Shown in pieces: positions 1 through 64,000 of a DNA stretch of 64,000 nucleotides. The notes below the pieces were generated by a model. That model was given only the letters and a program-made list of their open reading frames with translations, was not told the origin of the DNA and ran no database searches. Position 1 is the first letter of the stretch. Each line of letters starts with the position of its first letter. The position numbers and the translations under genes are program-made. Where the stretch lies: positions 58,177,159-58,241,158 of the forward strand of contig CM049313.1 of the NCBI GenBank assembly GCA_026874595.1. The letters run 5' to 3'. Source of the stretch: Sipunculus nudus (taxonomy: Eukaryota > Annelida > Sipuncula > Golfingiida > Sipunculidae).

Positions 1-60
1 ACCTAGGTTAAGGTACAGGTACAGGTACAAGTTCCCTGCCCCAACCCTGAAAGGAACTTT
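1..60. repeat. Short GGTACA-like tandem repeat at left edge
   Basis: The first bases hold several copies of a 6-bp GGTACA/AGGTAC word, followed by ordinary A+T-rich sequence. It is a minor simple repeat with no coding signal. Confidence 0.5.
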
Positions 61-280
61 CATTTATACATTTTGTGTAAAAACTACCATAATATTAAAT
101 ACTCCGTCATTATGCGGTTTAGAAATTAATGCATACACAGCGGGTTACATGAATATTTTGAATTTTGGACTTAAATAAATTTTGCAAGTGTGAATATATG
201 ATGATTGCAATTATTAGTATTAAACAAAAATGATACATGATAGATTCATTTGTTTCAGTAAATTGTATTCATATTGATAT

Positions 281-525
281 TCATGAGTACATTTGTATTT
301 GTATTCGTATTCGAATACATTTCTGTTTTGGAGTATTTGTATTTGTATTCTTATTCGAATACATTTCTATTTTGGAGTATTTGTATTAGTATTCGAATAC
401 ATTTCTGTTTTGGAGTATTTGTATTTGTATTCGTATTTGAATATATTTCTTTTTTTGGAGTATTTGTATTTGTATTCGTGTACCGCTGCTGTATTCTTAT
501 TCGTATTCGAATATTTCTCCTGTAT
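281..525. repeat. TATTCG-rich minisatellite
   Basis: About four to five degenerate copies of a 38-50 bp unit. Each unit combines GAGTATTTGTATTTG, TATTCG words and the palindrome TATTCGAATA, followed by a CATTTCTGTTTTG-like tail. The repeat is open in several frames on both strands and so gives low-complexity F/Y/V or N/T/K/Y translations. I do not regard these as proteins. Confidence 0.8.
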
Positions 526-646
526 TCGACCCATGTCTGAGTTATATATATGAATTAATATACATATTGTAAATTGTCTTGTCTGTGCATAGGCTGAGTA
601 AGTGTTATGACAGTACTCACACTGTTTTAATGTTATTTGTGCAAAG

Positions 647-693
647 ATTCCCTTCAAGAAGAAAGTCCACAAGATCTTGGACAAAGGACTCAG
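647..693 (+). CDS. Gene A, possible exon (coiled-coil gene, 5' end outside window)
   Basis: A short candidate exon with a weak acceptor (TGCAAAG) and the donor CAG/GTATCG. It reads DSLQEESPQDLGQRTQ and leaves the reading frame in phase 0, which fits the next exon at 1132. No start codon or upstream exon is visible within the window, so gene A must begin further left. The call rests on phase compatibility and a charged composition only. Confidence 0.4.
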
Positions 694-820
694 GTATCGC
701 ATATATTCCTACAGAAACATTTACATTCATTTAATTGTTTTATACCCATTCGGTTAATTTCGAGTGATGTACTTGAAAATGTGTCATGTATATTCATATT
801 ATTTGATTTTTCCTCTTAAA

Positions 821-824
821 TTTA

Positions 825-870
<46 letters not shown>
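821..870. repeat. (TA)n microsatellite
   Basis: A nearly pure TA dinucleotide tract in an intron of gene A. Confidence 0.95.
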
Positions 871-871
<1 letters not shown>

Positions 872-1131
872 CCGTGCTTTGTGATAACTTTTATTTGTTT
901 AGTAATTTTAGTCAATTTGTTTAGTGGTAGTTTTGTTCCACGTTTTAAATTTTTGCCCATTTCTCATCCTGTTATACATTATGCATTTTTCTATATTATT
1001 GTGATTTTATCTAAATCGATTTGGGTACCAAAAACCTTCAAATGTATGCAATACTGGCAGAAAAAAATTGTAAAAAAAGTACGCTACATATTCAATTTAA
1101 TTATCTTACATTCTCCCTTTGTAAATAACAG

Positions 1132-1242
1132 GAGGATGAAGTGAGAAACTTTAAAGAATGGAGGGAAGAGCTTCTCGAGGAACATAAAAGGATCAGACAA
1201 CAAATCATCCATGATTTTAATTTATCTGATGATTTAAGTCAG
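1132..1242 (+). CDS. Gene A exon, coiled-coil protein
   Basis: A clear exon with acceptor AACAG/G and donor CAG/GTAGAG, 111 bp, phase 0 at both ends. It encodes 37 residues beginning EDEVRNFKEWREELLEEH, strongly helical and charged. The next exons in the same phase carry on the same style of sequence. The protein family is not recognised. Confidence 0.75.
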
Positions 1243-2292
1243 GTAGAGAGATAAATATATAGCAGATCATTATTTCAAATATTTTACCGCTCCTCTTGAC
1301 ATCACTTACTGACTAAAAATGATAACTCTTTCATGAAATTATTATCATGGGGTAATACAGCATGATAATAACGATAAAGAGATGTAAATATCTTTGGACA
1401 CTAATTTGAAATACTTAAGCTTTAAAGCAACTTTTGAATACCTTTTCATACATATTGGAACGTGTGTTTATCGGGTGATTATTGCCAGCTGACATTTTAA
1501 TACAAAAGGCATCTAGCTGGCACTTAATGATGAATAATTTGTTTTTTTCAATGATTTACACGTATTGGGTTATTCAGAGACGGTTTCAGTCAGAGAATAT
1601 CATTTTAACTAGAAAGATTTTTTTTCATATGTTGAATTGACTTCAGAAAAATATTGCATTCATAGAATCAAATAATCAGCTTTTAATTAGAAATTGGATT
1701 CAGCCGTCATTGCTTGTACACCACCTTTTTCAGACAAACATTTTCGCAAGAGGGTTATATAACGACCATGAACAATCTATTTTGGAAATATAGGCAGTCA
1801 CTTGATAAATCTGTGTGTTTGGTTACTCACGTACACTAATAATAAGTTACCTGCAATTTGCAACAAGTCGCAAATTACACCAATGTAAAATAGATGCACT
1901 AAGTTAACCCTTGACAGAAGTATTGCTTTACAAATTTTCTCGTTTAGGATGACCTTATAAAAATGTGCCTTTCAGGCAACAAGTCAACCCTTGAGAAAAA
2001 TATTGGTTTACATGTTGTCAAGTGCGGGGAGTTTTATACAGAAATAAATCCATGGTCATTGGTCATATCGGCAAAACCTCCAAGATGACGCCAAATTGTT
2101 AAATATATCTGATCTTTGCAGTTGCTTAGAAAACTGCTTTGCAACATATATACGTTAAAATATTGAATATACGTTTGTAGGAATTTTCTTCTTGTGAACC
2201 TTCAGATATATTCCTGACTTTCTTCAGATTGCTGTTATCATGAACATGATGAATAATATTAATATTCATGTTGTTGTTAATATGTTGTAAAG

Positions 2293-2433
2293 ATGAAAGA
2301 CTTGAATGCCGATCTTACCGACATCTTGGAAATGTCAAATGAAAAGGATATCAGAAGGAAACTGTTTGAAAACACACTGAGCCATTATTCCACATGTACC
2401 AAACACAAGTTGATGAAACAAGAAAAGGAAATG
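2293..2433 (+). CDS. Gene A exon, coiled-coil protein
   Basis: A 141-bp exon, phase 0 to 0, between acceptor TTGTAAAG and donor ATG/GTACGT. It encodes 47 residues, among them MKDLNADLTDILEM and KHKLMKQEKEM. The sequence is helical and rich in K, E and L, and continues the coiled-coil of the preceding exon. The exon begins with an ATG codon, but in-frame exons upstream suggest this is internal and not the start. Confidence 0.75.
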
Positions 2434-2669
2434 GTACGTTGAAAGTCACATGTTTAAGTGTATCAGAACAATGAATGGTTATCACACTTTTTATAAAGTC
2501 CCACACCATATATTTGGGTGCATATAAAATAAGAAAATGTGAGAATAATATGACTGTGTACGTCAGCATTATTCAGACATTATGTTGCAAAGTGTTACTT
2601 ATATATAATATTTCTTATATGAAGACAAATAGATGATGTTTCAATATGTTTCCTTTCTACCTGTGACAG

Positions 2670-2750
2670 GAGAGACGTCATGTGATAGCTCATGCCGTAT
2701 CATTAGACCAAATGAAAACGAGGCAAACTGCTAAAAAAGAAATACGCTAA
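2670..2750 (+). CDS. Gene A, possible alternative terminal exon
   Basis: After a good acceptor (CTGTGACAG) the frame reads 26 residues in phase 0 (ERRHVIAHAVSLDQMKTRQT and on) and meets TAA at 2748-2750 with no convincing donor before it. The next solid exon (2960) also starts in phase 0, so this piece can be skipped. It may be an alternative 3' exon giving a shorter coiled-coil, or a decayed exon. Confidence 0.35.
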   Translation, partial: ERRHVIAHAVSLDQMKTRQTAKKEIR

Positions 2751-2959
2751 ATAGCCTGTTAGGAAAACTCCAACCTGAAACGACTATAAATGAAAAGCCA
2801 TATTGAAAAAAGGGTAACCTGGAAAGTAAAACTCAAACAGAAGAATGTAATTACCCCTGGTGGCGAACCGAGACGATATTCCATTTTGTGATGGTGATAA
2901 GACCAACTGCCACAATATGTAAAATAATATTATTACGGGATGTCCGACTCTTTTTTTAG

Positions 2960-3070
2960 ATTGAATTATTTTTGAGTCGTCCGGAATTATTCCTGGATCA
3001 AGAACGGAGAAGAGAACTAACAGAAATACGGGAATATATAGAAGAAACCGATAACGAAAAACAAAAGCAG
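2960..3070 (+). CDS. Gene A exon, coiled-coil protein
   Basis: A 111-bp phase 0-0 exon between TTTTTTTAG and CAG/GTGAGT, both strong splice signals. It encodes 37 residues with IELFLSRPELFLDQERRR and a charged tail ending EKQKQ. It is the same length as the 1132 exon, as in proteins built from repeated helical units. Confidence 0.8.
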
Positions 3071-3482
3071 GTGAGTTGATTTTAATAATCCCTCAGCAGA
3101 ACATTCCAGACACCCTTCGCCAGCTACGATGTATTGCGCAAGAAATTTTGACATGTGTTTCGCTGTTAGCTTCATAAAAAGTTTGAGTCCTGAAATTATG
3201 TTCCTCAGCCTTTATCATGGTGAAGGTAATGAATTTTTGGATAAGCAACACCGCCGTGCATTTCAAGAGATCGTAAGCACACTGCGCAGAATTATACTTA
3301 AAAGAGTCTCACTCTGCTGGTTGGGGATTTTGGAACGGAAGCTTGTCCCTACGAAACACCGGGGCTACTTCATAGAACAGCGGAGTAGGCATATATATGT
3401 ATTGAAAGAGTAGATGGAGTCTATAAAAGTATGCTGGATTAGATTTGTTTCAAGGCAAATGAACCTGATTTTTTTGCGGCAG

Positions 3483-3512
3483 GAACTGAACGAAATAAGT
3501 AATATTTTGTAA
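3483..3512 (+). CDS. Gene A, possible short alternative terminal exon
   Basis: An acceptor (TTTTTTTGCGGCAG) is followed by a phase-0 reading ELNEISNIL and then TAA. It would extend the upstream exon's EKQKQ end and stop. An internal GTAAGC also allows a 26-bp exon, but its phase does not fit the next exon at 5281. It is included only as a possible alternative end. Confidence 0.2.
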   Translation, partial: ELNEISNIL

Positions 3513-3538
3513 GCATCTACATGTACAGTGTAAACAGT

Positions 3539-4384
3539 TTTTTTAGCTCAGCTAACCATGGGTCAGTTGAGCTGTAGCGATTACACTTGAACGTCGTCCA
3601 TCCGTCTGTCCTTCCATTACCAGGATAAGAATCGTAGCAATTTGACCTAGAAAGGTCTAATTTGACATCAGGGTAGGTCCTTGGTAAAAATCCTTGCGTA
3701 CCAAGAATAAGTTCACTCTGACCTATACTATACACCCGTCTCTTTATGTTTTAGTTCAAAGAAAACCAGACTTATGTTAGAGTTTTGGGCTGAGAAATAA
3801 ATATTTCCATTCCACACATATTAGAAACATTTTGCATCATCTGCACACCTGACATTGTTTCCATGTAATACATGAAGAAAATTGGCAAAGTCAGTGCTTC
3901 AGGTATCTTTCGAACACAATTGAGAAACTGTTACGTTTTGGTTTTTGATGTATGAAAATCATATGTTTCGATAAGATATCTCAGTAATTGTTGCACTCGT
4001 CTTTCATAAATTGGGTAAGCTTATTGAACATTTATAGCCCTTTCTGTTTTGGAACATTTCCCCTTCTGTTGTGGATGACAGTTCCAGCCAAATACGTTTT
4101 CTGTTTCAAGCATTTTTAAATCATATTTTTCATATACAAATCAAGCTTGACATATCTCAATAGGAGAGCAGCAAGCAAAAATCATATATTTAATGCAGAA
4201 CTTGAAATAAAGTTCCATTATTAACACATATGTATCCATCAAAATGGAAAATTTGAAGAAAATCCATATTATAAATTCATCAAAACTGCCGAAGACTCAA
4301 CTTCAAAACTCTTTAAAATGACACAATCTAAGACTTCTTAGGTTCAGAGATCGGTTAAGCGTCATGTTTTCTAGGCCACTTGCG
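3539..4384 (+). repeat. Diverged copy of the R1 family (AGCTCAGCTGA...CACTTG)
   Basis: It starts with TTTTTTTAGCTCAGCT and the CCGTCTGTCC-type stretch typical of this family and ends near TTAAGCGTCATG...GGCCACTTG. The interior is degenerate and includes a short stretch of the GACCTA-type repeats. It sits inside the large intron of gene A between 3070 and 5281. The family is described at its best copies (36,665-39,081 and 47,105-49,303). Confidence 0.55.
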
Positions 4385-5280
4385 TTTCTTGAATTTTAAT
4401 AGACCCGGCTATTTGACGTTCGATTCTTAACTAAAGGAGTTCGATTTGAATTAAAATCCATGAAATATGCGATATGCTTACAACCCAATGGTCCAACATT
4501 CCTATCCACCAACGTTAGGTTTTCATGGGCAATTGTTAACCCAGGATTGAAACTGGTTTTTTTCCAGTTCTATGAAGTTCATATTCTATATTTATATATT
4601 CCATTATTCTTTATTTTTTAATTCCATTAAGATTAAAGAGACTTTTGCTATAAAAAGTTATCTATTTTTAATTTAAGCTGCATCAAATTTTTCAGCCATG
4701 GTGTTGTTTCTTGAGAAATGAGAGAAAGGGAATACGGGATGTAATTAGTAATAAGCAGAAGCACTGATATCATATTTCCAAAGGCTATTATAAGAAAAAG
4801 ATTGTATTGCCATATCCTAAACACGAGGCGTCGTGATACATGAGCCAAATATTATCAAATATTTATTAACATAATATTAGGTTGACACACTTTATTGGTT
4901 CTGTAGACCCCTATCGCCAAAACTTGCTGTTGATCAATGCATTGTCATTAAAGGTAAAATAAAAGCGAGGTCTCTTCGAGGAATGTTATAAAATACAAGA
5001 TGAAGTTAGATGCCCTATATTATTATATATAAAATAATTTAAATATGTTAGTAAATATTTTATGTTCACAATAAAGAAAATGAATTCTAGTCCCGGGTTA
5101 AAAAAAAATTTTTAATTTCCAAATTATCTGAAAAAAAAAATCATCCAATATTTTTCTTGAAACAGTTATTATATTTCATCCGTAGTGTTTTAGCATTAAA
5201 ACTCCTGTTATATAACTGAATTACATGATATATCGGTATGCGCCCTAATTTATCACTATATAATGTTTTTACATTCAAAG

Positions 5281-5367
5281 GAAATGAGGCATAAGATAAG
5301 CCAAACAGCCTCCAAACTGAAAGCTGAAGACCTCAGAGATCTTGTATCATTCAAAGATAAAGAAAAC
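5281..5367 (+). CDS. Gene A exon, coiled-coil protein
   Basis: An 87-bp phase 0-0 exon between CATTCAAAG and AAC/GTAAGC. It encodes 29 residues containing EMRHKISQTASKLKAEDL. Continuous helix-forming, charged composition matches its neighbours. Confidence 0.75.
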
Positions 5368-6246
5368 GTAAGCACTGTTTTCATATACTGTTACATCTAT
5401 TTTCAGTATGTCACCTTGCATGTTTTTTTTTGGTAATTTGGGCACACTTGCACACATTAGTCACAACTATAAAATATTCAATGATACGTATGGTCATGAT
5501 GTTGAGATGTTTTTGTAAATGTGTTTTACAGCTTATTATATCCCGACTCTTAATGTTTTTTTTCGATTTGGTTTGTATTAACTTTAATTTTTATAGACAC
5601 TTACTAAATGGAGCGAAAATTCCTTTATTATTCATGCCTGTGTGTGTTATATAATAAAACATGCAAAAACAAAAAAATGGGTGGTATCGCTAGTCTATTA
5701 AACATATATTAACTTGAATATATATAAATACCAAGACATGTATTAATTATTGAGGTTTTGAGGATATACTACCAAATTATGACAGTTGTATACTTGTCTG
5801 TTAGTCACAGTCCTGGCGTACTGCTCAGACTGATTCCTTTCCTAACACTGTAAAAGCTGAAAGTGTAAGCATAAAGAAGGAATATTATTTCAAACTGATA
5901 TGTAAATTACATGACTGGACATGTAAAATTCTCGAATGCTGCTACTGAATCTTATCACTAATAAAGTTATCAAATGTTGATATGCACAGGATCTTTCAAT
6001 GCAATCTTTGCATGAACATTAATAAAAAATCTCTAAATGGGAAAACTATTGTCATATATTCAAAAAATAGTATCATTATGGAGGAATTAGTTGGGTTTAT
6101 TCTGTTTTAACAATGTTTATTTTTTTTAACAACTGAACCAAAACCGGGTCGCCATGCTATTGCCATCGAATGCTTTGTCGTAAAGGCTTTTGTAAAGGAA
6201 AACGTTTATATAATCTGGACAAAATATATTTTTATGGTTTGAATAG

Positions 6247-6330
6247 GAAGAACAGTTACAAGAACAGTTGAAAGCTTATTTGGAAGAGGCAACAACTTCT
6301 CAACTTGAAGGGATGCAAAGCGAAGCAGAG
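6247..6330 (+). CDS. Gene A exon, paralogous to gene B exon at 22,258
   Basis: An 84-bp phase 0-0 exon between TTGAATAG and GAG/GTTTGC. It encodes 28 residues: EEQLQEQLKAYLEEA, then TTSQLEGMQSEAE. Gene B has an exon of exactly the same length and phase ending LEHLFKEAE, with matching Q/L/E positions, which is good evidence of paralogy. A tandem duplication starting inside this exon copies its 3' end and its donor site. Confidence 0.8.
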
Positions 6331-6449
6331 GTTTGCTTTCAAACTGTTCTATTTACATGGGCATATTGTGATAATAAAATCCCAAAGCGAAGCGGAGGTT
6401 TGCTTTCAAACTGTTATATTTACATGGGCATATTGTGATAATAAAATCC
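6316..6449. repeat. 67-bp tandem duplication across exon end and 5' splice site
   Basis: Two near-identical units (6316-6382 and 6383-6449) run from CAAAGCGAAGC through the donor GAG/GTTTGC and into the intron. The second unit keeps GAG/GTTTGC with one change (GCAGAG to GCGGAG), so two potential donors lie 67 bp apart. Confidence 0.9.
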
Positions 6450-6764
6450 CAGTGTTAAAGAAACCACTCACGACATTTTGCTATAATTAAGACGAGTTAA
6501 CTGTGAACAGATCAGCTTTTCCTAGTACTGATGCTCCTAAGGACATAACACCAGCTTCTCTATAGGCGGAACAATCAGTGTAATCAGTATAATGATATTC
6601 CGGTTTATATTTTTTAATGCATTATATAGCATTTCATTAATTAATTCTGGCGTCGGTTCAGAATGACGAAGGGTCAATTCGTTTAAAAATGTCTGGGCAA
6701 ATTCTGTGTCAGGTATTAATTTTTATAAATAATATTTATATTAATGCCGATGCTTGAATTACAG

Positions 6765-6808
6765 CGCATCAAGAAAGGTTCCCGTACATCTCAGATACAA
6801 GAAACAAT
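6765..6808 (+). CDS. Gene A exon
   Basis: A 44-bp exon (phase 0 to 2) between GAATTACAG and ACAAT/GTAAGT, encoding RIKKGSRTSQIQET plus a split codon. It is more basic and probably less helical than the upstream exons, leading into the C-terminal tail. Confidence 0.7.
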
Positions 6809-7222
6809 GTAAGTATCTGATGTATAATGATATTGAATTATTTAATACAACGGTTTACCAACTAACTTGCTAACAAGCAAATACTTGTATCAGTTTCAAT
6901 TCTAGAAATATATACGAAAAACTATTTTACTAGAATATACCACTAGAGACCCGCACACATGAGAAATATTTGGTTCTGAGTCGATTAGGCTACATTTCCT
7001 AAGGATTGTATCCCACATTTAAATACCTGCAGATTACTTATTGAAATTTAAATAATCAGTTATAAAATGGGTTGAAATGTCATGCATATTCACTTTCCAT
7101 ATAATATGAGTGGGAGGTTTAGAACTGCAGAATTATCCAAAGGAATTCTTCTTTACTTTTGAAATAGCCCACAACGATTATGGATATTTTTCATACGATT
7201 TTCTTTTTTGCTTTTATTCCAG

Positions 7223-7264
7223 TGGAACACAGACGACTAATGCTCCGGAAAAAAACGGAACTAA
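7223..7264 (+). CDS. Gene A exon
   Basis: A 42-bp exon (phase 2 to 2) between TTTTATTCCAG and CTAA/GTACGT, encoding GTQTTNAPEKNGT between split codons. The phase chain with exons 6765 and 7663 is exact. It looks like a flexible linker. Confidence 0.65.
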
Positions 7265-7662
7265 GTACGTTTCATTTTCTTTTTACCTTAGAGATAAATT
7301 TATTTTTAGGTCTTATATTATAAACTCAATACTTCAGATAATTCAAAACATATAACTCCTGTTTTCCAGCCTTAAGAAAAAATGATTCTTCAAAATATTA
7401 TGAGTTGGCATTAGGTGCTAAGTACGTAGTCAGAACATGACCGGATATAATATATTATTGTTTGAGCACAATACCTAAAATAATCATAATCTATATTCAA
7501 ATATAGAGTCCCAATAATTTATGACAACTGATTCATTAAAATGGGAAACACGATTCAATATTATAAAAGCAAACCGGTCAGTAAAATATCAATGCAATAT
7601 ATTTAACTGACACTACTTTTTCTAACACCAATAAGTTAAAAGTACTCTGTACTGAATTTCAG

Positions 7663-7843
7663 AATAAAGAAAGAAAGAAAGAAGATTCCAAAAGAAATAG
7701 TGTACCACTGCACTTCAAGTGATAAAGAAATCATCCTAAAGCAAACCCCATCAAAAAAAGTGTTCGATCATCTCTGCTTATCAAGAACTCCGTCTTCAAT
7801 GCGGGTCACTGAAGTATACTACCCTTGTATTGGTCCTCATTAG
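7663..7843 (+). CDS. Gene A terminal exon
   Basis: The acceptor GAATTTCAG is followed by 181 bp ending in TAG at 7841-7843. The exon encodes KIKKERKKIPKEIVYHC, then a DKEIILK segment, LCLSRTPSSMRVTEVYYP and the end. The pattern [V/M]Y-x-C-x-S-x-x-E-I-[I/V]-L-K, followed by L-x-R-x-P-x(3)-R-[V/I]-T-E, recurs in the gene B terminal exon. It therefore marks a conserved C-terminal module of unknown function. A possible poly(A) signal lies at 8367-8372. Confidence 0.8.
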
Positions 7844-10800
7844 GTGGCATAACATGACAACAGACAGAACCGGGCCTGCGCCATAAACTGCGACCTATAG
7901 CTAGGTTGTTTTACAAATCCTGGTAACCAAGGTGAACCTTAATTTTTAAAGATTCTCTGTACTTGTAGTAGTAGGCTCAATTATTTTTTAAAGGACTTCG
8001 AGTGACCTCTTAAGTTCACCAAGAATGTATAATAAGGTTTTTTATATCAATATAAAACTGTATTTCAAAATGTTAAGACAAATACGGAATATGTATGGGC
8101 ATTATCCATACGTTATATTTATAATCTTGCATGATCAGGCTTGGCCTTTTGAACTTTGTCATAAATAAGAGTATGAGTACAAGCATTAGTAAAAGCATGG
8201 GTATATTGTAAGACTACGTCCTGTCTAAAATGTTCTCTGTGTTAACGAATATTGTCTGTGCCATGCAGTGCATGTGTTTGGGTTATCATGGGTAGGAAAA
8301 TGGAATTGCGTTTGTTCAAAATGTATATTGCGCAATCTATAACTTTTGTCTGCTTATCATTTAAATAATAAATAGATGATATATCTTGTGACAGTTATTG
8401 CATTATTTTTATTTATTTATGCATTTATGTATTAGCAAAGTCGATATGCCAGTTTAGATCAAAGATGCTGAACATATAATAATTGGCCCGTAGTTTTATC
8501 AAGCAAATAACTCGCATCTCACACCTTGCAATCGGTAAAACGCTGATGAATAAATATTCGGTTAAACTCCATAAAATATATTTAGTGGATATTCCATTTG
8601 ACATTAGAATGCAGAAATTGATGATTTTCTTGGATAAAATAGATAGTCATAGATTCCTTACATAAATGTGACAGTGGTTAATCATTGATTTTCAAGAATA
8701 AATGATCTGTAATATAAATCAGAAGATTGAAAACCTATTTTGTTCACATAAATCCTGAGGCTCATTTCATAAAATGGCCAAATTTTCCTTTATAAGATGC
8801 CCAGCCTTAAATAGTCGCTTATCTTATTTAAGGGTCGGGGAAGAATAATGTCTTAGAAAAATAAACGCCAGCCATATCCTGATCCCGGTCTTGTTCAAAG
8901 GCAGGTAACCAGGTAGCTTCCATATTTGCCGCCAGATGTATTTTCCTGTCACTATAATGTGAATATTTACTTGTCATACTGACGGGATATGAATTTCTGT
9001 TGCTCAATGATATGTTTAATTCCTCTAAATATTTTATCTTGAATTTCTTGCCTATTTTTGCAATAACGGACACGAAATATTCCCGATTCGTCCATTATGA
9101 TTAAAGTCAATCACCATTCTAAACAAACGCGGCACAAATACAACATCAGCTATCAGAAGGATGACATTCGGCCAAGCGCTATCATTTGCTCTCATGCCAA
9201 ATCGCGCCCTTGCTTTCCTTTTTGAAGCGCCTTTAAGTACGTTCCCAGTAATGCCAAAACTACGCCTCCGAGATAATCTTTAACGTTATAAAAAAATTTT
9301 AATAAAGTGTAAACATAATGAATTACTTGGTGCAGTAAAGTTATACATATCTATCCTGCTCAAGTATTCTGATGGAACTGATGTTAAAAGTCGAATTAAC
9401 GAAGTGCGCAGTTATTGGAAAAGCCACTCCATGCTCAGATAGAAACAATGTTACCAACTACAGACAAAACCTTAATTTGACAACTGCAAAATCCCTTGCT
9501 CTTAATCCAGATAAGTTTCTTATGTTGTACGCGATTGCGGAGATTGTGTGTGGTCCAAAACCCCTATGACATCTTAAGATATTACGTAAACACAATCCGG
9601 CGATGTTTTGAACTGCGGCCCTATGTTTTGACCAGAGGATATCACCACTGTAACAAATATACTGCTGTATTTACCTCAACATTCAAGCTAAAATAAATGA
9701 ACACTGCCCATTTATGACTACACCCATTTTACATACATTTTTGCTTCACGACCGTCATTATTTAATGTACAATCCAATATACACCCCTGGTCCCCTTATC
9801 TGGACTCCGCAGGCTGATGGGCATACATACCTCAACATTCACTATTTAAATTGTTGAAATCGAGAATCTGTGTTTGCGATATCCATGCATTATGTGTATG
9901 TAAATATGCATATTCAGATTTGACCTCCGTGAATTTTATACTTAACAAGCGTACTTGCAGTTGTCATGGAGAAAAACAGGGACGTCTTGTCTTAAACGAC
10001 GTTTCACTTACTCAAGAGAATAGCTTACCAGCCACGGACGCCAGTGTGATATAATATGGACGTCTGGGTTAAATTGTTTTGTGTTTTTTCCCGAAAATGG
10101 GTTGAAGGAGTTTTGGCTCTAAAACATAGTTCAACAGGTGGCCCAGTCATTTGGTACCCGCAGTAAAATATTGCTTTCAAGCACATCAGGTTGTCAAACA
10201 AAGTTATGTGAAGACGCCATTCTAAAAATATTTGAGTATTCAATCAATACTGAAATAGTTCACCCTCCTCTGAGAAATTGTTAGCTGTTACAATATGGAA
10301 GCTAAAGTGATAAATTCAAGATTTATCTACAGAAATTAAAAACAAGAGCTTAAATTATTTTATTCTGTAGAATGCAGGTCTTTCCATGTGACGCCACCTT
10401 CCGACCTAATTCACAAAGCAGTCACATGACCAATATTCCTTAAAATGTGGTACTTATGGCGGCATCCGTAGTGAGATTTTTATTTTCAAAGACATCAGTT
10501 TGTCAGCGTTTGCTAGTTACCAAATTTGAACTTTATAAAAAACAAAACTTTGACTTATTCAATAATGAAATAAACTTCCTGGAAGAGATTTTTAATGCAA
10601 ATATAAATGCCTAAATTTTACATCTTATCTGATTTATATAAGGAAATGCGAAAAATACAATTTCAGTTAAACCTTAACCTGGTCCTTTCACGGGCGTGGG
10701 CAAGTCTTGGAGGTTTACAAATCGGGGTTCAGGTACATCCTTGTTGCCATTTTCATGATAAAATACAAATACATACTGTCATACATTATATTAACAATTT

Positions 10801-10916
10801 TGTAGCTATTATAAATTGATTATTGAAATTAAACTGATTATTAAATGTCTTGAAATCATGGTCTGAAAGAATGTGTCTGCAACCCCGCATGTTTTGGCCG
10901 CATGAATACCAGTTAT
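7844..10916. other. Intergenic region, no gene seen
   Basis: Low-complexity A+T-rich sequence. The short ORFs on both strands (for example 8483-8665, 8828-9073 minus, 9372-9696) lack recognisable motifs, supported splice sites or neighbours in phase. A poly(A)-signal-like AATAAA for gene A is at 8367-8372. I found no RNA gene or recognisable mobile element. Confidence 0.5.
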
Positions 10917-11220
10917 TCATAAACTCAAAACTCCGTCGTAATGAGCAAACCTTACAACTTTATTATGTAATAAATATCTTAAATACATTAAATCCCATAC
11001 TTATCCAACATGACTTCACCGATCATTATTGCCAGTTACAATAACATGTCAATAAAATCCAATTACCAAAGGAAGTCAGTCACTGGAAAAGAATTGGTGA
11101 TGTACGACACCACCAAGTGTCGTACATTGACAGCAGGATTGCTCATATGATTACATTTTTCATAAACTCAAAACTCTGTCGTAATGAACAAACCTAACAG
11201 CTTTATTATGTAGTAAAAAA
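10917..11220. repeat. Pair of ~58-bp direct repeats next to the DIRS-like element
   Basis: Two direct copies (about 10,917-10,975 and 11,160-11,218) share CATAAACTCAAAACTC and TTTATTATGTA with a few substitutions, roughly 243 bp apart. They lie just past the 3' side of the minus-strand tyrosine-recombinase remnant and could be part of its non-LTR-type terminal or split repeats, though this is unproven. Confidence 0.6.
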
Positions 11221-11313
11221 CCTAAATGCCAACTGTAGAGAAAATACATCAACTTAAAAAGAGACGGCCCTGGCTACAAAAGGCCTACAAGTGCATGCGG
11301 ATATGTTGAATAG

Positions 11314-11734
11314 TTAACTGTACAGCCAGGCAGCTGAAGAACGCTGTCTGTATAGTTCGGTGGCGGAATCGTATGCACATAGTGATGTTCGAATACCAAC
11401 TGTGATTTCCAACGACCCATGGCTCTGACCATATTGGGTCCTGTCCGCACATAACACCAACAGTTGCATCGGTAGGTCTACAGGAACGGGACAAAAATCC
11501 TTTATCAGCAAGCCCAGCTACCTTTAACGCATCACGCAGTACGGCCGCGATCCCTGAGGACTGAAGTGCATTGTGTGGTCGGTTAAGTCGGAGAAACACA
11601 GGACCATGCGGGTTGGATCGGAGACTCGACGTTTCCTGTATGTACCACCTTAGAGCCAGCACTGGATCGAGCTTTTCATGCGACGCCGGAGTAATTTCGA
11701 TTGAAAACCTTGGAGTCGTTTTTATTACCATCAA
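11314..11734 (-). pseudogene. Decayed tyrosine recombinase, catalytic half, of a DIRS-type retrotransposon
   Basis: The minus strand reads HEKLDPVLALRWYIQ, then GPVFLRLNRPHNALQSSGI, VLRDALKVAGL and a box FLSRSCRPTDAT. This is the catalytic-domain pattern of DIRS-type tyrosine recombinases, where the block corresponds to HSxRxGAAT. The H of the H-x-x-R motif is replaced by R here (R-S-C-R), while the following catalytic arginine is kept. Downstream the frame wanders, and no clear terminal tyrosine block is found. Together with the RNase H part upstream on the same strand it gives the RNaseH-YR order diagnostic of DIRS elements. It is a fossil, not active. Confidence 0.75.
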
Positions 11735-12039
11735 CTGTTATTGACATGAAACCATCACCTTGGAATGACACATTCAATGAAGGTGAGGTGGGGAGGTTCT
11801 GTTAGTTAATGCATGGGGATTGAACACAGTGCTCTGTGACGGACGAAGCAAAAGCACCAGCGCTAGCAGTGTCAAGGCCTTCAGTCTCAGGCGTGGCACG
11901 TCCGAGTGTTCATTAGTGGACCACCGCACTAATATACTATGTAAAGGTGCTATGGGTAAAATAGGAGTTCTGTTGTAAGGAACTGTTACAACTCTTTATT
12001 ACAGCCTAACACAGTCTTGTGATGTCGGAATGCACTCCT

Positions 12040-12300
12040 AAGTTCACGGTATGTTTTTCTTGATGCATGCTCGACTAATGGCTAATGCCGAATCCAAAAT
12101 CGATTTGGGTCTTCGCGAAGTATCGGACAGATAACGCAGAAAGTCTGCCAGTACTGTTGTGTCAGTCGGCATGAATGTAGCACCATTTATTCGACAGAAA
12201 ACCTAAAGCTTCCCGATCATCCGATCATACTTGCACAGGGTTCATTTGGCCCAGGCGTAAGAGAACTGTTTGCGTGCACCAACCGACCAGTTTAGCGAGT
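12040..12300 (-). pseudogene. Tyrosine recombinase N-terminal (SAM-like) part, DIRS-type remnant
   Basis: The reverse strand contains FMPTDTTVLADFLRYL followed by SILDSALAISRACI, interrupted by stops. That is the core-binding domain pattern of DIRS and Crypton-like recombinases (x-A-x-L-A-D-[FY]-L ... [TS]-I-x(3)-[LI]-x-A-I-S). It lies between the RNase H fragment and the catalytic half in the expected order. Confidence 0.6.
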
Positions 12301-12311
12301 CCAGCCTTTCT

Positions 12312-12740
12312 TCACACGTACACGCGCCAGGCTAAAAAAATCCACCTGGTGTTCTTTAGTGGTTCCGGTACGGCCTGATTTAGCGGAATGACTGAGTCCT
12401 TGTTTAGTAGAATGCGCATGGGCTGCTTGATTGCTAGATCCTTCAGTCGCTGATGCCATATCTGTGCTAGCCATTCTGGTGCGATGACTGTACATGTTGC
12501 TCCTTGTTGTTCTAGCAAATCGAAATTGCTTTGTCTCGCCCAGTCAATTTGGGCTAATGCGTCCACACCTTGCGGCGCCAGGTCGTAATACTGACTTATG
12601 TAAAGCGTCATATGGTGAGACAGTAGTGACGCGAATCTGTAGATTATGTAGGGGTCAAATCTATGAATTTGAAGAGTTCTCGATGCAGTTTCCGCTCATG
12701 TCTCGACCGTCTGTCGGCAAAGTAATTTCGTAGGCCTTGC
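12312..12740 (-). pseudogene. RNase H C-terminal part, DIRS-type retrotransposon remnant
   Basis: The minus strand reads LSHHMTLYISQYYDLAPQGV, DALAQIDWARQSNFDL and VIAPEWLAQIWHQRL, ending near WIFLAWRV. This matches the conserved end of DIRS RT-RNaseH proteins (FASR..., VDALAQ-x-W, V-I-x-P-x-W-x-x-Q-x-W). No intact reverse transcriptase is seen further upstream (12.75-13.6 kb), so the copy is 5'-truncated or rearranged. Confidence 0.7.
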
Positions 12741-14206
12741 GTTATGTTGGATAACGGTAGGGATATTATGGTTCAGGCTAGCATACCATGGTCAAAGTGT
12801 AGATAAAACAGCACTCATTTAATTCTCAAGATCAGATAGAATTTTAAAGCAAAACTGTTGGATGAATCTGAAGATTCTAAACATGACATGGCTGTCTCTG
12901 TATGATTATTGTAATGTTAATGTTAATGAGTTCTATAATCATTCGAAATAAGGAGGAACTTACTTCAAGCGGGTTCTTCTCAGTCTCTTTGCTAGAGTTG
13001 TAAGGGTTTTATTTCAGCTGACTGACAATGGGTGCAGAGAAAAGTATTCAAAGAGCCTGGGTTTTTGGTTAAATTGGGATGTGGACTTACCTAAGGAGTT
13101 GGAGTGCAAGTTTAAACCTTGGATATTTAGTCTCCATTGATTTATCTTGAACGAAGTGCATATCGGGACTTGTGCACCAGGCGGTTCGGAGATGCAGAGT
13201 AAGGGTATGGGTCCTGTGTGCATATGAGATAAAGGTAATCCTAATCGATGGGGCCAACTCAAATACAGGAATTGACTCTCCTCAGTCTCAGTGATTTCAT
13301 TGTTCAGGTAAAGATAAACATGCCCATTTGATCACGCGAGGTGTGTTTGCAACTCAGCTTTTAGGGGTCCAGGGACAAGAATAGTTCTCTGTCATGTAAC
13401 CAGTGTAGAGTACCGGTGATTGTACATCGAATAATGACGGCCATGAAATATAAGATGTAAGCCCTACATGTTTAGTCTTAAATGAGCAGTCTTGATTTGA
13501 GCTTGAACGAAGAGGTAAATTCAACAAGACTGTCAGAAAAGATGTAAGAGTAGTGAGATCCGTCAGGAATTGAAAGTAAGGATACAACAGATGTTTGGAG
13601 ACTCTTACTCAGAATTAAATAACTAGAGCACAACCAGACTATTTACGTATGTTCTCAACTTAGCCTATCCATCAGAAACTGAAAGCAGTGGGAGCTTGAA
13701 AGCACTTGCTTTAGAATTCCCCAGTGATTAAAACTGGTCTATTTCTTGAAGATGATCGATAACTATATGGATCAGTTTTCTGTTTTCGGATGTCTCATGA
13801 AAGCAAACATCCTGATTTACTCCCAGGTTGTCAGACGACTAGGTTACTTGGCAAAGGTAGCCAGACGTGTAGGGGCTGTATACTGTAAAGAAAATAAAAG
13901 AACCAAAGTCCCCTTCCTCAAAGAAACACAATCAATCCATTAATCAACAGGCTGTTGGTATTACTGAGATCATGCATGGACATGTAATGCTGTTACTAGT
14001 ACACAAAGGCTCAGTTGAAACGTTGTTACTTGTAATTGGTTTAGGAAACCCTTGTTATCGACGGTAGTTCCGCTAACGCTTATATGCATTTAGTACAATC
14101 CATTTGCGTAATATGGTCAGTGTAGAATGATCACATTATCAGTACAGAGCCAGTTTATTTCTGTGGAAAACTGGTGTAATACCTATTTTTATCACTTTTT
14201 TTCCAG
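12741..14206. other. Intergenic region, no supported gene
   Basis: Two minus-strand ORFs (13,014-13,262 and 13,354-13,587) and a plus-strand ORF (13,746-13,943) are present but show no recognisable domain. Their position upstream of the DIRS remnant leaves open that they are degraded parts of the same or another element. Confidence 0.4.
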
Positions 14207-14258
14207 AAGCTACCAGTATTAATTTAATCAACTCAGTTGATTCGACTATTGGTCAAAG
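14207..14258 (+). CDS. Gene B, possible exon
   Basis: A strong polypyrimidine acceptor (TTTTTTTCCAG) and donor CAAAG/GTAAGT frame 52 bp that are open in one frame only, reading ATSINLINSVDSTIGQ. It ends in phase 2, which fits the candidate exon at 15,569. No homology is recognised and no start codon is found, so it is low confidence. Confidence 0.35.
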
Positions 14259-15150
14259 GTAAGTGAAACTATACATTATTGGAGTAATATTATCACTCCA
14301 GTGTTTGAGATATTGTTAAAGATTCCATCAATATTTAGTGGCCATAATAAACCCTTCACCTCTCAGTGTCGCCAGCTAGTGGCAGGATCCTTCCCTGATA
14401 CCTTTTAAGCGCTCATGGCTCTTAGTCCTGTATAGTAGGGCGCGGCTGAAGGGTGCCGAGGGATTATATCGTCGGAAATAAACTGTTCGTTAACCCATGA
14501 TTGCCCATTTAATATATTGTTTTCGAACGTGGGCAGACGGATTAGATTGAACCTACTGACTCAGCTTTGAACAAATTGTGTCAACTCTTCGTATCACAAT
14601 CCACAGGCACTTGATTAAATGGATGGGGATATAATAAACACTACTGAACCCCTCTCTCTTAACCTATCAAAAGATGTGAGACGTGATTTAAAGGCTTGAT
14701 ATCAAAGATGTCTAAATTTCATCAAACTCAAGTTACAATAACCAAAGCCTTTAATTCCGTAGTATTTTATTTAGAATAAATAACACTATAAAAGCTACTC
14801 TTTGACTCATATAAACGCAGTCCTATGAGCGGGAAGGAAGTGGAATATAAGATTTGAACACAATTAGAGATATTTATCAGAGCACTTAACTTACTAAAGG
14901 TTTGGGCCAATTGTTATAAGTTCAGGCCGATGACTGGAACAGAAATATAAACTTTTGTTAAAACTTAATGCATAAATACGTGGCTGCATCTATTGATTAT
15001 GTGACTGGTGAGGATATAGATCGCGCAACGTGCGTCTAGTACTAGTACTGAAATAGTATTTTCCTTTCCATTTTTCTTCCCACGAACACCAACAAAAATG
15101 ATCTAAATCGGACAGAAAAATTTAATAACCACAGAAAACATTATAGATAA

Positions 15151-15488
15151 GATGTATTCTTGCAATTCGTCTATTCTTTATCCTATAAATTCTTTAAGAT
15201 CGCAAAAATTGCCAACACCACACATTCCTGTTTATGAGAAAGGTCAAGGTGAATGCTGAATATGCATATGTTATTAACACATGACATATAGATATTGCTC
15301 ATACATATTCCATATTATTAAGATGTATTTGCAATTCGTCCATTCTTTATCCTATAAATTCTTTAAGATCGCAAAAATTGCCACCACCACACATTCCTGT
15401 TTATGAGAAAGGTCAAGGTGAATGCTGAATATGTATATGTTATTAACATATAACATATAGATATTGCTCATACATATTCCATATTATT
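15151..15488. repeat. ~170-bp tandem duplication
   Basis: Two adjacent copies (about 15,151-15,321 and 15,322-15,488) share TCGCAAAAATTGCCA, CACACATTCCTGTTTATG and GGTCAAGGTGAATGCTGAAT with only scattered differences. This indicates a recent local duplication inside a putative intron of gene B. Confidence 0.9.
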
Positions 15489-15568
15489 TTTTAAATATAT
15501 TGACAAAATACATTATTATATTGATATAGAAAATCGCCTGCGATGATTATTTTACTATGGATTTTCAG

Positions 15569-15660
15569 TGTCCTTTCAAAAGTAATGAAAAATACTACTA
15601 CAAGCACAGAGAGGCTGTTAAGGAATAAGATTCAGAAATTAAGAAAAGAATTATATATAT
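15569..15660 (+). CDS. Gene B, possible coiled-coil exon
   Basis: Acceptor GATTTTCAG and donor ATATAT/GTAAAA frame 92 bp. Entered in phase 2 (from the 14,207 exon) it reads VLSKVMKNTTTSTERLL, then RNKIQKLRKELYI, a plausible helix. It ends in phase 1, and no matching next exon was found before 22,258, which starts in phase 0. At least one more exon is therefore missing, or the call is wrong. Confidence 0.3.
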
Positions 15661-15979
15661 GTAAAAATATATCACAATTATGCATACATCAAATTTATTT
15701 ATTTTTCTTAACCTAGCTATAGGTTGTAGTTAATAGCGTACTAGCTGAAATAATAAGCGTAATCTATCTATCTATAGGTAATGATAAAATCTGAAGATTA
15801 TTTTGTTCAATGGTCTCATTGGACCGAATCATGAAACACACTTAGTGAGGTTATTTTCCGGTGGATTTGTGTTCGGTGTTTCATATAAATATAAAGTTGG
15901 TAAATATCGTATGAAATATATAAACAATCGTTCTCGTTTAATCAAAAGTTAAGAAGAGTTCCTTATGCTATATTCAGCA

Positions 15980-16330
15980 GTTATTTATTATACGCTCGTT
16001 ATCTCCACCAAGCAAAGCGGCGGGGGTTATGTTTTTGGTAGCGTAGTGTTTGTCTGTTTATCTGTTTGTCTGTTAGCACGATAATACAAAATGTCTTCAA
16101 AGGATTTCGAAGAAATTTTTAGGATAGCTCGGCAATGATTCAAGGAACAACTGATTGAATTTTGGGGCCGATCCATGCATTACTAACACAGGAATGGTCT
16201 CTAGTGTTTTATGGGGGGTGTATTGCATAATATTTTGTTTACACGAGGGCGTGGCAGGGGACGATATGGCCATATTTTGAGTGCAAGTCGTGACGTCATA
16301 GAGGACAGTGACGTTACTCCTTGTGTACGT
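15980..16330. repeat. Probable dispersed repeat with TGTCTGTTTATCTGTTTGTC start
   Basis: A G+C-richer block starts with CCACCAAGCAAAGCGGCGGG and a TGTCTGTT run. It continues with a non-coding body including ACAACTGATTGAATTTTGG and GGGGGGTGTATTGC. The style is that of dispersed molluscan repeats. No coding potential is seen, and no second copy occurs in this window, so the assignment is by resemblance only. Confidence 0.35.
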
Positions 16331-17211
16331 GCCGTTTCACTGAAAGGTTTCAGTTTATTAACGTAAAGTATGAGGACCATGGTTGTTGTTCGATGTTTTT
16401 ATAGTCGTGGGCCCTGTTTTAATAAGAATGTAAATGACCTAGGCTCCCCCAAACCCCCATCCCCAAGGAAGATGGGCTAAAAAAACCCGACGTTGGCAAG
16501 GCCAAGAAATGTCTATTTGAGAACGCTATTTACCGTACACTTAGAAATCCCTCTTTTCAACGTCACCTGTTGGTGAACGAGTGACACCTTTCAAACGCAC
16601 GTAGAAATAAAACATTATTATTTTCTTGCGTATATACAGGTATCACATATTCATTCAACTGTTTTAATAACATCATCCTATAATTAAAAATAATCAATAA
16701 ATGTGGTTACATATTGTTAAGTTACGAGACAGAAAGATGCAAAAAGCATCTTTGACATAGTTCGTGACATTCGATACAGCCAGGCATAAAACATACTATA
16801 TATATAGCCGATACATAAAAATAAGTGAACGGACATTTCATAATTTTAGTAAAACTATTTAAATTTTTACATGACGTGGCACATTATTTTTTAATGTCCT
16901 GACAATTGGTAGTAGTGGGTATCAATTTCTGCCTTTCGAATTCTAAGGATTTTTTGGGTGATAATATTGATAAGCAAGATTCTAAGAATCAAAGAAATAT
17001 GTATTTGCAGTTAAGTCTGCATTTCTCATGCATTTAACTTATACTCAATTTATAGCACAACAGTATGTCTGGTTATTTCATTACAAACTGACTTCTTCAT
17101 GTTTTATGAATAAACGGTACACGTACATTTTCTCCCCCTTAAAGTAGCATTTTCGCGTGCATAGGTAGCATGGGCTGACAGATGTTCAAAAGTAATACAA
17201 AACATTATTTT

Positions 17212-17554
17212 AGTCCATGAGCCATGCCATGAAAATTTTGTCACCGGTACCATATGAGGGGAATATTTCTAATAGTGATTTTTGGCAAGGTTTACGACCC
17301 TGGAGTTAATAAATGTGTGATAGCATTGTATCGGTGGCAGCTTTCTGTGTGTATCAGCCCGTTTATATGCCAACCCTCAAACCCATTCATTGCACCACTT
17401 GTGTAAGACATGAGGGGCAGGGGTAACACATATGTATATAACATTGGGATACTAGAGGAAAATGTTAAAAGACATATCATCATAAATATAATTAATTTGT
17501 TTTTAAATGCTATTAAACATGATGACCTTGGCACATTTTTCAAGGTCAGGTAGG
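17212..17554. repeat. Left arm of a ~340-bp long inverted repeat
   Basis: This segment (TAGTCCATGAGCC, TTTTTGGCAAGG, GTGATAGCATTG, TATATGCCAACCCTCAAAC and ATTTTTCAAGGTCA) matches the reverse complement of 19,782-20,124 along its whole length with moderate divergence. The two arms enclose about 2.2 kb. See the finding for interpretation. Confidence 0.8.
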
Positions 17555-18453
17555 ATCAACAAGTGCAAATATGATAAAATAATAAAATATCTCGTTGCAG
17601 AAACAATTTTCATTTGCAAAATGTATTCATCGTTGCGCAAGTTATAAAATAACATATACTATCAATCCGAATGAAAGAGTGGGCTCTGTGAATAAAGTTG
17701 GTGTGTCATACGCTTACCTTCTGCACTTTTTTATGTTACTTATAAGGGGTGGTAATTGTACATCTGACTTTCTTGTGCAGTGGCTATCTGTAGGGCAAAA
17801 TGGAGTTAGTGTTTACACTTTTGTTTGTAGCATTTGAAATACTTAGATTAATATACAAATGACCTACCTGTTGATTCCTGTCTAATAATATTAATATGAT
17901 GACCTTGACACATTTTAAGGTCAGAAGGGGTCAATAATATTCCAGCTGCCGAGCCCAATAACCTTCCACTAATGTAGAAAGAATTTTTATGGCTGATTTG
18001 TGTTCTCCAAAGTCTCGTAAATCTGAATCCACCGGTTGCCAGCTTGGCACCATTTGGCAATTTTTATAATTGCATAAATTAAAAATGGCATCTGGCGCTC
18101 ATTTTAAAATTAAATTACATTTATGTGAGTTACAATATAGTTTTAGAAAACTGTCTCCTTCACAACATGTAAACAGAAACTTTCACAATAATAATTACAT
18201 GCCACGATGCAACAATAATACAATTACAATCTTAAATGACACCGAAATGGTTGTCATTTCTCGAAATAACGTACAATTTAAAACGTGTAATTTGAAAATA
18301 CGCCATAGGTTTAACCATGGAGTGATACTTGGTGATTGGTTGTTGGGCTCCTATAGGTTGACCTTAAGCATATGTATCAAAGTAATATATAACTATGAAC
18401 ATTTAATATGACATATGTAGATACATCTGCATTATAATAATAAAAATTTTAAT

Positions 18454-18454
18454 C

Positions 18455-18485
<31 letters not shown>
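18454..18485. repeat. (AAT)n microsatellite
   Basis: A run of ATA/AAT trinucleotides. It accounts for the leucine run in the C-terminus of the overlapping minus-strand ORF. Confidence 0.95.
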
Positions 18486-18487
<2 letters not shown>

Positions 18488-18599
18488 TTATACTTGTTTT
18501 ATTTATAGCACCAGAATCTCTGGGTAGTAGGTAATAGCATATACAATATATTGTTGGTGTATTTGTGTTTATTTTAAAATTGCACAAAAATAAGTTAAA

Positions 18600-18935
18600 A
18601 CATAATAAACCATATTTGAAACTGTTGCTTGTTCTTTTTTTTTTCTCAGTTGAATTGCGTTGTTGCTGTGTGAACTCAATAGCCATAGGAAGAGTCTCAC
18701 GTATCCAATTATGTTCAATAGTATGTTCCCCTACGGACTGTCTGAAATGCAGAACCTCATCATAAGACACTGGAACCTGGCACTCAAACAGAAGTGAAAC
18801 AAGTTCTTTTGGGCAAATTTGTTGGTGTACTTTGACACCAAGACCTAAAGTTGTTCGGTTTGGGATTTTGGTGAACAGAAATTGCATTGTGTGTGCAATA
18901 CTCAGTGCTGTCTCCGTGTGACTACCCAGATACAC
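18600..18935 (-). pseudogene. Fragment of an unnamed repetitive invertebrate gene family
   Basis: The minus strand carries an open stretch with GVKVHQQICPKELVSLLFE followed by VPVSYDEVLHFRQSV. The pattern (x-H-Q-x(3)-[SP]-K-[EQ]-L-[VI]-x-x-L-x(5-8)-[VI]-S-Y-D-E-V) reminds me of multi-copy uncharacterised invertebrate proteins that behave like mobile-element cargo. I cannot name the family. Upstream on the same strand the frame is interrupted, and downstream it runs into an AAT microsatellite, so it is a remnant. It lies between the two long inverted-repeat arms, which may bound the same mobile unit. Confidence 0.4.
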
Positions 18936-19781
18936 AGGTGTTGAGACAATTTCAACAAGGTACGACGTATTAGCAATAGCCTTTGAGTAAACAAAGTTCA
19001 GTAATAGTAATCAATTTTTTCTTCAAACAGATTTGGATTCAGATTTACTCTGTTTACAGATCTCATTTGGAAACATTCAAGTATCATTTTCATTCTCTTC
19101 TTGTAAACAAATCATAGCTGTCAGATAAATAAATAGACATTATGGGACATGCACAGTCATCTGTTCTCATCACAAAATGTCTTCCGGAAAAAAAAAATCT
19201 TACCTAGAAGATGACGAAATACAATGTCTGCTGGATGTTCCGAAGTTTTCTGAGACACAGATGACTGCTGCCTCGACATTCTTTGCACTGACGAAATGTG
19301 AATAACATTCTAGGTAATACAGTGTATCGGCAGCATGGAAACTTATCGGCGCTCCAGAAATTCGGACCTCAGCTGATAGCCGATTGCTGCGTTCATAACA
19401 TATTTAAAACAAATGGATTTTAAAAACAAACTCAACCAATCGTTTGGTTCACTTTTCGACACGAATAAAATGGTCGCCATCTATTCGGATGCATTGAATC
19501 TGACATGTGGCAAGTTAGGGAAACCATAGATTAAGCAGTGTTCCTTAAAGTTGAAATACTTCCGCTTGAGACCTACGTAAGGAAATGGTTCAATTTGTGT
19601 ATGGGTCAATCGTTTCTTAAAGAAATACGATATGTTTTGTTTGTTTTAATGTATATGATGGAACAAATAATTAATGACACTCCAGAGTTAGGTGTGGGTC
19701 TTCATTTAATTCAGGCTCCAGATTTTCATGTAATGAATCGGCTAATTTATTACATGAAATAATGATGGTGCTTACTGTCTC

Positions 19782-20124
19782 AGGACCCCTGCGTGACCTT
19801 GAAAAATGTATCAACGTCATTATACTTGATATCATGTATAAGCAAAATTAATATACTTTTTAATGTTATGTCTTTTATAGTTGTATTCTAAATATCTCAA
19901 ACGTTGAATACACAAGAGTTACCCCTACCCCATATGTTTTACCCCGTTGGTGCAATACATTTGTTTGAGGGTAGGCATATAAAGAGGGTGATACACACAA
20001 AAAACATCCACCGATGCAATGCTATCACATACTTTCAAACTCTCGGGGTGTATACCTTGCCAAATATCACAATGAGAATTATTTCCCTCGGATGGTACCG
20101 TCCAACCCGTCTGGCTCATGGACT
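19782..20124. repeat. Right arm of the ~340-bp long inverted repeat
   Basis: Reverse complement of 17,212-17,554: CCTTGAAAAATGTATCAACG, CATTTGTTTGAGGGTAGGCA, GCAATGCTATCACATACTTT, CTTGCCAAATATCAC and CTGGCTCATGGACTA all have counterparts in the left arm. The frame on this strand (19,904-20,248) is open by chance and has no known motif. Confidence 0.8.
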
Positions 20125-20385
20125 ATTTCGTTTAGGTTCTCACAGCTTCGCCTTATCTTCAAGGGCTCATAAGCCAGTTTCTTCAGTAGTAACGTGTAAG
20201 ATTCCTTATGTAAGGAATGCGGAATGCGTGTTCAGAAATTTCTTATGAACCTGCACGGCGGCATGCATTTTTTCTGAATCTCGTCTTCTTTATTTCTCAA
20301 TACGTGTACTGATTGTTTAATTGTTCCTGCAAACTGGTGGTGCCACCTGTATTTTTATGTCTCTTCCGCCCCCCCCCCCCCCCCA

Positions 20386-21505
20386 GGTAGGGGAGGCATG
20401 TTGTTTTCAATGCCATCGTCTGTCAATGTCGCCCTCATCTAAAGGATATCTTGTGACCGCAAAAAATTTGTGAAGGGCTGCATATTTTCAGCCAAAATTT
20501 GAAACACTGTTGTTCATACCAAAATCATAGAGGAGTTCGAAAACCGGTGACCTTGGCCTTTATCTTCAACGTCAAATCTGGTGGAATTTTTGAGAACTCC
20601 TTAAATTTTGAAGTATTCCACATTTTGTCCTTAAATTAGGTACACCTATTGTTCCTACTAAAATTTTTAAAGAGTCTGAAAGCCGGTGACCATGACCATC
20701 ATCTTCAAGGTCAAATCTGTCGAAATGTAAAATTTCAACCCAATCACGTTTGAAGTATTCCACATTTTGTCCTCAAATTGGGTACACCTATTGTTCCTTC
20801 CAATATCTCATAAGATTTCAAAACCCAGTAACCTTGACCAGGATCTTCAAGGTCAAATCAGCGGGATTATACTTGTCTTGTGAGCGCAAAGCGGTGACCT
20901 TGACCTTGGTCTAATCTGCTAAAATCTAGATGCATTGTTTTGATACACTGCATATTTTACCCCTATGTTTTGGGATGGCCCAAAGGGAGAGACATAGATC
21001 GTTTTTCGCCGCAAAAACAAAGCCATTCTAGTTTCTAATTTTTTACGCACTTTTATGTCTTTTTCTGAGAACTTCACATGAAGCGGTTGTCCAATAACAG
21101 GGTACAAATCATGAGTCTTGGACCCAGAATCTTCTAACTTGATATCCTTGGAGTTTCATGAAAAATATCCTTAGATACCTGAAATTAGGTCATGGTTACC
21201 TATATTTTGCAAATTAGGGGAGAAAATATGATTTTTAAGCACCAAGTGAGTTAGATGGGGCACATATTTTATCCAGTTGTCACTCTGACCCATTTTATGC
21301 AAGCTGTATGAAAGAACTTGATTCTCACACTCAATTAGTCAGGTAGGCACAAATGGTACCAGCTGCAAGTAAAATAAAGCCACTGTAACTTATATCTAAG
21401 GGCTATGGGCAAAATGCATGATTTTGAGCACTCTGGAAGTCTTTTTGCCCATTTTTCAGGGCTCCTAGATTTCAGCTGAGCGTCATGGCCCATGGGCCAC
21501 TTGTT
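20386..21505 (+). repeat. R1-family copy with internal ~143-bp repeats
   Basis: It begins after a poly-C run, near GTCTGTCAATGTCGCC, and ends with the R1 terminal block CAGCTGAGCGTCATGGCC...CATGGGCCACTTGTT at 21,472-21,505. Inside, GTATTCCACATTTTGTCC...GGTACACCTATTGTTCC recurs about 143 bp apart, alternating with GGTGACC and ATCTTCAAGGTCAAATC words. It is non-coding and lies in a presumed intron of gene B. Confidence 0.7.
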
Positions 21506-22257
21506 TTCATTCTCCAAGAGAAAGTCAGGAAAAATAATACTTCTGCTGTCCTGCCTTTTTCTTAGCGATTCCGGAAAATGACATTAAGTACAGGCTATAT
21601 TTTATTGTTTCATCAGATTGTAAAAAAAATAATTAATGCCCTTTTCCAGAAATTACTGCAATTAGTTATCCTGTGGCTTATAAGAAGACGTAAGCCACAG
21701 ACGATGCCACATTTGTAGAACTACTGTTGATAAGATATTTTCACTTTCACTGTTTTATTTCTCATCCATTATGATGCAGAGTATGACACACAGTGAACAT
21801 AAGAGCAGTGGGCCTCTTGTTAAAGTATGTCTGTTCTCAGAATTTCCACTGTATGGAATAACGTTTCAGGGTAGCATCCGGTGATGCATATTTAGTTTTT
21901 TTTCTGAAGAATGGTAATGTATTCACTATTGAAAACAAAAATTAACATTTTTTAACAGCACTTGCTAATGTATAAAGAATTTTACTATTTAATTTCCACA
22001 TTATATGTATGTAGGCTTCATAGTCAAGAATATCATCTGGAAAAAAATAGGTTTTGAATCTCTTCTTTTGTATAGAAAAAAATTATTTAAATGGGATAGT
22101 ATTTAAAACGATTTGAAATACAATACTGCAATTTCCGTGTGATGATAGGAAGATAGTAGGAAGAAGACATGAAATAGTATTAGCTATCACATACTTTGGA
22201 AAGGCATGTGTTGCATCATCTGCCAAGATAACGATTATCCTTTTAATATTCTAAAAG
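21506..22257. other. Presumed intron of gene B, no feature seen
   Basis: A+T-rich sequence. A block near 21,806-21,823 (GGGCCTCTTGTT) resembles an R1 terminus. No supported exon was found. Confidence 0.4.
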
Positions 22258-22341
22258 AAACACGATGCAAGGAGACAGCTGGAGAACCAAATGCTGAAAG
22301 CCTCAAAAGAACAACTTGAGCACTTGTTCAAGGAAGCAGAA
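22258..22341 (+). CDS. Gene B exon, paralogous to gene A exon at 6247
   Basis: An 84-bp phase 0-0 exon between ATTCTAAAAG and GCAGAA/GTGGGT, encoding KHDARRQLENQMLKA and then SKEQLEHLFKEAE. Length, phase and residue pattern match gene A exon 6247-6330, which also ends in x-SEAE or KEAE before its donor. It is charged and helical, part of a coiled-coil. No function is known. Confidence 0.75.
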
Positions 22342-22774
22342 GTGGGTTCTTAGATGCTTCCTTTTGTAAGGATAATTTGGATTATACATGGCACATTTTT
22401 CTAAGAGTACTGGGTCAGTGGTTTGTATCTTAACTTCCCTTAACCCCATCGAATATATCAGGGTACTTAAGTCATCATTTCACTCTCCAAGGGTTGAAAC
22501 CTTCCACTGATATAGTGTAGTAACCTGGACAGATACCTACTATAGGGGACTAATCATGCATCCAGGAGACCCGTCTCGTATAGAAGCCATAGTACTGACG
22601 TCATCAGCCAACCTTTTGAGTTTAGTAACTTTTTCTACACACATTCATTGAAAACTCTCTGGTAAAACTTGACAGAAAATGGCCCTTTAATGTTAAAAAA
22701 TATGAGTATATCCTAGAATATTTAGTAAATACATGAAGCCCAAAGTAAATTAGTACTACTATTTCTGGAAATAA

Positions 22775-22826
<52 letters not shown>
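22775..22826. repeat. (TA)n microsatellite
   Basis: A pure AT dinucleotide tract in an intron of gene B. Confidence 0.95.
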
Positions 22827-22830
<4 letters not shown>

Positions 22831-23301
22831 GAATAAAAGAAAATATGACAAATCAAATATAACACACCGGGGACATGGCCAGAGGGAGCTCTTCAGATGC
22901 GCCGCCTCAAGTCATTTATACAAATATCCCAGACATCTAGCTAAATAGCAAAATGATTTTGTCTGAAATTGCCTGGTTCCGATTTAGATCAGCACAGGTA
23001 ATGCACAAAACAACCGGAGCACCTAAGGCGTTTGCATTTTCACGCTGTACCTGAGTAGGTCAATCGAATAATGTGAGCTCTATGTGAGTCAATCTCCCCG
23101 TCATTTATTTTGGTTAAAGCCTGTATCAAGACGGCAAGATCTCGTTTGCCTTAATTAAACATTCATAGATCTAAGAGTAAATAATATTGATAAAATATGT
23201 ATCTGAGTACATATTGAAATAACATATTTAAGGGTCTCTGTATTAATGTTGGACTGTTAACGTCTCAGATAATCAGATCATTGTATCCTTTCTTTTTACA
23301 G

Positions 23302-23336
23302 AAGCAACAAGAGAAGATGAGCAAACAACTTCAAAG
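23302..23336 (+). CDS. Gene B exon
   Basis: A 35-bp exon (phase 0 to 2) between TTCTTTTTACAG and CAAAG/GTATGC, encoding KQQEKMSKQLQ plus a split codon. It occupies the place of gene A exon 6765-6808, which has the same 0-to-2 phase. Confidence 0.7.
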
Positions 23337-24531
23337 GTATGCCGAACTTAAAATATTTAATGAGACAAGACAGATCAAAACATACATTGTGTAATTTTTC
23401 TTCACTTATACATCTTTCAAACTAATTGATTTTAATAAATATAGGCAAACATTCACCTCTAGTCTTTGTTCGTCGGAGCAATTTGTTTAAACCATATAAC
23501 CTTAACCTTACACATTCTATACGCTGAATGTTTGCTGTTGAGAATTTGACATATCACTTAGTATGAAGGTAGTTTTACCGTTTTCCCAAAGAAGTAGTTC
23601 AAGTATATGCTATGCCGATGACACTAAAATCAATATATTTGACATATGTATGCAATGGAACTGGCGGAAGTTCTACGAGCAGTACTTTTCTAAAATTTTT
23701 GTAGAGCAATTCGTGGGGATGATGAATGTCTTTCATTTTTATCTCGCTACACTGGCACTACCGTATGGGCTAAAATGCGAAAGAGTATTTGTTGTTGTTG
23801 TTGTACAAAGTCTTATATAAAAAGCACATGATAATGTAGATGGCACCAACAAACTGGAAGTTGACTACCATAGACACATAAAATATTTATGTGGAACAGC
23901 TATTTAATGAGTTCAACTCAGATGTATGGTTTAACGTTTAACTGGTGCCTAGGGATACACTGAAGGCATATAAATAACCAAGGGAAAATTGGAAAATGGT
24001 TTTATCAACTTCGAAAAACAATACTTGGTTAAAATGGGGACTTTTTTAATACGCAAAACCATTCCATTAATCTTTTTTATAGACCAAGAATGCCAGGAAG
24101 GTCGCACACTTCAATAGAGCTAACTGGGTTTGTTCTTTCACTTTTTGTTTTATATGATATACATTTCTTTTGATTATAAAAGACCTAGAAATGGATTTGA
24201 CAATAAAAGTAGTACAATACATTTCATTTAATATTTCGCACAGTTAATGTAATAAGATAATATGTTTCATTAAGGAATGTTTCCTGAGAGTTAAATCCAT
24301 TAAGTCTCACGTAGCCAATTGTAAAGAGCCAGCCAAAGAGAGGTTCATAAATGAGGCCTTAATCTATAAGACTATTATTAACAGACTATGTCACCTTAAA
24401 AACTGGATATTCGTCATGCTCAACCACGCAGATTCTATCAAAGTGTTAATGCTTTATTTAAGTAAATATGACGTACATACAAAATATGATTATATCTATC
24501 ATATGCCTGTCATTTGTCTCTAATATGACAG

Positions 24532-24706
24532 AAGTAGACAGCTAACAAAGAAGGAGAACGCCCATGAAGGTCGATGCACCATGTACCGCTGTGTTTCGCA
24601 AAGAGAAATTGTGCTGAAAGCGAATAGCCTGGCTCAGGACATCAGAAAGTTTAAACTTGACCGCTACCCTACGGCCATCCGTATAACGGAAACCTTCCAC
24701 CAATAA
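24532..24706 (+). CDS. Gene B terminal exon
   Basis: The acceptor AATATGACAG enters in phase 2, matching exon 23,302, and the frame runs to TAA at 24,704-24,706. It encodes SRQLTKKENAHEGR, TMYRCVSQREIVLKANS and RYPTAIRITETFHQ. The C-terminal module Y-x-C-x-S-x-x-E-I-V-L-K ... R-x-P-x-x-[IM]-R-[IV]-T-E is shared with the gene A terminal exon. Genes A and B are therefore tandem paralogues in the same orientation about 17 kb apart. Confidence 0.75.
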
Positions 24707-24707
24707 A
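24702..24707 (+). terminator. Possible poly(A) signal AATAAA of gene B
   Basis: AATAAA overlaps the gene B stop codon. If used, the 3' UTR would be very short. Confidence 0.3.
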
Positions 24708-25079
24708 AGTTTCGGTTCAATACCGTGACATATAAATGTCTGGGATATAGATTAAACAAAATGTAAGATATATTGTTTCAAATGTTGCTGATAGTATAAG
24801 CGCGCTCATCATTATATGTTTAATGTAAGTATATGTCTTTTGAATCTAGTTAATTTGTTTTATTTGTCATGTTTAAACGAATTTTAATGCCATGATTATA
24901 CTTTCGAGACGGACCCTTTAATTGTCGCCTGCCTGTTACAGTGGCCGGGTCAAAACATCGTCTTGATAAAACAAAAGCCTTTTTAAACTGACGCGGCTTG
25001 TTAATTATCCGGGCACCAGAGTAATTTTCTTGTTTGCCGCCAGCTGTCTCTGCCTTGCTAAAGATCTGTCACTTTTGAC

Positions 25080-25161
<82 letters not shown>

Positions 25162-25625
25162 GAGCATTAAAATGTCTCAATATCGACCTATCTAATTCTT
25201 ATATTCTTCTTTATTATATTTCGCAGGTATGCATACTTTCGATTTTGACAAAATGTTACACGGTTTTAGAATCCTCTGCACGACGATCAAATGAAATAAG
25301 GAAATTGTAATTGTCATTACTATCATAGTCATTGACGAGATTTCGCTGTCAGACGAGAAATTATGTTAATGTTATCCATGAAGACATTTTTCCATGAAAA
25401 CACCTGCCACTGTAAGCTGCTCTGCTTGCGATGTATATCAGTGCCATATCTAGTCCTATATACATTTAAAGGCTATAGTACGTGAAGCATTATGCATAAC
25501 ACCTCGACCAAGACATCTGTCATACATTTAAATCAGTTAGAGCAAAGTCCAGTGTAACCAAGTATAGATTAATATAACTTTATTTATTTAACATGGATTT
25601 TATAACTAGTTATAATAACTAATAC
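24708..25625. other. Intergenic, includes (TA)n tract
   Basis: No gene is seen. A long (TA)n microsatellite occupies about 25,084-25,159. Confidence 0.6.
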
Positions 25626-25631
25626 GAGGCA

Positions 25632-25809
25632 CTCTCCTGTCCATGGCTCGGAAGTTGGCCCTCGGTTGTCGGTAAGGATGGAGGAAACCGGGAGACCCGG
25701 AAAAAGCCACCGACTGAGCAACTACAACCCACTCTCATAGCCACATCGGATATTAAACCCGGGTCGCCATCGCAGAAGGCCGAGCGTTTTACAACTCAGC
25801 TGTCCAGGT
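25632..25809 (-). mobile_element. tRNA-derived SINE
   Basis: On the minus strand the unit begins CCTGGACAGCTGAGTTG with an A-box-like segment and CGCTCGGCCTTCTGCGATGG. It then has a degenerate B box (GACCCGGGTTTAATA) and a tail related to the other SINE copies here (GGAGGAAACCGGGAGACCCG on the plus strand). It shares the body with copies at 31,653, 32,905 and 54,690. Confidence 0.7.
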
Positions 25810-26140
25810 CCCAAATCTACCAGGTATATTTTAACAAAGAAAAGATGGTATGCCCTGTGCTACTTGCTCAGTGATAAGCTTTACAATGTACAATATGTGG
25901 GTAACTTACGACCTTTGTGTATCACAAAATCATAATATAGGATTTTTAATCTGTATTAAGCTGTGTGGGCTTGCCAGCACATTTATGTATATAGATGGTC
26001 CATGGTTTTGTACTGTTTGACAATAATTAGTAGTCTGTGCATGTGTAACACCATCACAAGATAGGCAGTGTTACATCACAGGGGATGTGACTTTCCAGGT
26101 TCTTTTCAGTCAGACAAAACAACAGGCTGACCTCAGTAAG

Positions 26141-26162
26141 TATATATATATATATATATATA
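26141..26162. repeat. (TA)n microsatellite
   Basis: A short TA tract. Confidence 0.9.
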
Positions 26163-26247
26163 TTTACATATACATATACATACATGCATTACTCTCCAAG
26201 AAAACTCGGAGACTGAAGTACGTTAACAAAATAAATATATTATTTTA

Positions 26248-26521
26248 AATAAAAGAATACTTACAGATCACAGGGGGGATGTCAACATCCTAAACGAAAA
26301 CACACAGTCCTATTTCACACTTCACATAAACCAAGTCCTCGCACCGCTAATCCAAGTCACATGACCCCCCCCCCCCCCCCCCCCCCCCCCAATAAAAGAA
26401 TACTTACAGATCACAGGGGGGATGTCAACATCCTAAACGAAAACACACAGTCCTATTTCACACTTCACATAAACCAAGTCCTCGCACCGCTAATCCAAGT
26501 CACATGACCCCCCCCCCCCCC
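26248..26521. repeat. 143-bp tandem duplication, each unit ending in poly-C
   Basis: Units at 26,248-26,390 and 26,391-26,521 are essentially identical from AATAAAAGAATACTTACAGA to CCAAGTCACATGACC. Each ends in a long C run, longer in the first unit. Followed by GGCATTTCAGTAGTCTC. Either a real recent duplication or an assembly artefact around the homopolymer. Confidence 0.9.
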
Positions 26522-28740
26522 GGCATTTCAGTAGTCTCTTACACAGACACACGGTGGCGCTCCGCAACCCCAAATGGGCGTTTAAACGGAGACTATTTTG
26601 GGCCAGCGATTCCGCCCGAATCTATTAAGATGAGTTCAGGCTGCACATGCGTGGAACGCCAATCAGGTACAGCTGCAGGCGAGTCACGCGCATGAAAGAC
26701 ATTTTCTCTGTCAAAAGTCGAACTGTCAGTTTAAGATAAGGTTTGCTTATTTCCGCGCCCTCTTATGATAAAGACGGCTGAAGTCTAGGTATTTTGGCAG
26801 TTAAAGTGACCAGAATTTGGTGTTCATTCTTTCCAGTTATAATGTTAGTCTACATTATTGCTTTTTTTTTTACAAAATCCTCTTTAACGTTCATATATGG
26901 GAGCATTAGGGACACATATATGTTCCTTGAACAATTAAGTTCATTAGTTTTTGTATTGAAATGCATTTCATTTTAATGTGTTAAACATATAAAACATACA
27001 GGTTTAAAACACTTATGATTTGCAGAGTAACACCTGACGAAAAAATTGCATTCTTATTTGCAAAATAGTTTCCATGTGAATTTTTTTTTTTCTGCAGATA
27101 AATATTGTTGAACTAGTTGGTTGATTATTTTGAAAATTTATTTGTTGAGCATGACAACTAACTTAAAGTAGTACAAGAAATGTTTGGAAGATTTAGACAA
27201 CACTTATTTTCTGGTCAAGTCCTTATCAGTGCATGGTTGGCACTTCATCAGTGAGCCTTGGTATCATTGGTATTGTGTCCATAAGCTCAGACTCGTGCAG
27301 TAAGCTCTTGGCTCAGAATACCAGGTAAATTCCATCCTGTAAAACTGGACTGGCACCTGTTACCCTGGAAGGTTGTTGTTTCAGTAATCTTGCATACCAC
27401 TGATTTCGTCTTGAACACTTTGCATGATTACTTTGGTGTCAGAATAGGTAAAATAACTAGATCTTGATAAGAAGAAAACTAATACTATAAAAGCAATTAA
27501 TAGGATGCTGTAACATACAAGACTATTGAATATTGTAACAATACCGGTAGATGTGCAACTCAAAGGTAAGACCAATAAAATTCATTTTTTTATATAATGT
27601 TATATTCAATTAGGTTATCCAAAAGATTTGTTGTAAATGAATTTCTATTCTTATAAAGACTTACTATTCTATCTAACATAGGGAGTCGTAACACCAGGAG
27701 GGAGTGGAAATAAGCATCCTTTTTTCCAGTGGAAATAAGCACTCTGATTACTGACGCTGTGTCATTGACGTACGGTATATACTCAGGTCATTGCAGCTTC
27801 TGAGTATCACTCATAAGGGTACTACATGTGCATTCATAATTATATACTGTTTTTAACGTTGCTCTTCCTGAAATCGCTCAAGTCCATGTGTGTACATTTT
27901 GCCTGCATGCTTCGTGTGCCAGTCTGTTATCAATCAATAATTAGAAATAATATTAAAGTTCGACCATGTTTTTTTTTAAATTAAAATTATTTTAAAAGGA
28001 CCATATCATATGTTCAGAAGGACCAATATTAAACCTGTTCTACCTTAGTTTTGCTTCCCAGAAAATTTTCCATGTGCCACGCCCTCTTTTCTTTCGCTGG
28101 TGTGTGTGTGTGTGTGTGTGTTGGGGGGATGTTTCTACACAAATGTAGCCATGTGAGAATATGCCGAAGTTTTGAGCCAAAATCAAATATATTATTTTCA
28201 TTTATGAGATATTTAGATACAACAAAATATTCATGGACGACTGTCATTTTGATTTTTCATTTGTTTGCATTGGATTAATTTTTTTTTCTATTTTAACAAC
28301 AAAATTTAATACAAATTTGGTTCCTTTCCTGCTAAATGTGATATGTCTAACTCTCTGATTCCCCTATATGTTTAAAGACTGTGTTTATTCATTAAAACAA
28401 CACATTGACTAAAAATATAAAAATAATCATAGGTAGTATATATGTCTTTTCACATTTTGATATCAAGATCCATGTAATCAAAAATTTTCAGAATGATCCA
28501 ATATATAACCATTGTGTTAAACAAATATCATGTATTTATTTAAAAACATATTAAATCAGAAAGAAATGATCTAAAAATTGTTATTTAAACATTTCACATG
28601 AAAGGATATGTAATAATTGTAATATTTTTGTTTATTAATACTGGTTCAACCGGTTCCTCAAGAACATTTAGGGATATTCCGGATTAACATTAAAAGGCTC
28701 TAAAACCGGAGATCTGTATATAGCAATAACCTTAGTTCAA
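26522..28740. other. Intergenic, no gene seen
   Basis: A+T-rich. Contains a (GT)n run near 28,099-28,120. Short ORFs here have no motifs. Confidence 0.5.
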
Positions 28741-28744
28741 ACTT

Positions 28745-28980
28745 TGTTAAGTTAAAGTCCAATAAATTGCTTAAATGCCTTAAAATAAGATTTTGCTACT
28801 TTGATTTTTACTTCTGTCAGCCACCTAGCGCCATTTGGGACTCGCATGCCGTAGGCACTAAACTTTATTAAAGACCAATGGTTTGCTTGAATGCCTTAAC
28901 ATTGATTTTACTACATTGATTTTTACTTCTGGTAGAGGCCAAGCGCGCCCTTAAGGAATCGCATTCTGTAGGAACTACAG
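28745..28980. repeat. ~118-bp imperfect tandem duplication
   Basis: Two adjacent units (about 28,745-28,862 and 28,863-28,980) share GCTTRAATGCCTTAA, TTGATTTTTACTTCTG and CGCAT...GTAGG-ACTA words, with more divergence than the other duplications in the window. Confidence 0.7.
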
Positions 28981-29064
28981 GCCTAGTAGTCCCATGAGCA
29001 TATCTCAATTCATAACAGCAGCCTGCCGGTAAACAGTGACACAAGCGAGTGATATTGTTGCTGA

Positions 29065-29070
<6 letters not shown>

Positions 29071-29129
<59 letters not shown>

Positions 29130-29183
29130 TATACTAAACGTTAAGCACGTTACAATACTGCAGGCACTGGAACCTACTTAGGA

Positions 29184-29225
<42 letters not shown>
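29071..29225. repeat. Two (TA)n microsatellites
   Basis: TA tracts at 29,071-29,126 and 29,184-29,225. The second abuts a small TIR element. Confidence 0.95.
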
Positions 29226-29229
<4 letters not shown>

Positions 29230-29536
29230 CAGGCCCGTAGCCTGACCCAGATAACGTGGGGGGGGGGGGGGGCAGTAAGGGGATAGCCCCGACGGCTACG
29301 GGTGTGGTTGCTACGGTGTGGTAAATTTAAAAAAAAAAAACTGTGTGTACTCTACTGCATTCTGGTGCATTTTTGCTGTCATTTATTGGTCAATGCTGAA
29401 TTAGTGAACAGTACTTCCTTGTAAAGAGATTATTTAATTGTCTGGCAATGGATGCATATTCACACAGATAATCAACTTTGCATTATTAGTTATTATCCAA
29501 GCCCCCCCCCCCCCCCTTCGCGAGGCTACGGCCCTG
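29230..29536. mobile_element. MITE-like element, ~307 bp, with TIRs and 5-bp TSD
   Basis: The left end CAGGCCCGTAGCCT and the right end, whose reverse complement is CAGGGCCGTAGCCTCG, form terminal inverted repeats. Each is followed inside by a short spacer and a G/C homopolymer (G run at about 29,260, C run at about 29,502). TTTAT flanks both ends as a probable 5-bp target-site duplication. It has no coding capacity, so it is a non-autonomous DNA element. The superfamily is not assigned. Confidence 0.7.
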
Positions 29537-31652
29537 TTTATATGGTGCTCAAAGTATTCAGGTTAACTCAATAATAAAATTGTGGATGTTTTTATAACTA
29601 TCATTTTGTAGGGGGGATGCAATTTTCTGCCACCCACTGTTCTAACGTTTTAAAAGATCAATTCAAGAATGCCACCGCAAATGAAACAGTTCCTCTAGCA
29701 AGTAAAAAAAAAAAAAAGAAAATAAACTAATCGAGGTGTACAAAATAATGAAACGAAGTAAATTAATTGCAATAATTAAAAGATAATACTGATAGTCTGA
29801 TAAGTGTTTTATTACAATATTGCTGGAGGACAAATTTTCTGCGATGCCTAGCCCCACGCTATGGTGGAAATTTGTCTCATATTTTATTGTCTTGCGTACC
29901 GCACATGATTTATAATGTGTTTATCATAGATATCATAGACTTGTATCATCTACTCTGATAGATACACAGGCATTTTATCTGAGTGAGTACACTGAACAAG
30001 CTCAGTGTGAATAAATAGGTCACCACAAGGGAGTACAGACACGGGGTATTGTGGGGCATCACCCAGACACCACAAATCGATTTGTTGACGTGCTGCACAT
30101 AACGTTACGTGAACCTTCAACACGTACGTTCCGAATATCTGTATATTTTAGTGCCTGTGATATGTTTTGTATCGATATACACCATCAAAATACAAACCAG
30201 TAAATTCTGACCTCGCAAACAGCCATTGGAGATGACGAATAGGTTCAATCAAAAGGCTTAATTAAGGGAAGGCGTATTATATCTGCAATGGCACGAGATA
30301 AAAGGTACGTGGTTGGTGATCCACACCGGCACAACGGCGGTCTTTAATAAGTGTACTCGCGTGACAACACTGATGACAACTGTGTTCTTGTGTGGACACT
30401 GATTAATTTAATGTAACTCTTTTTTTTCAGGAAATATGGATATAATCGCCGAATTTGTGAAAGATGAAGGAACGTAAATGACAGCCCGATGTATCGAAAG
30501 TCATGACATCGTCTGACTCCAGGTGGTTTCCTTTACTCATTGGCATTTTGGGAAAGGGGTGGGTCATGCCAAGGAAGACTGGAAGAAACCATAAAAAATG
30601 TCCTCTTAAACAGGAAGGTGGGGGTCAGGGTCGCAAAATTTGGATTGAAACCCCGCCCTGGATCCGCAACTCATTGGTATCATAAGCTCTAAATGTTTTC
30701 CTTGAGTGGAAAGATTTAACACAAAACTTGTAATAGTATGAATTGCATTGATTTTTTCTGCTTCCTCTTCACTTCAGGAAGCAATAATACAGTACGTAGG
30801 CCTGAGTTCATGTTGCACAACAGCACTATCAAAACCCTTGTTGTTAGTTTATAGACATGTGCTGACATCTGACGAGCCTCTGTTGTACTACTTGCTGTTT
30901 TGTTCCCCCAGCGAAATTATTATAATTCAACGCATTTTAATGCTGAAATGCATATATTTACTAATACTTTTCGTCCATAGTGATGGAAAATTATTCAACA
31001 ACGTTGTACATATTTATATGGTTTCACATAAAACATCAAGCCTAGCTCAGTCATATTTCAGGCTATAATTTATATACATGTAGTACACAGCATGCAGCAC
31101 GTTATCTATACCACCTATATCTAATGCAAAGCTTGTATATCAGCTTTTGATCTTCCGCTGTCTCGGGAGCGTAATTATATAGCGACTGTTATGATATATG
31201 TATATTGACTGAACGTCGTTCTTAATACCAAAATTAGGACCAGGCGATCATTATTCTGGGAGTAACCTAAAGAAATACTATGATTGAACATATTTTGCAT
31301 TTTGATTTTTAAACTGAGAATAAGAAAAAAAAAAAAAACACGAAAAGTAAGATTTCTAAGAAATTCATGTAATATCTTCTCGACATATCTTATATATGTC
31401 GAGCACTGAGAGCATTATTGGTTGCATGAAATTATTTTCATTGGCTTTTTTTTAATTTTTATTTGACCTTTTTTCAATAATTAAACAACAGTTTTTAAAT
31501 TTCCATATACCAACCATGCCACAATTTCAGATCCGGCCCAACCAGTTTATAGATCACTTAAACATTAAGAATTACACCACAATTGGTTCGTATTTATCAG
31601 AGCCTATGAAAGAGCTACCATGTGTCAGTAATTGATGCTCACAATGAAATTT
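29537..31652. other. Intergenic, possible 5' non-coding exon region of gene C
   Basis: No coding gene is supported. An ATGGCACGAGATAAAAG/GTACGT donor near 30,304 and an acceptor near 30,431 (TTTTTTTTCAG) look like splice signals. They could mark upstream untranslated exons of gene C, whose first coding exon has an acceptor just before its ATG. I cannot prove the link. Confidence 0.3.
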
Positions 31653-31800
31653 TCCTGGACAGCCGAGTGGTAACACGCTTGGCTCTGTCCGTTGGCCATC
31701 CCGGGTTCGATCCAAGTCGTGGCTGTATGCGGATGGGTAGTAGTGGCCTGTCCAGGGTCGGTGGTTCTCTCCAGGAATCCTCAAATTTGCTCACGCCAAA
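31653..31800 (+). mobile_element. tRNA-derived SINE
   Basis: CCTGGACAGCCGAGTGGTAA with A-box character, then CACGCTTGGC and a good B box GGGTTCGATCC at 31,703-31,713. The SINE body follows (GTAGTGGCCTGTCCAGG, GGTGGTTCTCTCCAGG). It lacks a clean tRNA fold with an anticodon arm, so it is a SINE head and not a tRNA gene. Confidence 0.8.
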
Positions 31801-32549
31801 CTAACTACAGAATGCCCCCATCTCAGCCAGTTGTTCAAGTTTGAATCTTGGATTACTGTTAAACAGTAATTATGCGACTGACAAACAGTGACACTTTTAG
31901 CGGAACAGACTAATTTATTTAATGGGTCAAATAAAAGTTGACTTCATTCATATTTGTATCTCCGCGATCATGGGAAGTTTAAGCCTAAGATTTCTCAACT
32001 CTCTGTTGACCAAACTAATATGGTAAGAGGCTCTCTCGCATTACTTTTGATTTCAATTCGTTGTTCGCCCATCGCTCCTAATCTGGCACAGTTTATGAAA
32101 TTGTTATTACTTAATTGTAGCCTCTTACAGAGTAATCAAATGTTCTCTCGCTGTATCGCACTTAATATCGGCACGACTACCTTGCGGCAAATTATATAAC
32201 TAATTTACCACTCTCTAACCTTCTTATTGTTACTAATAAGAGACGACCCGGAGTCACGGTAACGTGTGTCCGTTCATGGAATTACGTATTATTTACGCAT
32301 TTCAGTAGAAAACATTAATAACAACCCCCTGGCAAGGCTACATCGCTCCATGTAGTCATTAAGAAAGGACCTTAACACATATTTCAACTGCATTGTCCTA
32401 ACAGGATAGACCTATGGGGAAAAAATGAAAGCACAGACACTTATGCATTTGTGTACAAAATTCACATAAATAGGGGCTCGGGCAAACATTCTTAAAACCC
32501 TGCACTGAGATATGTGAAGTATCTGCTGTAGTTTCCTTTTTCATTACAG

Positions 32550-32700
32550 ATCAAAGACGATGGATAAGGCAGACCACATTGAGATCATTCGGGAAAACCG
32601 AGTGTACTTGGTGAAGACGATTGACGTCATGGCCACGCCCATTTTAGATCAGCTGGTCCAAGATCGGGTCCTCAGCCAGGAAAAGTTCTCATCAATAAAG
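32550..32700 (+). CDS. Gene C coding exon 1: start and first half of CARD
   Basis: The acceptor TTCATTACAG precedes a short leader and ATG at 32,560-32,562; the coding part is 32,560-32,700. It encodes residues 1-47, beginning MDKADHIEIIRENRVYLVK, then ILDQLVQDRVLSQEKF, the typical N-terminal helices of a CARD. The donor is AAG/GTTTTT, phase 0. The acceptor before the ATG implies a 5' non-coding exon upstream. Confidence 0.85.
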
Positions 32701-35700
32701 GTTTTTATATATAATGAATAGAAGTCGCTTTACTTAATTGTTTGTCCACTAGAATTGAGGGCTGACTGACTGACTGAAAGTAAAGTTGGCGCTCGAGCCA
32801 GCTAAGGTCTCCGGCCCACACTGGCTCCCTTAGCAACGACAAAGTTTCACAGATTGAGTTGGTATACAGTTAGTATTTAGGGCGAAAATAGAAGATACTG
32901 ACAGAATTTAAGGTCGTAGTGGGAGAGGTGGAGGAAGCCGGAGAACTCGGAGAGAACCACCTATCTTGGACAGGCCACTACATCCCTCTCTCCTGGCAGC
33001 ACCTCTCTCCTGGGATCGAACCCGTGTCGTCAGCGGAGAAGGCTGAGTGTTTTGCCGCTCAGCTATCCAGACCCTTAGAACTGAGAGCTATATGAGCAAT
33101 TTGGGCTTACCCTAACAGTAAGCGGCAAATCTGTCCAATGAATGATGCAGGGCCTTTGGATTTCGCTTACTACAAGCTAGAGGGACATATTTCCGAGCCT
33201 TTTGTATTATCATATAAGGTGCAAATGTTGGGTGCATAGGAAAGTTTAATTCTATCGAGTGCTTATCATAATGTTTGGTATCATGTTCGGTATCTCATTT
33301 TTCCGCTAGAGTTTAGTTTCTGAAATTTACTAAAGTGCACCACAGATGTCGCTACCTACCGAGCCATGCACAAACCATCAGCACTGACACATTCATTCTC
33401 TTCCAACAGGATAAAAAATTATGACTACCTCTGAGAAAAAAAAATATATATAAAAAGGTTCTTGTCTCCCACCATCTGAAACCAATATTTTTTTCCTCAT
33501 ACATTTAATGCCTAACATTCTCTACTGCCCTACAGTGTTTAATGCCTGCTCACTCTTGACGCCATAAAATGGGCCGACCTTGGCCGGACCCAGAAATAGG
33601 CCACTCTTATCTCAAGGTACCTGGTCTCACAGGCCATTTTATCGAAATAGAACACAAAGCCTTGGTAATTCATTTGATTTCGGTTTTGTTACCATTGTTG
33701 CATAGAGAAGACTAGAAATCTGCATTCTAAGGAATGCATGCTGTCGTAAGGTGTTTGCATTCACTATTTCGCCCATATTCCAAGGTTCATTTGTGCATAA
33801 TTGACGGTACATTTGTGAATTTTCTTGATCACGTTACTGAATCCAGGTAATGCACCGTATCCACATCAAACTCTACTCGATTATTCTTTGTCCATTCCCG
33901 AAATGCCCTGTGAATTGCATAAGATTCCGTTCATGATTGCGTGAGTTATGTTATGAACAAACACACACACAAACACACGAATGCATATAAACCCCTACCC
34001 TCCTGGCCGAGGGAAACAGATTATTCTCTTTACGCTGAATATAAACCTACTGTAACATTTTATTTATTGTCATCGCACCCTTATTGGATACAAACTGTTC
34101 TATACACAACATTAACTCATTCGTTGAAGTAAAAACTGAAGTTTATATTAATGGTGCACACATTGATGATATTAATGTCTTTATTTACTAGGACCGTCAC
34201 GTGACCAACATGCAGCAGGTATCGGCATTATTGGATCACCTGAACACAAGGCCAGAGGAGGACTGGAAGAAATTCTTATCGTGTCTCACCACGCATGATC
34301 ATGAACACGTGGCCAAGAAGTTACAGAAATGTTAGTCTGTTTTATTTAAGGTTTTCTGTATTCTTTCATAACTTCGAGTTATGCGCCTATAGACTAGCTT
34401 TGTTCTTTCGTTCGTCCCTCAGTCACTAAACTTTCAAAAGCGACGCGACGTTACAATACCGATATTCAGAAGCATTTAACATGGGAGGTTGTATATAGAG
34501 ACGTTCTGACCTGATTAGCTATTGATCATATTGAATATATTTGGTTAAGATTTGTTTTGAGCTTATTTTCAATTTGACTTCAACATTTCTTATACAACAT
34601 CAAATCAAACGACAATACTCGACCCACTTCCGAATTAGATTTGAAATGGACCTTAAAGATCTTCTCATCTGATTAATGGTTCTTATGTTTCTTTCTTTTA
34701 CATTATATTACTAATTTCTTTTATTTCAAGCCAAAGTACACGTTTCTCAAGTTAAATCCCAACGGGTGATTTTTTCCTCTCTGGACAATAATTTTAGATT
34801 AATATGTATTTATCCTGTTCACGTATCCTAAGAACTCCTCTTTCAGGCTTTAACGAGAAAATGATGACATCTTTCGAAAGGAAGAGAGCAGAAATATTTG
34901 CTGCAGAAGTTGATCGTATGAACGACTGTTCACTCGTACTGGATAGGTAATTTTATAGAGTGATAATAGAAGCACACTTAGCACGTGACTTTTACATTTT
35001 GATAAATTAAACTTATCTTTTAGTCAGTAATGTTTTCATGTAACAAGCGTATGTTTAATTAATCCAATGAAAATATTAAAATTTACTGATAAACTTTATT
35101 AAAGTCCAAATGCGTGACCAATATAACCTAGAGAAAGGTAAACTCAGATATAAATCCTAATTATCCGATTGTCCATAACAGTAATCCTTCATAAATTATG
35201 ACGGAGACTCATTTATTTTAGATCAAAATCAGATTTTGAATTATATACCAACAACATGTTTTTCTTGATGTTGATTGGTTCTCTTAAATTAAAGGTATTA
35301 AAAATTGGTCATTATGGTAATATTGTTTTTTTTACATGCTTCTTTGGCTGAATTCATTTTCAATGTATGCATTCCTTCAGTTTTCTGGAATCAAAGAGGT
35401 TACCGATGGTACTTCATACAGAAGTAAAGATCCTCAACACGTACGTGATAAGGGCAGCATCCCAGGTGAAAGATGCAGGAGGAATCGCGAAACTGGAGGA
35501 CACATTGCCAACTGTCTTTGAACTGGGACAAACGAATAACGATATTTTAGACCAGGTATCCTTTATTTATCTTATGAAAATAACATTTAAATATTCAACT
35601 TGAAACTTATAGCAAGTAATACAGTTGCTATAAAATCCAAAGAAATGTCACTGATGTTCTATGATTATATTATAAGATTATAACCGATTAAATTCCTACA

Positions 35701-38700
35701 ACTGATTAAATCAGTGATCTACTAACTAGTAAAGTGAACGTTGGTTATCTGGTACTAATGACTGCTGGTATATACATATATTTGTACTTTCCAATGTAAA
35801 TAGGATCATATTAAGTATTAAAATATAGAAACAAATAGGATCATATTCATTATTGAAATTTTGAAACAAAGAATATCTTAACTACATCTTAACTACCTCA
35901 TATACATTAAGAGCTTACAGGTAAGTGTTATTTTAGCGAGTAAAAGTTGACGTCAATTGTTTAAATTGTCAATTAAACCTGCAAATTAATGAATACATAA
36001 ACGAGCATCCTGGAGGAACCTTCTATACTAATCTTCGGCAATCTTATAGCAATACACTTTTCAAGGTAGATGTATACTGAGACTGATGACTTTTGACAGC
36101 TTATCACTTAAATTTCACAGTTTAAAATATATCATCACTGGTCTTTTGATATTTGCATTAGATGATAGATCAGATCTTGGGTAGTCTGACAGCAGCTCTG
36201 AAGATGAGATCTCTGGAATTAATTGTATATATTGTAGATTACTAATCATTACGTTTCGCTAAAAAAATAATAACAGTTCCTCATGAGTCACAGAAGTCAA
36301 AATTAACATTCTTTCATACTTTTGAAGCATACATGTAGTCACTATAATGAAATATTGCAGGCAGGTCTCGTCCTGGAAGCGGCAGAGGTTTATGAGATTC
36401 TGAGGCGCAGCCAAGACAGAGGAGGCAGGACCTCCAAACCAAAACAAAATCTAGATGAACGGCTGGAAAAACTGAAATCCCAATTAATGAATCATTGTGG
36501 TATCCATGAGCATGCGGCAGAAGCAGACAAACTGATAAAAAGCCGGTTCGAGGAGCAGAAATCTTTCATAGATCTACTGAGCAAGCCTGAAGTAAGTTTT
36601 ACTGATGTTCATTCTTTTAATGAAATATATTCCGTAGTGTGAGCTCATGTATGAGTGTGAACCCTTTTTAGCTCAGCTGACTTTCAGCCATGCTGGGCTA
36701 TAGCGATGGATCTTTGTCCGTCGTCCTTCCGTCTGTCCGTCAGCAGGGCACAAATCGTAACCTAAAGGGTTAGGATCATGAACCCTATGCAGTCTATAAA
36801 AGGTTCTAAAAAGATCTCCTCGCAGACCTGAAATTAGGTCACTGCGACCTATATTCTCTTAGTTATGGGGTGTGTCTGCATCCCGCAGAATTAATTCTTT
36901 TAGCCAAAATTTTCATCGCAAACCTTTCATTTTTCACATACAGCTCACCTACCAACAGGGAAAGAACCATAATTATTTTGACTTCACAAGGTCAGAGGTC
37001 AAGGTCACAGGACCCTCTTCTATGAAAAGCTTGTGGATGCATTTTAAGGAAAACCTTTCATTCCAACCCTTTGATCTTTCACATATGTCTCACCTACCAA
37101 GTGGGAGAAGAATCCTATAGATTTTGAGGTCACAAGGACAAAGGTCAAGGTCACAGGATCGATTTCTTTAAAAAGGTTGCGGACACATTTCAAGCTAGAA
37201 TTTTCATTCCAAACCTTCCAGCACTGACATATCGCTTCCCTGCCAACAGGGAAAAAGACCTGTTGATTTTGAGGTCAAAGGTCAAGTTTCACAGCACCCA
37301 CTTATTGCGTGGAGTGAGTCATTTTGAGGCAAACTTTTCAACCTATAACCTCCATCTGTCATGTATGGCTAACCTACCAATAAGGGAAGAACTCTATTGA
37401 TGTTGAGTTCAGAAAGTCAGAGGTCAAGGTCACAATACTAAATTGTTCCAAATGCTTGTGAACATATTTCAAGCTAAACGGTTTATCCAAAACTTTCAGT
37501 CTTTCACATATGCCTCATCCATGCATCACTCAATTTGATTCAAATATATGCATGGGTCTTTCTGCTTGAAGGAATAACTTATTGATTTTGGGGTCAGGAG
37601 GTAAAAGGTTGCAGATCAAAGTTATTCACACATTGGTTGCCAAAATAGTACTCCAGTTTTAAGTGGTAAGTAGTTACCCATCACTTTAAAAAGAATCCAA
37701 TTGATATGTGGGCAAAAGGCTAAGGTCATAGGTCAGGGATGGTCACAATAAAAACTTACTTTGTAGACCATCTCTATTTTATTTGTCTATATAACCATTG
37801 CACTCCAACTGGTACATTTCACTGTGTGCCCATCATTGTCAGTGACACTTGTGAAATATTACTCCCTTTTGTATCAGCTCATGGTGTGATAAGGACATAT
37901 CATTAGGGCATAACAAAAACAATGTTGCCAGAATGCTTTGGCCAGGCATTAAGACTATGAGAGTAAACTGTTAAGGTTTAGCTACTGATTAATAAGATGA
38001 TGGGAACATTTTGCAGTTTATTTCATGGAATCATAGCAATAAACTTAGTTTTCTAGATATCTGAATATTATTATACAAATCATCAGATATACCAGCAAGT
38101 GTTTGTTCTGATAATATGTGGGTCTTTACCTGGATTTAGGATGGCTTTATTTGATTACAAGACTCTTAATGATGCTTTTTGTATTTCTTTTCTTTCAGGT
38201 TTTGCAGTTTACCTTCCCTGCTGACCCAATTGAAAAGCAATGTGATAATTAAAAAATATTGGACTTGCACTTTTTACATTTGCATGTCCATAAATCTGAC
38301 ATGATTTCTCTAACTTGATCATGCCTTTTGAATTTTTTGGGACATTCATAACTGTAACATTCTCTGGAGCAACTGCCACAAGTGTGGTCTCTTATTGGAG
38401 GATGTGTGATATCAAATGTCAGATTTGGGAAATCCATTATGTCAGGTAGCCAGCTTAAAAAACTTTTTGCCAATGCAGTTTCTGTGATTTTTTTTTTCAA
38501 TGTTTGGTCCCTTTAAGAGGATGTTGTTCAATTTCCTACCTGTCAGAAATTCAATAAGGCCACCAGGAAGCCATCTTTAAATTCCCTTAGCACATATTTT
38601 CTCAAGAACTATTAAAGTGAATGCAGTGGGATGTATATTAATGTAATTTTGCATTTGGTCAAATATTTCTTAATAAATATGACCATCATTTATGAAAGCT

Positions 38701-41700
38701 CCGTACAGTTGGCTTGTATTGAATAAAAATTAATACAGAAGCACCGGTTTCTCAATTATTCTTGCATGGATTTCATTAATTTTTTGCTATATATTTAAAT
38801 CTTATATGTGGCCCATGTGGTATTCCTTTTGAAACTGACAGGTAACAAGCAAGCTTTGGGATTAGTTCCTTATAGCTCAACAACCATACATTTTGCCTCA
38901 GACCATCAATTCACCGTGTTTTAGCCAGACATATGTGATATATATTTATGTCAACGTTGAAAGTTTCAACAAAACTGACATATAGTTTCTTCAACAATTT
39001 GACTGGAAGTTGTGAATCGCAGCCCATGATGTCGCAGGTCATGCTTGGCAGTTAAGCGTCATGACCCATGGGTCACTTGTTGTATTAGCTCATACTAACA
39101 CAAGCCTCTATGACTTAGACGTCAAATAATGAAGGGAAAATATGTTCAGTTAGCCTTTTTAGCTCATGAACGTAAAATGTATCAGCAGGATATCTGTAAA
39201 AATGCTCAACTGATTTTGCTCAGATGACTTTCAGTTATATTGAACTATTGAGATCACCTTCCGTCCGTCGTCCTTCCGCTAGCCGTCGTGCTGTCCTGCC
39301 GTGCGTTAGTAAGACACGACTTTTAAAACTTCTAATTGAATATCTATTGAGGTAAATAAAAGACTAGGAAACCTTACATTGCTTGATAACTTTAGATGTA
39401 TTGCATAATTTACTCCTACATTTGACACACTAAGTTCTCAGATTAGTTAAAAAAACTGGTGATCTTGACCTTCAAAGTAAGCACTGCGGAATACAAGGAT
39501 TGTGATCCCTTCAACGTTTGAAGAACTGAAGATTTTCCCCTCAAATCAGTTGTTTCCACCATTTACTCAGATGAAAACTGGAGACTTTGATCTTCAAGTT
39601 CATATCTACATAAATATATGATAATTTATGACTATAATAACTTTTTAAATACTGCATATTTTTTTCTTTAAATAAACAACAGTATTTTCTGTCATATTAT
39701 TGAATAAGAGCTTCAAGGTCAAACCTGTATAAATCTAGTATAACTTTTTTGAACTGTATAGTTTTGAAGTATTTTCCCCTCAAATTTGGCACAAAACTTG
39801 TTTCCACAAGGGTCTTTGAGAAACTGAAAAACAGGTGATCTTGACCTTGAACTACAAATTCAAATCAGTCTAATTATTTTTTATCATAGGGATTTCTTGT
39901 TAACATCATATCTTATAGTTTGTCCCCAGCTTTGATAGAAAACATGTTAAAATCAAGGTATTAGAGGAGTTTGAAAACTGATGACCTTGACCTTGATATA
40001 ATTCCTCTTTTGTACAACCTGTGGAGACCAGTCTTGATTGAATTAAACATTACAAGTGTGAACCATCAGTTACCAAAGAACGCAGTCCCATTTTGTGCCC
40101 GAAGGTCTAAGGTCAAGACTACATCTGAAGTTAATCTCATTTTGATTTCAGATGATAAATGTCCTGTTGAGAATATTAAGCTAAATGTCAGGCGAGACAT
40201 CTGAGCGTCATGACCTATGGGATATTTGGGGAATCAGTATATTAATGAGGGGTTTACACAAGAAACATTTGAAAACAAAAAATGACGAATATGGAAGGAT
40301 CTGGATCCTCATATTAATTTCACTGGTCCATCCCCCCGATAAAAGAAAACTTTCTTTTCGCCAGTCACCAATCCTTCTAAGAAATTTCATCGAAAGCCTT
40401 CAATAACTAAGACTTGGCTCGGACACATGCACACACAGAGATATTGCAACTCACATGATCCCCTGCATTTTGTGTTGTCGGAGGTAATAAATTTATAAAA
40501 CCCTATTTGTTTTATGTATATTGTCTAAATTTTGTATTTGTCTTATTTAACACCAAAGATTTATAACATGGTTTCTTGTTCCCGGTTCACTTGATTATTA
40601 TAATTTTCCTCTGTTTTTCGTATTGATGAAATCTGCTAATTAACTGAGCGACATGAGTCTTCGGTCAGTAACTTTTACTTTTATTTAGTGGATATTTAAT
40701 TTATTTTAGGACAAAATAACCCAGGTACTCCAACAGAAAAATTCCTGGTTTAGCAAAGTGGAATTATCAGCTAAGGAGCTGGAGAGTCTAATGGAGCAGG
40801 TTCGCACGCTGAAGGAAACATCCTCAAGCCTCGAAAGTGAGATCAAGGAAAAAGAAATAAATATGCGTATGTATTAAACATATGTAAGCCTACTTTAAAA
40901 AATCACCTGAATGAGTCATATTAGGCAAATTAAATAATGCTCTGTCATCCCCGGCATACGGAAATTATACGAAATACATCACTCCTCAGTTAGCGACATA
41001 CTGTATAATAACGGAAACAGGAGGTAACCCCCCCCCCCCCCGTCCAACCCCCCACCCCTCCTCCACACACACACGCACACCCCGGCCGAAAGTGAGCGAT
41101 AATAAAGACTCAGCTATTGAACAGATAACCTTGTAAAAATTGTCAAGATAAAAAAAAAATCGGTTTCAAATATGTCACTTATGAGTAATTTTGTAAGGTA
41201 ATTTTCATTACTTCGGCAGATTTGAGACCTAGTGTAAAACACAGGCAAAATTATTTTAAAGAAGGAAAAATGATTTTGCTTTTTTGGGGAACTAAGAATT
41301 TCTACCCACATAACAAAATACACCCAATTATTAATATTGGCATAAACATATAGGCCCCTACTAGCCTACCTTTCCTACGGCGGAGGGCTTAACTTATTAT
41401 CTAGACAAAATATTGTATGCAGCATTAACGCTTTCTTGGACACCTTGTCAATTCTCATTTACCACTGAATGACAAACAGAAATCCCAAATAATAAATTTA
41501 CGATGGAATGTTTATATGGTGAAATAAGCATTATATGTATTGTTATAAAATAAATAGTTTAATATTCAGACCAATACGTACCAACAACTAGAACCCATAA
41601 CTGTTTACAAATTATAAACGTAAAAATGAAATTAAATAGATTTAGATAGGTCAGTGTTATTATACACGTTAATAAATTTTATGAAATTTTTAGGTTGGTG

Positions 41701-44700
41701 ACGCGATATAACCATGGGATTTGAAAACTAATTTTTCTTCACCATTTAACAAGTCATAGTAAAAAATATAAATATCAGGTGCAAATCTTTCGCTTATGAC
41801 AAATATTTTGCCCGAAGGTCATTTTTAAATCAGTTATTTTGAGATCTAACGCTTCCACAGACAAGAAGAAAGGAAAAGAGAGGAAACATTGGAATTGCTG
41901 ATTTGATACCCATAAAAAAATTGACCAAAATGTTAATATGAAAATAATCCTACCAACCCCTTATAGAGTACCCACCATAAGGAGAAGGCTTCATTAAATA
42001 TCTTTGCTTCATGATGTAACCGCAAGCCACGGATAACCTTGAGCCTTTTATGCATTACAGGAAGCAGGTTGATGTCTGTAACTGACACCGGTGGAGGAAG
42101 CCCTGATGTGCATCGACTGATCGAGCAGGAACTCGATCACGTGTTTTCTCCCCTACAAGACAAAGTCAAAGAGAACCTCAGGTTACACAAGAGCTTAACA
42201 GACCAAATATCAGTAGGTAACAATAAATATCACCAAATGCTAGTGACTTGTGTAAAGATGTCTGAATACATTCACAAATTTAATACTATTTAAAACGGAT
42301 ACACGAATGAAGTAAATCTTGCCAGAATGTAAGAATGTTCTCTTCATAGATTTTTTTATAGAACACCTGGAGGGAAATATACCTGCAGAAACATATAATG
42401 TCACATCTTGCTGTATTTGGAATACACATTTATCTGTACGATGCTGACTTAAATCTCTGTGGTTGATAAAGAGTATAATATTCAGCCATTTTTCCCAGCT
42501 TGATTTGTTTATACGTCTAACTTGTATTCTCACATCCGATAAATTGTATGGACGTAGTGCGGTGTTATATTTTCGCTTTTCCCCCAAGAAAATCTGCCGA
42601 ATTACTTGGACCCTTTCTTTTTTCCTTGCTCTTATCCACATTCTGGGTTTTGGTTCTTCGAGAATGTTTGGTCATGTAATATTAGTACCTCATCACTCAC
42701 GGTTACTTAATTTACTCCGCAATTTCTTTACCATCAACAAAAAGGTTTCAAAGAGCTGCTGTGGACACACAAATGTACAAAATGTTTATAAAAAAACGGG
42801 TTGTGCCTGGTTATCAGTACCTCAAGTTAGAATCCTATAAATTTCAGCATGCCTATGAAGAATACAATAAAAGATTAACACGAACCCAGGAATACATGAA
42901 CTCGTTCACCAGGGCCTTCGCTGAGCTGCAGGGACACCTGGAAGAAGCTCACCAGGTAATTTAATGTCTTAGTGTAACCAACTGTTATATTAATATGAGC
43001 TTCCATCGAGTTATTTATTTATTTTTGACAAGGAAGGTATCAACGGTCTTCCACTTATTAGTTATGGGTTCTGTTCTCGAATGCATTCGAACCATCTGTA
43101 ATTTGACAGAATTAAAATAAAAAATAAAAACGATGCGTTGATTTACTGTTGGCCAAAATGTCCTATGTTTTCACAATACATAACAAAAAAAAAAATGTCA
43201 TAAAACGACTTTACCTTTCAATATAATTTTAATATACAACGTACAACTAAATATATGGATCGTACGTGTCTGAACGTGGCGTCACGGCCAGTTACACACG
43301 TATCAGAGTCGTTTTCCGAGAGACGAGGAGGCATTTAATTTATACAATGTTCCATCGGAGTAAATTTTAATGTGTTGTTTAAAAGGTGTTTGTCTTTTCA
43401 TATTATAAATATGTATCTAATTTCCATGTGTATGTATTATTTAAGTTCTACAAGGACGAGAAGGTGTTACTTGACAAGTTTAAAGCAAAGGTAAAGTCCT
43501 TCTACGCAGAAATTATCTTCGACGTGCGTATAGAAAATAAAGGCGCAGAATCAACTGGACCAGTTACAGGTAAATATGGGACATCATGACACGCATACAT
43601 AAACATACAAATTGCGCAATATGCTTGAGAAGGCAATTAATATTATAACGTTACTTACCTCTAAAAGACGCCAAATATGAACATGGCTACCGGTAAGCAG
43701 GCCATTGGGTTTGGATACACAGTGTCAAAATGCTGTGATTACTGTGCAGTCCCCTTTGTGATATTGTTTGTAAAATAGTCTAGTAATTTTGAACACTATG
43801 TGGTCTCAAAACTGCAAGTACAAACTGAGAGCCATATAAATTTGTTTAAATGTGCACTAAATAATATTAGTTTGATTCCACAATCATACATAATGCATAA
43901 GCATGGATTTAAAATGTTGTTAAATATGCTTCTATAGCTTTTTCTAATAGTTACCTACTTTTGTACAATATTTTCGATATTTCCAGTTCTACGTTTGTTA
44001 TTCTTCTCTCGTGTGCTTGGCAGCTTATATAAGATATAATGCTATGAAAGCTTGCGCCTGTAGTAGACCATGTGTATCATTCCTTATATATTATCATTTT
44101 AAACCTTATCTAAATAGCCAGGGGTTAATTACTCACTCGCCTTCAATTTATTGATACACTGTTGAATGAAAAGTTATGAAATTTAATATGGTATTGATTT
44201 TAAACGTATAGGAAAGGAGGCCAGTAACGATGCGACGTTCAGGCAAGCAAGAGAACTACATCGACTACGTAAATCTACGGACTCCCTGATCCGGCATGTT
44301 TCACTTTATGTATATAGATATTAAATTTTAAATTCGTAGTCGAATATATTGGTTGTCAGAATTTTTGAACAGTTTGTGTTATTACTCTGGCGATCCTTGC
44401 ATAAGGATAGAACTGCTTCTTGTGATGAAGTTTCATAGCCATGAAGTTCAAAGATAGCAGAGTAATTTTGCTAACTCTTTAGGCATCGTAATTTATCGTA
44501 AGGTATCGGTTGAACAAAATGAAGCTTGAAGCAACCGTTTACTCTAAATTAAATGTTTCGTCCGACCATTGATAACAGTGCGAAGATAATTGTTGTGTGA
44601 AATAGCTGGCTCAGCATATACTCGAGACATAAAGATAATATAGAATTTTTTTTACTAAAGTTATATGACAAATAAATAAATGTGTAATATTTCTCATCTG

Positions 44701-47700
44701 TGGTAATTCAAGTTTTTAAAGCAGCTTCATTTGCCAGTCTCCATTTTATCTTTTTTTAATCAAATTAATACGGTATTTCTACTTCCAGACTTCTTGAATC
44801 AACCAGTCTTCCGGGAAAGTTGGTAGGCTTTCATGACGTCATCAAAATGAGGTCAGTTATGGAAGCAGCTGAAAAAGTGAGGGAGGACGGTGGGATCCAG
44901 GGAATCAACAAAGAACTTGAACAGTGTTCCTCGCTTAGGGATTGCGCGAAAGGAATACTTGACCAGGTACTAGTTAGTCCTTTCCATGGTATCTCCGTAG
45001 AAAACCACAAATAAATTATAGTCTGGAAGGTAGTGGGCGAATAAATATGAGTTAGTGTGCCTTTGGCCTCTTCTAAACTGTGTTGCAATGATCGTATGAT
45101 TAAAAAAAATGTGCTTTACTTCAAAATATACATTTTTGCCCTAAACGAAAATACCAGACTTTGTCTCATACACACGGTTATCTTTATCACTATTTGAATT
45201 TTTATCACTTTTACATAATTGTTATTATTAAAAGAATTACAGCTTTAAAATTTACCTAATTAATCAATCTGTGGTGTAATGGAATATTAACATTTTGTCC
45301 CTTGTTGTCAAATCTTGGATGCCATTAGGTCAAAATGACACAGACGAGCGCCATGACTAGTTAGCCACTTGTTTACCTACCTAGGTATACACGTATAACA
45401 GAAATATGGACTGTTGCACTTAGTCCCTGGTATTAACATTAGTTGAATATATGCCACTGTTAGACAGATGATTAGAAGCTTAGCCGTGATATTGATAAAT
45501 GTAAGATATAGCCCGGCTTAGTCGGAGGTTGGTGCTCACTGAATACCTTTACAATGTGGAGTCTCTCTTCTATTTCAGGCAATTAAGATGATAGAATCAG
45601 ACAGCATCTCTGATAAAGAGTTCAGGAGAAAATACAAAAGTGCTTGTATGCCCGCTCCTCCAGACGCCGATGCCTCGCCCCTGAGAAATAAAGCGGAGTA
45701 TTACAAAACAATTTATAATCAAGGTACCCAGGCAGATACGGTAGTAAAAGAACAATACAAGAAGCACTACAACGCAGTGAATACGCTCAGCCGTTCAAGG
45801 GTAAGTACAGACCGGTTTATTCAGTCAGTTCGATAAAAAACACCAGTAATTGAAACCTTGGTCAATGCCTCTGGCAAATACTAGTATAAGTAGTCATGTG
45901 TGCACATGCAAGGACTGAATTAGGCTATCCCCATTAACAACTACTCCAGGCAATTTGAAATCAGTTTTAAATAACCCCCTAAAAGACTTGTCTGAATTTC
46001 ATTTTACACTCGGACTGTTAAGAATACCATAGATTTACGAAATGATCAAGCTTTATGCGTCTAACTCATGATATGTGAATTCAATAAAGTACCCAATATA
46101 CGCATGATTTAAAGCTGTAGTAATTTCGTGAGAGATCGATTCGCGGCAAAATGTTAATTATATTGTTAGTTATAATAATGTTATATAAAATACACCTCAC
46201 CAGAGCGCATACATATAGTACATCACGTACAAATGCAAGATGTACAAAAATGCAACCTAATTCTAGAAATCAAGAAGAAAGAAATTATGCAAAAGAAAGT
46301 AAACAAAAAAAGTAAGAAAAGTAGTTATGACGGGAAACTCTAAAACCTTTAATGGTAATCTGAAATCGATCATTTATTCAATTTTAAGTCGATTTCAGGT
46401 TAAACCGATAAGTTGAAGCGGGGGTATTCTGATATCGTTACACAGTTTACATTAGGGCGGTAGGAGCTCCTTATAGGCTGTAATTTACGGGGGTGAATGT
46501 CCACTGTCTTTATTACAGATTTATTTTTGCAAAATGTTAGATTAATGTACACATAAACATAGGATAAACCCATTCTATATTGGAGTTGATCTTATTTAAC
46601 ATTATTCTTTTTTATCCCATGTGACCGATTAAAGATATATTTTATTAAAGGTAAAATGTACTATTTAAAATAGAAATATCAGTTCCCGTAAAAACTACAC
46701 CTGATGAAACAAGCATTCATTGTGAGATTAATATATATGCACTGTGGCGATTTGCAATGAAGTGCAAAGTTTGTGTTCTCTTTACGACGAGTTTTGTTTC
46801 ATCAGACTGATATGGTCTGGTCTTTGTCTGATGGCTTTGCTGTGTTACCGGAGGAGGTTACGGCAACTCAGAAACTCCGTCAGCTTCTCAAGGGCGTTAT
46901 ACCCATCATGACTCAGAGATATGAATTGGAAAGGAACATCGAGAAAATGGAACTAGATACATTATGTATGTACACAAAACTCTCACCTTCACTTTTGAAA
47001 GAGGCAACTCGCAGTTAATTATGTTGAACCAATTAAAATAACTCCTAAAAATATCTCAGTTTAGCACAATCAAATCCAGCTTAATAGCAGGTGTATTCGT
47101 TAGCTGTCTGAAACCATCTGAGTTATAACGATCACTTTTTGTCCGTTTGTCTGCCCGTCTCTCTGTCTGTTCGTCTGTCTGTCCATTAATTAACAGGGTA
47201 CAAATCGTACCAACTGGAATCTTCTTACTTGACATTCAGAGGTCCAAAAAAATCTCCCTTGACACCTGCATTTTGGTCACGGCGACACATATTCACCGAG
47301 CTATGGGCTCTGTTTGTACATCCCAGAATAATTAAAAAAAAATGATAGAAAATCCAGTATCTTTATTGCTAATGCATTGATTGCCATGATTCATTCCATC
47401 CGTTTTCATCATGGACAGTATCATCAGTTCCTGAAGACTGTTGGTGCCACCTGAAGTTTGTTGTAATTTTTACGCATTTTAAGCAGAAACCGTAACCGTT
47501 TGACCTAAAAACTTCTAACTGTACATCCAGGGAGGCCACAAAAATCTTCTTGGAAACCAGCAATATGGTCGTGGTGATCTGTATGTTGCGAGCTACGAAA
47601 CAAAAACTTTTTTTTCAGCAGCCAGATAGTCAGACAGGGCACGAATTGTATTCACATGCCCTATTAGCCTATAATCTTCTTTTGTATCATTAAGGGAGGT

Positions 47701-50205
47701 CCTACGTATATGTCCTTGGAAACATGAAATAAGGTCACCGTGACCTTTATTCTGCGAGCTAAACGGAAAAATATGATATGAGCATCTGGAGGGTTAGATG
47801 GGCTCAGATTGTATATGTTAGACCTAGAATCTTCTGACACAACACCCAGACAAGGTCCGGGCAAATTATCATAGAACCGTAAATTAGGTTGTGATGATAT
47901 ATATTCTGCAAGCCAAAACCATGAATCTTAGCACCCAGACAGGTAAACAGAGCACAAGTTGTATCCTTTAGCCTTGGAAACTCCTAGCTGTACTTGCATA
48001 GAATTCCAAGGCAAATCTCACCGGAAACTTGAATTTAGGTCATAGTGAGCTATATTCTGAGATCTTCTCATCAAAAACATGATTTGGAGCAGTCAGACAG
48101 GACACAAATCGTATCCATTAGGGATAGAATCTTCTAATGTGACATTTAGGAGGGTCCTGGGTAATGTCCTGGGAAACCTGAAACTAAATAATGGTGACCT
48201 ATATTCTGCAAGCAACTGGCAAAAAATATAATTGAGCACTCAGACAATCAGAGAGGTCACACAACTTTCCTGTTGGGCTTAGAATCTTCAATTTGGACAA
48301 CCAAGGAGGTCCTTCGCAAGTACCCATTGAATCTCGAAATTAGGTCACAATGACATATATTCTGTGTGCTACGAGCAGAAAACATTATTGTTAGCACCCA
48401 GTGATACAGATCATAAATTGTATCTGTTAGACCTTGAAACCTCTTACTGTATATACAGAGAGATCCTTGGGAAATCTCCTCAGAAACCCGACATTAGGTC
48501 ATGGTGACCCATATTCTGTAAGGCGCTCACTGAATAAATAATTTTAGCACACAGCGAGTCAGTTAGGGCAAAAATTGTATCTATTAAGCTTAGAACCATC
48601 TAATGTGGCATTTGGGGAGGTCTTTGGTAAATATCCTTGGAAACCTGACACATGGTCATTGTGACCTATGTTCTGCAAATGACTGGCAAAAATATGATTT
48701 TGAGCATCAAGACAGTAAGACGGGGCACAAAACTTTATTGTTGGAGTTAGAAGCTCCTAGTATAACAAGTCTCCTTTGAATTCTGAAATAGTTCACCCTG
48801 TGTTATATTCTGTGAGCTACAAGCAGAAAATCTAATTTTGATAAGCCAGAAATTCAGACATAGGCCAAATCTTAACTGTTCTATCTAGAAATGTCTTTGT
48901 TAATATAAGGTAAGGTCACTGTAATGTCTCCTTGGACATCCAAAATAAGGTCATTGTGAGATATACTGCATGAGCTAAGTGAAGGAACATGATCGGGGTT
49001 CCCTATTTGTCAGATGGACAGAAGTAACAGCACTTTGACGTAGAAACTCTTAACTTAGCATCTCTCGAGTTCCTGTAAAATCATCTTCGAAACTTAAAAT
49101 AAGGTCACAGCTACCTATTTTCTTAAAGACTATGGGGAAAATTTACGATTTCGAGCACCCCGGAAGTCATTTTAACCATTGTTCAAGGCTCCTTAACTAT
49201 TTCTTACCAGATCGTAACATTAATAACCAATCGTAACATCAATAACTAATGCATGCATCACCTGTATGTCAAATTCAGCTGAGCGTCACGGCCCATGGGC
49301 CAATGAACCACAGACCAGTTCATGAGTTCTCAATAATATATGCATGGACAGAATAATCGTATACAGACGAATCCCACTAGTCACAAATATGCAGTGTCAA
49401 CAATCATATTTGTTATGTGATATCTGATATATAATAGAATGGTAGCAGTTATTTTGCTGGTCAAGGGGCTAGACAAACGCACTCTGTAGGTGAAGCAATA
49501 ATTCTTAAGCGATGGTTAGCAAGAAACAGATAAATCCAAAACTATTTTCATTATGTCTTGAAAATAATCTTATGCAAGTTCATTTTCTGCTCGCTAACTT
49601 ATTTCAAGCCCGTCGTCTGATGACCGGTCTTGCGTTTGTCAAGTCACAACCAAGGAAATCGAAAACATGTTCATCCCTACAAGAAAGCGTGAACTGTAAT
49701 ATAAATCAGCAGGAGGAACTTATCGCTCAAATTAAGGTGAGTGAAAAGTTCCATTTTCAATTATTCAGCTCACTTCATTTTATGTAGCGATGGCCTTTGT
49801 CTCTCTCTCCTTCTGTCTGTCAGATCATCAGTTCATGAAAACATAAAGTTAATATTCACGTTATGCACCTTTCATCTGTTTTTGCCGAAATACCAAATGA
49901 GGTCATCGTGACCTATTTTTATGCAATTAGCCAATCATATTCTAGGATATACGCGATATGTCCGGGTATTAATTAAGCCTGTCCTTTTCATCCAGGGTAT
50001 CCTGAAAAAAAACTGTAAACCGACGACTTTGACTCATGATTCAGTTCATCAAACTGAACATCAAACGTGAATGAAAACACATTACATAATTCGCCGGTGT
50101 TTTGCGAATGATAATCAACCCACAGCTATCAACAAAGTGCAGATGTGCTGAGGTCTCCTTTTTAAGTATTAGTTTCCGATACATAAAATAATTAAACACT
50201 TATTA

Positions 50206-50291
<86 letters not shown>

Positions 50292-51753
50292 AGAACTTGA
50301 AATGTACGCTACTGTGGCCTGTATTTTCCGAGTTGTGGGCCAATATATAATTTTTTAGACCTTATAACCATGACGGCGGTTCTTAAACGTATCCATTTTG
50401 GACTTTTAAGTAATATGAAACAACAGTTCTGCCGTGATTTGTATAATGGTATCCCATTATATTATTGATGTGGTTATTGAACGTTTTAATTTTGTCATTA
50501 ATAACTCTTTCCAGCATGGAAATAGTTTAAGTTACATCTGATACCTTTGAAACTTTCCTGTTATAAATTCGCTCAGCAACTTTATACATGGTGTATATAT
50601 TGTCTGACAAAAGGGAATCAGTGTCGAATTCAGTTATCACATATTATTATTATTATTTTGAATTTTTATTATTATTTTTATTAATTTTCCAAAATCTTAA
50701 TAACAATAATAGTTATAACTTTGATGAAGTAAACAAGTAAATCTATTATAACCACCCTATATTGTTGTTAAGATAGTGTTTGATCCACGTGTATCGTTTC
50801 AGATTGCCGCTGCAGAGTTATGCAGTGTTCAACAGAGTGAGGTGCAGTCTACGGACAAGACAAAGCAGCTGTATGCCGCCTTTGATAATTACATGGAACT
50901 CAAAACTCTTTTACAAGAGGGCAAAACGGTAAGGCCTCAAGATTATACGTGCTATTCTCATTATCCCGGGGAAAAGTCCCCATATGCCAGATTCCACTTT
51001 ATACACATAATATTATTTATGAAGTTGTTTACTGAAATTCTCCTTTTGTTCATTCTGCACCACAGTTTCGATTATGGCTTCATGTAGAATAATACCTGTT
51101 GCTCCATGACACATCCATGTAAATGTTCTTGGAGTTCCTGGGTTTTGCGAAATCGATATTCACACTTATTGTTTCAAACGCGTATTTATATTGCAAAGAT
51201 TCCAACACTTTACTCACAAATTCATTATTCGTTTTACTTCCCGACAACGCTACACCGAAATGGATTTATCACTAAAGTCCAGGGGCGCATAGAGGATTTG
51301 AGAACAGAAGTTAATTGTTCTCAGCCTTGTTCTCATAATGCTAATGATAAAACATGAGAAAGATCCACAGTTAGTGCAAAGAGAAAAATCTAGGTCCCCA
51401 AAACGAGTCTCCTCCCCTCCTCCTGAATCCGAATGTCATGTGAACAAACTGTGGACAGGAAGTTTGTAAAAGGATAGTAGGATTTCATTACTATTCGTAT
51501 AAAACCTGTGTTTAACAGTATGATTATGTATGTCTGAACCCAGCATCCATCAAAATGTACACATAATATTGACCAAATCTGTATTAAAAATGATTTTTTT
51601 CTTCCTTTTTTACTCAAGTTCTATGAGGATCTTATTCGTCTCCTGACCCGATTCTCGGAGGAAACGAATGATTTCTGCATCGAACGTCGCCTAGAAAGAG
51701 ACGAGTTGATAAAAATTCAACCACAACTGAGCCTCCCACGACATGACTACTGA
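32560..51753 (+). CDS. Gene C: CARD fused to two tandem ALIX-type V domains (768 aa, complete)
   Basis: Sixteen coding exons join in exact phase to 2307 nt, that is 768 residues plus stop. Residues 1 to about 92 form a CARD death-fold domain. Residues about 120-440 and 453-765 each align with the V domain of ALIX/PDCD6IP, the arm that binds LYPXnL motifs and ubiquitin and links cargo to ESCRT-III. Landmarks are GGI-x(3)-L at the start of each copy, a proximal helix ending LLSKPE in copy 1, and FY-[KE]-[DE]-x(3)-LL-x-[KR]-F. The V2 end FYEDLIRLLTRF...ERRLERDELIK closely follows ALIX. The BRO1 domain and the proline-rich tail of ALIX are absent. Human ALIX F676 corresponds to F402 and F725. Exons: 32560-32700, 34192-34330, 34847-34946, 35381-35555, 36361-36591, 40710-40866, 42061-42212, 42848-42955, 43446-43569, 44212-44242, 44789-44966, 45579-45800, 46806-46965, 49609-49736, 50803-50928, 51619-51753. 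The role is inferred: a CARD adaptor or ESCRT-linked scaffold. Confidence 0.85.
32905..33075 (-). mobile_element. tRNA-derived SINE in intron 1 of gene C
   Basis: The reverse strand reads TCTGGATAGCTGAGCGGCAA, ACACTCAGCCTTCTCCGCTG and B box GGGTTCGATCCC (plus-strand 33,012-33,023). The SINE tail GGAGGAAGCCGGAGAACTCG lies on the plus strand at its left end. It is the same family as 25,632, 31,653 and 54,690. Confidence 0.8.
34192..34330 (+). CDS. Gene C coding exon 2: second half of CARD
   Basis: A 139-bp exon, acceptor TTTACTAG, donor AAAT/GTTAGT, phase 0 to 1. It encodes residues 48-93: DRHVTNMQQVSALLDHL, EEDWKKFLSCLTTHDHEHV and AKKLQK. The spacing of hydrophobic residues and the W-x(2)-F-[LI]-x-x-L pattern are those of CARD helices 4-6. 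Confidence 0.85.
34847..34946 (+). CDS. Gene C coding exon 3: linker to V domain 1
   Basis: A 100-bp exon, phase 1 to 2, acceptor CTCTTTCAG, donor GATAG/GTAATT. It encodes FNEKMMTSFERKRAEIF and VDRMNDCSLVLD, a helical linker between the CARD and the first V domain. Its phases equal those of exon 10, the corresponding linker before V domain 2. Confidence 0.8.
35381..35555 (+). CDS. Gene C coding exon 4: V domain 1 start
   Basis: A 175-bp exon, phase 2 to 0, encoding FLESKRLPMVLHTEVKIL, VKDAGGIAKLEDTLPTVF and TNNDILDQ. It aligns to the beginning of the ALIX V domain (x-GGI-x(3)-[DE]-x-LPxL ... N-x-[ED]-ILD). Exon 11 is its duplicate (phase 2 to 0, 178 bp, GGIQGINKELEQ ... ILDQ). Confidence 0.85.
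36361..36591 (+). CDS. Gene C coding exon 5: V domain 1
   Basis: A 231-bp phase 0-0 exon starting AGLVLEAAEVYEILRR and ending ADKLIKSRFEEQKSFIDLLS, KPE. It corresponds to the ALIX V-domain segment with A-D-x(8-12)-[YF]-x(6)-I-x-LL-x-KPE. The partner of this exon in the second copy is exon 12. The donor GAA/GTAAGT is strong. Confidence 0.9.
36665..39081 (+). repeat. R1-family element, ~2.4 kb, in intron 5 of gene C
   Basis: It begins TTTTTAGCTCAGCTGACTTT followed by CCGTCGTCCTTCCGTCTGTC and ends TTAAGCGTCATGACCCATG, GGTCACTTGTTG. Inside are degenerate direct repeats of about 150-170 bp carrying AGGTCAAGGTCACAGGA, AACCTTTCATTCC and CACCTACCAA. A short cysteine-rich minus-strand ORF (38,249-38,500) is contained in it. 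Non-coding, shares both termini with copies at 39,215, 47,105 and 20,386. Confidence 0.8.
39215..40226 (+). repeat. R1-family element, ~1 kb, in intron 5 of gene C
   Basis: It starts TTTTGCTCAGATGACTTTCA with the CCGTCCGTCGTCCTTCC run at about 39,264. It ends CTGAGCGTCATGACCTATGG. The interior has repeats with GATCTTGACCTTCAAAG and TGAAGTATTTTCCCCTC. It is the second R1 insertion in the same intron and the same orientation. Confidence 0.75.
40710..40866 (+). CDS. Gene C coding exon 6: V domain 1
   Basis: A 157-bp exon, phase 0 to 1, acceptor TTATTTTAG, donor ATGC/GTATGT. It encodes DKITQVLQQKNSWFSKVEL, then ELESLMEQVRTLKE and SSLESEIKEKEINM. It aligns with the ALIX helix that includes the LLxxLxxVKxER stretch. 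Its partner in copy 2 is exon 13 (phase 0 to 1, LRQLLKGVIPIMTQRYELER). Confidence 0.85.
42061..42212 (+). CDS. Gene C coding exon 7: V domain 1
   Basis: A 152-bp exon, phase 1 to 0, acceptor TTACAG, donor TCA/GTAGGT. It encodes RLMSVTDTGGGSPDVHRLIE, then DHVFSPLQDKVKENLRLHKS. It corresponds to ALIX L-[DE]-x-[VI]-[YF]-x-x-L-x-x-K-V-x-E-[NS]-L. The partner in copy 2 is exon 14. Confidence 0.85.
42848..42955 (+). CDS. Gene C coding exon 8: V domain 1
   Basis: A 108-bp phase 0-0 exon encoding AYEEYNKRLTRTQEYM and SFTRAFAELQGHLEEAHQ. It matches ALIX A-[YF]-x-x-[FY]-x-E-L-x(3)-L-x-E-G. The partner in copy 2 is exon 15 (126 bp, phase 0-0). Confidence 0.85.
43446..43569 (+). CDS. Gene C coding exon 9: V domain 1 end, with F402
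   Basis: A 124-bp exon, phase 0 to 1, beginning FYKDEKVLLDKFKAKVKSFY. F402 is the first codon and aligns to ALIX F676 in KFYNEL. The exon ends with a short linker GAESTGPVT. The partner in copy 2 is exon 16. Confidence 0.85.
44212..44242 (+). CDS. Gene C coding exon 10: micro-exon linker, GC donor
   Basis: A 31-bp exon (phase 1 to 2) encoding KEASNDATF between split codons. It uses the donor TTCAG/GCAAGC, a GC-AG intron with an otherwise ideal consensus. Only this end restores the phase needed by exon 11; reading on leads to TAA at about 44,322. It is the shortened counterpart of exon 3, which has the same phases. Confidence 0.65.
44789..44966 (+). CDS. Gene C coding exon 11: V domain 2 start
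   Basis: A 178-bp exon, phase 2 to 0, acceptor CTACTTCCAG, donor CAG/GTACTA. It encodes LLESTSLPGKLVGFHDVI, VREDGGIQGINKELEQ and RDCAKGILDQ. It is a clear duplicate of exon 4, which begins FLESKRLP and ends ILDQ. Confidence 0.9.
45290..45375 (+). repeat. 3' fragment of an R1-family element
   Basis: The end block GAGCGCCATGACTAG, TTAGCCACTTGTTT resembles the R1 3' terminus, preceded by a TTAGGTCAAAATGACA word. Confidence 0.5.
45579..45800 (+). CDS. Gene C coding exon 12: V domain 2
   Basis: A 222-bp phase 0-0 exon. It encodes AIKMIESDSISDKEFRRKYK, then PLRNKAEYYKTIYNQG and ADTVVKEQYKKHYNAVNTLS. It aligns well to ALIX L-R-x-[QK]-[FY]-K ... N-[FY]-[RK]-x(7)-Q-A-D-x-x-V-K-E-x-[YF]-x-x-[HY]. The donor AGG/GTAAGT is strong. 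Confidence 0.9.
46806..46965 (+). CDS. Gene C coding exon 13: V domain 2
   Basis: A 160-bp exon, phase 0 to 1, acceptor TTTCATCAG, donor TTAT/GTATGT. It encodes DGFAVLPEEVTATQKLRQL and IMTQRYELERNIEKMELD. It aligns to ALIX L-x(2)-LL-x(6)-K-x-E-R-[ED]-x-[LI]-E-x-x-L-K. Confidence 0.85.
47105..49303 (+). repeat. R1-family element, ~2.2 kb, in intron 13 of gene C
   Basis: It begins near GTCTGAAACCATCTGAG with a TCTGTCTGTTCG run and ends TTCAGCTGAGCGTCACGGCC and CATGGGCC. The interior is a degenerate tandem array with unit words AGGTCATGGTGACCTATATT, ATTCTGCAAG, GGGCACAAATCGTATC and TTAGGCATAGAATCTTC-like segments. It is the longest array of this unit type in the window. Confidence 0.8.
49609..49736 (+). 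CDS. Gene C coding exon 14: V domain 2
   Basis: A 128-bp exon, phase 1 to 0, acceptor TATTTCAAG, donor AAG/GTGAGT. It encodes RRLMTGLAFVKSQPRKS, then INQQEELIAQIK. It is the counterpart of exon 7, and NQQEELIAQIK corresponds to ALIX KKQEGLLKNIQ. Confidence 0.8.
49767..49925 (+). repeat. 5' part of another R1-family element
   Basis: CAGCTCACTTCATTTTATGT, TCTCTCTCCTTCTGTCTGTC and TGAGGTCATCGTGACC match the 5' region of R1 copies. No 3' terminus was found nearby, so it is truncated. Confidence 0.5.
50206..50285. repeat. (TCTA)n then (TA)n compound microsatellite
   Basis: A TCTA tetranucleotide run passes directly into a TA run in intron 14 of gene C. Confidence 0.95.
50803..50928 (+). CDS. Gene C coding exon 15: V domain 2
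   Basis: A 126-bp phase 0-0 exon, acceptor TCGTTTCAG, donor ACG/GTAAGG. It encodes IAAAELCSVQQSEVQS, then LYAAFDNYMELKTLLQEGKT. It is very close to ALIX LATAYDNFVELVANLKEG. The exon end stands directly before F725. Confidence 0.9.
51619..51753 (+). CDS. Gene C coding exon 16: end of V domain 2, with F725 and stop
   Basis: A 135-bp terminal exon after acceptor TTTTACTCAAG. It encodes FYEDLIRLLTRFSEETNDF, ERRLERDELIKIQPQLSL and RHDY, then TGA at 51,751-51,753. F725 aligns to ALIX F676. ALIX continues into a proline-rich tail that binds TSG101 and ALG-2; this protein stops within about 16 residues of the ERDEL motif. Confidence 0.9.
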   Translation, partial: FYEDLIRLLTRFSEETNDFCIERRLERDELIKIQPQLSLPRHDY

Positions 51754-51761
51754 AGTTGTTT

Positions 51762-51767
51762 AATAAA
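51762..51767 (+). terminator. Poly(A) signal AATAAA of gene C
   Basis: AATAAA starts nine bases after the stop codon. Such a short 3' UTR is unusual, and later signals may be used instead. Confidence 0.4.
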
Positions 51768-51773
51768 TTTGTA

Positions 51774-53856
51774 AGTGTATAAATACTCTTAAACGTTTAT
51801 TTTAAATCACTAAAACAGATCTTTGTTTTACATATTTATCTTTTCCCTACATTCTGCCAAATGTTTTCCATATATGCCTGTATTAAATAAGCATCTATTG
51901 GTATTCATTATCGTTTATTTAATTTAATCAGGGCTAGTTGCAAAATAGAGTGTCCTTTCCCACATAACAGTGTTTGAATGAGATCTTTCCTACGAAATGA
52001 TAAAAAAAACAAAAATGAAATAATATTCTGAATGAATGGTTATGCTACCGCAGAACTGTGTCAATTGTATTATGACGTTGCCTTTAACAAGAAAATAACT
52101 GGAACCATGTAAAACTTACGGAAACTGATAACACACGTTTTACTTCGTTCATATATTCTTGTCGTAGCAGGCACAGAGTATGGACATAAGTGTTGCAACC
52201 GGGCCATCTAAGATGCTAGTGTTCCCGGTTAACATCAAAATATAAAAACAGAGGCGCAGGACCTACACTTTTCTTTATAGAAGACCGCCTGGATCACTCG
52301 AACGACCTTTTTAAATCTGTATCTCACCATATGTTATGAGTTGCAAGGCATCAACGAGTTTAATGGATCCTTCCTTATCAAAAGTATAGGAGCGTACGTG
52401 ATACAGTTTATAATAACGATGGCCTGGTTCATACGTTCTATTTTATAAATAATAAGTATCGTTTATACAAATTTATGCATACTTATATATTACATATAAG
52501 ATTTATTATAAATTTCTTCCTAAATCATATTGATATTTCATAGGTATACAGTATTATGAATAAATATTATATACATAATTGATTGTTTTATTGTGTGTGT
52601 GCGTGTGGAGAGAGAGAGAGGTAGTGTGTTACAAGATTCGTTTTTAACTGGCCGGTTCAAGATTGTCGAAACAGACTAATTGATTGCATTCCCTGACGGT
52701 GAGTTCCATATAGTGTAAGAAATTTATAAGATAACCATTGACCGGCTGAGCACTAAAACATATTTCTAATCAAAGAAGCATAAGGCACCGAGAACATTCG
52801 TTTCAGATCTCAGTTTGAAAAAAAAGAATACATAGGTACATTTTCTGCACCACAATTTCACTTGATATATTAAAATATTGATTTAATTTAAACAACTTTA
52901 AAGAATTTAAAAAAAGGGATTCCATTTTTTCCGTTCTGAATTTTCCAGTGTGTGTGTGTTATTAACAGTGGACACATCGGTAGGTCAGTATTTTTTCAAG
53001 ACAATTTATTACTCGAGATTGTCCCTCTTAAGACTTAATGACGTAAAATGGAGTTGGAAATTATGTTTAACCATGAAGTGTCAGCTACTTTCTCATCGAC
53101 TCCTGATTGCCGTGTAAAAGAAAACAACCTACCAGGTTAAACTTAACACAACTTTTAAAGAAACATAAATATGAAAAGTTCACTTAATTTATACAGAGCT
53201 TAAATCCCGAGCCTAGCACATGGCGCGACCCAACCGAAGCAGCGTCACATAAACGGAAATGTGGTAGAATATTTATGTATTCATACACCAGATGGCAGTA
53301 AACATCAGAATCCGATTAAACCTCACTTCCGGTTTCAGCTCCATGAAATATGTGAACCGGAACCTTTAAAGGTTCATCATATGTTATTACAATATTATAG
53401 CATTTCTTCGATTACCTTTTTATATAAACAATATTTTTAAATCTTCAATGAGAAGTTTCGTTAAATGCTGAGAATAAGATGAATGCACCCGAATACCATG
53501 AACCCCGGTTTAATACTTTTTGACAAATATATCAGAGAGATATATTTATAACGATAGGAAGCGTGTCCTTTCTTATCAATACAATTAATAATTCAGGTTT
53601 AAAGACTGTAAACAGTTATTGTTAAATGCAAAATGAGTTTAGCTTTTGTAGATGAAATGTCAACCTACCTAAACTTTTTTCCTTGTTTAAAAGCAACACT
53701 TCTGCGCTTGGTGTTCATCTTTAGATTAAACGGTGTCTTTATTCACACCGAAATGTTTACATTAAAATAATATTCTATGGAGTCATGGACGGAATTCAGC
53801 TGAATTTTTTTACAAAATCACATTCTATTACATGTATAATTTTTATAACTATCCAG
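51774..53856. other. Intergenic, no gene seen
   Basis: A+T-rich sequence with short (TG)n and (GA)n runs near 52,592-52,620. No supported exon or mobile element. Confidence 0.5.
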
Positions 53857-53905
53857 GACTGAATGAGAAAGAACAGGATGCGAGCATCATAAAGCATCAT
53901 CATAG
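53857..53905 (+). CDS. Candidate gene D, exon (weak)
   Basis: A 49-bp segment between ACTATCCAG and CATAG/GTAAAT, phase 1 to 2, reading LNEKEQDASIIKHHH. It links in phase with three further candidate exons at 54,068, 54,170 and 56,250. No homology is recognised. Confidence 0.3.
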
Positions 53906-54067
53906 GTAAATAAACCACCTAAGAGCCGGGATATCAGTTAACAGGTATAATGATCTTATATAATCACCCTCGAAACACAGACAATTTTCTTTCTGACTTA
54001 CGTTTTAAGGTTCATTTTATCGCGTATTGATCTAACTTACCTGGATACTTTGTTTTAAATTATAAAG

Positions 54068-54090
54068 GAAAAAGCTTCTTAGGAGATCAG
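54068..54090 (+). CDS. Candidate gene D, micro-exon (weak)
   Basis: A 23-bp segment between TTATAAAG and ATCAG/GTAATC, phase 2 to 1, reading KKLLRRS. It fits the neighbours in phase, but its size makes a chance match possible. Confidence 0.25.
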
Positions 54091-54169
54091 GTAATCAATT
54101 ATACCAATAGGTACAGTTTTATACATCCAGCATTCTCTATACAACCTCAGTCTTCGGCGTAATTCACAG

Positions 54170-54193
54170 GGCCCTCAGACGAATGCACCAGAG
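54170..54193 (+). CDS. Candidate gene D, micro-exon (weak)
   Basis: A 24-bp segment between AATTCACAG and AGAG/GTATGT, phase 1 to 1, reading PSDECTR after a split glycine codon. Confidence 0.25.
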
Positions 54194-54689
54194 GTATGTG
54201 ACCAAGTTATGTTAATACATGTACTAAAGACGATGGTTTTAATGACGTCCTCTACAAACGACCAATTATGTATTACAAGGGTGCCTTATGCCAGTGTGTA
54301 TTAATTCTTTTATACTTTTATTTACTTTTTTATTGAAATACATGTATCGCTGCCAGATAAAAAAAATGATTGCGTGTAGAAGGATATGAAATCATATTAT
54401 AAAAAACACATACTTATATATATAACATACATAACTGTATCACCTTTCATATCATAAATTTTGTAAAATTTAGGTACATCATGTTACAGAGCCGGCGCTT
54501 TATTCAGCCGAATTTCACCACCTCATTTATGTTCATTAAAGGCTCAATCTTCAAAATATATGTTTAAATACGCATACAGTGCACGGGCCTGTGGCAAAAT
54601 CAGAAGACAAACATTGAAAAAAAAAACCCATAAAAATGGCTAGCGGAGCCTTTTGTGATTTATGCTTCTGATGGACCCTTCCAGGTTTT

Positions 54690-54815
54690 GCAATAACCCT
54701 GACCAACCGAATCGTAAAACGCTCGGCTCTCTCCGCTGGCGACCAAGGTTCGATCCCCGAAGTTGCCAAGAAAGTGGGTTGTAGTGGGTCGTCCAAGGTC
54801 TCGGGTTTCCTCCCG
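54690..54815 (+). mobile_element. tRNA-derived SINE
   Basis: AACCCTGACCAACCGAATCG, AACGCTCGGCTCTCTCCGCT and B box GGTTCGATCCCC at 54,747-54,758. The shared SINE tail GTAGTGGGTCGTCCAAGGTC and GGGTTTCCTCCCGG follows. Same family as the other three SINEs. Confidence 0.75.
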
Positions 54816-54947
54816 GCCCTCCGGTTTCCTTCACCTATACAAACGCGACCATCCTAGTCATTGAGAGGGTCCCTTATTAGTTATTAATGCTAGTTGTACA
54901 AAACAAGTGTAATGAATACAGTTTTGTAGAAAGACAAATCCAAATTC

Positions 54948-54949
<2 letters not shown>

Positions 54950-54991
<42 letters not shown>
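54950..54991. repeat. (TA)n microsatellite
   Basis: A TA dinucleotide tract. It produces spurious Y/I-rich ORFs on both strands. Confidence 0.95.
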
Positions 54992-54994
<3 letters not shown>

Positions 54995-55429
54995 GGCTTT
55001 ATAAAAAAAATGAAAGCGACCTCACACGCACACACAAAGAAAATCACCGGGTTAATTCTTAAAAATAAAATGAAAGGGGCCTCTCCACTGATTCGCTGAA
55101 TTAGCGTGAATTGTTCAGCGTGAAACAATAAATGAATATGATTCCTTGAATAATTCTTATCATGAACACCTAACAAAATTTACACTTGAGCATTACTTAA
55201 AACAGATTAAACGAATAAACTGAAAACAAACGGGAAAAATATTCGGAACGAAAGAGTAAACTTTCCTAGCCCTGCGGACTATGTAAAAGGTATGCAAATA
55301 AATATAAGTTTTGGTTAATTTCTACCATGCACGGATCTGTTGTACTAAATTTAAGATTTATCATTCTGTTATACGGTAACCATGGTGTACCATCACGTAG
55401 AAATTTTTACATTTCCATGCATTCTAATG

Positions 55430-56190
55430 GGATTCTTGGACTATCCAGGCCCTTTGAACCCAACGGGTTTAAACCTATGTATTAACAATGGCTATTGCTT
55501 TTTAAGACAAATAAGAAAATTTAATTTGAGACTTCATCGTCAAGCCTGTTCTTATGCCCTTGAAACTCCTGGGTATCAAGTCCCCATAGGCCCTTTCGAT
55601 AACGTTTGATTAAAACTATAAGCTATGACACAAAAGAGAAAAAAAAAATTTCCGCATTAACATGCTAGCATTAAACTCGGCCGTAGAGGAGACAAAGCCC
55701 GAGTAGGGCCCCTTTGAGTCGACCTGATGGCATAGCTAACTACAAATTATGCGGTAACCAGTCTCTTTCAGCGGAGGTAAACGAAGCAAAAGGAGAGCAC
55801 ACGGAAGCTAGGTCTATATAAAAGCCAAAACAGATTTTTTTCATTTTCAAGTATTTTCTGGTGTTCTTCTAGAAACTCCAGAAGGGCCATGGCCCCTTTG
55901 GATCAAGAAACTTTATAAATGTTTCATTAGACACGTGACATTACTCATTCCTAGTCTAAAATAAAATCAAGCGCTACATTTTCAACTATTTCATTGGGCC
56001 CTTTAGGAAATTCCTGACGGGTCCCTTAATTTAGGCCCCTCAATTTCGATTAAAATCTCCATATGCATGCTTCTCCATTGACAAACGGGATGCACATATC
56101 ATCGCATCTATTTCTATTTCTATTTCATTTCTATAAAGGACACACCTGACCGACCCGGGCCCTCGCGGGATCTCCTAACTAAAATTTATT
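55430..56190. repeat. Region with recurring GGGCCCTTT-type words
   Basis: Several degenerate segments resemble each other: AACTCCTGGGTATCAAGTCC with AGGCCCTTTCGAT, AACTCCAGAAGGGCCATGGC with CCCTTTGGATC, and AATTCCTGACGGGTCCCTTA with GGCCCCTCAATTT. This suggests a diverged internal repeat. The ORF at 55,382-55,609 lies in it and has no known motif. Confidence 0.4.
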
Positions 56191-56249
56191 TAAGCTAAAA
56201 TATAAACTAAATGAGACCTACATTTTTGAACATATCATTCTACTCACAG

Positions 56250-56353
56250 GAAATTCCCGAAAAACCGAAATTGTGCTCCCCGAGCTGGGCAGCAAGTATA
56301 ACCCACCGAGAGAGAAACATGATGTAGATCGAGGATCACGTGATCAGTCGGTT
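56250..56353 (+). CDS. Candidate gene D, 3' exon, interrupted by TIR element (weak)
   Basis: The acceptor CTACTCACAG is followed by an open frame in phase 1 reading NSRKTEIVLPELGSKYNPPR, then EKHDVDRGSRDQSV. It runs to the edge of the TIR element at 56,354 and beyond to a stop inside it. The composition is protein-like. It may be the last exon of candidate gene D, or part of the gag of the retroelement downstream, split by the TIR element. Confidence 0.3.
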
Positions 56354-57196
56354 AAGGCGCTGTCACACTCTAGCGTACAGAGCCAGCGTATGAGGAACGT
56401 ATAGACTTTTTGGGCATACGCTGACATACTCTAAAACACGCTAGGGGTACGCTGGAATACGTTTCTAGTACGCCGGGGTACGTCGGTGTACGCTGATGTA
56501 CGCTGACGGCCAAACAATTTTTTGAACATGCACACAAATTTTCAGCGTGTCCCGCCGTATGAATTTTACGCTCCTCATACGTTCCTCATACGCTGAACAC
56601 GCTAGAAGTACGCTGAAGGTACTTTACTCATACGTCGAGTACGCTTCTCATACGTTGAAATTGAGTGGGTCAGGAAACCTAGCGTTAGAGGAGCGTATAA
56701 TGAACGTGTGTCTGACGTGCATCTAACGAATGGCTAACGTTATGATGGTAGTTCTAACGACAGTCTAACGTACTCAACTTATGCCTAACGCGTTCTGAGC
56801 GTATAGCCAACTTATCCCATGCGTATTGCATGCTTATTTCCAGCGTATGACGAAATTCGCGCTGCAACCTTTTATACCCCCCCCCCCGGCTGTGTACTCA
56901 CCTCATACGTTAGGTTGACGTTCCGCATACGTTTCTCAAACGTCGGAGGTACGCTGATATACGTTACTCATACGTGGGTATACGTTCAACTCAAATACAC
57001 ATCACATCTCATACGCTCACATACGCCATGCGTAAGCTACTCATACGCTGACGGTACGCTAGACTGACGTTACTCTTACGGTCATTAACCGAAAATCGAC
57101 CTCATACGCTGAAAAGGTGTGCGTATAAACAATTTTCGAATTATTCGATATGTTCCTCATACGCTGGCTCTATACGCTTGAGTGTGACAGCGCCTT
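56354..57196. mobile_element. 843-bp TIR element with interior of TACG-containing words
   Basis: Terminal inverted repeats of 45 bp (56,354-56,398 and 57,152-57,196) beginning AAGGCGCTGTCACACTC match at 43 of 45 positions. The interior is built largely from dispersed, degenerate copies of TCATACGCTG, GTACGCTGA, CTCATACGTT and TCTAACG-type words on both strands. It has no coding capacity beyond chance ORFs. No clear target-site duplication is visible. Flanks are CAGTCGGTT on the left and TCAGCAATTAGG on the right. A poly-C run lies at about 56,877-56,888. Confidence 0.8.
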
Positions 57197-57334
57197 TCAG
57201 CAATTAGGAGGCATACGTCAGGCGAGGATCAAGGATTTTTTGCAGGGAATGGTCAACGGGTGTCATGCATAAAATTGTTTAAAAATAAAGGTCGTTGGTT
57301 GAGAGCAGAGCGGGTCGAGATCCCCCCCCCCCCA

Positions 57335-57403
57335 TGGAATCGCGCCTGATATTACGTTGCTTTATATGTAACAGTTTGGGACATAAGGCTCGTGAAAGTT
57401 AAC
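57335..57403 (+). pseudogene. Gag zinc knuckle of Ty3/gypsy element
   Basis: The frame reads MESRLILRCFICNSLGHKAR, then ES and a stop. CFIC...GH matches the first three ligands of a CCHC zinc knuckle (C-x2-C-x4-H-x4-C), but the last cysteine is replaced by serine. It stands upstream of the pol domains, as expected for gag. Confidence 0.65.
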
Positions 57404-58180
57404 AGACAAGTTCAGGTCTTGGCCAAGGTCTACCCCTCAAGCGTTGAACTCAGCTGTTGAACAGCGTGTGGCTAAGCCTGGTAGTAGACAGGGGGATCAA
57501 CCGAAGCGTAAACCGGAGTCATTGTCAACGGTTTTTCGGAGTCCCAGTCTGAAACCGTTAGTCCCGTTAATCCGGAATCAGATTACACTGTCAGTCGTTT
57601 GAAATATCTGCTCTGGAACAGGGCGGTAGTTCTTTACCACTTGTGAGGAGGTTACTCTTCAGCAGGAGAACTTGAAGCATCTGTGGATCCGGACACAAGT
57701 CGAGTGTCGGTTGTTTGATGGGTCAGTTAGAGGTTTTCCTACAGCCATCATTTGTGTAGATTGTCCCTATTTTGTGGGAATTATGGTAGCGATAATAGAC
57801 GGAGATGCCGTGTGCGGCTAAACACCAGGAAACGTATCTGTGATGCGGGGTTCAAACGATCAAAATCCAACATGGAAGTCTGTGCGGAATCAGATATAAT
57901 GCGTGACCACCGGAAGCGACGTCTGAAGTAAAAACACTTCCCCCTGCACATTAGCCAGAGTCATCGACGCGAATTTACATGTAGCCAGTCCAGTCGCTGG
58001 CCGATTTTTTTAAGGCCCAGGAAGGAGATCAGTCGTTATTTCCAAACTGGTAGCTTGCTAAATCTGCTGGTGAAAGTGTTACCACTTTCTAGGTTAAAGA
58101 CAATTTTTTAAAGACAATAAACGCCCTGATCCAGATTGATCGAGGATCGTGATCTCCAAGTCATAACGGGCAGATGAAAT
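57404..58180 (+). pseudogene. Degraded protease and linker region of the gypsy element
   Basis: Frames are broken, but VDCPYFVGIMVAIIDG resembles the aspartic-protease end region of gypsy elements. ADFFKAQEGDQSLFP at about 57,997-58,040 resembles the linker (F-x-x-x-Q-x-x-D-x-[ST]-L) that normally stands just before integrase. No D-[ST]-G motif was recognised with confidence. Confidence 0.45.
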
Positions 58181-58191
58181 GAACTTGGGCC

Positions 58192-58960
58192 ATGAACCTA
58201 TCAGTAGAATCGCAGTGGATCTGGTCGGACCGATCTATCCTGCGTCAGGTACTGTCATCGATCTATACTGATCATCATGGAGAACGCTACGCCCTATACA
58301 GAGGCAGTAGCTTTAAGACACGGCGATCGACGCGTAAAAGTCGATGTCTATTAACGGGTAGGAATGCCATCGGAAGAACTTACTGACATGGGGAGTCAAT
58401 TCACCCCTTTCTCATGAAAGAAAATAGTCGTTTGCTTGAAGCAACAAACTAAAACAGCATATCACCCGATGTACAATGGGATGGTGGAAAAATATACCGA
58501 CACCTGAAACAGATGTGCGCGGAGAGACCATGAGAATGGGATCAATATTTAAGCGCGGGGCTGTTGCCTATAGAGAGACACAAAATGAGAGCACGTTTCT
58601 CTCCTTTAAGTTGCTCTACGGGAGAGTTGTGAGAGAACCAATGCGCATTCTACACGATCTGTGGACCAAACGCGATGCGGAAACAAAAAAAAAATTACGT
58701 ATAAATACGTGCTCAATCTCATGGACAGGCTTAACGATACGTGCGCGTTTAACCGCGAAGCACTGAGCAAATCCGGATGCAATAAAACTGATCAACGACG
58801 TAGGTAAATTCGAGATTGGCGATTAAGTGTTACTTCTCCTAAAGGACAGAAACAAGCTGATAGTCCAGTGGACGGGCCCTTACAGCAATGTAGGTACAGT
58901 GGATGACCTAGACTATCGGGTCAAGTTCGATAACAAGGTCAATCCTTCGATCTGAACATG
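58192..58960 (+). pseudogene. Integrase core and GPY/F domain of Ty3/gypsy element
   Basis: Several frames together give the integrase core: RIAVDLVGPIYPAS with the first catalytic Asp, ELTDMGSQFT with the second, and AYHPMYNGMVEKY with the catalytic Glu. Next come YRETQNESTFLSFKLLYGR, VLNLMDRLNDTCAFNREAL, and a GPY/F-type end, FEIGD-stop-VLLLLKDRNKL then VQWTGPYSNVGTVDDLDYRV. Frameshifts and stops make it non-functional. It lies upstream of reverse transcriptase sequence, an unusual order for Ty3/gypsy. Confidence 0.8.
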
Positions 58961-59109
58961 CTGAATTGATATGAGACCATTGCTGAGCCCCGGCATGCCT
59001 TAGCAGTGGTAGTCTTAGGCATGGAAGAAACCAAACAGAGCCGGATGATCCGAATTGTGACTCCAATCCCTCTAGGTTGGAGAGCTAAGCCTCGAGGGAA
59101 TAGACAAAC

Positions 59110-59760
59110 CTCCCACGTGTCGTTACTGATCATTGCCAAGCTAGGCAAGCAACAACAGCGCGAGATACATGATTTGATAAACTAGCAGGGGGAAGTGTTT
59201 ACAGATGTCCCAAAACTCACCGATGTCATCGAAAGGAATATTCGAATCACTTCCGATACACCAGTGTCTGCTTAAGAAAATCCAGAACTCAGAAAGACCG
59301 AAACTAAGAAAGTCTTGCGAACCTTTCTATGCCTTATCGGTAATTACCGGAAGTTCGTGCTGGACTGCCGGAATTGCAATTCCGTTAACTGACCTTACAC
59401 AGAAAGGGCATTCAATCAAATTGGATTGGAAAGAGGTCCATAAAAATGCGTACGGTACACTTAAAGCTAAGCTAGCTAATTCCACCATACTGAGACTATC
59501 AGATTTCAGTAAGAAATGCGACGCGTCGGAATCGGGAGTATCCTTATACAGGAGCACGATTAGATGATGCATCCGACAGCTTATGCTAGCAGAAAGTCAC
59601 TGGCTAGAGAAATAAAATACTCTGCCCTCGGGATAGAGAGAGAGTGTTTTGCAATAGTTTGAGCTGTTCAGAAATTTGAGATGTACTTGTCATGTAGACC
59701 GTTGACTATACAGACTTACCACAAGCCGCTCCAGAGAATCAGCAAGGCCATCATGGGCCA
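59110..59760 (+). pseudogene. Reverse transcriptase N-terminus and RNase H, with RT core deleted
   Basis: QQQREIHDLIN-stop-QGEVFTDVPKL and NIRITSDTPV are the segment that precedes the RT fingers in gypsy pol. It then jumps to RTFLCLIGNYRKFVLD (the FLGLxGYYRKF block after RT), IAIPLTDLTQKGHSIKLDW, NAYGTLKAKLANSTILRL, and RNase H parts YASRKSLAREIKYSALGIER and FEMYLSCRPLTIQT. The RT palm with YxDD is missing between about 59,275 and 59,300, an internal deletion. Frameshifts are present. Confidence 0.8.
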
Positions 59761-60135
59761 GACTTCTAAAGTAGGTTGCCAGAGTGTTGAACTACTTTTG
59801 ATATTGTGGATATGTATTAAGACCGACACTGAATATATAGGTATGAGTTGATATATTAATGTATAATTTTTTCACATAACATGTAGTGGATCGATACTAT
59901 GTATCGAGAAAATACTATGTAATTTCTTTTTAAGGGGGGGGGGGGGGGAGTAACCAGAGAAATGTGTGACTTAGTTATTTTATTGCACATAAGAGTGTTG
60001 ATAGTATAACCAGATGATTGTTTCTATAATTTTTTGTACATTATATGCATGATACGTGAGAACTTTATGACCTTATACGTAATAATCTCCACGGATATTC
60101 TGGGGCAGAGAGGTGAGAAGTCCTAATCTGGTGCG

Positions 60136-60199
<64 letters not shown>

Positions 60200-60790
60200 A
60201 GGCGCAGCTAAAATGCAACCTGCAATAGTATTTATTATACTTATTGGAAATGTGTACAGGCCCCTTAAACCCGGTGAATTTGTGAATTTAGCCGTACGGC
60301 CATTGTACTGCGAACGTATAAATGGAAACAAGCAAACGTATCAGAACCCATATATTTGTGTCCGTATCCGTATCCATGTCCGGACAAGTGGAACCACAGC
60401 TTAACTCTCTTACAAACTGTTAACTGTTCTTGTTTCACGTGTATCATTTACCTGATGCAAGCCATGTTTGTGATAATCTTTTCTCGTTTGATAAATAATC
60501 ATATAGGTCAAAGAGTTTTTTTAAACTATTAAGATAGTGTATGTTTATTTCTAAGCGTTCGTCTGTGCTTTTGAGTCACGGTTGTCTCAGTTTATACGTA
60601 CGAGTGGCTCAGTCTCAGTGCGTGAGTGACGGTGGTCGTGTGTATTAGTGTTTCATGTCATATGTTAAACCAAGGTTATAATACCGAACTGAAATACTAA
60701 AAGCGATGCATTGAATGGATTTTTATTCACAGTCCAAACCTGAGCCTAACATATTGATACGCGAGAAAGCTACCACCCAAAACGATATAT
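59761..60790. other. Repeat-rich region without gene
   Basis: Includes a poly-G run at about 59,934-59,949 and a long (TA)n tract at 60,140-60,197. The 3' end or LTR of the gypsy element is not recognised. Confidence 0.5.
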
Positions 60791-60819
60791 GCGCATTTAT
60801 TTTATACGTCTGTCTATGA

Positions 60820-61315
60820 CGGACGTATTATGGTATACCCACGGTCCGTCCATCCGTTAAATTTAAGTGTCGTCGCGATAACTTGCCAGGGTTTCGATGG
60901 ATTTTCACGAAACTCGCCTTACCAATAGACTATCTCGTCCGAGTTTGATTATAGGCAAAATCCACGCCAGAGGCCACAGGGCTACTCTTTGTTGTCACTA
61001 CGGTAACTTATCAGGAATATGATGGATTTTGATGAAACCCAACAGAAATATTAAACAATATGATATATCACCTAAGTTTGATTTCCAGCAGAATCCATGC
61101 GTATATATTAAGAAAGTCAGAGGTCACCAGGTCACGCCGTGATGACTTACCAATATCTTATGGATATTCATAAACTCATTATCAATATTACCCAATACAG
61201 TTTCTCACCTGAATTTAATTTTGGGCAAAATTCACGCATATCTTGTGAGGTCAGAGCTCACAAAACATAAAGAAGGGCGCATCATGCACGTTTGCGGTGC
61301 TCTTGTGGCCGTAGT
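60820..61315. repeat. Repeat element with ~3 degenerate internal units
   Basis: It starts with a self-complementary stretch GTCTATGACGGACGTATTA and GTCCGTCCATCCGTT. Three related units follow, each with GATAACTT-CCAG or GATGACTTACCAATAT, then ATGGATTTTCACGAAAC, and AGTTTGATT-x-GGCAAAATCC. It ends near GCGCATCATGCACGTTTGCG and GTGCTCTTG. It is like R1 in organisation but differs in sequence. Confidence 0.55.
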
Positions 61316-62881
61316 TTGATTGATAATGAACGGAATAGCACAGCTGTGTATCATCACGGATTCCTTCAAGGATGCAGAGTTGAAAAGGCTGGCTTGAAGA
61401 ATCAATCTGTAAAACCAGAATGAGACACACGGCAGTGATATATGTTTATTTTATTTTCCCCCGTGTGTGCAAAACCCATCTCCTTCATAAACAAATTCAC
61501 ACTCAACGAGGCAAATAACTTTGTTAGAAACTCGTCAGCTTCATTTGATAAAAAATAGGTAATTTGGTACTATTTTTTCATGGCATGCAATTGTTGTTCC
61601 TAGTATCCTGGTATTAAATTATTTTCAGACATCAATGAACTTAACCATCGTCTCCTCAATATCATGCCCTGATATTTGTTATATGCAGCAGGTCTATTCT
61701 GACCTTTTCCTCTTTTTCGCAGTGACCATGATACATTTAACATTCATTAAACCCCAAGATACTAGGTTCAGACACCCCCTGTCGTTTTAATTTTGTATCT
61801 ATTGATTGATCATATAGCATACTATCCTCTTCCATGTGTAGCTGTGTCATCTTATATCCGTGCTTTAAAAAAAGTACAAAAAATAATTTAGAAAAATATT
61901 TGTTTTATTTTTAAGAAATGTAACCCGAATAAATAGTTCAACAATTACGCACAAAAAATCAACCTTGTTTATTGGCTACATTGATTTAGTTACATTAAAA
62001 CATAATGGCGCTCATTGTCGCAGGTAAATGAATGATATACGCCTTATTTGAACTTTACAGTGAAGTCAAGGATTTGTTGGTACGGTCTTCCCCACTGGGT
62101 GACTGTTGATACCCAACATACATTGATCCCATACCATTTGAAGCAGCAGATATGAGACCATTAGAAAGAGTACCGATTTTTAGCACGACCCAAATGAACT
62201 CTAGTTGATGTGGTTATTAAGGTTTGCCTGTGCCTATCTTTAAACAATGAGAACCTCTCACCATGAAGGTCATCAATAGGTCACATGGTGACAGGTGTCC
62301 TAAAGTGTACACACTCCTTGTGGCGAGGTTTTCTTGTGGGTAGGCATTAAATTATTGCTGGTATGTGCTAAACTTGTTTCGAATTTACATACCAAGTACT
62401 TATCAAAGTTGTAATGTAAAGAATGTTTTTTCATGTTTTTTTCATGTGATGATATAAAACGGGCAATGCGGTCATTTAGGACATTCAGGACGTCTGAGTG
62501 TCACAATTACAGAAATTGGCAGGTTAACTGGAACAAAATAAAACATTTTTTACTTTGAACACTTCACAGTCATTAATAACTTGCAAGACAATATAACAGC
62601 TTGCAAAAGAAAGAACAAAGAAATTATTAATCCTTTGCCTCTATGTAGTCTCGAGTTGCATTTACCTTTGATTAAGTGTACACCACTATGATTTGGGGCG
62701 TGTTATACTAATACGGGTTTTAATTAAGACTATTCATCAGCATTTATACGGGACAAGGAGACCTGTAGGAAGTTGTGAAGTTGTCAGATCTTGCAGTCTG
62801 ATGAATGTACGGCTAAAATTCGAGAATCTTTCAACTTCTGATTCATTATTGTATATGCCTTGATTTTTTAAATAAAAATAG

Positions 62882-62882
<1 letters not shown>
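61316..62882. other. Intergenic, no gene seen
   Basis: No supported exon, RNA gene or mobile element recognised. Confidence 0.5.

Positions 62883-62931
<49 letters not shown>
62883..62931. repeat. (TA)n microsatellite
   Basis: A pure TA tract. Confidence 0.95.
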
Positions 62932-62935
<4 letters not shown>

Positions 62936-64000
62936 TTCATGAGTATGGTCTTAATATTATGAAAAATTTAACTTTCACAAACACGAAGAAACATTTAAAA
63001 AATTCATAATTTGTATGTTAATTTGTTAATTGAGGGTAATAATTCGCAGGTTCTTATCTCTTGCATATTGCATATTAAGCATATTAAGACATATCGTAAA
63101 TAAGGTTACGTTTATCACGTTAGAAATAATGTAATGACATATAATATGATTTGAAACAGTAGTACGACATAATACATAGAATGTTATAGCCGAATCGAGC
63201 AAAAAGTTATAATTATAAATGTTTATTGCATATAAGAGTGGCATGGACACTCGATCTGTACTCTCATTATCTGATTGCCGAACGGTGTTGGACGATTTAC
63301 TCGTCGCTGTTTATTGCTCTAGGACTTAAAAGAGTACAACAAGGCTTATGACTGGATTTTATGGCACTTTAAGTTGGTCACACATAACATTACCGACGCG
63401 AGTTCGACATCACTAGAAAAAAAGAAACCTCGAGCATATTGGCATTTCGTATATTGTACTTGACTGACAATCGCATAAAAAAGACTAATTATTGTTCTTT
63501 ACAAGTTCGCCAGTATTAACTGGTCGAGTGCAGAGGTTATTCTCTTACATATAACCAAGACCATCGGTACTGTACTTACTGAACCAATGCGACCTATGTA
63601 ACAAAGACATAAAAAGTAGGTTGCCACAATGTTTGCACATCACTGATAAGGTACCCAACCACGAATAATACACATGAGACTGAGGTTCCATTTAAAGAAA
63701 CAAAATAAAAGAGGTATATGGAGGGGGCAGCAGCTCCTTTTAAGCGATGTTAAGAGTTAGCAACATTCGTTATTAAACAATACTAACAATATATAACGAC
63801 TAAACAAATTTTTATAGGATTGCAGATTACAAATAATTATGAAATTTCTTCAATTTTCTATAGTTGAAACGGCTCACCATGTGCACACAAGAAAATATGT
63901 AACTTTATATGGGCAAATACAAGACAATAATATAAATTAAAATGTACATACACTATTCGTATATACAGTATACAGTTATACCGGTCTTTCACGGTCCAGA
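62932..64000. other. Intergenic, no gene seen
   Basis: A+T-rich sequence to the right edge. Short ORFs (for example 63,026-63,250 minus) have no motif. Confidence 0.5.

Follow-up and report, generated by a model that had tools for sequence, protein, structure and literature searches.

A predicted CARD protein with two tandem ALIX-type V domains drawing its parts from two kinds of host gene

The window analyzed here, a stretch of 64,000 nucleotides, carries on its forward strand 16 exons (32560-51753) that join in one continuous in-phase frame and predict a protein of 785 amino acids, here called CARD-V, in which a CARD is followed by two V domains (V1 and V2; Table 1). The initial annotation had placed 16 exons in exact phase over the same interval, and our model agrees with it in exon number and outer ends; the length of 768 residues that it gave could not be reproduced. 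The analysis covers one genome, and the gene model is built from genomic DNA. The start codon lies in an ACGATGG context, the stop codon is TGA (51751-51753), and the G+C content is 45% in the exons versus 35% in the introns. Fourteen of the 15 introns are of the GT-AG type, the exception being intron 10, which requires a GC donor at 44293/GCATGT. A GT donor for exon 10 at 44268 was rejected because it breaks the frame; the GC donor restores the frame, repeats the phase pattern of V1, and leaves 14 residues to LLES, which is the spacing found in V1. With intron sequence as the null, the probability of finding 16 of 16 segments open in a single given frame is log10 P = -22.8. The gap between the CARD exons and the V exons is only 516 nt, and the phase-1 junction between them matches. 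If exon 2 were read on into intron 2 (34328-34335), translation would stop after a single further codon, with KLQKC as the last residues, giving a CARD-only product; AATAAA was looked for in intron 2 and is absent. By eye, intron 5 (36592-40709) and intron 13 (46966-49608) contain diverged repeats, with phrases such as 'aggtcac.gtgacctatattctg'. A frame at 59181-59567 (+) matches the reverse-transcriptase profile RT_RNaseH_2 weakly (22.2 bits, with a cut-off of 29.8) and is perhaps left over from a retroelement.

Table 1. Features of the predicted CARD-V gene (window positions) and examples of dispersed CARD loci (chromosome positions)
Feature	Position	Strand	Phase	Remarks
Exon 1	32560..32700	+		Start codon and N-terminal half of CARD (residues 1-47); CARD profile alone 27.7 bits
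Exon 2	34192..34330	+	0>1	Second half of CARD, residues 48-93; CARD profile alone 16.3 bits
Exon 3	34847..34946	+	1>2	V1 exon a
Exon 4	35381..35555	+	2>0	V1 exon b
Exon 5	36361..36591	+	0>0	V1 exon c, with D506 equivalent
Exon 6	40710..40866	+	0>1	V1 exon d
Exon 7	42061..42212	+	1>0	V1 exon e
Exon 8	42848..42955	+	0>0	V1 exon f
Exon 9	43446..43569	+	0>1	V1 exon g; FYKDE at start (degenerate FYXXL)
Exon 10	44212..44293	+	1>2	V2 exon a; GC donor
Exon 11	44789..44966	+	2>0	V2 exon b; 178 nt, length as in own ALIX
Exon 12	45579..45800	+	0>0	V2 exon c; 222 nt, length as in own ALIX; D506 equivalent
Exon 13	46806..46965	+	0>1	V2 exon d; 160 nt, length as in own ALIX
Exon 14	49609..49736	+	1>0	V2 exon e
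Exon 15	50803..50928	+	0>0	V2 exon f
Exon 16	51619..51753	+	0>stop	V2 exon g; FYEDL at start (intact FYXXL)
Candidate poly(A) signal	51762..51767	+		AATAAA; starts eight bases after stop
Dispersed CARD locus	C8:54924258-54927819			Example
Dispersed CARD locus	C5:42523563-42531457			Example
Dispersed CARD locus	C13:35196032-35203925			Example

Pfam profile searches identify a CARD (PF00619) at residues 9-92 (45.4 bits, 8e-12, over the curated cut-off of 23.9) and two stretches of ALIX_LYPXL_bnd (PF13949; 233 bits for the whole protein, 6e-69), so that the order CARD, V, V read by the initial annotation is borne out by profile for the CARD and for both V domains. When the whole protein is compared with the sequences of the PDB, it matches the human ALIX V domain through its V2 stretch (5.3e-27) and HD-PTP (2.7e-6); V1 taken alone also finds human ALIX V (4.7e-17, query residues 5-324). 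For the CARD alone, the nearest solved structures by sequence are ICEBERG, the best match (E 1.1e-4), and the caspase-1 CARD (7e-4); we know of no V domain in CARD-only or CARD-caspase proteins such as these. Pfam detects no BRO1, NACHT, or LRR domain in the 785-residue protein, and no BRO1 is found on its chromosome, C8, among 16 genome matches. A proline-rich C-terminal tail is also absent, the protein ending 12 residues after RDELIK.

The seven exons of V1 (exons 3-9) and the seven of V2 (exons 10-16) run through the same succession of phases, the last exon of V2 ending at the stop codon (Table 1). Likewise, the V-coding part of the ALIX gene of this genome (the own ALIX, C12:30504304-30515141) consists of seven exons whose order and phases, from 1>2 to 0>1, are those of V1, and three exon lengths are identical in V2 and in this ALIX. 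The V module is symmetrical (1-1) in the own ALIX and in V1, and both exon shuffling and tandem duplication need a symmetrical module. The junctions are those of an exon-shuffled fusion, with introns of the same phase, a phase-1 exit from the CARD, and a 1-1 V module. A second gene with BRO1 and V on one strand, located on C16, is presumably HD-PTP, and two of the introns that ALIX and CARD-V share are missing from it; HD-PTP was rejected as the source of the V domains because the introns of this gene disagree at both comparable places. Since the seven-exon phase pattern is common to V1, V2, and the own ALIX, and since the other BRO1-V gene is without these two introns, the V domains came from ALIX through exon shuffling and tandem duplication. 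HD-PTP (PTPN23) does share with CARD-V a V-type domain and an FYX2L motif (PMC5145805, in the part available), but its sequence match is much weaker than that of ALIX. With ALIX (PDCD6IP), CARD-V has in common the PF13949 match, the seven-exon phase pattern, and, in V2, F676, Y677, L680, and D506 (ALIX numbering); it differs in having neither BRO1 nor the proline-rich tail, in the doubled V domain, and in the CARD placed in front. A third BRO1-bearing locus was noted at C11:74545286-74548839, with no V match on C11 among the matches listed.

These exon data also bear on whether the gene exists as drawn. An artefact of the gene model, or a pseudogene, would mean that adjacent pieces never occur in one transcript, and the model, drawn from genomic DNA, does include one noncanonical donor. 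We nevertheless find this hardly credible in view of the 16 in-phase open exons and their log10 P, the agreement of phases across three V modules, and the short distance and matching phase-1 junction between the CARD and V exons.

Both V domains have diverged far from ALIX, with identities to the own ALIX of 30.2% for V1 and 33.3% for V2, and of 22.2% between the two. A tree of ALIX sequences made by a quick method places the own ALIX with the sequence P0002, then with Paralvinella, Capitella, Lamellibrachia, Helobdella, and one further sequence, and this set of seven stands apart from the molluscs with an SH-aLRT of 99. The DNA, from a genome of 1.43 Gb, had been ascribed to a mollusc in the initial annotation, which the grouping with annelids makes unlikely. 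In a separate tree, made to date the fusion, the branches of V1 (8.9) and V2 (5.1) are very long, and neither V1 joined to V2 (p-AU 0.469) nor the pair joined to the own ALIX and P0002 (0.147) is rejected, so that this tree sets neither the order nor the date of events.

The origin of the CARD half was traced within the same genome. A tblastn search with the CARD-V protein gave 57 scored matches out of 365 candidates, comprising its own 16 exons, one ALIX exon, and 40 other CARD copies, with no second CARD-V gene among these 57. The boundary between exons 1 and 2 of CARD-V falls at residues 47/48; four of the 40 copies span residues 3 or 4 to 47 or 57, and the other 36 start at residues 42-51 (25 copies) or 31-41 (11 copies), one of them extending to residue 149 through stops. 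A NACHT match lies downstream on the same strand within 10 kb of at least 12 of the 40 copies and within 25 kb of at least 19, counts that are lower bounds because 97 NACHT matches were used, 99 having been listed and 98 scored of 417 candidates. Random places come this close to a NACHT match in 0.6% (10 kb) and 1.25% (25 kb) of cases on the forward strand of C17, in 5% and 12% within the dense C17 cluster at 7.7-8.5 Mb, and in 0.75% and 2.1% within C17 at 44-58 Mb. The remaining 21 of 40 copies have no NACHT within 25 kb among the matches listed, which counts against the explanation that we favor. In a sample of the DNA behind eight CARD copies, the NACHT frames were confirmed by Pfam in four of four cases, each at 1.1e-16 or better, and one of these (on C1) is outside the NACHT match list; another of the eight copies (C17:8488526) is followed by a NACHT match at 11 kb, and the single 10-kb pieces behind two further copies (L035 and L039) contain no NACHT frame. 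C17 holds 55 of the 97 NACHT matches used, many of them clustered at about 7.7-8.5 Mb and 44-58 Mb.

The copies agree with CARD-V at their exon ends as well. In each of the six exon-2 copies read by eye, the match ends at a candidate GT donor in phase 1, as in CARD-V; this donor is gtaa in four copies and a weaker site in the other two (L027 and L039). Both exon-1 copies that were read have an acceptor just 5' of the ATG, at 5 and 14 nt versus 10 nt in CARD-V. Because this acceptor is common to CARD-V and to two of two NLR-type CARD exons, coding exons upstream of the CARD-V start are less likely, BRO1 exons being the only ones excluded outright. In exon 2, CARD-V shares 48-59% identity with the six copies, and from copy to copy the identity is 28-76%. 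The CARD half therefore looks like a member of the NLR CARD family of this genome, apparently fused to an ALIX V module through a phase-1 intron that suits the phase-1 start of that module. CARD-V shares with the genome's CARD-NACHT (NLRC-like) receptors the two-exon CARD, the phase-1 exit in the copies read, and the acceptor position, and it differs from them in carrying two V domains instead of NACHT and LRR. As predicted from the DNA, the protein combines parts from two kinds of host gene, one being the CARD-NACHT (NLR) family, which supplied the two-exon CARD, and the other ALIX, which supplied the seven-exon V module that is present twice in tandem.

We then compared this combination with described proteins. 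Precomputed Pfam assignments give BRO1 in 131 of 131 V-domain proteins among the matches listed and a CARD in none of them; the 131 consist of one match to the whole protein, the best 120 of 1046 to an ALIX query, and ten to a V2 query, and the ALIX query itself favors BRO1-bearing matches. Two earlier assertions, that V always follows BRO1 in known animals and that no characterized protein unites CARD and V, are in keeping with these counts and with the literature on ALIX and CARD, on the V-domain family, and on bivalve CARD combinations, where no CARD-V protein is found among the matches listed. The orthologue search with the whole protein gave one fungal BRO1 protein, and that with V2 gave ten BRO1-V proteins, one of them named (from a fungus), and no named animal ALIX, although the database contains many. 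Given that the V2 search missed these and is too insensitive at ∼30% identity, the absence of orthologues cannot be concluded from it. We would class CARD-V as a fusion of two known modules, a grafted gene of the CARD/NLR family, and not as a categorically new system; for a CARD combined with a doubled ALIX V, we found no earlier description. A parallel is found in the lophotrochozoan RLRs, immune genes of the same superphylum that are altered by domain grafting, as the available text of PMC8998645 describes; there, however, other domains are involved and the N-terminal part varies, whereas in CARD-V it is the part behind the CARD.

V-type domains bind YPXnL-type ligands at a site centered on the FYX2L motif, represented by F676 of ALIX, F678/Y679/L682 of HD-PTP, and F residues of the yeast proteins Bro1 and Rim20 (PMC5145805, in the portion available). 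This motif is intact in V2 and incomplete in V1, where L680 is replaced by E (Table 1). The comparison was extended to six pocket columns (498, 506, 509, 676, 677, and 680) of a reference alignment of 17 ALIX sequences, one of them a human fragment; positions 498, 506, and 509 we take to be ligand contacts of the ALIX pocket. V2 keeps 6/6 pocket columns versus 44/95 near-invariant columns (p 0.008) and V1 has the majority residue in 4/6 versus 33/95 (p 0.11), both p values being post hoc since the columns were picked after the alignment had been seen. Near the pocket, two residues that are invariant in ALIX, A502 and N669, are changed in V2. At an identity of only 30-33% between either V domain and the own ALIX, the ligand may differ from that of ALIX. 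In addition to YPXnL motifs, the ALIX V domain binds K63-linked ubiquitin chains (PMC4276913, in the part available).

A protein with a kept V2 ligand motif and no BRO1 could act as a natural dominant-negative ALIX, a V-only competitor for YPXnL ligands (cargo or late domains) whose level or location is set by the CARD. A human ALIX V fragment (residues 364-716) does block ALIX-dependent release, and F676D undoes the block, according to the available section of PMC5995805; CARD-V itself has no BRO1, none was found on its chromosome, and the V2 motif is kept. We consider this role unlikely, as it leaves unexplained why an NLR-type CARD was retained and why there are two V domains with one degenerate. 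The CARD could instead be the active part, capping the CARDs of NLRs or caspases in the manner of CARD-only inhibitors such as ICEBERG, with the V domains as a helical scaffold or dimer spacer. ICEBERG is the best match of the CARD among solved structures, and read-through of exon 2 could yield a CARD-only product; however, intron 2 has no AATAAA, and the pocket columns of V2 are kept above background, if over six columns only, which makes such an inhibitor rather improbable.

The initial annotation had pictured an adaptor that could bring cargo to CARD assemblies or bring ESCRT to them, in which case it might serve membrane repair or cargo removal. Of this picture the CARD-V-V architecture stands and the ESCRT link is weakened. 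ALIX contacts ESCRT through two regions, with BRO1 binding CHMP4 and the proline-rich region binding TSG101 (PMC4276913, in the part available). With both regions absent from CARD-V, only the ligand module would have been taken over, and a direct link to ESCRT is correspondingly weak. The V-type coiled-coil domain of HD-PTP binds the ESCRT-I subunit UBAP1 (PMC5145805, available portion), and in mammals ALIX and ALG-2 are required for the recruitment of caspase-8 to TNFR1 vesicles (PMC3742255, available portion); the intron positions, however, derive the V module from ALIX and not from HD-PTP. Taken with the missing CHMP4-binding BRO1 and proline-rich tail, this leads us to regard an ESCRT-recruiting adaptor as very improbable.

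The reading that we prefer, at roughly even confidence, is that CARD-V is an NLR-type CARD adaptor or sensor with an ALIX-type ligand, a YPXnL motif or ubiquitin, as its input. CARD signaling with an ALIX-type input is suggested by the missing BRO1 and proline-rich tail together with the kept pocket columns of V2, and signaling through NLRs or caspases is indicated because the CARD is of the type used by the NLR genes of this genome. NACHT-LRR would have been exchanged for ALIX V modules. V2, which keeps FYXXL, would bind multivalent cargo through YPXnL-type motifs, ubiquitin chains, or both, and the diverged V1 would serve as a spacer or regulator. Several CARD-V molecules gathered on such cargo would have their CARDs brought together, and these would seed an assembly with the CARDs of NLRs or caspases, so that the input of ALIX would be taken over and the ESCRT output would not. 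Annelida are reported to have NLR genes together with caspase-1-like and gasdermin E genes (PMC11508797, in the part available).

A further reading, which we hold to be unlikely, treats CARD-V as an integrated decoy, that is, an NLR relative whose sensor was swapped for the host ALIX V that enveloped viruses or other exploiters grip. Multivalent arrays of YPXnL late domains, or ubiquitinated cargo, would then cluster the protein and set off CARD signaling. If expressed as modeled, CARD-V would physically connect NLR-type CARD signaling with the ligand-binding half of ALIX, and it would make testable in animals the idea, described for plant receptors, that copies of trafficking proteins serve as baits for hijackers. 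Its intron record shows with unusual clarity how an immune fusion of this kind is put together.

Further CARD matches were noted in the same genome. With 150 of 650 candidates scored, at least some 50 CARD matches, dispersed over the genome, have a frame of 230 amino acids and near-equal scores (examples in Table 1). Most of these have a second CARD frame, of 275 amino acids, on the opposite strand about 3.1-3.6 kb away, and four of the loci also have a third, of 422 amino acids. From their frame sizes, scores, and spacing, the dispersed loci look like copies of a mobile or virus-like element that has multiplied and carries CARD genes.
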